Shown: positions 1 to 34,940 of the stretch, piece after piece | Numbering within the stretch: the first letter of the stretch is position 1 | Layout: every line of letters begins with the position of its first letter | From: Alphaproteobacteria bacterium | GTDB taxonomy: Bacteria; Pseudomonadota; Alphaproteobacteria; Caedimonadales; UBA9215 | Length of the DNA stretch: 34,940 bases | NCBI GenBank assembly: GCA_024280495.1 | Contig: JAJRPZ010000047.1 | Location: 1 to 34,940, forward strand | Direction: 5' to 3' | Program-made: the position numbers and the translations under genes | Notes under the pieces: generated by a model | What the model saw: only the letters and a program-made list of their open reading frames with translations | Told to the model about the DNA's origin: nothing | Database searches by the model: none

Positions 1-380
1 GCACTGACATTAATACCAAGAGAAATTTTTTCATTGACTTTCCAAAGGGCGTAAAGAGCAGGAACAAAAGCATTTTCTTTTGTTTCAGCTTTACCAACAC
101 CTGCACTGTTACCAGCAGCAGCCGTAAATTCTGCTTTTGGTATGATATATGTCAATGAAGCAGCAGCGGCAAAACCATTGGCCCCTGTATCCATAAAGGA
201 TGCAGCAGCAATGTTAAAACCAAGGGCTGACACATCTGAAGTCGTTGCACCAGCACCAGCAAAGGCTTGACCAAGCAATGTACTGCTTTTTTCAAGAATT
301 TCAAATCCAGCAGATTGCGCAGGTGCAGAAACCATCAAGGCCAAAGCAGATGTCGCAACTAGTAAATTTATTTTTTTCAT
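1..380 (-). CDS. FadL/OmpP1-family outer membrane protein, N-terminal part (cut by window edge)
   Basis: I translated this from the ATG at 378-380 on the minus strand; the frame stays open to base 1, so the C-terminus lies outside the window. The product starts with a signal peptide (MKKINLLVATSALALMVSA, cleavage after PAQSA) followed by AGFEILEKSSTLLGQAFAGAG, which matches the start of FadL/TodX-type beta-barrels that carry long-chain fatty acids or other hydrophobic compounds across the outer membrane. A GGAG Shine-Dalgarno lies at 388-393. An 8-bp-arm inverted repeat sits directly upstream of it. One oddity is that the usual Asn-Pro-Ala-Gly segment after the first helix reads FNIAAASF, so the Pro and Gly are missing; specificity cannot be judged. 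The family call is fairly sure and the substrate unknown. Confidence 0.72.
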   Translation of the reverse strand, partial: MKKINLLVATSALALMVSAPAQSAGFEILEKSSTLLGQAFAGAGATTSDVSALGFNIAAASFMDTGANGFAAAASLTYIIPKAEFTAAAGNSAGVGKAETKENAFVPALYALWKVNEKISLGINVS

Positions 381-393
381 TTTTTAATTCTCC

Positions 394-415
394 ATGTTAA
401 ACACACATTTAACAT
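394..415 (-). promoter_or_regulatory. Inverted repeat in the 5' leader of the fadL-like gene
   Basis: ATGTTAAA and TTTAACAT form perfect 8-base arms around a 6-base CACACA spacer. On the minus strand the repeat ends right before the GGAG ribosome binding site of the fadL-like gene. It could be an operator or a small 5'UTR hairpin affecting translation. No protein can be assigned from the sequence. Confidence 0.4.
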
Positions 416-457
416 ACTTAATTTTCAGGAATTGCATAGATAAAATTTTCATTATTA

Positions 458-485
458 TTGAATTAACTTAAAGACTATGTAGAAT
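458..485 (+). promoter_or_regulatory. Putative sigma-70 promoter of the DUF2147 gene
   Basis: TTGAAT (458-463) and TAGAAT (480-485) are separated by 16 bases and lie about 35 bases before the start codon at 521. They match the consensus hexamers at 4/6 and 5/6 positions. Confidence 0.45.
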
Positions 486-520
486 AACCCCTAGAATATA
501 AGTTAATAAAGGACTTTATT

Positions 521-985
521 ATGCACACATCTATTAAAGCACTATCAACGTTTCTAACGGTAACGTCTCTTTTTTGCAGTCCCATTATGGCAGTGGAAAA
601 TAATTTTTTAGGCATTTGGAAAACAGAAAAAAAAGGTGAAGAAAGCAAAACTGCTGACGTTGAAATCAAACCTTGCCAGGCTAATCCAGAAAAGCTGTGT
701 GGTAAAATCGTTGATATTGAACAACGCATTGACCCTGAAACCCTTCTACCAAAATTGGATAAAAAAAATAAAGATAAATCCCTTCGATCCAGGGCAATTA
801 TTGGCCTCGCCATGCTTGAGGGTTTTTCACCTAAAAAAGATTATTATTCTGGTGGCACCATATACAGCCCTAAAACAGGAAAAACCTATAATGCAACATT
901 AAAGCTTAAAAATAAAAACACCCTAGAGGTAACGGGTCATGCATTCATCTTTTCAAGGACCCAAACTTGGAAGCGCGTTAAATAG
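521..985 (+). CDS. Secreted DUF2147 family protein
   Basis: The 154-residue product begins with a signal peptide (hydrophobic to residue ~23, SPIMA then VENN). The mature part carries the DUF2147 pattern: GIWKTEK near the start, then CGKIVDIEQ, then a D-x-x-N-x-D run with paired basic residues (LRSRAIIGLAMLEGF), GGTIYSPKTGKTY, and a closing Trp-Lys. The family is a small lipocalin-like periplasmic or outer-membrane-associated fold of unknown biochemical role, found in many proteobacteria. The start is supported by AAAGGA eight bases upstream. It diverges from the fadL-like gene and is followed 28 bases later by a second small secreted protein, probably on the same transcript. Family assignment is good; function is unknown. 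Confidence 0.82.
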   Translation: MHTSIKALSTFLTVTSLFCSPIMAVENNFLGIWKTEKKGEESKTADVEIKPCQANPEKLCGKIVDIEQRIDPETLLPKLDKKNKDKSLRSRAIIGLAMLEGFSPKKDYYSGGTIYSPKTGKTYNATLKLKNKNTLEVTGHAFIFSRTQTWKRVK

Positions 986-1013
986 AAACAGAGTTTAAAA
1001 ACAGGAAAAAACT

Positions 1014-1394
1014 ATGTCTTTCATTCAATTTTCAATATTTTTTATCTTTACAGGTTATGCAACACAGGGTTATGCAGAAAAACAACTTCTTTCCCCCAAA
1101 ATGCAGGCTCTGGTAAAAACTGAGGCTAAAAAATTAAAAATCGCTAAAGCAAAAAAAATACCAAAGAAATTTTCAAAAAATAACCCCTATGCTGCGAAAT
1201 TACGTCCCACATTAAGGGAAAGACGGCCTAAAAATACCATTCAAGAGGCAAAAAATCGTCGTCATTTAACAAAGGCTGAGCGTCACAATGGGAGATCCTC
1301 CTATGGGAGATCCTTTAATCGATACAATGTTGAAAAGCAGAGTCCCGCCAGTGGCCTAAAAAGCTCGCCAAGCCAACGACTATTTGGCAATTAA
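1014..1394 (+). CDS. Small basic secreted protein, unknown function
   Basis: I do not recognise this 126-residue protein. It has a plausible signal peptide (hydrophobic residues 2-15, likely cleavage after TQGYA near residue 21) and a mature part dominated by Lys and Arg with few hydrophobic residues, so it is probably disordered or binds polyanions or the cell wall. An AGGA ribosome binding site lies eight bases before the ATG. Codons for GRSSYGRS come from a 15-base tandem duplication at 1288-1314. It follows the DUF2147 gene by 28 bases, suggesting one operon. A hairpin lies just after its stop. Confidence 0.6.
   Translation: MSFIQFSIFFIFTGYATQGYAEKQLLSPKMQALVKTEAKKLKIAKAKKIPKKFSKNNPYAAKLRPTLRERRPKNTIQEAKNRRHLTKAERHNGRSSYGRSFNRYNVEKQSPASGLKSSPSQRLFGN
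1288..1314 (+). repeat. 15-bp tandem duplication within the small basic protein gene
   Basis: ATGGGAGATCCT occurs at 1288-1299 and again at 1303-1314, a period of 15 bases (five codons), so the reading frame is preserved and GRSSY/GRSF is duplicated in the protein. Confidence 0.7.
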
Positions 1395-1402
1395 CTTTAA
1401 TA

Positions 1403-1421
1403 TCACCACCAAAGGTGGTGA
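1403..1421. terminator. Hairpin between convergent genes
   Basis: TCACCACC and GGTGGTGA make a perfect 8-bp GC-rich stem with an AAA loop, placed between the stop of the basic protein (plus) and the stop of flgG (minus). There is no T-run on either side, so it may be a weak or Rho-assisted terminator or an mRNA-end stabilising hairpin. Confidence 0.4.
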
Positions 1422-1447
1422 GTCCAAGAAATCTTATAGTTAATAGC

Positions 1448-2233
1448 TTAGATACTATCTAACTTATGAAGCATTTCTTTGTACATACTCATACCCTTTA
1501 AATTGGCGTTGTGGGCATTTTGAATGCTAATGAGCTTGGTCATTTGAGAAACCATATTCACATTAGACCCTTCATAGCTTCCTTGTATCAAATACCCACG
1601 TGATTCTTCATCGGGCACTCCTGTAATGGGTACCCCTGATGCTCCCGTTTCAAGTAAAAGGTTATCGTCAATTTTGCGCAAACCTTCATCGTTGGCGAAT
1701 GTTGCAATTTCAATGGTTCCAATGTCTTGCATGGCGACTTGCCCTGGGATTTTAGCTTGAACCAAACCATTTCGATTGACCATAAAATATTCAGCTCCAA
1801 CAGGAATGGTAATGGCTGGTGCCACAACATAACCCGTCTGTGTTACAAGGGTACGATCTGAATTTAAGGCAAAAACACCATCTCTCGTATAGGCAATCTC
1901 CCCCGTTGGCATTTCAACTTGAAAATATCCACGACCTTTGATAGCCATGTGATTAGGATTATCCGTTTGGTGAAGTCGACCTTGGGTTTGACGTGTTACA
2001 ACGGCTGCAACCTTAACGCCGTTACCCATTTGAACACCTGCTGGAACAATTGTGCCCGTGCTGCTGGATATACTTCCCACACCTTTTTTCTGTTCATAAC
2101 CATTAGAAGACCCTACAAGGAGACCTTCTCGAAACCCAGGTGTTTCAATTTTAGATAAATTATCAGTTACTACGGCGATGGCTTCTTGAAAAAATTCTGC
2201 GCCTGAAGCTGCATTATTGAGGGCTGATGCCAT
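1448..2233 (-). CDS. flgG: Flagellar basal-body distal rod protein FlgG
   Basis: At 261 residues this is the usual FlgG length. FlgG builds the distal rod that links the motor to the hook outside the inner membrane. The N-terminal rod motif is present as VTDNLSKIETPGF (residues ~22-34), followed by the family's beta-rich middle (GRGYFQVEMPTGEIAYTRDG, ~104-123) and the C-terminal coiled-coil segment GSYEGSNVNMVSQMTKLISIQ with a closing MLHKL. An AAGGA site precedes the ATG. It lies 46 bases after flgF, so the two are co-transcribed. The usual alphaproteobacterial neighbours flgA and flgH are not downstream: the next genes are convergent and unrelated. Presence of flgF and flgG implies other flagellar genes elsewhere in the genome. 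Confidence 0.93.
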   Translation of the reverse strand: MASALNNAASGAEFFQEAIAVVTDNLSKIETPGFREGLLVGSSNGYEQKKGVGSISSSTGTIVPAGVQMGNGVKVAAVVTRQTQGRLHQTDNPNHMAIKGRGYFQVEMPTGEIAYTRDGVFALNSDRTLVTQTGYVVAPAITIPVGAEYFMVNRNGLVQAKIPGQVAMQDIGTIEIATFANDEGLRKIDDNLLLETGASGVPITGVPDEESRGYLIQGSYEGSNVNMVSQMTKLISIQNAHNANLKGMSMYKEMLHKLDSI

Positions 2234-2279
2234 TATATTATTCCTTATTTTTTTGTTTCTTATTTTTTAAGAACGTCCC

Positions 2280-3011
2280 TTAAATAACTGGCGTTGACGT
2301 TGCTAACATCTCATTTTTTTTAGATTCAAGTTTTATTGCGTCAGTTATAAAGCGTTGATTGAGTCCATAAATTTTAGACACCATCATCATTTCACTCATA
2401 TTTCTAATAAGACTAACATTTGATCCTTCAAGGGCACCTTGTACAATATTTGCCTGATTGCCAAGGGGGATAGCTGCTTGCTCTGTCTTGAACTGTGTGT
2501 TTCCAGTTTTCTCAATATCAAACTCATTCTCAAAGCCAAAAACACCCAACTGAGCAATAACGCCACTTTCATCGGAAATAGTGCCATCTTGTGCAATGGA
2601 AACGGTTATAGAACCTGGGGGAATATTGATCTCACCACCATCAGAACTCAGAACTGATTCACCACTTAAGGTCGTTAGAACCCCTTCTGGGTTTTTCAAA
2701 AAAGCCCCAGATCTTGTATAACGAATGCCTTCAGCTGTTTGAACACCAAAGTACCCATTGGATTGCAACGCCAAATGAAAAGGGTTCCCAGTGCGATCAA
2801 GGGGACCTCTCTTAAGATCTCGTACGGTGGCGACATCATCAAGGTACGAATAGGTATTAACACCATCACTTTGACCGAGGTGTTCTGAAAAAATGACTCT
2901 GTCTGCTTGAAAGCCGTGAACGCCTGCGTTGGCTGCATTATTTGTCAAAGCAATCATTTTATGATCTAAACCCCGTTGCATGGAAAGGGTGATATCAAGT
3001 GCAACTGCCAT
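2280..3011 (-). CDS. flgF: Flagellar basal-body rod protein FlgF
   Basis: The 243-residue protein is a shorter FlgG paralogue typical of FlgF, a proximal rod subunit exported by the flagellar type III apparatus. Residues 1-35 hold the rod N-terminal region (LSMQRGLDHKMIALTNNAANAG), the middle holds GYFGVQTAEGIRYTRSGAF, and the C-terminal GALEGSNVSLIRNMSEMM is the conserved FlgF/G coiled-coil end. A TGAGG Shine-Dalgarno lies upstream of the ATG. It stands 43 bases after the NhaC-type antiporter gene on the same strand and directly precedes flgG. Confidence 0.92.
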   Translation of the reverse strand: MAVALDITLSMQRGLDHKMIALTNNAANAGVHGFQADRVIFSEHLGQSDGVNTYSYLDDVATVRDLKRGPLDRTGNPFHLALQSNGYFGVQTAEGIRYTRSGAFLKNPEGVLTTLSGESVLSSDGGEINIPPGSITVSIAQDGTISDESGVIAQLGVFGFENEFDIEKTGNTQFKTEQAAIPLGNQANIVQGALEGSNVSLIRNMSEMMMVSKIYGLNQRFITDAIKLESKKNEMLATSTPVI

Positions 3012-3054
3012 ATTCGTAACCTCAGATTTGTTTCCTTAAACCTCTCTATGCAGA

Positions 3055-4428
3055 TTACGTGCCAACCTTGACTTTATTTTTTACATTTTCGGACTTTATC
3101 CAGATAATGCCAACCATGGCAACCATACCCAAAATAGGACAATACACAACATGGGTGACGATTTCTAAAGGCGACAGACCTGAAATAGAGCTTGCCAACA
3201 GAACTTGTGCGCTATAAGGAAGAAGTCCTTGAAAAACACAGGTAAATATATCAAGAAGGCAAGCACTTCGTTCTGGGGAAACCCCATGTTTTCTTGCAAG
3301 TTTTTTCGCGATATTCCCAGAAAGAATAATTGCAACGGTATTATTAGCCGTGCAAATATCAGCGAAACTCCCAATGATAGAAATGCTCATTTCACCAATG
3401 CGTCGGCTTTGAGTTTTATTGCGGAGTTTTAAGGCTATTTTTTCAACACCATGAACTAGAAACTCTAACCCCCCTTGCTTGTTAGTAAGAAAACTGAGCC
3501 CTCCGATCAAAAGAGAGAGAACTAAAATTTCGTGCATGGAAATAAAACCTTGTGAAATTTGCCCTGCAAATTGAGAGATTGTATATGAATCTTGTGTGGT
3601 AAGACCAATAAGCAATCCAGAAACAATACCTATTCCCAAAACCCCAAGAACATTCATGCCCAGGAGAGCCAGCACAAGAATGATAATGTATGGCAAGACT
3701 TTAATAAGGTTATAATTTCCAATGGAGAGCTCCCTTGCTTCTGGTGAGACAAGATAAAACACTGTAAGAGTTAGAACCATAGCTGGTACTGCAAAATAGG
3801 CATTAAGGATGAATTTCTCTTTAAATTTCGCGCCTTGGGTTTTAACGGATGCAATTGTTGTATCAGAAATAAGAGATAAATTATCTCCAAACATCGCCCC
3901 ACTTAAAACTGCCCCCATACACCAACCACAATGAATATCAGCCTGGTTTGAAATACCAAAGGCCAATGGCCCAACGGCTGCAATAACCCCCATGGACGTT
4001 CCCATAGCCGTGGCAAGAAGGGCTGCGATTAAAAATATTCCTGGTAAAATCAGCGTTGCTGGAATAAAGGAAAGTCCCAAATTAACCGTAGAGTCAATAC
4101 TCCCAATACCAGAAGTCACAGCAGCAAAAGCACCCGCCATAAGGTAAATCAAGCACATAGTGATAATATTGGGATCTCGAACGCCTTCAATGAAATCCTC
4201 GAATTTATCCTCATAAGGGCCCCTACCTATAAAGAGGGAAAGGGCAACTGCTGGTAAAATAGCAACGGCGGCCGAAATTTGATAGAATGCATTGGGTATA
4301 CCTTGCCAAGAAAAGTAAAGACCACTCCCCACAAATAAAATTAAAAAAAGAAGAAGGGGCATGAGAGCCCACGGGTTCGAGGGTGGGGCTGACGTTGAAA
4401 GTGAGGTTGATCTAGAAGTAGACATCAT
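3055..4428 (-). CDS. NhaC-family Na+/H+ antiporter
   Basis: This 457-residue integral membrane protein has about a dozen hydrophobic segments. GDNLSLISDTTIAS (residues 181-194) is the family hallmark, and FADICTANNTVAIILSG further on is also typical of NhaC-type secondary transporters. These exchange cytoplasmic Na+ (or take up organic substrates) for protons. The N-terminal 18 residues are Ser/Thr-rich and cytosolic. Two adjacent ATG codons are possible starts; GGAAA upstream fits either. A putative promoter lies at 4453-4480. The gene is 43 bases upstream of flgF and could be read through into the rod genes; a sodium link to flagella would be speculation. The exact ion specificity is unknown. 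Confidence 0.85.
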   Translation of the reverse strand: MMSTSRSTSLSTSAPPSNPWALMPLLLFLILFVGSGLYFSWQGIPNAFYQISAAVAILPAVALSLFIGRGPYEDKFEDFIEGVRDPNIITMCLIYLMAGAFAAVTSGIGSIDSTVNLGLSFIPATLILPGIFLIAALLATAMGTSMGVIAAVGPLAFGISNQADIHCGWCMGAVLSGAMFGDNLSLISDTTIASVKTQGAKFKEKFILNAYFAVPAMVLTLTVFYLVSPEARELSIGNYNLIKVLPYIIILVLALLGMNVLGVLGIGIVSGLLIGLTTQDSYTISQFAGQISQGFISMHEILVLSLLIGGLSFLTNKQGGLEFLVHGVEKIALKLRNKTQSRRIGEMSISIIGSFADICTANNTVAIILSGNIAKKLARKHGVSPERSACLLDIFTCVFQGLLPYSAQVLLASSISGLSPLEIVTHVVYCPILGMVAMVGIIWIKSENVKNKVKVGT

Positions 4429-4452
4429 AAAATTTCCAAAAAATACAATTTT

Positions 4453-4480
4453 AGTCTAGCAAATTTCGTATTTTTGTCAC
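4453..4480 (-). promoter_or_regulatory. Putative promoter of the NhaC-flgF-flgG unit
   Basis: On the minus strand GTGACA (4475-4480) and TAGACT (4453-4458) are spaced by 16 bases, just upstream of the antiporter start. Matches are 5/6 and 4/6. The remaining stretch up to 4695 (267 bases between divergent genes) shows no gene or hairpin that I can support. Confidence 0.35.
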
Positions 4481-4695
4481 TCAACTTTATTAATCTCTGG
4501 AATTCCTTTGGAACATGAGACTCTCAAAAAATAGAATAATTCTGCCTTAAGTCATCGGAATCAGGTCTCCCGAACAAAGCCCCATATATCACATTCTTTT
4601 TTTTGATGGAATCTCTTTTTCAAGCTGTACTTGATTATAAACCTCCCCTAAGGTGTTTTGGAATTATATAGTTAATCACCTATAGGTAAAGCGTT

Positions 4696-5406
4696 ATGAC
4701 TGCAAATAAATTAGACCCCTCTAAACCCTCGGCTATATTTACCACGAATTTTTTCATGAGAGTCGTTTCTTCCATTGTTTTGGGAGGGGGAACTTTATGG
4801 ATGTTGGTCACTGAAAGCCCTTATGTAGCTATATTCATGACGATTTTAAGTGTTATCGTTTTAATAGAATGGTCTAAAATAGTATTTACTTCTCAATTTT
4901 CCTTTCACCGCCGTGTAATTTGGCTTGGATTAGTATCTCTTTATATGATTTCAGGGATTTTAGGCTTTTATGAATTTTATAATTACTCTCCCTTGTTGGG
5001 ACTTTCCCTTCTTTTTATTATTTGGAGTACGGATATTGGCGCTTATTTCACTGGACGTCTTTTCGGTGGAGCCAAACTTGCCCCCAGCATTAGTCCAGGT
5101 AAAACGTGGAGCGGCGCCATCGGTGGTTTTATAAGTGCTCTAATCACTGCCCTTATGGTTAGCACTTATCTTTATGACGGTATAAACTGGTGGATACTGA
5201 GTTTCTTTTCTTTTTGTAGTATCTTGGGTCAAATCGGTGACCTCTTTGAATCCAAAGTGAAGCGTGTTTTTCAGGTGAAAGACAGTGGAAATCTTTTACC
5301 AGGGCATGGTGGCTTCATTGACCGCCTGGATAGTCTTTTCATTATCGGCTTTCTCCTTCTCTTTATCCATTGTGCCATAGGATTCGACGTCATTTTTCGG
5401 TTTTAA
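4696..5406 (+). CDS. cdsA: Phosphatidate cytidylyltransferase
   Basis: CdsA makes CDP-diacylglycerol from CTP and phosphatidate, the entry to all phospholipid head-group synthesis, in the inner membrane. The 236-residue product is hydrophobic with roughly seven membrane spans. The family signature is clear near the end: SKVKRVFQVKDSGNLLPGHG (residues 186-205) continuing into GGFIDRLDS, with the metal-binding Asp residues. An upstream conserved stretch, STDIGAYFTGRLFGG with ISPGKTWSG, is also present. It is shorter than the usual 260-285 residues because of a compact N-terminus. The common neighbours (frr, uppS, dxr) are absent; it leads instead into glyA 71 bases downstream. An AGGT-like site lies before the ATG. 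Confidence 0.92.
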   Translation: MTANKLDPSKPSAIFTTNFFMRVVSSIVLGGGTLWMLVTESPYVAIFMTILSVIVLIEWSKIVFTSQFSFHRRVIWLGLVSLYMISGILGFYEFYNYSPLLGLSLLFIIWSTDIGAYFTGRLFGGAKLAPSISPGKTWSGAIGGFISALITALMVSTYLYDGINWWILSFFSFCSILGQIGDLFESKVKRVFQVKDSGNLLPGHGGFIDRLDSLFIIGFLLLFIHCAIGFDVIFRF

Positions 5407-5477
5407 AAAATAAATAAAGAGTTCTGGTCGTTTTTCTGATCCTTTGCTATCGTGTTTAAAAATGAAAAGGATATTCC

Positions 5478-6761
5478 ATGAACTCAGCCTTGCGTCCCCC
5501 CCAACACACCTCTGCAATAGACCTGAAAACTATTGACCCAGCCATTGCTACTATCTTGGATCAAGAACTCAATCGCCAGAAAAATCAACTGGAAATGATT
5601 GCCTCGGAAAATTTTGTCTCTCCTGCAGTTCTCGAAGCACAAGGGTCAGTTTTAACCAATAAATATGCAGAAGGATACCCAGGGCGGCGCTATTATAATG
5701 GTTGTGAGATTGTTGATCAGGCTGAAAACCTTGCCATTGAACGGGCGTGTGACTTGTTTGAGTGCAGCTATGCCAATGTGCAACCCCATTCGGGATCACA
5801 AGCTAATATCGAAGTGTTTATGGCTCTCTTGAATCCAGGAGACGCCTTCCTTGGGATGGATCTGAGTTGTGGGGGGCATTTAACCCATGGGTCAAAAGTG
5901 AATTTCTCTGGAAAATGGTTTAACCCTATTGGATATGGCCTTCGTTCAGACGATCAAACCATTGACATGGATCACGTACGTTCCCTTGCACGTGAACATA
6001 AACCCAAACTCATTATTGCAGGTGGATCCGCCTATTCCAGAGCCATTAATTTTAAAGAATTTCGTGAAATTTCTGATGAAGTTGGGGCTTATTTATGGGT
6101 GGATATGGCGCATTTTGCAGGATTAGTTGCTGGTAAACAGATGGAAAACCCTTTAAAACATGCTCATGTTGTAACTACGACCACCCATAAAACCCTCCGT
6201 GGTCCTCGGGGGGGGATGATTCTTTCAAACACGCCTGATCTTGCTAAAAAATTAAACTCTGCTGTTTTTCCTGGGTCTCAAGGCGGCCCCTTAATGCATG
6301 TTATTGCTGCAAAAGCCGTTGCCTTCAAAGAAGCTCTTACCACAGATTTTCAAGACTATTCCAAAAATGTTATTGCCAATGCTCAAATAATTTCAGAAAC
6401 CCTTAAAAATGGCGGTCTTGAGATTGTTTCAGGCGGTACGGATTGTCATTTGATCCTTGTGGATCTCCGCCCTTTTGATTTAAATGGCCGTGATGCCAGC
6501 AATGCACTTGAACGGGCTGGAATTACCTGTAATAAAAATAGTGTTCATGGTGACCCGAGACCTCCCCAAGAAACATCGGGCCTTCGTATTGGCTCCCCTG
6601 CCCTTACCACCAGAGGTATGATGCAAAAAGAATTTGAGGAAATTGGTGCTTTAATCTTGATGGTTCTGCGCGCCCTTCAAAATGGTGATTCATCTAAGGC
6701 TGAACAAGAAGCCCGCCGACAGGTAACTGCTCTTTGTGAACAATTCCCCCTTTATGGCTAA
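5478..6761 (+). CDS. glyA: Serine hydroxymethyltransferase
   Basis: This PLP enzyme interconverts serine plus tetrahydrofolate with glycine plus 5,10-methylene-tetrahydrofolate and is the main source of one-carbon units for purine, thymidylate and methionine synthesis. The 427-residue length is standard. Residues seen include the substrate-binding IASENFVS (41-48), [15 protein letters not shown] (63-77), and the PLP-binding loop [14 protein letters not shown] with Lys238 as the Schiff-base lysine. AAGGA lies eight bases before the ATG. The following gene is nrdR, as in many alphaproteobacteria. Confidence 0.96.
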
Positions 6762-6787
6762 GTATTTTTAAAACAGGAAACAGACCT

Positions 6788-7258
6788 ATGAAATGTCCCT
6801 TTTGCTCGAATCCCACAACTTCCGTCAAGGATTCAAGGGCAGCTGATGAAAACGCGACCATAAGACGACGGCGCTTTTGCTCTGATTGCCAAGGACGTTT
6901 TAGCACCGTTGAACATGTGCAGCTTTTGAATCTTAAAGTTAAAAAGAAAAACGGCACGTTGGAGCTTTTTAAACGCGAAAAAATCGAATCTGCCCTTCAA
7001 AGGTCCCTTCATAAGCGCCCCATAAATGATGAGCGCATAGAGAGGGTTTTGAATGGCATAATTCGACAACTGGAAGTTATGGGAAATATTGAAATTTCAG
7101 CAGAAACCATTGGTGAGCTTATGATGGAAACCTTGAAAGAGCTTGATACCGTTGCCTATGTGCGTTTTGCCTCCATTTATCGAGATTTCCATGAAGCCAG
7201 TGACTTTAATAATTTCGTTGAAAAAATCGACCTCAAAAAAAAGACTCGTAGCACTTAG
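6788..7258 (+). CDS. nrdR: Transcriptional repressor NrdR
   Basis: NrdR senses ATP/dATP and represses ribonucleotide reductase genes. The 156-residue protein has the zinc ribbon in full: Cys3-Pro-Phe-Cys6 and Cys31-Ser-Asp-Cys34, with the DNA-contacting basic stretch IRRRRF between. An ATP-cone occupies about residues 49-139 (VKKKNGTLELFKREKI through VAYVRFASIYRDF). AGGA precedes the ATG. It sits 26 bases after glyA and was probably recruited to link deoxynucleotide control with folate metabolism. ribD, often next in alphaproteobacteria, is not here. Confidence 0.95.
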   Translation: MKCPFCSNPTTSVKDSRAADENATIRRRRFCSDCQGRFSTVEHVQLLNLKVKKKNGTLELFKREKIESALQRSLHKRPINDERIERVLNGIIRQLEVMGNIEISAETIGELMMETLKELDTVAYVRFASIYRDFHEASDFNNFVEKIDLKKKTRST

Positions 7259-7270
7259 GATCTTTCTCTA

Positions 7271-7546
7271 ATGACACGCAATCGTCAATATATGAAATTC
7301 TGGATGCCCTTTGGGTATCATCGGATTTTAAATGATCGATATCTTATGGCTTGGCGTCGCCATGATAATGCCTATGGTATGTGGGGGCTTCCCCATGTAA
7401 AAAGCCGTAAGCAAGCCGATGACATTCTTCGTGAAAAATTAAAAAAACAAGGGGCTAATGTCATTTTTCGTAATGCTGTATATATGGGTGTTAGGACCTT
7501 TGGCTGGATTTTCTACCAAAAGGTAAAAATCGAAAAAAATGATTAG
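7271..7546 (+). CDS. Orphan 91-residue protein, possibly a degenerate Nudix fold
   Basis: I cannot assign this protein firmly. The order of elements resembles the start of a Nudix domain: a strand RYLMAWRR, then YGMWGLP where Nudix proteins have g-W-x-x-P-G-G, then a helix with LREKLKKQG in the place of the REL-x-EE-x-G box. The two catalytic glutamates are lysines here and the Gly-Gly is His-Val, so it would not be an active hydrolase. It is also shorter than a full Nudix domain (about 130 residues) and ends abruptly at KIEKND before the repeat at 7560. It starts 12 bases after nrdR and may be a decayed gene. This is a fold resemblance only, judged by eye. Confidence 0.5.
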   Translation: MTRNRQYMKFWMPFGYHRILNDRYLMAWRRHDNAYGMWGLPHVKSRKQADDILREKLKKQGANVIFRNAVYMGVRTFGWIFYQKVKIEKND

Positions 7547-7559
7547 CTATAATAGGCAC

Positions 7560-7600
7560 GGGAGTGATTAACTACCTCTGGGATATTCTTGGAATGAGTA
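7560..7600 (+). repeat. Dispersed intergenic repeat, copy A
   Basis: This 41-base segment matches 13416-13456 at 33 of 41 positions without gaps; the shared blocks are GGGAGTGATTAA, TCTGGGAT and GGAAT. It lies between the 91-residue orphan and the hydrolase gene. Its 3' part carries the TTGGAA that serves as the putative -35 box of the hydrolase gene. Confidence 0.6.
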
Positions 7601-7617
7601 TATATTGAATATAGAAT
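7589..7617 (+). promoter_or_regulatory. Putative promoter of the hydrolase-P450 operon
   Basis: TTGGAA (7589-7594) and TAGAAT (7612-7617) are spaced by 17 bases, 46 bases before the ATG at 7664. Matches to consensus are 4/6 and 5/6. The -35 box lies inside repeat copy A. Confidence 0.45.
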
Positions 7618-7663
7618 GACAAAGTGTTAAGCTCAGCTGAAAAACCACTCTCTTGAGGCACCG

Positions 7664-8863
7664 ATGTCAACATCAAAAAAAACATCATCCTCCCAAAAGC
7701 CATTCAAACGTACAGCTTATTTTATTAGCGGTCTTCATCCCTTTGGTTTTGAGCATTTTTGGCCTATTTTGAAAAAAGGAGCTCAACAACATGCGCGACT
7801 TTATCCCCGTAAAATTGATATCAATCAAACTGGTGACTGGGACGGTAATCCAGAAGTAATCCTAAGGGCCAAAGAAAAAGGGGCCAGAGACACCATCACT
7901 ACCTATCGCTATATGAAGTGGAATGACCTTGTTATTGAACGCATGAAAGAACCTTATATAATTGCCTTTTTTGGCATGTTATTCATCTTTATAAAAGGCA
8001 TCTTCAATGGTGAAGTACGCAAATTGTATAAGCTTTCCAGGGGATTCGGTAATGGCATGGTTTATGTCAACATTCCCATTTTTATTATTTTGGGAGTTAC
8101 TTTTTTTTCTGCTATCTATTTTTATTCCTCCTTAGGACTCTTGAGTGTACTAATGGTTGGTCTTGGCCTCATTGGCGCCATCACATTGACAAAGAGTTTT
8201 GAAAAATTTTTCCATATTAAGCACTATTATCACCTTTTTAAAATACGTTTCGACTGGAATGCAGGTAAAGAAAAATCTCTTGAAAAACGTATTGATAAAT
8301 TTTCTAACCAATTAGCACAAGCGCTTTTAACTGATGATACCGATGAACTTCTTATTATAGGTCATAGTTATGGAACATTGTTGGCCGTTGATGCTCTAGC
8401 AAAAGCCCTTGATAAAATAAAGGGTAAAAAAATTAAACCAAAAAAAGTTGGTTTAATCACAGTAGGCGCCATTCATCACTCTATTGCTATCTGTAAATCA
8501 GCCCATTCTTACCGAAAATCTCTAGGGACCGTTGGGGGGGATGAACGTATTTATTGGCTTGAACCTTTTTCCCCTCAAGATGGTGGAAATTTTCCGAAAT
8601 GTAACCCCGTCACAGATTTCACTGATGTTAGTCCTGCCTATGGTCCTCATCAAAAATCTATTAAATATAAAGAACTCGTTACTCCAAAGACTTATAAAAA
8701 GAATAAGCATAATTTTTGGCGCATGCATTTTCAATACCTTTATGAAGGTGAAATTCCAGGAGATTATAGTTTTTTCCGTATGCTCTGTAGTGATCACCCT
8801 CTGGAAAAAAACTATGGTTATAGAGAAAAACTCCAGAAAAAAACGTCCAAGGAAAAAAAATGA
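7664..8863 (+). CDS. Membrane-anchored alpha/beta hydrolase, lipase-like
   Basis: The 399-residue protein has the nucleophile elbow LLIIGHSYGTLLAVDAL, with Ser235 in GHSYG, following a beta-strand as in lipases and esterases. An early strand with an oxyanion-type loop (YFISGLHPFGFEHF, residues 19-32) also fits. The partner Asp and His cannot be fixed by eye; candidates are in PVTDFTD and the HFQYLYEG region. Between strand 1 and the elbow there are two to three hydrophobic segments (about 96-115, 134-155 and 157-175), so the enzyme is probably inserted in the inner membrane, which is unusual for the fold. The C-terminus is Lys-rich. GAGG lies before the ATG. The stop overlaps the P450 start by four bases (ATGA), giving translational coupling and implying a joint pathway, perhaps on a lipid or hydrophobic ester. 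The substrate is unknown. Confidence 0.72.
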   Translation: MSTSKKTSSSQKPFKRTAYFISGLHPFGFEHFWPILKKGAQQHARLYPRKIDINQTGDWDGNPEVILRAKEKGARDTITTYRYMKWNDLVIERMKEPYIIAFFGMLFIFIKGIFNGEVRKLYKLSRGFGNGMVYVNIPIFIILGVTFFSAIYFYSSLGLLSVLMVGLGLIGAITLTKSFEKFFHIKHYYHLFKIRFDWNAGKEKSLEKRIDKFSNQLAQALLTDDTDELLIIGHSYGTLLAVDALAKALDKIKGKKIKPKKVGLITVGAIHHSIAICKSAHSYRKSLGTVGGDERIYWLEPFSPQDGGNFPKCNPVTDFTDVSPAYGPHQKSIKYKELVTPKTYKKNKHNFWRMHFQYLYEGEIPGDYSFFRMLCSDHPLEKNYGYREKLQKKTSKEKK

Positions 8864-10305
8864 CTAAGAGCCCCGTTTATCCAGATAAAGCCCCCGAACG
8901 TCTTATTGACGTTCTTGCCAACCGCCCCGCCCCTTTTTGTCCCCCAAAGCCCAATCATCGCAGTCATAATATGTCAAATTTTAAAAAGTTTTTCTTTTTT
9001 AAAGGCGATCTCCTCGAGAGCTACACGGAAAATGCCTATAGCTATCTCATGGGTAAAAACAATATGGGTCTTTCGGAAGTTTATGCCATCAACTGTCTGG
9101 ATACGGCTCATAAAGTTCTCATTAATAAAGCAAAAACCTTTCCCAAAAGTACTGTAATGTCACGGGCTTTTGAACCTCTCATTGGAAACTCTGTTTTTTC
9201 CGTTAATGGTTCTGTGTGGAAAGCACAACGAAAACGTCTCTCACCTGCATTTTCCCACATCCAAGTCAAACAGGCCTTTCTCAGTATGCGTGACGCCGTA
9301 GATCGCATGCTAAAAAACCTTGAAAAAGCTTCTAAATCTGGTGAAATCATTAATTTTGACGTTTTAATGTCCCAGGTCACTTCCGATGTTATTTTTCGTG
9401 TGATGTTTGGCGGTAAGCTTGATGGTAAACGTGGTAAAGCTATTTATGATAGTTTTCAAATTTATCAGCGAGAACAAAAGTATTTCTCCCTTCGCACCAT
9501 TATTAATTGGCCAAAATGGCTTCCAATTCTTGGAAAACGCCACAATAAAAAAGCCCTTCAAGCAGCAAAAAATATCCGTGATATCCTCTTTGATATTGTG
9601 AACGCGCGCCTTGAAATTCCCGCTGATAAGCGTCCCAGCGATATGCTCACAAGCATCTTAGACAAATATAAAGAAGACTTTGGTGACCGCATTCCAGCAA
9701 TAGAAGTGGTTGATCAGATTGCTTTTTTCTTTTTGGCAGGTCATGAAACAACGGCTGCGGCCACAACGTGGGCTTCTTATCTATTAACTGCAAGTCCCTA
9801 CGACAAAGATAAAATGCTTAAAGAAGTTAAAGACGTGGTCGGTGATCGTCCCCTTGAGTTTTCTGATATTCGAAAACTCAAAAATGTGACGGCAGTTTTT
9901 AAAGAAGCCATGCGTCTTTACGCGCCTGTTCCTTACTTTCCACGGCAAGCAACGGAAAAGACAGAACTTCGTAGTCATACTCTAAAACAAGGATCACAGT
10001 GCACGGTGAACGCCTATTTCATACACCGCCATACAAAATGGTGGGATCACCCTGATGCTTTTATACCAGAACGTTTTATGAAAGATGATCGACGCCCAGA
10101 TCACCCTATGGCCTACATTCCTTTCTCAGCTGGTCCCCGTGTTTGTCCAGGGGCGAGTTTTGCTACCGTTGAGTCCGTCTTACTTTTATCATCTATGTTT
10201 CGACAATATGACTTTAAACTTGTGGAAGGAATGGATATAGCGACTTTTTCTGAAATGACACTGCGTCCAAAAAATGGCATTCATGTGACGATTACGAAAA
10301 AATGA
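8860..10305 (+). CDS. Cytochrome P450
   Basis: The 481-residue heme monooxygenase contains every diagnostic element: the C-helix WKAQRK (residues 120-125), I-helix oxygen-activation motif AGHETT (293-298), the K-helix E349-x-x-R352, FIPERF (401-406), and the heme-binding loop FSAGPRVCPG with Cys429 as the axial thiolate. The sequence style (long, PERF, AGHETT) is closest to class II/CYP4- or CYP102-like fatty-acid or terpenoid hydroxylases, but the substrate cannot be told. There is no fused reductase, so it needs a separate ferredoxin or flavoprotein partner. No N-terminal membrane anchor is seen. AAGGA lies inside the end of the hydrolase gene, and the ATGA overlap couples the two. Its last 14 bases overlap the end of tmk on the other strand. 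Confidence 0.95.
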   Translation: MTKSPVYPDKAPERLIDVLANRPAPFCPPKPNHRSHNMSNFKKFFFFKGDLLESYTENAYSYLMGKNNMGLSEVYAINCLDTAHKVLINKAKTFPKSTVMSRAFEPLIGNSVFSVNGSVWKAQRKRLSPAFSHIQVKQAFLSMRDAVDRMLKNLEKASKSGEIINFDVLMSQVTSDVIFRVMFGGKLDGKRGKAIYDSFQIYQREQKYFSLRTIINWPKWLPILGKRHNKKALQAAKNIRDILFDIVNARLEIPADKRPSDMLTSILDKYKEDFGDRIPAIEVVDQIAFFFLAGHETTAAATTWASYLLTASPYDKDKMLKEVKDVVGDRPLEFSDIRKLKNVTAVFKEAMRLYAPVPYFPRQATEKTELRSHTLKQGSQCTVNAYFIHRHTKWWDHPDAFIPERFMKDDRRPDHPMAYIPFSAGPRVCPGASFATVESVLLLSSMFRQYDFKLVEGMDIATFSEMTLRPKNGIHVTITKK

Positions 10306-10996
10306 CCTCTATATTTTTTTGAACCTGAGAAAATACAGCATCTAGGTCAAGGGAGGCATCAATTAAACGACACCGATCTTTATTATTCTGATAGTGTTCA
10401 AGAAAGCCATCTCGAACTTTTTGGTGGAAAATAACGGATTTGGATTCAAAATGATCGGAGGCGCTATTGTTATTTGTTGACTCTGCCGTAACCTTCTTTG
10501 CACGGGTTAATCCAACCCTAACATCAATGTCAAAAATGAGCGTCATGTCTGGCGCAACTTTATTTATAGATCCATCTTCTCTTTTTACTGAAATCACACG
10601 ATCATAAGTTGCCGCCATATATCCTAGATCAACCTGATTAATAGGTTCTGGTGAAAGTCCTTGATACACAACAGAAGAATCATAAAATCGATCTGACAAA
10701 ACCCATTTCCCAGTAAAAAGAGCGGGTTCAATAATACTTTTCACATGATGACGGCGTGCCGCACTAAAAAGTAAATATTCCGTCAAGGGGTCAATTTCAT
10801 CTTTATCGCTTGATAAAATAAGATCACGTATTTTTTCAGCAAAATCAGATCCCCCTGGTTCTCGGGTCACGATATGATCTATGCCTTTTTCCGTGAGGTA
10901 TGCTGATAACCTCTTGAGTTGGCTAGATTTACCACCTCCCTCACCGCCTTCAAAGGTAATGAATTTTCCACGTGATTTAGCATCAAGATTTGGCAT
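10292..10996 (-). CDS. tmk: Thymidylate kinase
   Basis: Tmk phosphorylates dTMP to dTDP with ATP in the cytosol. The 234-residue protein has the P-loop GGEGGGKSS (residues 17-25), the dTMP-binding TREPGGS (44-50) and the DRFYDSS segment (~107-113). It is longer than usual (about 205-215) because of an Asn/Ser-rich insertion in the lid (TAESTNNNSASDHFESK), and the usual D-R-F-E of that region reads DHFE, so one lid arginine is replaced. The start overlaps the end of dacA by 14 bases, consistent with coupled translation in the rlpA-dacA-tmk operon. The 3' end overlaps the P450 gene convergently. Confidence 0.93.
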   Translation of the reverse strand: MPNLDAKSRGKFITFEGGEGGGKSSQLKRLSAYLTEKGIDHIVTREPGGSDFAEKIRDLILSSDKDEIDPLTEYLLFSAARRHHVKSIIEPALFTGKWVLSDRFYDSSVVYQGLSPEPINQVDLGYMAATYDRVISVKREDGSINKVAPDMTLIFDIDVRVGLTRAKKVTAESTNNNSASDHFESKSVIFHQKVRDGFLEHYQNNKDRCRLIDASLDLDAVFSQVQKNIEVIFS

Positions 10997-12164
10997 TGTT
11001 AAGACTTTTTTTTACGCTTTCGGCTTTTGATCCAACTGAGTCGCCACCAAAAATAAGAAAATTCATAGTTGACCCAATACGGGAAAAAAAGCCCAGTTTT
11101 TTTGAAGATTCACCAGCAATGAGAGGGTATTCTTTTGATTTTTTCCCTGGCATATTAATGACGATCTTAGCAACGGCATCCCCCGCATGAATGGGAGCCT
11201 GCAAGGGTGTTTTATAAACGATTTCTGCGCGAATATCCTTGATCAATCCTCGAGGCACTGTGATGGCAATATCCGATGGCGACACCAAAGGGATTTGATT
11301 TTTCGATCCCATCCATACGTCCGCCATCTCTATGCTTTCCCCAGCAGAATACAAAATTGTACTGGCAAAGGCTCGGTAACCATAGGTGATTAAACGTTTT
11401 GACTCTCGGGCCCGCATACCAGTAGTTTTATTTCCATTGGTCACAACCAAAAGACGACGGCCTTTTTGAAGGGTTGAGGCCACAAGGCCATAACCACCAG
11501 CATTGGTATGCCCTGTTTTGAGGCCGTCACACCCAATACCCATATGAATTAAAGGGTTACGATTACTTTGACGAATTTTGTTATAGGTAAATTCTTTATC
11601 ACTATAGAGATTGTAAAGCTTTGGAAAATCCATCATAGTTCTGGTGGCGATCACGGCAATATCACGTAACGTCATTTTATGTTCTAGGTTAGGCCATCCC
11701 GTTGCATTTACCAAAGTTGAATGTCGCACACCAATTTTTTTTGCCACTCGATTCATCAATTCAACGAAATCTTCTTCTGTCCCTGAAACCCCCTCTGCCA
11801 ACGCAACTGCGGCATCATTACCAGATTGTGTAATAACCCCTCGAAGTAAATTTTCAACGGTGACCAATGACCCCACATTCACAAACATACGGGATCCCTT
11901 CATGCGCCAAGCTTTTTTTGAAATTTTAAACTTATCTTTTAGGGAGAGTCGACCATTTTTAATTTCATTAAAAACAACATCAACAGTCATGATTTTGCTC
12001 ATGGAAGATGGGGGAACTAGAACATCAGAATTTTTATCATATAAAATTGTTCCTGTTGTAAGATCCACAAGCAATGCCTGTTTAGATTTAGTGGAAAAGG
12101 AAGCCTCTAAACAGGATATCATCAAGAGGCTCGTCACGCATAATTTTGATAGTGTTTTTATCAT
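10983..12164 (-). CDS. dacA: D-alanyl-D-alanine carboxypeptidase (PBP5/6 type)
   Basis: This low-molecular-weight penicillin-binding protein trims the terminal D-Ala from peptidoglycan pentapeptides in the periplasm. The 393-residue sequence has a signal peptide (~1-21, SCLEA then SFS), the active-site S54-M-S-K57, S114-G-N116, and K216-T-G218 (GLKTGHTNAGG), followed by the PBP5-type beta-rich C-terminal domain from about residue 280. The C-terminus lacks an obvious amphipathic membrane anchor. It lies 28 bases after rlpA and overlaps tmk by 14 bases. The gene order rlpA-dacA-tmk is well known in alphaproteobacteria. Confidence 0.93.
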   Translation of the reverse strand: MIKTLSKLCVTSLLMISCLEASFSTKSKQALLVDLTTGTILYDKNSDVLVPPSSMSKIMTVDVVFNEIKNGRLSLKDKFKISKKAWRMKGSRMFVNVGSLVTVENLLRGVITQSGNDAAVALAEGVSGTEEDFVELMNRVAKKIGVRHSTLVNATGWPNLEHKMTLRDIAVIATRTMMDFPKLYNLYSDKEFTYNKIRQSNRNPLIHMGIGCDGLKTGHTNAGGYGLVASTLQKGRRLLVVTNGNKTTGMRARESKRLITYGYRAFASTILYSAGESIEMADVWMGSKNQIPLVSPSDIAITVPRGLIKDIRAEIVYKTPLQAPIHAGDAVAKIVINMPGKKSKEYPLIAGESSKKLGFFSRIGSTMNFLIFGGDSVGSKAESVKKSLNNAKS

Positions 12165-12192
12165 TTTAATTCTTTCATATTCTTATATTACA

Positions 12193-13236
12193 TTACTCTT
12201 GAATAATAACAAAAGCATCTTTTACATTACGAACACTTAAGTCATTGAGCATTTTTTTTGTTGCAGTTTTGCTTTTCATTGGGCCCATGAGAACCCTATG
12301 ATAACGGCCTTTTGAGGTATCGAAGATTTGTGAAAGACAGGGAGTGCCCATGCGTGACTGAACCTTATAGGCAAAATTATTGGCATTTATCCGAGATGAA
12401 TAAGTGCCTATTTGAATGTAAGTTCCTCGGCGTAAAGAACCGTATGACTTGCCATAGGGTTTGATTTGAAGATGAATGTCCCGTTGCATTTTGCTTTGAG
12501 GCTTCCTTTTTTCACGAATTTTCCTACGATTTTTCTCTCGAGTGCGCTTTATTTTTACAGCACTTAATTTTAAGGTCTGTGATAAAGATAAGGCATTATG
12601 ACGTCCGTTGGATGAACCCTTAGTATGTTGCCCATGGACCGTATAAGGATTACATTTTTTAGGATTATAATGACGTCCAAGATGAATGCTCTCACTCACC
12701 AAACAATCTACGCGCACCTTTGTAATACCATCATGATGAAATCCCAAAATTTTGGCAGCTTTTTCTGAAACATCAATAATACGTCCCTTAATAAAAGGGC
12801 CGCGATCATTGATGCGTAATTTAAGGCTACGGCCATTTTTAAGGTTAGTCACTCGAACAACTGAAGGTAATGGCAATGTCTTATGGGCAGCAGTTAAGCC
12901 GTTTTTATCAAATCGTTCACCCGTTGACGTTTTGCGTCCATGGAAAACGTCTCTTCCACCATAATAGGATGAAATTCCCGTCTCTGAATACTCATAACGA
13001 GCACGAGGTCGATAGTGTTTTCCTTTTATTTTATAGGACTTATTATAAGCGCGTTTGGCTTGTTTTTTAATAACGGGCGTATTACTTGAATAGTAACGGT
13101 TTCCGCCACCACAACCAGATAAAGCAATAATAGATACAAATAAAGATGATAACAAGACAAGGGATAAGGAAGGCAAAATAGCCCTTTTAAAATAGTTTTG
13201 AAAATAAAGTAGGACCGTTGATGGCGTCAATGTCAA
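12193..13236 (-). CDS. rlpA: RlpA-family septal lytic transglycosylase lipoprotein with SPOR domain
   Basis: The 347-residue protein has a lipoprotein signal with lipobox ALSGC (lipidated Cys42), a double-psi beta-barrel at about residues 84-166 (GISSYYGGRDVFHGRKTSTG, then RINDRGPF and IIDVSEKAA, the RlpA signature with the catalytic Asp), and a SPOR domain at the C-terminus (~268-347, GTYIQIGTYSSRINA through VLMGPMKSK), which binds denuded glycan at the division site. A Lys/Arg-rich linker lies between. No ATG is available in frame before the signal; the start is a TTG preceded by TTTAGAG. It heads the rlpA-dacA-tmk unit, with a good promoter at 13261-13289. Confidence 0.9.
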   Translation of the reverse strand: MTLTPSTVLLYFQNYFKRAILPSLSLVLLSSLFVSIIALSGCGGGNRYYSSNTPVIKKQAKRAYNKSYKIKGKHYRPRARYEYSETGISSYYGGRDVFHGRKTSTGERFDKNGLTAAHKTLPLPSVVRVTNLKNGRSLKLRINDRGPFIKGRIIDVSEKAAKILGFHHDGITKVRVDCLVSESIHLGRHYNPKKCNPYTVHGQHTKGSSNGRHNALSLSQTLKLSAVKIKRTREKNRRKIREKRKPQSKMQRDIHLQIKPYGKSYGSLRRGTYIQIGTYSSRINANNFAYKVQSRMGTPCLSQIFDTSKGRYHRVLMGPMKSKTATKKMLNDLSVRNVKDAFVIIQE

Positions 13237-13260
13237 TAAACTCTAAAGTAATATCTAAAA

Positions 13261-13289
13261 ATTATAGAACATCAAGTCTCTTTTGCCCA
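13261..13289 (-). promoter_or_regulatory. Putative sigma-70 promoter of rlpA-dacA-tmk
   Basis: On the minus strand TGGGCA (13284-13289) and a perfect TATAAT (13261-13266) are separated by 17 bases. They lie 25 bases upstream of the TTG start of rlpA, leaving a short leader. Confidence 0.55.
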
Positions 13290-13415
13290 GAAAAAAGCAC
13301 CTTCAAAAACCTTTATTCTAGTCAAAAAGATTCTGTTTTAGGCAGTTACAGAAAATAGTGGTTTCAAAAAATTCCAGTCTAGGGACGAGAAATATTCGCC
13401 TATAACTTATAGGAA

Positions 13416-13456
13416 GGGAGTGATTAATGACATCTGGGATGTTTTAGGAATCACTA
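13416..13456 (+). repeat. Dispersed intergenic repeat, copy B
   Basis: This copy shares 33 of 41 bases with 7560-7600. It contains nested inverted repeats: AGTGATT (13419-13425) with AATCACT (13449-13455), and inside them ACATC/GATGT around TGG. The same frame in both copies reads GVIN-x-x-WD-x-LG, so it may instead be a piece of a former coding sequence. It ends eight bases beyond the stop of ihfB. The rest of the 228-base gap (13237-13464) holds only the rlpA promoter. Confidence 0.6.
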
Positions 13457-13464
13457 ATTATTCC

Positions 13465-13749
13465 TTAAGCCGCTTTATTTAAACGTTGGCGCAATTGCTT
13501 ACCTGCCTTGAAAAAAGGAACTGATTTAGGTTCAACTTGCACTGATTCACCAGTACGAGGATTACGACCGATGCGTCCTTTGCGTTCACGAGTTGTGAAC
13601 ACACCAAAGCCACGGAGCTCAACACGATTACCAGCCTCGAGGGCCCGTGTGATTTCTTGAAGGATTGTCGCAATGCATTTTTCAGCTTGATAAGGCGTGA
13701 GATCCAAATTCATAGATGTGATTTTTTGGATAAGTTCTGATCTTGTCAT
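13465..13749 (-). CDS. ihfB: Integration host factor beta subunit (HU/IHF family)
   Basis: The 94-residue protein is a DNA-bending nucleoid protein. MTRSELIQKI at the start and VELRGFGVFTTRERKGRIGRNPRTGE (residues 43-68) match IhfB, with the intercalating Pro in GRNPRTG at the tip of the beta-arm and the closing VPFFKAGKQLRQRLN. The N-terminal TRSELI and the RVELRGFG stretch favour IhfB over HU. AGGAAAA lies before the ATG and a good promoter is at 13808-13835. It stands alone between the rlpA and mrcA units. Confidence 0.88.
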   Translation of the reverse strand: MTRSELIQKITSMNLDLTPYQAEKCIATILQEITRALEAGNRVELRGFGVFTTRERKGRIGRNPRTGESVQVEPKSVPFFKAGKQLRQRLNKAA

Positions 13750-13807
13750 TTTTTTTCCTGTTTATTTACGCTTCCTGTAAGGCGCTTTATTCTATGCTAT
13801 TAATAAA

Positions 13808-13835
13808 ATTGTACTCCTTATAAAATGCTCGTCAA
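13808..13835 (-). promoter_or_regulatory. Putative sigma-70 promoter of ihfB
   Basis: On the minus strand TTGACG (13830-13835) and TACAAT (13808-13813) are separated by 16 bases, each matching consensus at 5/6. They would give a leader of about 50 bases before the ATG at 13749. The rest of 13836-13974 is AT-rich and shows no gene or clear terminator for mrcA. Confidence 0.6.
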
Positions 13836-13974
13836 GAGATTCTATTACAAAAAAAAATATTTTTCTGGGTACTTTGTAGGAAAGTGCTAAAAACAGGGAT
13901 CTGTCGTATCTATTGACGCTCAGAGAGTTTAATTTTATTTTTTGAATCATTACATTGTTTTAATAAATTTATTT

Positions 13975-16626
13975 TCAATACAATCCTCCCGTACCAGAAA
14001 CTGTATTGTCATTAGAAGGGCCAGAAGATATTCCGCCTCCATATGAATAAGGATTCCCATTGGAGATCGCAGGTGGTCCGTAGGGAGATTTGGGTCCAAA
14101 GGGACTTTTAGGATACCCCCCTGCCCCTTCTTCCACCTGTTCATTAGGATTATCCCATTGAGGCAGATTGTAAGATTCAGTCACTTCCGTTCCTGGCCTA
14201 AAAGCTTCATAAATGGTGTTTGACTTCCCAGGCTCTGCTTTGCCACCAGTGAAGGCATTAACCTTAACCATCTTGACGCCACGGGGGATCTTAAAAGGAA
14301 TAACAGGTTTATTTTTAAGGGCCTCTTTCATAAAGGCTTTAAATATGGGGCCAGCAACCTTTGAACCATATTGTTTAATGCCAAGGGTTCTTGGTGTATC
14401 AAAACCAATATACACCCCAAGAACCAATGTAGGAGAATACCCCATCATCCAAGCATCACGGTAATCGTTGGTGGTTCCTGATTTAACAACCAGTTGGTGG
14501 GGAAGTGATTTCATAAACTCACCAAGACCACGCTCGACGGCACCACGTAAAAGGCTCGTCATTTGATAAGCCGAAATGGGATCAGTCACCTGTTTTCTAA
14601 CATCGATCAAAATTGGTAATTTCGTTGGGTCCTTTGTATCACACCCCTTACAGATGGAATATTTTTGCTTCAAAACAGTTTCACCGTGACGATTTTGAAT
14701 ATGATCCAGGAATGTTGGTATAATATGCTTACCACCGTTGGCTATCATAGCGTAAGCAGCAGTAAGTCTCAAAAGAGTTGTTTCACTGGCTCCCAAGATA
14801 CCAGACAATTGCACAGGCATATGTTTATCAACATCAAAACGCCTTGCAACATCCACTACATTTTTCATTCCCACCTGTTCATGAATCATGCGTATGGCTG
14901 CCACATTTCGAGAAAGTTCAAAACTACGGCGTAAAGTAATGGGCCCTTTGAATTTCTCATCCCAATTTTTAGGACGCCAGATATCTTGACCATAGCCAAT
15001 ATCAATGGCAAAAGGAATATCCTCTAAAACAGTTGAAGGCGTTAACCCTTTTTCAAAGGCAGCAATATAGGCAAAGGGCTTAAATGCAGATCCAGTTTGT
15101 CGTTTTGCCTGGGTTGCCCTGTTAAATTGGCTCATTTCAAAATCATAACCGCCTTGCATGGCAAGCACACGCCCCGTTGCGGGATCCATTGCAACAATAG
15201 CACCTGATACCACTGGAATTTGTCGGAGGTAGTAACGATGCAAGCCTTTGTAACGTTGAATGAATCCTTTTGAACTCCCTTCAGTAAGGCTTTCTTTTTT
15301 TTGATCAGATTTCAAAACTGCCCAAACGGGTTCAACGAGGACAATATCCCCTGCGCGCAAAACTTGTTTTGGGTGACGAATACCGGGCCCCCTGGATTCA
15401 TCAGAAAGCCAACGTCGCGCCCATTTTAAGTCTTTCAAGGTAATATAGCCTGTACTACCATCAAGATTCCCCATGAGAACCTCTTTCTTTTGCACTTCTA
15501 ATACAATGGCTAATGTCCAATGCCCAGAACCTGCAGGACGTAGAATAGAACGTAAACGTTTAAGCCATGCCCCCCCCTTACCTTTCTCTTTCTTTTGAGA
15601 CAATTCGCTCACTGGTAGTGAATTTAATAGATTAATATGGGCAATGGGACCTCGCCAGCCATGTTTTCGATCATAGTTTTCAAGGCCATCACGCAAAGTG
15701 GTTTCCGCGATTTTTTGCAATCGAGGATCAAGGGAGGTCCGAATCACATAACCATCTTGGTAAACAGATTTTTTTCCGTAAGTCCCCATGAGTTCGCGTC
15801 TCACTTCTTCTGCAAAATAATTACCGCGAACTTTGTCTTTCTTATGGCGCTTTCGAAGAATAATTCGTTCAGCTGTGGCATCTCGAGCTTGTTTTTCTGT
15901 TATGACGCCATCTTTTAACATGCGGCCAATGACCCAGTTACGCCGACCATAGGTTGCCTTGGGATTTTTAACGGGATGATAACGACTGGGGGCTTTGGGA
16001 AGGGCTGCAAAAAAAGCAGCTTCAGCAATGGTAATTTCAGAAAGGCTTTTATTGAAATAGTTAAGAGCTGCGGCTGCAAGGCCGTAAGATCTATTGCCAA
16101 GATAAACCTCATTTAAATAGAGTTCGAGGATGTAATCCTTTGTATAGGCTCGCTCAATGCGCAATGACAAAATTGCTTCCTTGATTTTACGCTCGATGGA
16201 AACCATGTGGGAGATATCAAGAAGTAAAAAGTTTTTTGCCACTTGCTGAGTAATTGTGGAGGCCCCAATGGGGCGTCTTGAGGCTCCAATATTTTTTATG
16301 TTGGTCAACGTTGCCGCAAAAATACTGGGAATATCTACCCCGAAATGGCTATAGAAATTTTTGTCTTCTGCCGATAAAAAAGCCTGTCGAACATGAAGAG
16401 GAATAGTGGATAAAGGCACGTAAATTCTTTTCTCATGGGCGTATTCCGCAAACACATGACCATCATTGGAATAAAGTCTTGAAACAACGGGGGGTTCATA
16501 GTTTTTCAGGGTTTTGTAATCTGGAAGCCCCGCCCCATAAAAATAGAAAATAATAGCCGTCAAAAAAGCTGCGAAGAGAATACCAGCAAGGGTTAAACTA
16601 ATGATCCAAGATATAAATCGTGCCAC
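13975..16626 (-). CDS. mrcA: Penicillin-binding protein 1A, bifunctional glycosyltransferase/transpeptidase
   Basis: This 883-residue class A PBP polymerises and cross-links peptidoglycan from the inner membrane. One N-terminal membrane span is at about 5-30. The GT51 domain follows with catalytic Glu87 in SAEDKNFYSHFG, GASTITQQVAKN (121-132) and RKIKEAILSLRIE (146-158). An OB-like insertion typical of PBP1A lies at about 320-465. The transpeptidase domain has S513-A-F-K516, S572-R-N574 and K715-S-G-T718. The last 70 or so residues are rich in Gly, Pro, Ser and Asn. The start is GTG with AGGA seven bases upstream. It follows amiC by 24 bases, the conserved alphaproteobacterial amiC-PBP1A pair. 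Confidence 0.95.
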   Translation of the reverse strand: MARFISWIISLTLAGILFAAFLTAIIFYFYGAGLPDYKTLKNYEPPVVSRLYSNDGHVFAEYAHEKRIYVPLSTIPLHVRQAFLSAEDKNFYSHFGVDIPSIFAATLTNIKNIGASRRPIGASTITQQVAKNFLLLDISHMVSIERKIKEAILSLRIERAYTKDYILELYLNEVYLGNRSYGLAAAALNYFNKSLSEITIAEAAFFAALPKAPSRYHPVKNPKATYGRRNWVIGRMLKDGVITEKQARDATAERIILRKRHKKDKVRGNYFAEEVRRELMGTYGKKSVYQDGYVIRTSLDPRLQKIAETTLRDGLENYDRKHGWRGPIAHINLLNSLPVSELSQKKEKGKGGAWLKRLRSILRPAGSGHWTLAIVLEVQKKEVLMGNLDGSTGYITLKDLKWARRWLSDESRGPGIRHPKQVLRAGDIVLVEPVWAVLKSDQKKESLTEGSSKGFIQRYKGLHRYYLRQIPVVSGAIVAMDPATGRVLAMQGGYDFEMSQFNRATQAKRQTGSAFKPFAYIAAFEKGLTPSTVLEDIPFAIDIGYGQDIWRPKNWDEKFKGPITLRRSFELSRNVAAIRMIHEQVGMKNVVDVARRFDVDKHMPVQLSGILGASETTLLRLTAAYAMIANGGKHIIPTFLDHIQNRHGETVLKQKYSICKGCDTKDPTKLPILIDVRKQVTDPISAYQMTSLLRGAVERGLGEFMKSLPHQLVVKSGTTNDYRDAWMMGYSPTLVLGVYIGFDTPRTLGIKQYGSKVAGPIFKAFMKEALKNKPVIPFKIPRGVKMVKVNAFTGGKAEPGKSNTIYEAFRPGTEVTESYNLPQWDNPNEQVEEGAGGYPKSPFGPKSPYGPPAISNGNPYSYGGGISSGPSNDNTVSGTGGLY

Positions 16627-16650
16627 GGTAAGGTTCCTAAATGCATTGCA

Positions 16651-17568
16651 TTATGATTTTTTAAAATACGTGTCCAGGGACTGAATAAGGGCCCTAGAAA
16701 TCATTTTTTTATATTTCAATGTCCCTATGAGTTTCTCATCTTTTGCATTAGAAAGATAGCCTAACTCAACAAGAATTGATGGGATTTCAGGAGCTTTCAG
16801 CACGACCAGATCAGCAGAGCGCAAAGTCATTAAGCTTCCAACATTATAACTTTGAAGGTTCCTATGAAAAAATTTCGCAAAAAGAAGAGCTGCATTTGAT
16901 GAGCCTCTCTGAGCAATATCTATAAAAACATCAAAGATCCCATCTTCTTCTTTTAAAGAAATTCCTTCCAAGGAAACCCCTTGAAAATATTTTTTTTTGT
17001 TTTCTTGTTTTGACAAACGTAAAGCTTCTGCATCTGATGCCTTGGTGGATAACGTATATATTGTAAGCCCTCGAATGTGAGGGGATGGGTGATTATCAGC
17101 ATGAATGGAAATAAAAAGATCTGCCCTTGATTTTCTAGCTATGGAAAAACGTTTTCTTTTGGGAACAAAAACATCCCTTTTACGTGTTAAAATAATATTA
17201 TAACGCAAAGTTTTTCTAAGTGCTTGATATAAATATAAAGCCATTTTTAAGGTGATATTTTTTTCATAGTGCCCTGAACGGCTAATACTACCAGGATCTC
17301 TACCACCATGACCAGCATCCAGAACAATTGTTGGACGATATGGTTTCAAAGAAATAACAGGAATAAATTTATGAGACCCTTTTTTAAATCCTACAGCATT
17401 TCTAACAAGGGATAAAATAATGAAAATTTCTGTTTTATTTTGATAGGGAATTGGTTTTTCTGGAGGTATAGAGATCATCGCCGCATTTTTAATATATGAA
17501 GATTGAGAAGTGCTAAGAAAAACACTTATTGTAAAAAACAAAATAAAACCACGGGAAAATGAGAGCAT
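16651..17568 (-). CDS. amiC: N-acetylmuramoyl-L-alanine amidase (Amidase_3)
   Basis: The enzyme cleaves stem peptides from glycan strands in the periplasm during cell separation. The 305-residue protein has a signal-like N-terminus (residues 5-20), a spacer, then the zinc amidase domain: LDAGHGGRDPG with His87, Glu102 in HYEKN, SIHADNH with His156, and the catalytic Glu268 in ILVELGYLSN. An autoinhibitory insertion of the AmiA/C type lies between residues ~185 and 225 (KYFQGVSLEGISLKEEDGIF). There is no AMIN targeting domain, so it is shorter than E. coli AmiC. The start ATG has only a weak ribosome binding site. mrcA follows after 24 bases; rne, its usual upstream neighbour, is replaced here by a divergent tRNA gene. 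Confidence 0.92.
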   Translation of the reverse strand: MLSFSRGFILFFTISVFLSTSQSSYIKNAAMISIPPEKPIPYQNKTEIFIILSLVRNAVGFKKGSHKFIPVISLKPYRPTIVLDAGHGGRDPGSISRSGHYEKNITLKMALYLYQALRKTLRYNIILTRKRDVFVPKRKRFSIARKSRADLFISIHADNHPSPHIRGLTIYTLSTKASDAEALRLSKQENKKKYFQGVSLEGISLKEEDGIFDVFIDIAQRGSSNAALLFAKFFHRNLQSYNVGSLMTLRSADLVVLKAPEIPSILVELGYLSNAKDEKLIGTLKYKKMISRALIQSLDTYFKKS

Positions 17569-17691
17569 TTTAAAAAAAGTGAATCCAATTTTTTTACATT
17601 TAAAAATGATTGTTTGACCACTTCGCTATTTTAATAACTTGAGTTTAAAAGAGCAAGGTGAAAAAAACAATGCTGACTTACGGGATATTCC

Positions 17692-17720
17692 TTGACATAA
17701 TATGATAGAGGGGCTAAAAA
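17692..17720 (+). promoter_or_regulatory. Putative promoter of tRNA-Met
   Basis: A perfect TTGACA (17692-17697) and TAAAAA (17715-17720) are 17 bases apart, 13 bases before the tRNA. An alternative -10, TATGAT at 17701-17706, lacks a good -35. The upstream stretch 17569-17691 is AT-rich and shows no gene. Confidence 0.4.
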
Positions 17721-17733
17721 AAAAAAGTCTTTT

Positions 17734-17810
17734 GGCGAAGTAGCTCAGTTGGTTAGAGCAGCGGAATCATAATCCGCGTGTCGGGGGTTCGAGTCCCTCC
17801 TTCGCTACCA
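17734..17810 (+). tRNA. tRNA-Met (CAU), elongator type
   Basis: The 77-base cloverleaf folds fully: acceptor GGCGAAG with CTTCGCT, D-arm AGCTCAGTTGGTTAGAGC, anticodon stem GCGGA/TCCGC around ATCATAA (anticodon CAT), T-arm GGGGGTTCGAGTCCCTC, discriminator A and an encoded CCA. It lacks the three G-C pairs of the initiator anticodon stem, so it is the elongator; it closely follows the usual alphaproteobacterial form. The first acceptor pair is G-U rather than Watson-Crick. A CAU anticodon could also be tRNA-Ile2 after lysidine modification, but the body sequence fits Met. Confidence 0.95.
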
Positions 17811-17849
17811 TTTTCTATAAAATCCCTTTCCCATACCCCCCCCTAAGTC

Positions 17850-17878
17850 TTGAAGTAAACTCATTCTTCATCCATACT
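17850..17878 (+). promoter_or_regulatory. Weak putative promoter of the nagZ-like gene
   Basis: TTGAAG (17850-17855) and CATACT (17873-17878) are 17 bases apart, each 4/6 to consensus, upstream of both possible starts of the glucosaminidase gene. Read-through from the tRNA promoter is also possible. Confidence 0.25.
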
Positions 17879-17914
17879 GTCATTGAGCCTTAACATAATA
17901 GGGATGATTTTCCA

Positions 17915-19111
17915 TTGCCCCCACTACTTTTCATAGGAAATATATTTTTTTCTTTCACTATTTCCATTACCATAGGACTCAGTTCCATGAATACTTCTGC
18001 GGAGGCTAGCCCTTCTTCAAATCTCACTTTGCGTCAAAAAATTGGACAAATGATTATTATCGGTTTTCACGGTACAAAACCCAATGACAAACAAATCCAA
18101 GTACTTTCGAAAAAAATCGAAAAAGGTTTAGTGGGAGGCGTTATTTATTTTGGGTATAATATAAAGTCTTCAGAACAAGTTAAAATCCTCAATACACACT
18201 TCAAAACCTTATCATCTCCCCTTCCCCTCATGATTTGTGTAGATCAAGAAGGGGGGCGTGTTGCACGACTTAATGAAGAAAATGGCTTTAAAAATTTTCC
18301 CACTGCCTTTGATATTGCAAGAACCCACACACCAAAACAGGCACAAGAAATCTATGGTGCCATGGCAAAGATGACAGCTAACGCTGGCTTTAATTGCGTT
18401 TTTGGGCCAGTTGCAGATTTAAATCATGATCAAACTCTGCCAACAAAACTTCAAAAACAAAATCCAGTCATTGGGGGGATGAAGCGTTCCTATAGTGCAG
18501 ATCCCAATATTGTTGCCCATTACGCACGCGCCTTTATTAATGCACATCAGGATAATAACATAATTACGTCCCTGAAACATTTTCCAGGACATGGCCTTGC
18601 CACATCGGACACTCATATTGATTTAACGGACATTACGGCAACTTTTCAAGAATCCCTTGAAATGAAACCCTATGAAATCCTTATGGAGGAGAAAAATATA
18701 GATATGGTCATGACGGCGCACGTAATACTGCGCAATTATGACTCTTTTTATCCAGCAACGTTATCTCCCACCATCATCAAAGAACTTTTACGTAAACGGG
18801 GCTACAACGGCGTGGTCATCACCGATGATCTTTTTATGGGGGCCATTCAGAAAAACTATTCCTTTAAAGAAAGCATTCTACAGGCCCTTAAAGCCGATGT
18901 AGATATCCTTTTATTTTCCATTAATCATGCAGCTAAAAAAGGGATTAATGCTAAAAATAAAAAGCAAGCCCATGGACAACTCATAGAACGTTTCATCGAC
19001 ATAATTGAAAGCGCCATTGCAACTGGTGACATTACGGAACAACGTATTCAAAAATCATATGACCGTATCGTTTCTTTAAAGAAAAAAAGATTTTCGCATA
19101 AAGCATTGTGA
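17915..19111 (+). CDS. nagZ: Beta-N-acetylglucosaminidase, GH3 (NagZ-like)
   Basis: NagZ removes GlcNAc from peptidoglycan turnover fragments. The domain is complete: CVDQEGGRVARL (residues 108-119), the acid/base loop KHFPGHGLATSDTH (221-234), and the nucleophile Asp in VVITDDLFMGA (~301-310). From the TTG at 17915 the product has 398 residues and starts with a hydrophobic stretch (LLFIGNIFFSFTISITIGLSS) ending in SAEA, which would send it to the periplasm, though no positive charge precedes it. From the ATG at 17987, which has AGGA eight bases upstream, a 374-residue cytoplasmic enzyme results. There is no in-frame ATG before 17987. The two starts therefore give different compartments. The gene follows tRNA-Met and precedes sspB. 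Confidence 0.88.
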   Translation: MPPLLFIGNIFFSFTISITIGLSSMNTSAEASPSSNLTLRQKIGQMIIIGFHGTKPNDKQIQVLSKKIEKGLVGGVIYFGYNIKSSEQVKILNTHFKTLSSPLPLMICVDQEGGRVARLNEENGFKNFPTAFDIARTHTPKQAQEIYGAMAKMTANAGFNCVFGPVADLNHDQTLPTKLQKQNPVIGGMKRSYSADPNIVAHYARAFINAHQDNNIITSLKHFPGHGLATSDTHIDLTDITATFQESLEMKPYEILMEEKNIDMVMTAHVILRNYDSFYPATLSPTIIKELLRKRGYNGVVITDDLFMGAIQKNYSFKESILQALKADVDILLFSINHAAKKGINAKNKKQAHGQLIERFIDIIESAIATGDITEQRIQKSYDRIVSLKKKRFSHKAL

Positions 19112-19168
19112 TAGGTAAAATAATGCAGTATCTTAAAAGTACTGTATTTATTGAATTTGGAGTATAAA

Positions 19169-19663
19169 ATGTCTCACTTTGATTATGAAACCATTGTGCA
19201 AAGAGCATTACGTGGTGCCGTCAAAGAATCTCTTGAAATGGTCCGTGACCATGGCTTTTCAGGATCCCATCATTTTTATATTACTTTTCAAACAAATCGC
19301 ACTGACGTTACAATTCCCGAGTTCTTACGTGAAAAACATCCCGAGGAAATAACTATTGTTCTTCAGCATCAATTTTGGGATCTCATAGTAACGGATACTG
19401 GATTCTCCGTAAGCCTTAGTTTTAATGACAAACACGAATCATTAAAAGTACCCTATGCTGCCATTGTTAGTTTCTTGGACCCTTCTGTGAAATTCGGCCT
19501 TCAATTCGTTCCTGATGAAGCCCCTACCCTTAACGCAGACGTCACCTCATTAAAAACAAAAGACACCCCTTCGGATAAGGTATCCTCTTCTTCAGACACA
19601 AAAAAACCTGCAACCACACACGTTGACAACGTCGTCACCATGGATCAATTTCGCAAAAAATAG
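19169..19663 (+). CDS. sspB: SspB-family ClpXP adaptor, alphaproteobacterial type
   Basis: SspB delivers ssrA-tagged and other substrates to the ClpXP protease. Using the ATG at 19169 (GGAG six bases upstream) the protein has 164 residues. The folded domain at about 1-115 has FYITFQTNRTDVTIPEFLREKHPEEITIVLQHQ cut short here only in part: key parts are ITFQT, IPEFLR and IVLQHQFWDL. A Ser/Thr/Asp-rich linker then leads to the C-terminal ClpX-binding tail VVTMDQFRKK, a hallmark of the alpha-type protein. It ends three bases from the convergent LysE-family gene. Confidence 0.9.
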   Translation: MSHFDYETIVQRALRGAVKESLEMVRDHGFSGSHHFYITFQTNRTDVTIPEFLREKHPEEITIVLQHQFWDLIVTDTGFSVSLSFNDKHESLKVPYAAIVSFLDPSVKFGLQFVPDEAPTLNADVTSLKTKDTPSDKVSSSSDTKKPATTHVDNVVTMDQFRKK

Positions 19664-19666
19664 TCC

Positions 19667-20290
19667 TCAAAACAATCGCTGTGCCACAGTATACAAATAC
19701 GTCAGGCCAAAGTAAATCATGGCAAGGCCAGCGACTTGACTAATGCGAACGATAACATTTTTTGTAAATTTATGATGGGCGAAAGCAAGAGCAGCACTCA
19801 AACCACCTCCCCATAACAAAACACCTAAAATAATAAAAAGATTTAAGAAAAATCCTGACAGGGTCACCCCCACTTCGGGATCCATTGTGGCTGCAAAAAT
19901 TCCCGGCCAAAAAACAAGGGCCACAGGGTTTGCGATGGCCAAATAAAAACCCCAACCTAATCCATTTTGCACATCAATATCTGCATCCAAATCGAGATCT
20001 TTAATACCTTTTTTAAATCCCATATACCCCATATAAAGCAATAACAACGCTCCTATCCCCCCGAGGGTATTCAGCAACCAAGCATGGGAGAACAATTGCG
20101 AAAGACCAAAATAAGCCCCCATAAGACAAAGAATATTCCCAAGTGCTCCACCAAGACGCACACTAAAAGCCGATAAGAAACCGTGTCGCAAACCGCGCTT
20201 AATCATCTCGACGCTCACTGGTCCAATTGGAGCAGCAAGAGTTACTCCCAAAAGAAGTTTTTGTCCAATGGCCAACCAGTTCAAATCCAT
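19667..20290 (-). CDS. LysE/RhtB-family amino acid exporter
   Basis: The 207-residue membrane protein has about six spans and the family's N-terminal signature GVTLAAPIGPVSVEMIKRGLR (key residues Ala-Ala-Pro-Gly-Pro at 18-24), followed by GFLSAFSVRLGGALGN. LysE-type translocators export amino acids or small derivatives in exchange for protons. The substrate cannot be told. AAGGT lies upstream of the ATG. It follows thiQ by 67 bases on the same strand, so it may be read through from the thiamine operon, but there is no evidence of a thiamine role. Confidence 0.85.
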   Translation of the reverse strand: MDLNWLAIGQKLLLGVTLAAPIGPVSVEMIKRGLRHGFLSAFSVRLGGALGNILCLMGAYFGLSQLFSHAWLLNTLGGIGALLLLYMGYMGFKKGIKDLDLDADIDVQNGLGWGFYLAIANPVALVFWPGIFAATMDPEVGVTLSGFFLNLFIILGVLLWGGGLSAALAFAHHKFTKNVIVRISQVAGLAMIYFGLTYLYTVAQRLF

Positions 20291-20357
20291 GTTTTAATTA
20301 CCTTAACATTATAAAGAACGTTACTTATAGAGCAACTCCAAAGAGATTGTAAAGAAA

Positions 20358-20915
20358 TTATGAACTATGATCACTCATAAGGACAACTGCTCCCGTTTTA
20401 CTCTGATGTTTTTCCAGATAATGCTTTGTTTTTGCTTCCGTTTTTAAATCCATGGCCGAAAAAGGTTCGTCCAATAAAACAATGTCGCGTTTTTGAAGAA
20501 GGCATTGTAAAAACATAACCAGCTGTCGCTGTCCCCCTGATAAATTTGTCATTTTTTGATCCAATTCAAAAGAGACATCAAAGCCATTCAAGGCCTCTAT
20601 GCATTCTGATTTTAGGGCACCACTCAGGTGCAAAGTGTCAATTACACTCAAGAGCGGAAAAAAAACGGGAGCTTGCATAAGATAGGACACAGGGCGTTTT
20701 TTAGTGGAAAGAGATAATAAACTCTGTCCTTGCCACTTAATAGCACCTTTTTGAGGCTTTAAAAAACCTGCAATCAAATCCATTAACGTACTTTTTCCCC
20801 AACCATTTTCCTCCCTAATGGTGTGAATTTTTTCAAAAGACAAATTATAACAAAATGATTTAGATTCCTCGTGATCTTCCTTATGACTATAAGTCAGGTT
20901 ATCAACCACCAACAT
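20358..20915 (-). CDS. thiQ: Thiamine ABC transporter ATP-binding protein, short and atypical
   Basis: Starting at the ATG at 20915 (AAGGAAAAAAC upstream) the protein has 185 residues. It has the ABC signature LSGGQRQ (125-131), Walker B IVLLDEPFSAMD (D149, E150), Q81 and the switch His183, and follows thiP with a 14-base overlap. Two things are unusual. The P-loop reads EENGWGKST (35-43), so the first glycine of G-x4-GK-[ST] is Glu35. The protein also stops two residues after the switch histidine (SDHSS), whereas ThiQ proteins normally continue for about 25-45 more residues. The reading frame was checked from the bases. It may still bind ATP weakly, or may be decaying. The substrate call rests on thiB, thiP and the TPP riboswitch. 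Confidence 0.82.
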   Translation of the reverse strand: MLVVDNLTYSHKEDHEESKSFCYNLSFEKIHTIREENGWGKSTLMDLIAGFLKPQKGAIKWQGQSLLSLSTKKRPVSYLMQAPVFFPLLSVIDTLHLSGALKSECIEALNGFDVSFELDQKMTNLSGGQRQLVMFLQCLLQKRDIVLLDEPFSAMDLKTEAKTKHYLEKHQSKTGAVVLMSDHSS

Positions 20916-22296
20916 GTTTTTTCCTTTCCGTAAAAAATAAAGGAAGCAATACAACTAAAAACATAAGAAGCAATTGAACCCCTAAATAAAATGAGGCCTT
21001 TTCCATATCTAATCTTATCATCGCCTCATAACCCAATATGCTCAAAGGCTTTGTGCTTAAATAATCAGGAAAAACAAAAAGGTAAATAAGTAAATTGCCC
21101 ATGATAAAACAACATAAGGTTGCAATGGTTTTTAAAATAACGGGGCAATACTGAGGGATAATAAGGTAATAAAAAATTTGAAAAGGCGTCATGCGCAGAA
21201 GGTCTATGGATTTCTTATAACGCCTTTCTACATCATGAATAAAACCCATAAATTCATTCCATGCATAGGGCATATAACTCAACACAAAGAGAAGGAGCGT
21301 AGCCATTAATAACACCCCCATTTCACCTTTTGAATTTTCACCATTTAGATAAAGAGTCATGATAAAAATACCACTCACCAGTAAAATTTTAGGAACACTC
21401 CATAAAAAGAAAATACCTTGATTAAGTCTCCTTAAAAAAAATTCTTCTTTAGTAAGACCATAATTTATAAGCCCAAGAGTAATTCCCACGGTGATAAGAC
21501 TCGAAAAAGCGCCAATACCCAGGGTTAAGAAAATACTACCAATCATATCAGTTGGCAGATTATCAATATCCATTGATGGTAAAAATAAAGACAAGGGCAA
21601 AGCATAAAGGACCATAAGCCCTAATACCAAGGGAGAAGGAGAGTTTTTTCTTTCCCCCTGGATCTCCTTCTCCCCTGCCCTGTAATTTTTTATAGGATCC
21701 CTACGCCTTAAAAAAAGAATAATAATCAGACTTAAAAGGCCTTGTGCCCCCATAAGAAAATAAATATCACGGCCTTGAAATCCCTGCTCAAATTCTGCAA
21801 AAATAGAAAGGGTCAAGGTCGATATATCCCCCCTGCCGCTCAACAAAAGAATCGTCGAAAAAGCCGTGGAAGCCATCAAAAAAACAAGAAGCCCTGTATA
21901 AAATATTTCTTTCCCAAGAAATGGTAATTCCACGAGGCTAATCTGTTGCAAAGGACTCAACCTTAAAAGATAACTCTGTTTTATTAGGGATGAGGGAATA
22001 TAGGTCTTGTACCCCTGAAAAAAACGCCCTGTGCAATAAGGCAGCAACAAATAAGTATGTACAATAAGAATGGCACTAACACCAATCCATCCTGGAAAAA
22101 AACCCATGAAACAAAAAATCGCGACCAAAGGAGGCATGACAAAAAGGAAGCGCCCCATATGGAAAAAAGCTTTTATCAAAGGGTCTTCTCCCCTGGACCA
22201 AAAGTACCTGGCCAGAAAAAAACTAGGTAAAAGAACACTCAACGCGCTTGCCATACCAATGAAGATGGTATCCCCAAAAGCCTTCAGAACCGTCAT
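20902..22296 (-). CDS. thiP: Thiamine ABC transporter permease
   Basis: The 464-residue inner-membrane protein has about twelve spans arranged as two permease halves fused, the ThiP/FbpB layout; ThiP is usually about 530 residues, so this is a compact version. The first half has the cytoplasmic coupling region near YLLRLSPLQQISLVELPFL (~127-145) and FSTILLLSGRGDISTLTL; the second has IDLLRMTPFQIFYYLIIP, again an EAA-like loop. The start ATG overlaps the thiB stop by four bases (ATGA), and its end overlaps thiQ by 14 bases, indicating tight translational coupling. Family similarity is moderate, and the transported ligand is inferred from thiB and the riboswitch. Confidence 0.85.
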   Translation of the reverse strand: MTVLKAFGDTIFIGMASALSVLLPSFFLARYFWSRGEDPLIKAFFHMGRFLFVMPPLVAIFCFMGFFPGWIGVSAILIVHTYLLLPYCTGRFFQGYKTYIPSSLIKQSYLLRLSPLQQISLVELPFLGKEIFYTGLLVFLMASTAFSTILLLSGRGDISTLTLSIFAEFEQGFQGRDIYFLMGAQGLLSLIIILFLRRRDPIKNYRAGEKEIQGERKNSPSPLVLGLMVLYALPLSLFLPSMDIDNLPTDMIGSIFLTLGIGAFSSLITVGITLGLINYGLTKEEFFLRRLNQGIFFLWSVPKILLVSGIFIMTLYLNGENSKGEMGVLLMATLLLFVLSYMPYAWNEFMGFIHDVERRYKKSIDLLRMTPFQIFYYLIIPQYCPVILKTIATLCCFIMGNLLIYLFVFPDYLSTKPLSILGYEAMIRLDMEKASFYLGVQLLLMFLVVLLPLFFTERKKHVGG

Positions 22297-23261
22297 GGTG
22301 AAACCTCTGCGAATGCCTTTGGAAGCTCAGTATCAGTCACGGGATAAAGGTAGGCTTCAGTCATTTTTTCTTGAATGGTTTGGGATAAAAGAACATTAAG
22401 TGCTGCCCTTATATAGGGGTGATGTCCTTGTTTTTTTTTCAAAATGCCCACGGAAAAAACTTGCAGTGGCGCCAATATATTTTTAATTTTAACAAATTGA
22501 ACTTGAACGCCTGGCAAAGGATTTTTTTGATAAAATATTGCAGTTGTATTATACCCCACCATGGCTTGTACTTGGGGCTGTTTAAATAAGGAAAATGCCC
22601 CAGACCACCCTTTGGTATGGGTCAAAATTTTTGGTTGAAGCTCTGCAGTAATCCCCTTAAAATTCCTTTGTATCCACTTTTGATACACACGTCCTATACT
22701 TGAAAATCGAGGATCACTAAGTATGAGACTGTTATTTTTTAAAGAGGCTGAAAAATTATGGAAATCGTTAAAATTTGCATTTCTTTTCTTATTTTCTTGT
22801 CCTTTTTTTATCTTCACAAGAAATCCAACATAAGCATAACCGAAAGGCATAAAATAATCTGAATCCCAAGGTATATTAATTTTAGTTTTTAAATTCTCTA
22901 TGGAAACAAAAACCCCAAGTTTTTCAAAACAAACCTTTTTTTGTGCAGATTCTTGTGCAAAAATATCTTCATCAATGAGCCCAATGACGATATCATTTTT
23001 CTTTAAAGCTTTCCCCCACATCAACATCAGCCTTAATTTAGATCCTGTCACAAATTTTATTTCAACGGGATGGAAAAAATTATCCGCCCCAATAACTTGT
23101 TTAAAAGAATCATGGACCAAAATTCGTAAAGGTTTTATTAAAGAAGATGATGCACTTATTTGGGGCGTAAAAATAAGAAAAAAAAGAAAGCAAAAAGGAA
23201 GTTTTTCGCAGTGATACCAGAATAAGTACTGGTATCGTAAAGAGCCTATATTTATTTCCAT
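22293..23261 (-). CDS. thiB: Periplasmic thiamine-binding protein
   Basis: The start was set to the ATG at 23261, with GGAGG nine bases or so upstream; an earlier in-frame ATG at 23282 lies inside the riboswitch and would read part of it. The 322-residue product has an unusually long N-terminus before the hydrophobic signal (LPFCFLFFLIF, SAS). The mature part shows ThiB features at corresponding places: ILVHDSF, IVIGLIDEDIF, FMPFGYAYVGFLV, LILSDPRFSSIG, HTKGWSGAFSLF and a closing YLYPVTDTELPKAF. It captures thiamine or its phosphates for ThiPQ. It is the first gene of the thiBPQ operon. Confidence 0.92.
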   Translation of the reverse strand: MEINIGSLRYQYLFWYHCEKLPFCFLFFLIFTPQISASSSLIKPLRILVHDSFKQVIGADNFFHPVEIKFVTGSKLRLMLMWGKALKKNDIVIGLIDEDIFAQESAQKKVCFEKLGVFVSIENLKTKINIPWDSDYFMPFGYAYVGFLVKIKKGQENKKRNANFNDFHNFSASLKNNSLILSDPRFSSIGRVYQKWIQRNFKGITAELQPKILTHTKGWSGAFSLFKQPQVQAMVGYNTTAIFYQKNPLPGVQVQFVKIKNILAPLQVFSVGILKKKQGHHPYIRAALNVLLSQTIQEKMTEAYLYPVTDTELPKAFAEVSP

Positions 23262-23263
23262 TG

Positions 23264-23349
23264 CCAATTCCTCCGCCAGCATTATCTGGATCAGGTTACG
23301 GGTAAGTCATAGACTTTCTCAGCCGCGAAAGAACGCAGCACCCCGTTGG
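23264..23349 (-). promoter_or_regulatory. TPP riboswitch (THI element)
   Basis: Read on the minus strand, the conserved parts come in order: a P1 arm CCAA (23346-23349), GGGGTGC, a P3 hairpin GCTGCG/CGCGGC with loop TTCTTT, GGCTGAGA, TACCCGTAACCTGATC, CAGATAATGCTGGCGGAGG and the P1 partner TTGG (23264-23267). These are the pyrophosphate and pyrimidine sensor arms of the thiamine pyrophosphate aptamer. The GGAGG used as the thiB ribosome binding site is part of the aptamer's 3' side, and the P1 strand is three bases from the ATG, so ligand binding should hide the ribosome site directly. No terminator hairpin is present. Confidence 0.95.
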
Positions 23350-23361
23350 TTATTTGTTTGT

Positions 23362-23390
23362 ATAATACAATTAACTCCTCTAATTCACAA
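23362..23390 (-). promoter_or_regulatory. Promoter of thiBPQ
   Basis: On the minus strand TTGTGA (23385-23390) and TATTAT (23362-23367) are exactly 17 bases apart and lie just upstream of the riboswitch 5' end, so the transcript would start with about five to ten bases before P1. Confidence 0.65.
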
Positions 23391-23431
23391 CCCCTCCTAA
23401 ACCCTTCTAGTATTTTCTTTATTTCACCCTC

Positions 23432-23460
23432 TTGAGGCGGGTATTTTTATGTGGTAAAAA
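23432..23460 (+). promoter_or_regulatory. Weak putative promoter of the atp operon
   Basis: TTGAGG (23432-23437) and TAAAAA (23455-23460) are 17 bases apart, each 4/6 to consensus, 60 bases before atpH. It is the only spaced pair I found in the short divergent region shared with thiBPQ. Confidence 0.3.
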
Positions 23461-23519
23461 TGGTACATATTTTATATGGGTCAACTGAGACTCCTACAGG
23501 AATGAGAGGCGTAATTAAG

Positions 23520-24059
23520 ATGACTGAAATGGCAAAACGCTATGCAAAAGCCCTCCATCAACTCTGTGCCACAAAGGCAAATAAAGAGACTCTTTATAAA
23601 GAAACTAAACAATTTCGCACTTGGATCTTTGGGTCAATGGAGTTGAGGGCTCTGATTGATAATCCCTTGGTGCCACACGCTCTTTTCAAAGAATTGATTC
23701 AAGAAATCTGTTCAAAGGCTAAACTTTCTGAAACTTTATTGAACTTCCTCTCCTACGTCGTTGACCAAGGTCGCTTCAATAATATCGAGGATATTATTGA
23801 AGCCTATCAAAATTTACACCACGAAGAAAATAATATTGAAAAGGCCAATATTACAACGGCTTTTGATATGACTAAAGATAATCAAGATCTTTTTTGCACA
23901 TTTCTTGAAAAGTATTTTGATAAATCACTCATCCTTTCCTTTCAAACAAACCCCGAAATTATTGGTGGTTTTTGCATTACCAAAGGATCCAAACAAATTG
24001 ACGCCTCTCTTCAAACACAACTTTTTAACCTCAGTCGCACTTTAAAAGGAGCCTCTTAA
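23520..24059 (+). CDS. atpH: ATP synthase F1 delta subunit
   Basis: The delta subunit holds the F1 alpha-beta crown to the peripheral stalk. With the ATG at 23520 the product has 179 residues, the family norm; an upstream in-frame ATG at 23451 would add 23 residues that look unlike the family. [12 protein letters not shown] near the start and the C-terminal domain with [24 protein letters not shown] (key residues I-I-G-G-F and D-x-S) are diagnostic. It is the first gene of atpHAGD, with one base to atpA. The F0 genes are elsewhere. Confidence 0.92.
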
Positions 24060-24060
24060 T

Positions 24061-25593
24061 ATGCAACTCCGCGCAGCCGAAATATCCGCCATTATCAAAG
24101 ATAAAGTCGCCAATTATAACGTTGAGTCTGAATTTTCTGAAGTCGGTCAAATTCTTGAAATTGGTGACGGTATCGCCCGTGCACATGGTCTTGATAACGT
24201 TCAAGCCTCTGAGCTTTTAGAATTTTCCGATGGGACTAAGGGAATGGCCCTTAACCTTGAAAATGACAACGTTGGTATCGTTATCTTTGGAGATGATACG
24301 CAAATCAAAGAAGGAGACACAGTCCGTCGTACAGGTAAAATTGTTGACGTACCCGTTGGCAAAGAGCTTTGTGGACGCGTTGTGGATGCCCTAGGAAATC
24401 CCATTGATGGCAAAGGCCCTTTAAAAACAAAAAAACGAGCCCTCGTTGAAGAAAAGGCTCCTGGAATTATTGCACGTCAGTCTGTTTCTGAACCCATGTC
24501 AACGGGGATCAAAGCCATTGATTCTCTTGTTCCAATCGGTCGTGGTCAACGGGAACTAATCATTGGGGATCGTCAAACGGGTAAAACGACAATTGCCATT
24601 GACGCCATTATCAACCAAAAGCGCATCAATGATGCTGCAAAAACCGATGCTGCAAAATTATACTGTATTTATGTCGCCATTGGTCAAAAACGCTCTACCG
24701 TTGCGCAAATTGTAAAAACCCTCGAAGACGCTGGCGCCATGTCCTATACAACCGTTGTCGCGGCAACGGCATCAGACCCTGCCCCGTTGCAATTTCTAGC
24801 ACCTTATTCTGGCTGTGCCATGGGTGAATATTACCGCGATAACGGTATGCATGCCTTGATTATTTATGATGATTTGTCAAAGCAAGCCGTTGCTTATCGT
24901 CAAATGTCTCTATTGCTACGTCGTCCTCCAGGTCGTGAGGCTTATCCAGGTGATGTGTTTTATTTGCATTCCCGTCTTCTTGAACGTGCAGCGAAAATGA
25001 GTGATGCCGAAGGCGGTGGCTCTTTGACGGCTCTTCCCATCATTGAAACACAAGCAGGTGATGTATCGGCTTATATTCCAACAAACGTTATTTCTATCAC
25101 AGATGGTCAAATCTTTTTGGAAAGCGAACTTTTCCACAAAGGTATTCGTCCCGCAATTAACGTTGGTCTGTCTGTGTCTCGTGTGGGTTCTGCGGCGCAA
25201 TTAAAATCCATGAAACAAGTTGCTGGATCCATTAAATTGGAATTAGCCCAGTATCGTGAAATGGCTTCTTTCGCACAGTTCGCATCTGATTTAGATGCCG
25301 CATCACAAAATCTTTTGTCCCGTGGTGAGCGTCTAACGGAACTTCTCAAACAAAACCAATTTTCTCCTCTGTTAAATTCGGAACAGGTTATCAGTCTTTT
25401 CGCTGGTACCAGAGGATATTTGGATACATTAAAGATCAAAGATATTCAACGTTTTGAAAAAGAACTCATTGAAACCATCAAGTCTGATCACCCAGAAGTT
25501 TTGACGTCATTAACCAAGGAATCAAAACTCACAGAAGAGACTGAAGAAAAACTAGAATCCATTTGCGCTGAACTCGTCAAAGTTTTTGCATAG
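24061..25593 (+). CDS. atpA: ATP synthase F1 alpha subunit
   Basis: At 510 residues this is the standard non-catalytic nucleotide-binding subunit. It has the Walker [10 protein letters not shown] (~169-177), the Walker B region [12 protein letters not shown], and [21 protein letters not shown] with the arginine-finger-bearing stretch later at [10 protein letters not shown]. The N-terminal [16 protein letters not shown] is typical of alphaproteobacteria. It starts one base after the atpH stop, with AAAGGAG in the end of atpH as its ribosome binding site. Confidence 0.98.
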
Positions 25594-25629
25594 AATTTTT
25601 ATCTAGAAATTTTCCTTAAAGGTAAACCT

Positions 25630-27982
<2,353 letters not shown>

Positions 27983-27999
27983 AACATAGTCATTTAAAA

Positions 28000-28039
28000 T
28001 TAAAAGAAGCTGTGTATTTAATGACACAGCTTCTTTTAA
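28000..28039. terminator. Strong bidirectional intrinsic terminator after atpD
   Basis: TTAAAAGAAGCTGTGT (28000-28015) and ACACAGCTTCTTTTAA (28024-28039) pair perfectly over 16 bases with the 8-base loop ATTTAATG. The stem ends in a T-rich tract on both strands, so it serves atpD (plus) and the XRE regulator (minus), which converge here. Confidence 0.92.
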
Positions 28040-28059
28040 TAGATTATTTTATGGATTTT

Positions 28060-28866
28060 TTATTCCTCAAGAGTTCCTGTAATGCGATAGGCCTCGACTT
28101 CTTTTAAAGGAAGGGTTATCTCTTTAACATCATTGGAATAAGAGGTTTTAAAAGTAAATTCCGTTGGTAACTCTTCTGATTCAATGGCTTTGTAAGTTCC
28201 AATAAAAACTTTATTATCTATTGTTTTTACAAATACAGAGCACCCATCTTTTAATGCCATGGTGGGATGAATGAGTAAAACATCTCTGCTACAGTAACGT
28301 GGCTCCCAACAAGATTCATCCAATTGACAAGCAAAAGCACCCTTCACACCATTAAAATCTTCGGGTCGGGGCATCATACGATCTGGCGATTCAGAGACAG
28401 AAGGAATGCCAGACTCTGAAACATTAATAGAAAATATAGGAAAATCAGGCACTATATTAGAATTTTGAGGTTTAGTAAGTGGAAAAGAGGCATTCTTTAT
28501 AAAGTGAGATTTCGTAAGAAGTTCCGCTGGATCGCATTCTAAGGCATTGGAAAGAGACTCTAATAAATCCTCATTCAACCGTCTAGACCCACTTTCTAAA
28601 CGTGAAAGGTAGGAAGGTGACATCTTTGTACGCTTTGCCAACTCTTCAAGTGTACATCCCAGTTTAAGACGCAGATCACGCAAAGGGTGCAGTGATTCTT
28701 TTCTTTTCCTGGTTTGAACCTTTGATTTAACGGGGTTTTTATTAGTATTTTCAAAAGAAATCTTTCCAGATACTACTTTAAGCTTCGAGTTTGTTTTTTG
28801 TGTTCTTGAGGGTGTAGAAACGTTCAGCACGTCTCTTCTGTCCAACTTTGAAGCGGACTTGACCAT
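28060..28866 (-). CDS. XRE-family transcriptional regulator with S24/LexA-like C-terminal domain
   Basis: The 268-residue protein has a basic, probably flexible N-terminal arm (1-60), a Cro/C1-type helix-turn-helix at 62-117 (LRDLRLKLGCTLEELAKRTKMSPSYLSRLESGSRR), a linker and a C-terminal domain from about 175 that looks like Peptidase_S24: DESCWEP at 183-189 in place of gDSM-x-P (Ser185 kept), DVLLIHP, DGCSVFVKTIDNKVFIGTYK. The general-base Lys is not clear, so cleavage is uncertain. The shape is like that of phage-type repressors or HipB/PrtR-like regulators. It ends at the shared terminator and diverges from the orphan gene pair at 29118, which it may control. AGGAG lies before the ATG. 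Confidence 0.82.
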   Translation of the reverse strand: MVKSASKLDRRDVLNVSTPSRTQKTNSKLKVVSGKISFENTNKNPVKSKVQTRKRKESLHPLRDLRLKLGCTLEELAKRTKMSPSYLSRLESGSRRLNEDLLESLSNALECDPAELLTKSHFIKNASFPLTKPQNSNIVPDFPIFSINVSESGIPSVSESPDRMMPRPEDFNGVKGAFACQLDESCWEPRYCSRDVLLIHPTMALKDGCSVFVKTIDNKVFIGTYKAIESEELPTEFTFKTSYSNDVKEITLPLKEVEAYRITGTLEE

Positions 28867-28940
28867 ATTATTCTCCTGTTTATTCTTTTCGTAACCTTAA
28901 ACCAAAATATTTTTACTTGTTCTCTTGTGGAAACATAATA

Positions 28941-28952
28941 GAAAATATTTTC
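28941..28952. promoter_or_regulatory. Perfect palindrome GAAAATATTTTC in the divergent control region
   Basis: A 12-base perfect palindrome in the 251-base region between the XRE gene and the divergent orphan. It is a plausible operator half-site pair for the XRE dimer. A second dyad, TGTC-N7-GACA, lies near 29052. In AT-rich DNA short palindromes arise by chance, so this is weak. Confidence 0.3.
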
Positions 28953-28990
28953 TTTACTTCACTATTTCTCTATTACTTATGCCATTTTTA

Positions 28991-29020
28991 TTGACATTTT
29001 ATTCAGTTTTTTGTCATAAA
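28991..29020 (+). promoter_or_regulatory. Putative promoter of the 29118 orphan gene pair
   Basis: A perfect TTGACA (28991-28996) and CATAAA (29015-29020) are 18 bases apart, about 100 bases before the ATG at 29118. The leader between them and the gene is AT-rich and holds the TGTC/GACA dyad, a possible operator. Confidence 0.4.
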
Positions 29021-29117
29021 GAAGTGATTGCTTATCCTACTTTATATAACTGTCAAGAAAAGACAAGTGTAAAAATGAGTTAATCAAAAAAAATCAATGA
29101 TAACAGGAGGTTACTTT

Positions 29118-29732
29118 ATGAAAAACGAAAAAAAGAAAAATAATTGTCAAAAAACAACACTCTCGCACTGGAGTAAAGACGAGATGAAAAATCTTTTAAT
29201 CCTTTTTTATATGGGAGCAACAACCAAAGAAATAACAGACCTCATTCAACGCACCCCCCAATCCATTGAAAAAAAGATAGATCGCTTACGCTTGAAGCCT
29301 AAATCAACATGCACTCATCTTCTTTCTATAAAGCGCCATATTCCAGAATCTTTACCCTCAATGGAACGAAGGAACTTAATTTTTGATATATCTAGCAGAA
29401 TTCAAGTAACGAGCCTCTCGGATATCACTGCTGCACTACAAAAAACATTCCCCCTTAAAAGAGAGCCTAAACAAAATAAACGACAAAAGGAAACTGATGC
29501 TCTCACCAAATCTAAAGAACAATGGAAAAGCCTTACGGAAATTGTCGGGTTCCTTGAAAAAAACAAAGGGCGTGTTCGAACTTTGAATGATTACAGCAAT
29601 CAACTCCATGGGTTCACCCATGCCATAGGTAATAGAAGACACAGCCCGTCAACTTTACTTCGAGAGGCGAACATCATTCAACATGAAGAAAATAAGCAAA
29701 TTTTTTATGTAACCAATACAACCGAAGAATAA
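29118..29732 (+). CDS. Orphan protein with GcrA/Myb-like helix-turn-helix N-terminus
   Basis: AGGAGG eight bases upstream fixes the start at the ATG at 29118 (204 residues). The family is not recognised as a whole. Residues 18-62 follow the pattern of GcrA-like or Myb/SANT-like DNA-binding helices: W18-x-K-D-E, a Leu-rich helix, G33-A-T-x-K-E-I, then RTPQSIEKKIDRLRLKP. A polar, Lys-rich middle (~110-140) follows, then a helical C-terminal part (WKSLTEIVGFLEKNKGRV through NRRHSPSTLLREANII) that might be a second winged-helix-like unit. It diverges from the XRE regulator and precedes another orphan by 42 bases. A DNA-binding role is likely, the target unknown. Confidence 0.6.
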   Translation: MKNEKKKNNCQKTTLSHWSKDEMKNLLILFYMGATTKEITDLIQRTPQSIEKKIDRLRLKPKSTCTHLLSIKRHIPESLPSMERRNLIFDISSRIQVTSLSDITAALQKTFPLKREPKQNKRQKETDALTKSKEQWKSLTEIVGFLEKNKGRVRTLNDYSNQLHGFTHAIGNRRHSPSTLLREANIIQHEENKQIFYVTNTTEE

Positions 29733-29774
29733 AACAGCCTTTTAAAAGAAATCAATTTTAAAAAGGAATTACAG

Positions 29775-30269
29775 ATGAATGTAACTATAGAACAAATTAA
29801 AAACACAACAAATCTCGATTACACAAGAAAAAACCGTGCTATTTATAAATCATTTTATCAAAAGAAAAGTTGTATATTAAGGCATCTTTTCCATGAAACT
29901 CACATTAACAAAGGTGATTATAAAAAACTCAAATGGTATAAAAAATGGTATTTTCTTGCCAAAAAAGATGTGGGAGCGCCAACTTTATCGAAATTTTCTT
30001 ACTTCAATGGTTCTACTTTGGGTATAAATCAATCTTCCGCTCAACCATATACATCGGAAGATTTCGAAAAGGATCTTGCGGTTTTCTATAAACAACAAAA
30101 GTACTCTCGACCTCGCTGTAAAGAAGGCTTCAACCTACTAGAGCTCTTATTAGATATGCAACACTGCGCTGATCAAGACACTGTCAAAACATTTAAATCA
30201 TTACCAGAAATAGATAAAGGACATTTTCTGGAACAGTTAGAAAAAGTTGCTTGCACTATAAAGTTATAA
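29775..30269 (+). CDS. Orphan 164-residue protein
   Basis: I do not recognise this protein. It is soluble, basic and rich in Lys, Tyr and Phe, with no signal peptide or membrane span; the middle (KKLKWYKKWYFLAKKD) is strongly aromatic and basic, and the C-terminal half is helical with Leu-Leu-Glu-Leu-Leu-Leu. AAGGA lies seven bases before the ATG. It is probably co-transcribed with the preceding HTH-like gene. Its last 14 bases overlap the end of the SDR gene on the other strand. Four Cys residues are scattered and do not form a metal motif. Confidence 0.6.
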   Translation: MNVTIEQIKNTTNLDYTRKNRAIYKSFYQKKSCILRHLFHETHINKGDYKKLKWYKKWYFLAKKDVGAPTLSKFSYFNGSTLGINQSSAQPYTSEDFEKDLAVFYKQQKYSRPRCKEGFNLLELLLDMQHCADQDTVKTFKSLPEIDKGHFLEQLEKVACTIKL

Positions 30270-30957
30270 TCTTACCAGTTATGTCACAACTTTCGAGGGC
30301 AAGATCCATAATAAAAGGAACTATGTCTTGAGGCATTTTAATAGCACTCAAATCTACACCAGGCATAGCCTTTTCAAACATATCCGTTTGCAAATCTCCT
30401 GGGTCCACCAAATTAATACGAAAGGATGTGCGGCGCATTTCTTGTGCATATGTTTTTACCATCATATTCAGAGCAGCCTTTGAGGCGACATAAGGCCCCC
30501 AATAAGGTGTAGCCTTCTCATTTACTGATGTAGTTATAAAAATTTCACGGGGGGCCGCTGAGTTTTTTAACAAAGCCTCGAGCCCCGTCATTAAATGCCA
30601 ATTAGCGGTCACATTTACATTCATAATTTTTTGAAAATTCCGTGGTGCATAATGAGTCAGTGGAGATAAATTTCCCAACATACCTGCATTTCCCACCAGT
30701 ACATCAAGGCGACCAAATTTCTTCATCAAGGCTTGGGGTAACGTCTGCAAGCGTTCTGGCTTACTCAAATCAAGGGGAACCAATGTTGTTTCAACGTTAT
30801 ATTGATCCAATTCCTTATCAATAGCCTCGAGCCCCTCAACCCGTCGCGCCATAAGAATGAGTGTCGCGCCTTCTTTTGCAAACCCGTGGGCCAGGGCTGA
30901 ACCGAGACCTCTGGAAGCACCAGTAATTAAAACGACTTTATTTAAAAATTTTCCCAT
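30256..30957 (-). CDS. Short-chain dehydrogenase/reductase (YciK-like)
   Basis: The 233-residue Rossmann enzyme has T12-GASRGLG-19 for the dinucleotide, an NADP-favouring ARR at 37-39, N90-A-G92, and the catalytic Ser144, Tyr156 and Lys160 (YVASK). It closes with the DPGDLQTDM loop typical of classical SDRs. These features and the length resemble YciK-type SDRs, whose substrate is unclear. The C-terminal end overlaps the 164-residue orphan by 14 bases in convergent orientation. It diverges from cckA. Confidence 0.88.
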   Translation of the reverse strand: MGKFLNKVVLITGASRGLGSALAHGFAKEGATLILMARRVEGLEAIDKELDQYNVETTLVPLDLSKPERLQTLPQALMKKFGRLDVLVGNAGMLGNLSPLTHYAPRNFQKIMNVNVTANWHLMTGLEALLKNSAAPREIFITTSVNEKATPYWGPYVASKAALNMMVKTYAQEMRRTSFRINLVDPGDLQTDMFEKAMPGVDLSAIKMPQDIVPFIMDLALESCDITGKIITL

Positions 30958-31016
30958 GGAAGATGTCCTGTTTTCATATTAGACTAAAAATTATTACTTT
31001 TTTAAAAAAGAAACCC

Positions 31017-33242
31017 ATGAGCAGTCTACAAAACTACACACCAGGATTGAAGTCTAAAACGTACGTAATGGCATTTTTTATTTTTCTCCCGCTATTTTTT
31101 TTATTGCTTATAAGCGGCTTAGCTATTTTTACACCTGATTCTTTTACTCAAACTTTATCTTTCTTCCCGCCTCACTTTATTTTTTCAACCCTCTTAATTT
31201 TACTGGGCATATCAGCTATTCCTTGTAGTCGTATGCTATTACATTATAAACGGGGACGCATTAGTCAATCTCATATTGAACAACTAAACACGCCCTTTGC
31301 CTTAACCTCAACCCAAGGGAAAATCATTTACACCAATAACTCTTTTGAAAAGTGGTTTCCAGAAGCAAAAGATAATTTAACAGAGCTGTCTCCCTACCTT
31401 TTTGCCAGTAAAAATCGCGATAAATTTCATAAGTTTGTTACTCAGGCATGGACTTCAAGTGACGACCAAGATGCAACCTTCAATTTTTCAAGCGAAGATC
31501 AAACCCCTTTTCCTTTTAAAGTCCGTCACACGAAACAAGGAAATTTGGTTTACTGGTCATTCACACCAAGAAACACAGAATATCTGTTCACACCCAATAC
31601 GAATTTTCAACGGGCCTTAAAGGCCAATGACCTTTTTCATATCACCCCATCGAGCAATGTCATCTTGGATAATAAAGGACTCATTCAAGGGTACAACGCA
31701 ACATTTAAAAATATTTTTCTGAGAACTGTCAAAGCCCCCATTGAATCAAAATTTGTGGATCTTCTCGCACCGACCTGCGCCAAAGAAATATCCCATGATA
31801 TTATTTCGCTCCTTGAAACCAAAAAAAAGGGTGCCGCCATTGAATTGGAATTTTCATGGGGGGACAACGTTATTGCCTATATGATGCCCATTTCTTTTTC
31901 CGATGGTTCCGAAGATTTCAAAGGGTATTACCTCCAAATTTTTGATAACTCAGAGCAACGTAATATCCAACTACGCTTAGCTCACTCTCAAAAACTTCAA
32001 GCCCTTGGACAACTAGCTGGTGGTATTGCCCATGATTTCAACAACCTTCTCACGGCTATGATTGGATTTTGTGACCTTCTTCTTATGCGTCTCTCTCCTG
32101 GAGATCAATCCTTCACAGATATCATGCAGATCAAACAAAATGCAAATCGTGCAACTAATTTAGTTCGGCAACTTTTAGCTTTTTCTAGGCAACAAACTCT
32201 CCAACCAACTATTCTTGATGTTTCCGAAGTTCTTTCTGACCTTTCAATCCTCTTGCAGCGCCTTATTGGATCGCGCATTGAACTTAAAATTACCCATGAT
32301 CGTTCCGTTGATTTCATTAAAGTTGATCGCTCCCAATTCGAACAAGTCATTATAAATCTAGTGGTAAATGCCAAAGATGCAATTATTGGCGAAGGGAGCG
32401 TGCGCATCATAACCAAACTAATAACATTGAAAAAACCGACCCTTGTCGACCATGAAACCATGCCAGCAGGACCTTATATCCAAATCGAAGTTATCGATGA
32501 TGGACAGGGAATCAAACGTAAAAATCTAGAGCAGGTTTTTGACCCCTTCTTTTCGACAAAAGACTTTGGTGAGGGTACGGGGCTTGGTCTTGCAACAGCC
32601 TATGGAACAGTTAAGCAGACAGATGGTCATATCAGCGTTGACTCTACCGTTGGTGTTGGAACAAAATTTACTATTTTATTACCTCAACATACACAATCAG
32701 AATTAGAGAAAAAACAGGCGGCTACCAAAATCCACGATGGCCATGAAAAACATATGAATTTCAAAGATTTAACGGGCAAAGGAACTATCCTTTTAGCCGA
32801 GGATGAAGATGCCGTCAGGCTCTTTGCTGCAAGGGCCCTTCGCGATAAAGGATACACTGTTGATCAGGCTCAAAATGGTCAAGAAGCCTTGGACGTTTTG
32901 AAAGAGCGCCATCGCGATGGGCTGGACGCACCAGATCTTTTGATCACAGATGTAGTTATGCCAAAAATGGACGGTCCTAACCTTGTGAAAGAGGCGGAAA
33001 AACTTTTCCCTCAAATGCGTGTTATGTTTATTTCTGGGTATGCCGAGGATGCCTTCAGAGACATGGTGCGTCTGGAAGAAAGAATAAGATTTCTTGCCAA
33101 ACCTTTCAGCCTTAAGGTCTTAGCCTCCAGAGTCAAGGAAACCCTTGAAGCCCCTGCCCCTGAACCTCAAATCACCCAAGATGATAACCTTAAAGATCAG
33201 GAGACTGGTTCCATCCACCTTATTTCCTCTAAAAAAAATTAA
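31017..33242 (+). CDS. cckA: CckA-type hybrid sensor histidine kinase
   Basis: CckA feeds phosphate through ChpT to the cell-cycle regulators CtrA and CpdR. From the ATG at 31017 the protein has 741 residues. Two membrane spans lie at about 17-38 and 53-70, two PAS-like regions at about 85-190 and 205-315, then the HisKA helix with LAGGIAHDFNNLLTAM (His339), HATPase boxes (NLVVNAKDA, DDGQGI, GEGTGLGLATAYG), and a C-terminal receiver with acidic LAEDEDA, Asp645 in ITDVVMPKMDG and Lys in FLAKPF. The phrase around the His is highly characteristic of CckA. An alternative ATG at 30963 adds 18 residues but would leave only five bases to the divergent SDR gene; neither start has a strong ribosome site. 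An SLC13-type gene follows 57 bases on. Confidence 0.94.
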   Translation: MSSLQNYTPGLKSKTYVMAFFIFLPLFFLLLISGLAIFTPDSFTQTLSFFPPHFIFSTLLILLGISAIPCSRMLLHYKRGRISQSHIEQLNTPFALTSTQGKIIYTNNSFEKWFPEAKDNLTELSPYLFASKNRDKFHKFVTQAWTSSDDQDATFNFSSEDQTPFPFKVRHTKQGNLVYWSFTPRNTEYLFTPNTNFQRALKANDLFHITPSSNVILDNKGLIQGYNATFKNIFLRTVKAPIESKFVDLLAPTCAKEISHDIISLLETKKKGAAIELEFSWGDNVIAYMMPISFSDGSEDFKGYYLQIFDNSEQRNIQLRLAHSQKLQALGQLAGGIAHDFNNLLTAMIGFCDLLLMRLSPGDQSFTDIMQIKQNANRATNLVRQLLAFSRQQTLQPTILDVSEVLSDLSILLQRLIGSRIELKITHDRSVDFIKVDRSQFEQVIINLVVNAKDAIIGEGSVRIITKLITLKKPTLVDHETMPAGPYIQIEVIDDGQGIKRKNLEQVFDPFFSTKDFGEGTGLGLATAYGTVKQTDGHISVDSTVGVGTKFTILLPQHTQSELEKKQAATKIHDGHEKHMNFKDLTGKGTILLAEDEDAVRLFAARALRDKGYTVDQAQNGQEALDVLKERHRDGLDAPDLLITDVVMPKMDGPNLVKEAEKLFPQMRVMFISGYAEDAFRDMVRLEERIRFLAKPFSLKVLASRVKETLEAPAPEPQITQDDNLKDQETGSIHLISSKKN

Positions 33243-33257
33243 TACTTAGTAATCTCT

Positions 33258-33292
33258 AAAAAAACAGGGCGGGATAAAAAAAACAGGGCAGG
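33258..33292 (+). repeat. Short tandem duplication upstream of the SLC13-type gene
   Basis: AAAAAACAGGGC followed by G or A and GG occurs twice with a period of 19 bases (about 33258-33273 and 33277-33292) in the gap between cckA and the permease. The second copy supplies the purine-rich stretch before the ATG at 33300. Confidence 0.55.
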
Positions 33293-33299
33293 CCAAACA

Positions 33300-34940
33300 A
33301 TGAACGATAATCAACTCCTTATTTTAATTATTATTGCTATTTCTCTAGTTCTTTTTATTTGGGAAAAATGGCGTTATGATTTTGTGGCCCTTGGCTGCAT
33401 GCTCCTTGGAGTTTTTGTAGGAGTTATTCCAACCTCAAGCGCTTTTGCAGGTTTTGGTCACCCGGCAGTTATCACCGTTGCATCGGTCCTTATTTTGTCC
33501 AAGGCCCTTGCTAATAATGGTGTAACTGATCTTTTATCCCAAGCCCTCACGCCCCTCACGTCTAACTTTTACCTTTATCTTTTCGGTCTTTGTTTTGTGG
33601 CTATGATCCTTTCTGCCTTTATGAACAATGTGGGGGCCCTTGCCCTTTTGATGCCTGTTGCCATTGCAACGGCAAAAAAAGTTGGAAAATCTCCCTCTCT
33701 TATTTTAATGCCCCTTGCGTTCTCATCGGTTCTTGGAGGCCTTGGTACCTTGATTGGCACGCCCCCCAATATCATTATCTCCTCATTTCGCGAAAAAAGT
33801 CTCGGTGCAGCTTTTTCTATGTTTGATTTTTCTCCCGTTGGTTTTATTGTTGCCGCGTCAGGGGTTCTCTTTATTTGCCTTGTGGGATGGCGTTTTATTC
33901 CCAAAACACGTGCCAGTAAAACCCCCCTTGAGGACCTTCTTAAAATTGATAATTATGTGACTGAAGTTCAAGTAAAAAGTGGATCGAAATTTATTAATTT
34001 AAATCATGAGCAGTTGTTAGAAAAAATAAAAAACAGCCACGTTAAAATTCTTTCCCTTATTCGCAACAATCAGCGTTTTATAGTGATTCCAAAAAATCAG
34101 TCTTACCAACAAGGTGATATCCTCATTGTTGAATCTTCTCCCAATGATTTGGATCGTTTTTGTTCTAAATATGACCTGCTAATTAAAGGATCCGATGACA
34201 CCCATAAGTTTAATAATGCCAAAGCTAACAAATCACCAAATGATCAAGAAATAATCGAAGTCGTCTTGGGGGCAAGTTCTTCTATTAATGAGCGCCAAGT
34301 AGAAGATATTGGGTTCAAACGACGTTATGGTATAAAATTCATGGGGGTTTCAAGGCAAGGTCACTCCTATAAAGGACGTCTTAAATCATTCACTTTAAAA
34401 GTTGGTGATGTTTTACTGATTCAAGGCCCTTCCGAAAGATTATCCACTGCTATTACAACCTTTGGCCTTATGCCCTTGGCCGAACGAGCGTTACGCATTG
34501 GAGGCTCACGAAAACTTTATCAAGCCATTGCTATTTTTGCCTCAGCCATTCTTTTAACGGCTTTAAAAGTTGTACCAGCCCCCATTGCCATGTCCGCTGG
34601 TGCGCTTATGATGGTCCTAACAAAAACATTAGATGTTAAAGAATTTTATGACAGCATCGATTGGCCTATTATTATTCTCCTTGGTGCAATGATTCCCATC
34701 AGCATGGCATTTGAAACAACGGGGGCTGCTGCCATGGCAGTAAAATTTTTTATCGGAGAATCACCAACACTTTCAGCAGTAACTCTTTTAACATTACTGC
34801 TGGTCATCACGATGTTTTTAACGGATATTATGAATAATGCGGCGACGTCAATTATCATGGCCCCAATTGCCGTTTCCATTGCCCAAAGCTTAGAAGTAAA
34901 TCCTGACAGCTTTCTTATGGCCATTGCCATTGGCGCTAGC
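33300..34940 (+). CDS. SLC13/DASS-type permease with TrkA-C-like domains (C-terminus cut by window edge)
   Basis: I translated this from the ATG at 33300; 547 codons are open to the last base with no stop. The first half has the anion:Na+ symporter pattern: GFGHPAVITVASVLILSKAL, AFMNNVGALALLMPVAI (~100-118) and SVLGGLGTLIGTPPNIII (~146-163), with two domains of TrkA-C/RCK_C type between about 215 and 385 (GDILIVESSPNDLDRF and GDVLLIQGPSERLST are the closing parts of each). The second half repeats the membrane pattern: TDIMNNAATSIIMAPIAV near 34820. Such proteins move sulfate, dicarboxylates or related anions, or divalent ions; the substrate is unknown. The start has a weak GGCAGG site. It follows cckA by 57 bases. 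Confidence 0.85.
   Translation, partial: MNDNQLLILIIIAISLVLFIWEKWRYDFVALGCMLLGVFVGVIPTSSAFAGFGHPAVITVASVLILSKALANNGVTDLLSQALTPLTSNFYLYLFGLCFVAMILSAFMNNVGALALLMPVAIATAKKVGKSPSLILMPLAFSSVLGGLGTLIGTPPNIIISSFREKSLGAAFSMFDFSPVGFIVAASGVLFICLVGWRFIPKTRASKTPLEDLLKIDNYVTEVQVKSGSKFINLNHEQLLEKIKNSHVKILSLIRNNQRFIVIPKNQSYQQGDILIVESSPNDLDRFCSKYDLLIKGSDDTHKFNNAKANKSPNDQEIIEVVLGASSSINERQVEDIGFKRRYGIKFMGVSRQGHSYKGRLKSFTLKVGDVLLIQGPSERLSTAITTFGLMPLAERALRIGGSRKLYQAIAIFASAILLTALKVVPAPIAMSAGALMMVLTKTLDVKEFYDSIDWPIIILLGAMIPISMAFETTGAAAMAVKFFIGESPTLSAVTLLTLLLVITMFLTDIMNNAATSIIMAPIAVSIAQSLEVNPDSFLMAIAIGAS

Follow-up and report, generated by a model that had tools for sequence, protein, structure and literature searches.

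A membrane-embedded hydrolase and a cytochrome P450 encoded as an ordered gene pair associated with KpsC/KpsS-type capsules

We describe a pair of adjacent genes, one coding for a membrane-embedded alpha/beta hydrolase and the next for a cytochrome P450, located in a 34,940-nucleotide stretch of alphaproteobacterial DNA (the whole of this stretch is referred to as the window). The link of the pair to KpsC/KpsS-type (group 2-like) capsules, which is new here, is well supported. The reading that we favor, with a probability of roughly 55%, is that the two genes form an accessory module for this ABC-transporter-dependent type of capsule assembly and that their products process its acyl-lipid acceptor. 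What points to lipid-acceptor processing is that the hydrolase is a membrane protein of lipase-like fold, that the P450 is co-translated with it, and that the pair was present, in both genome samples analyzed, only in genomes with KpsC/KpsS.

Overlap, recurrence and descent of the pair

The hydrolase gene (7664..8863, + strand, 399 aa) and the P450 gene (8860..10305, + strand, 481 aa) share the bases ATGA at 8860..8863 (+ strand), where the start codon of the second overlaps the stop codon of the first. This confirms what had been noticed in the sequence-only reading, and its proposal that both proteins are made together holds with the overlap. A genome scan with a single sequence as query gave no relative; relatives were found when an alignment was used. 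We collected 80 named loci, i.e., the best 80 of 543 relatives, mostly with Rhodobacteraceae names, and in 74 of them the P450 was located directly 3' of the hydrolase. Among these best 80 of 543, the four-base overlap (with ATG or GTG as start) was found in 68 of the 74 paired loci. One of the six paired loci lacking it, L085, has a broken frame, and the locus L127 ends at its contig edge. The hydrolase had no P450 downstream in six of the 80 (L054, L066, L070, L078, L117, and L124). Closer to the window, 3 of 57 related genomes (the window's included) carry the hydrolase, and in the other two the gene immediately 3' of it is the top match to the P450, with a four-base overlap in one and a one-base gap in the other. 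The idea that the two genes might not co-occur elsewhere thus fails, since the pair is widespread and ordered, and, judging from gene order, its recurrence is more than chance.

A P450 tree of 41 rows (a chosen subset, including the short rows L011, L015, and L107) separated 28 paired P450s, among them that of the window, from 13 unpaired ones across a branch with 99/98 support. Placement in a phylogeny had been suggested for the window's P450; it groups with those encoded just 3' of a hydrolase, separately from the other P450s of alphaproteobacteria, and by this topology the paired P450s are a single clade. The window's P450 is a flagged long branch of unusual composition, with 36% identity at best in this tree. 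Its hydrolase was likewise flagged as a long branch of unusual composition in the hydrolase tree (39 rows, also a chosen subset), in which it grouped with 17 paired rows and L066 (87/88), whereas nine rows from KpsC/KpsS-negative genomes were placed apart from this group. One paired row, L071, falls outside the window's group as well. A tblastn search of the P450 against plasmids gave 66 records, from which Polaromonas and Paracoccus plasmids were looked at.

The genes identified beside the window's pair with Pfam profiles code for SHMT, NrdR, thymidylate kinase, and a D-Ala-D-Ala carboxypeptidase. The commonest neighbors among the 80 named loci were ccdA-type (53), rne-type (40), and fumC-type (38) genes, the last two tentatively named from their sequence starts. 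This neighborhood suggests vertical descent of the pair in Rhodobacteraceae. A pbp1A gene was near the pair in 2 of 84 loci searched, no more than a hint of a common ancestral site. GC content and codon use had been put forward as possible signs of transfer, and neither gave a compositional signal of a recent event: the GC of the two genes (0.362 and 0.417) does not stand out from that of ten other genes of the window (range 0.338–0.445), and their codon fit is as good as, or better than, that of those genes. Recent transfer is thus unsupported. An assembly artifact was also rejected, given that the contig of the pair shows synteny over rlpA-dacA-tmk with G001, a genome of the same genus; a mutY-like gene on the contig that carries the kps genes, with a 60% match to G001, was counted against it too. 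The promoter scan gave 7 promoter-like sites vs. 9.8 in shuffled sequences, i.e., no excess, and the terminator scan 4 terminator-like sites vs. 3.2.

Predicted features of the two proteins

The open reading frame and an AlphaFold2 model obtained from 48 rows (pLDDT 88.3, pTM 0.89) describe the upstream protein, the core of which has an alpha/beta hydrolase fold. The nucleophile is Ser235 in the motif GHSYG (8366..8368, + strand), and the candidate catalytic acid and base are Asp306 (8579..8581, + strand) and His355 in HFQY (8726..8728, + strand), the three residues being invariant in 48 of 48 family rows. By its predicted fold and the GxSxG elbow with Asp and His, the protein is an alpha/beta hydrolase. 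Hydropathy indicated hydrophobic segments at residues 98–116, 133–151, and 161–179, N-terminal to the nucleophile elbow, and together with the model delimits a membrane insert at residues 98–183 (7955..8212, + strand), with helices at 98–135 and a hairpin at 137–156/160–183. One to three such segments were found in 47 of 48 family members and four in the remaining one. The sequence-only reading had situated the membrane spans between strand 1 and the nucleophile elbow; their position before the elbow stands, but in the model they follow strand 4 instead of strand 1.

At E 0.01, neither Pfam nor NCBIfam gave a family for the hydrolase, with only sub-threshold Pfam matches (E 0.19 and 0.2) that did not reach the gathering cut-off. 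Its sequence gave nothing against the PDB at E 1, and Foldseek gave nothing for the model at E ≤ 0.001. With VIA-align, the model matched a Nir2 domain (Z 11.2, 4.6 Å over 242), the type II thioesterase YbtT (6ba9; Z 11.1, 3.4 Å over 173), the GPI inositol-deacylase PGAP1/Bst1 (Z 10.5, 4.3 Å over 216), and several lipases at Z 9–10, monoacylglycerol lipase among them (Z 9.7). Several of these best structural neighbors work on lipids or acyl thioesters. PGAP1/Bst1, monoacylglycerol lipase, and YbtT have the alpha/beta hydrolase core in common with the window's protein but only 9–15% identity to it, and a shared fold shows no function. The naming of a family by fold was dropped, because Foldseek had no significant match and the top VIA-align rows (9c37, 6ba9, 8k9q, and 3fle) were tied within Z 1.

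The downstream gene matched PF00067 with E 1.1e-71 (242.5 bits vs. a cut-off of 22.8). Three P450 motifs are present, i.e., AGHETT at 293 in the I-helix, EAMR at 349 (ExxR), and the haem loop FSAGPRVCPG at 422 (10123..10152, + strand), which by motif reading holds Cys429. By these sequence criteria it is a member of the cytochrome P450 superfamily. Among solved structures, the best sequence matches are LUT5 of plants and then CYP4B1, with CYP3A4 and CYP102 lower, all so distant that they do not fix its substrate. The passages on CYP families consulted in PMC9148083 and PMC8197338 give counts, without a means of placing the window's P450, and PMC7998510 contributed nothing further. No second P450 was found in its genome (89% complete), and none at all in the nine other genomes of its order. 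As had been claimed, no redox partner is located next to the pair. A Fer2 search of the genome gave three places, one of them below the cut-off; the one free-standing [2Fe-2S] ferredoxin found is inside what looks like an isc operon (gene names assigned by eye). A ferredoxin elsewhere in the genome, proposed as something to look for, does therefore exist; as a dedicated donor it was rejected, since it has counterparts in the P450-less genomes G001 and G002.

Co-occurrence and linkage with capsule genes

The evidence for a connection with capsules comes from two samples of genomes, one of the class and one of the phylum, the 80 named genomes being outside this count. In the class sample (385 genomes), we considered strong hydrolase matches (E < 1e-40) and strong matches to PF05159, the KpsC/KpsS family (E < 1e-30), and left out as background the weak PF05159 matches of 41 other genomes. 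All nine genomes with a strong hydrolase were among the 21 with strong PF05159. Eight of these nine have the pair, all eight with strong PF05159 (hypergeometric p of 2e-11 for the overlap, a value that ignores relatedness within families). Counted by family, the p value was 3e-4, with 175 families assumed and kinship within them again ignored. In the phylum sample (398 genomes, strong hydrolase matches, PF05159 at 1e-20), 44 genomes had a strong hydrolase and 36 of them were PF05159-positive, vs. 59 of 398 overall. The confirmed pair genomes, which represent five families, were PF05159-positive without exception (29/29). Most of them (25 of 29) belong to a single family, f26, the P450s of which cluster with named Rhodobacteraceae P450s in the P450 tree. 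Six pair genomes, including the window's own, are common to both samples, and hydrolase matches weaker than 1e-40 (five genomes per sample) were left out. The check for a neighboring P450 covered 43 of the 44 hydrolase genomes of the phylum sample (G741, PF05159-positive, was left out) and two of the three hydrolase copies in each of G513 and G636. The hydrolase is damaged in two of the 29 pair genomes, by an insertion in G460 and by one in-frame TGA in G745.

The eight hydrolase genomes negative for PF05159 (G424, G467, G482, G567, G583, G618, G651, and G653) all lacked an adjoining P450, so that hydrolases of the broader family serve other functions too. Conversely, 30 of the 59 PF05159-positive genomes of the phylum sample are outside the 29 pair genomes (G741 is one of the 30), which makes the module accessory and not general to KpsC/KpsS capsules. 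The beta-Kdo transferases KpsC and KpsS are thus present in every pair genome tested, but neither the hydrolase nor the P450 matches such a family, and the pair is absent from many Kps genomes. Within the window's order, one of ten genomes has a P450, and that genome is also the sole PF05159 carrier of the ten.

The kps genes of the window's genome are found in a row, kpsC-E-M-T-S-D, at the end of contig C64 (locus L158), the kpsC being of the single-module form (371 aa). Matches over the cut-off were PF05159, twice, and PF02563; KpsE (TIGR01010, 9e-76), KpsM (NF050053, 2e-34), and KpsS (NF050054, 2e-70) matched below the NCBIfam cut-offs, and the locus also holds an ABC ATPase gene. By these profile matches, the genome carries a KpsC/KpsS-type capsule system. 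The pair is not inside this locus, being on contig C70, and no kps genes were found near it in the window or in L052, L055, L071, and L199. Among the 80 named loci, which come mainly from Rhodobacteraceae, the pair is mostly next to housekeeping genes and outside any kps locus. Direct linkage was seen in three records, all of them non-alphaproteobacterial. In L049, a MAG named Gammaproteobacteria, PF05159 genes flank the pair. In G460 (L191; same phylum, another class) the order is kpsC, an IS element, kpsS, hydrolase, and P450, and on plasmid 1 of Polaromonas sp. JS666 (L211) a PF05159 gene is followed in turn by genes for a GT28-type glycosyltransferase, a hydrolase, the P450, a protein of 114 aa, and another hydrolase.

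Other neighbors vary among lineages. In one family, three genomes have a patatin-like phospholipase gene immediately 5' of the pair, and a KpsD/Wza-family export gene adjoins the P450-less hydrolase in the Methylobacterium-like records G292, G513, and L078. L066 (a MAG with the record title Bordetella parapertussis) has a hydrolase of the paired clade without the P450, among kpsD-like, kpsS-like, SDR, sulfatase-family, class I/II aminotransferase, and PKS genes. From the gene names, we take this make-up to resemble that of the rkp-1/wcb K-antigen clusters (PKS, aminotransferase, SDR, sulfatase-like, KpsS-like). The window differs from them in having a P450 instead, with no PKS beside the pair. 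The rkp-1/wcb-type PKS and cluster are treated in sections of PMC3908369 and PMC7902896. Besides L066, the hydrolase of L070 has a PKS neighbor; PKS, SDR, and aminotransferase queries had no match in other paired loci, and there is no PKS-sized ORF in the window.

These data bear on the possibility that the product of the pair is an envelope lipid, or some other hydrophobic metabolite, with no relation to the capsule, the correlation reflecting shared ancestry and lifestyle. The absence of linkage to kps in most of the named loci (best 80 of 543) and the hydrolase-only relatives without KpsC/KpsS would fit it. We consider it unlikely all the same, since the pair genomes were KpsC/KpsS-positive in 8 of 8 and 29 of 29 cases (six shared) across five families, kps linkage appears in three records outside the class, and one genome of the order has both features while nine others have neither.

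Possible role in processing the capsule lipid acceptor

According to the relevant part of PMC7694667, capsule chains are started where cytoplasm and membrane meet: KpsS puts Kdo on (lyso-)phosphatidylglycerol, and extension is by KpsC. In the reading that we favor, the hydrolase would sit in the inner membrane, its active site probably facing the cytoplasm, and would cleave or transfer an acyl ester on a phospholipid or related acyl-lipid. This lipid would be the acceptor on which KpsS and KpsC build the beta-Kdo linker. The P450, produced simultaneously and at the same site, would oxidize the acyl chain, most simply by hydroxylation, and the electrons might come from the general isc-type ferredoxin. 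We would place the hydrolase step before the P450 step, an order that is itself conjectural. A more specific and less probable version is that the hydrolase makes the lyso-phospholipid (or equivalent) acceptor of KpsS and the P450 oxidizes the acyl chain of the anchor. Rhodobacteraceae and several other proteobacteria, and perhaps Campylobacter too, would then have in common an oxidized lipid anchor of the capsule, made by a co-translated pair.

A P450 of Campylobacter jejuni may lend support by analogy to a capsule role of the pair. Its presumed neighbor Cj1412c, probably situated between kpsS and the P450 gene, may be a homologue of the hydrolase. Like that of the window, the P450 Cj1411c (CYP172) is the only one of its genome (strain 81-176), and its own gene adjoins the kps cluster, at the downstream end of the kps region (PMC3784454). 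As described there, its deletion gave less CPS and LOS staining, which was restored in the reconstituted strain, and the protein was found in membrane fractions. Cj1412c is unmentioned in the main text of that paper. In the portion of PMC10041152 dealing with them, the Ruegeria P450 SPO1898 and the kpsS gene SPO1757 are among the small fitness effects. Our literature search joining P450 with capsule, kpsS, and kpsC found no such work, and for P450 with kpsS none of the matches listed was, by title, on the capsule-P450 subject.

Co-occurrence with capsule genes and linkage to them would equally be expected if the pair served capsule assembly by modifying the glycan or a sugar precursor and not a lipid, and what is described of the C. 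jejuni mutant (PMC3784454, sections consulted) is less capsule staining, with no lipid change reported. This we regard as rather improbable, given that the hydrolase is membrane-embedded, that in other lineages it is linked to a patatin or to a PKS/aminotransferase module, and that several of its structural neighbors are lipases or thioesterases. The hydrolase could also be a thioesterase with an editing or release function on acyl-ACP or acyl-CoA, the P450 oxidizing the freed chain before the capsule lipid is built. The high rank of YbtT and the PKS neighbors in L066 and L070 speak for this, but Z values of about 9–11 are common to many hydrolases and the window and the other paired loci gave no PKS, so that it appears similarly improbable. 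As to the earlier suggestion that the pair releases and oxidizes a host or self lipid, a self lipid fits best, and a host-lipid scavenging or signaling system, which the small genome with a single P450 found might suggest, is extremely unlikely, since most of the best 80 of 543 relatives bear the names of Rhodobacteraceae, largely free-living or surface-associated bacteria, the pair is linked to capsule genes, and its identified neighbors in the window give no sign of lipid uptake.

To our knowledge, it is not settled which enzyme supplies the lyso form of the acceptor used by KpsS and KpsC. The paired membrane hydrolase is a concrete candidate for this supply, because when paired with the P450 it is accompanied by KpsC/KpsS in every genome tested. 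Lipid-acceptor processing would also give a testable role to a group of P450s that many Rhodobacteraceae share, and might account for the effect of an orphan Campylobacter P450 on the capsule.

Genes adjoining the pair

In one genome (G051) the hydrolase gene is preceded by a gene for a patatin-like phospholipase (L160:5962-7104) that shares ATGA with the hydrolase start, and a patatin-like phospholipase is likewise found upstream in two other genomes of the same family (G275 and G178). Directly 3' of the P450, four non-alphaproteobacterial loci code for a protein of 110-114 aa with a hydrophobic start: L049:10595-10936 (a MAG named Gammaproteobacteria), L052:10584-10925, L191:2447-2776 (genome G460) and L211:13377-13721 (plasmid 1 of Polaromonas sp. 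JS666). This protein had no Pfam match, and identity to the Polaromonas copy was 68-71%. Its likeness between loci was greater than we expected from its neighbours. In the window, the P450 gene and tmk are convergent, their 3' ends overlapping by 14 bases (10292-10305), and a short ORF after nrdR (7271-7546) gave a sub-threshold match to DUF1353.

Interrupted hydrolase and single-module KpsC-like protein

The hydrolase gene of G460 (L191:4233-9946) is broken by inserted DNA, unlike the P450 and kpsS reading frames, which are still open. KpsC usually has two modules, whereas the KpsC-like protein of the window's own genome (371 aa, L158:10934-12049) has only one PF05159 module and is about half the usual size.

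Hydrolase relatives without a P450

Relatives of the hydrolase that lack the P450 were found at L193-L198 and L201-L203 and as second copies at L200 and L208. They come mostly from KpsC/S-negative genomes (those without PF05159 at 1e-20 in the phylum sample), and in three cases (L198, L200 and L208) they adjoin an ORF of 195-200 aa with a hydrophobic start, which suggests a second hydrolase subfamily with a different role.
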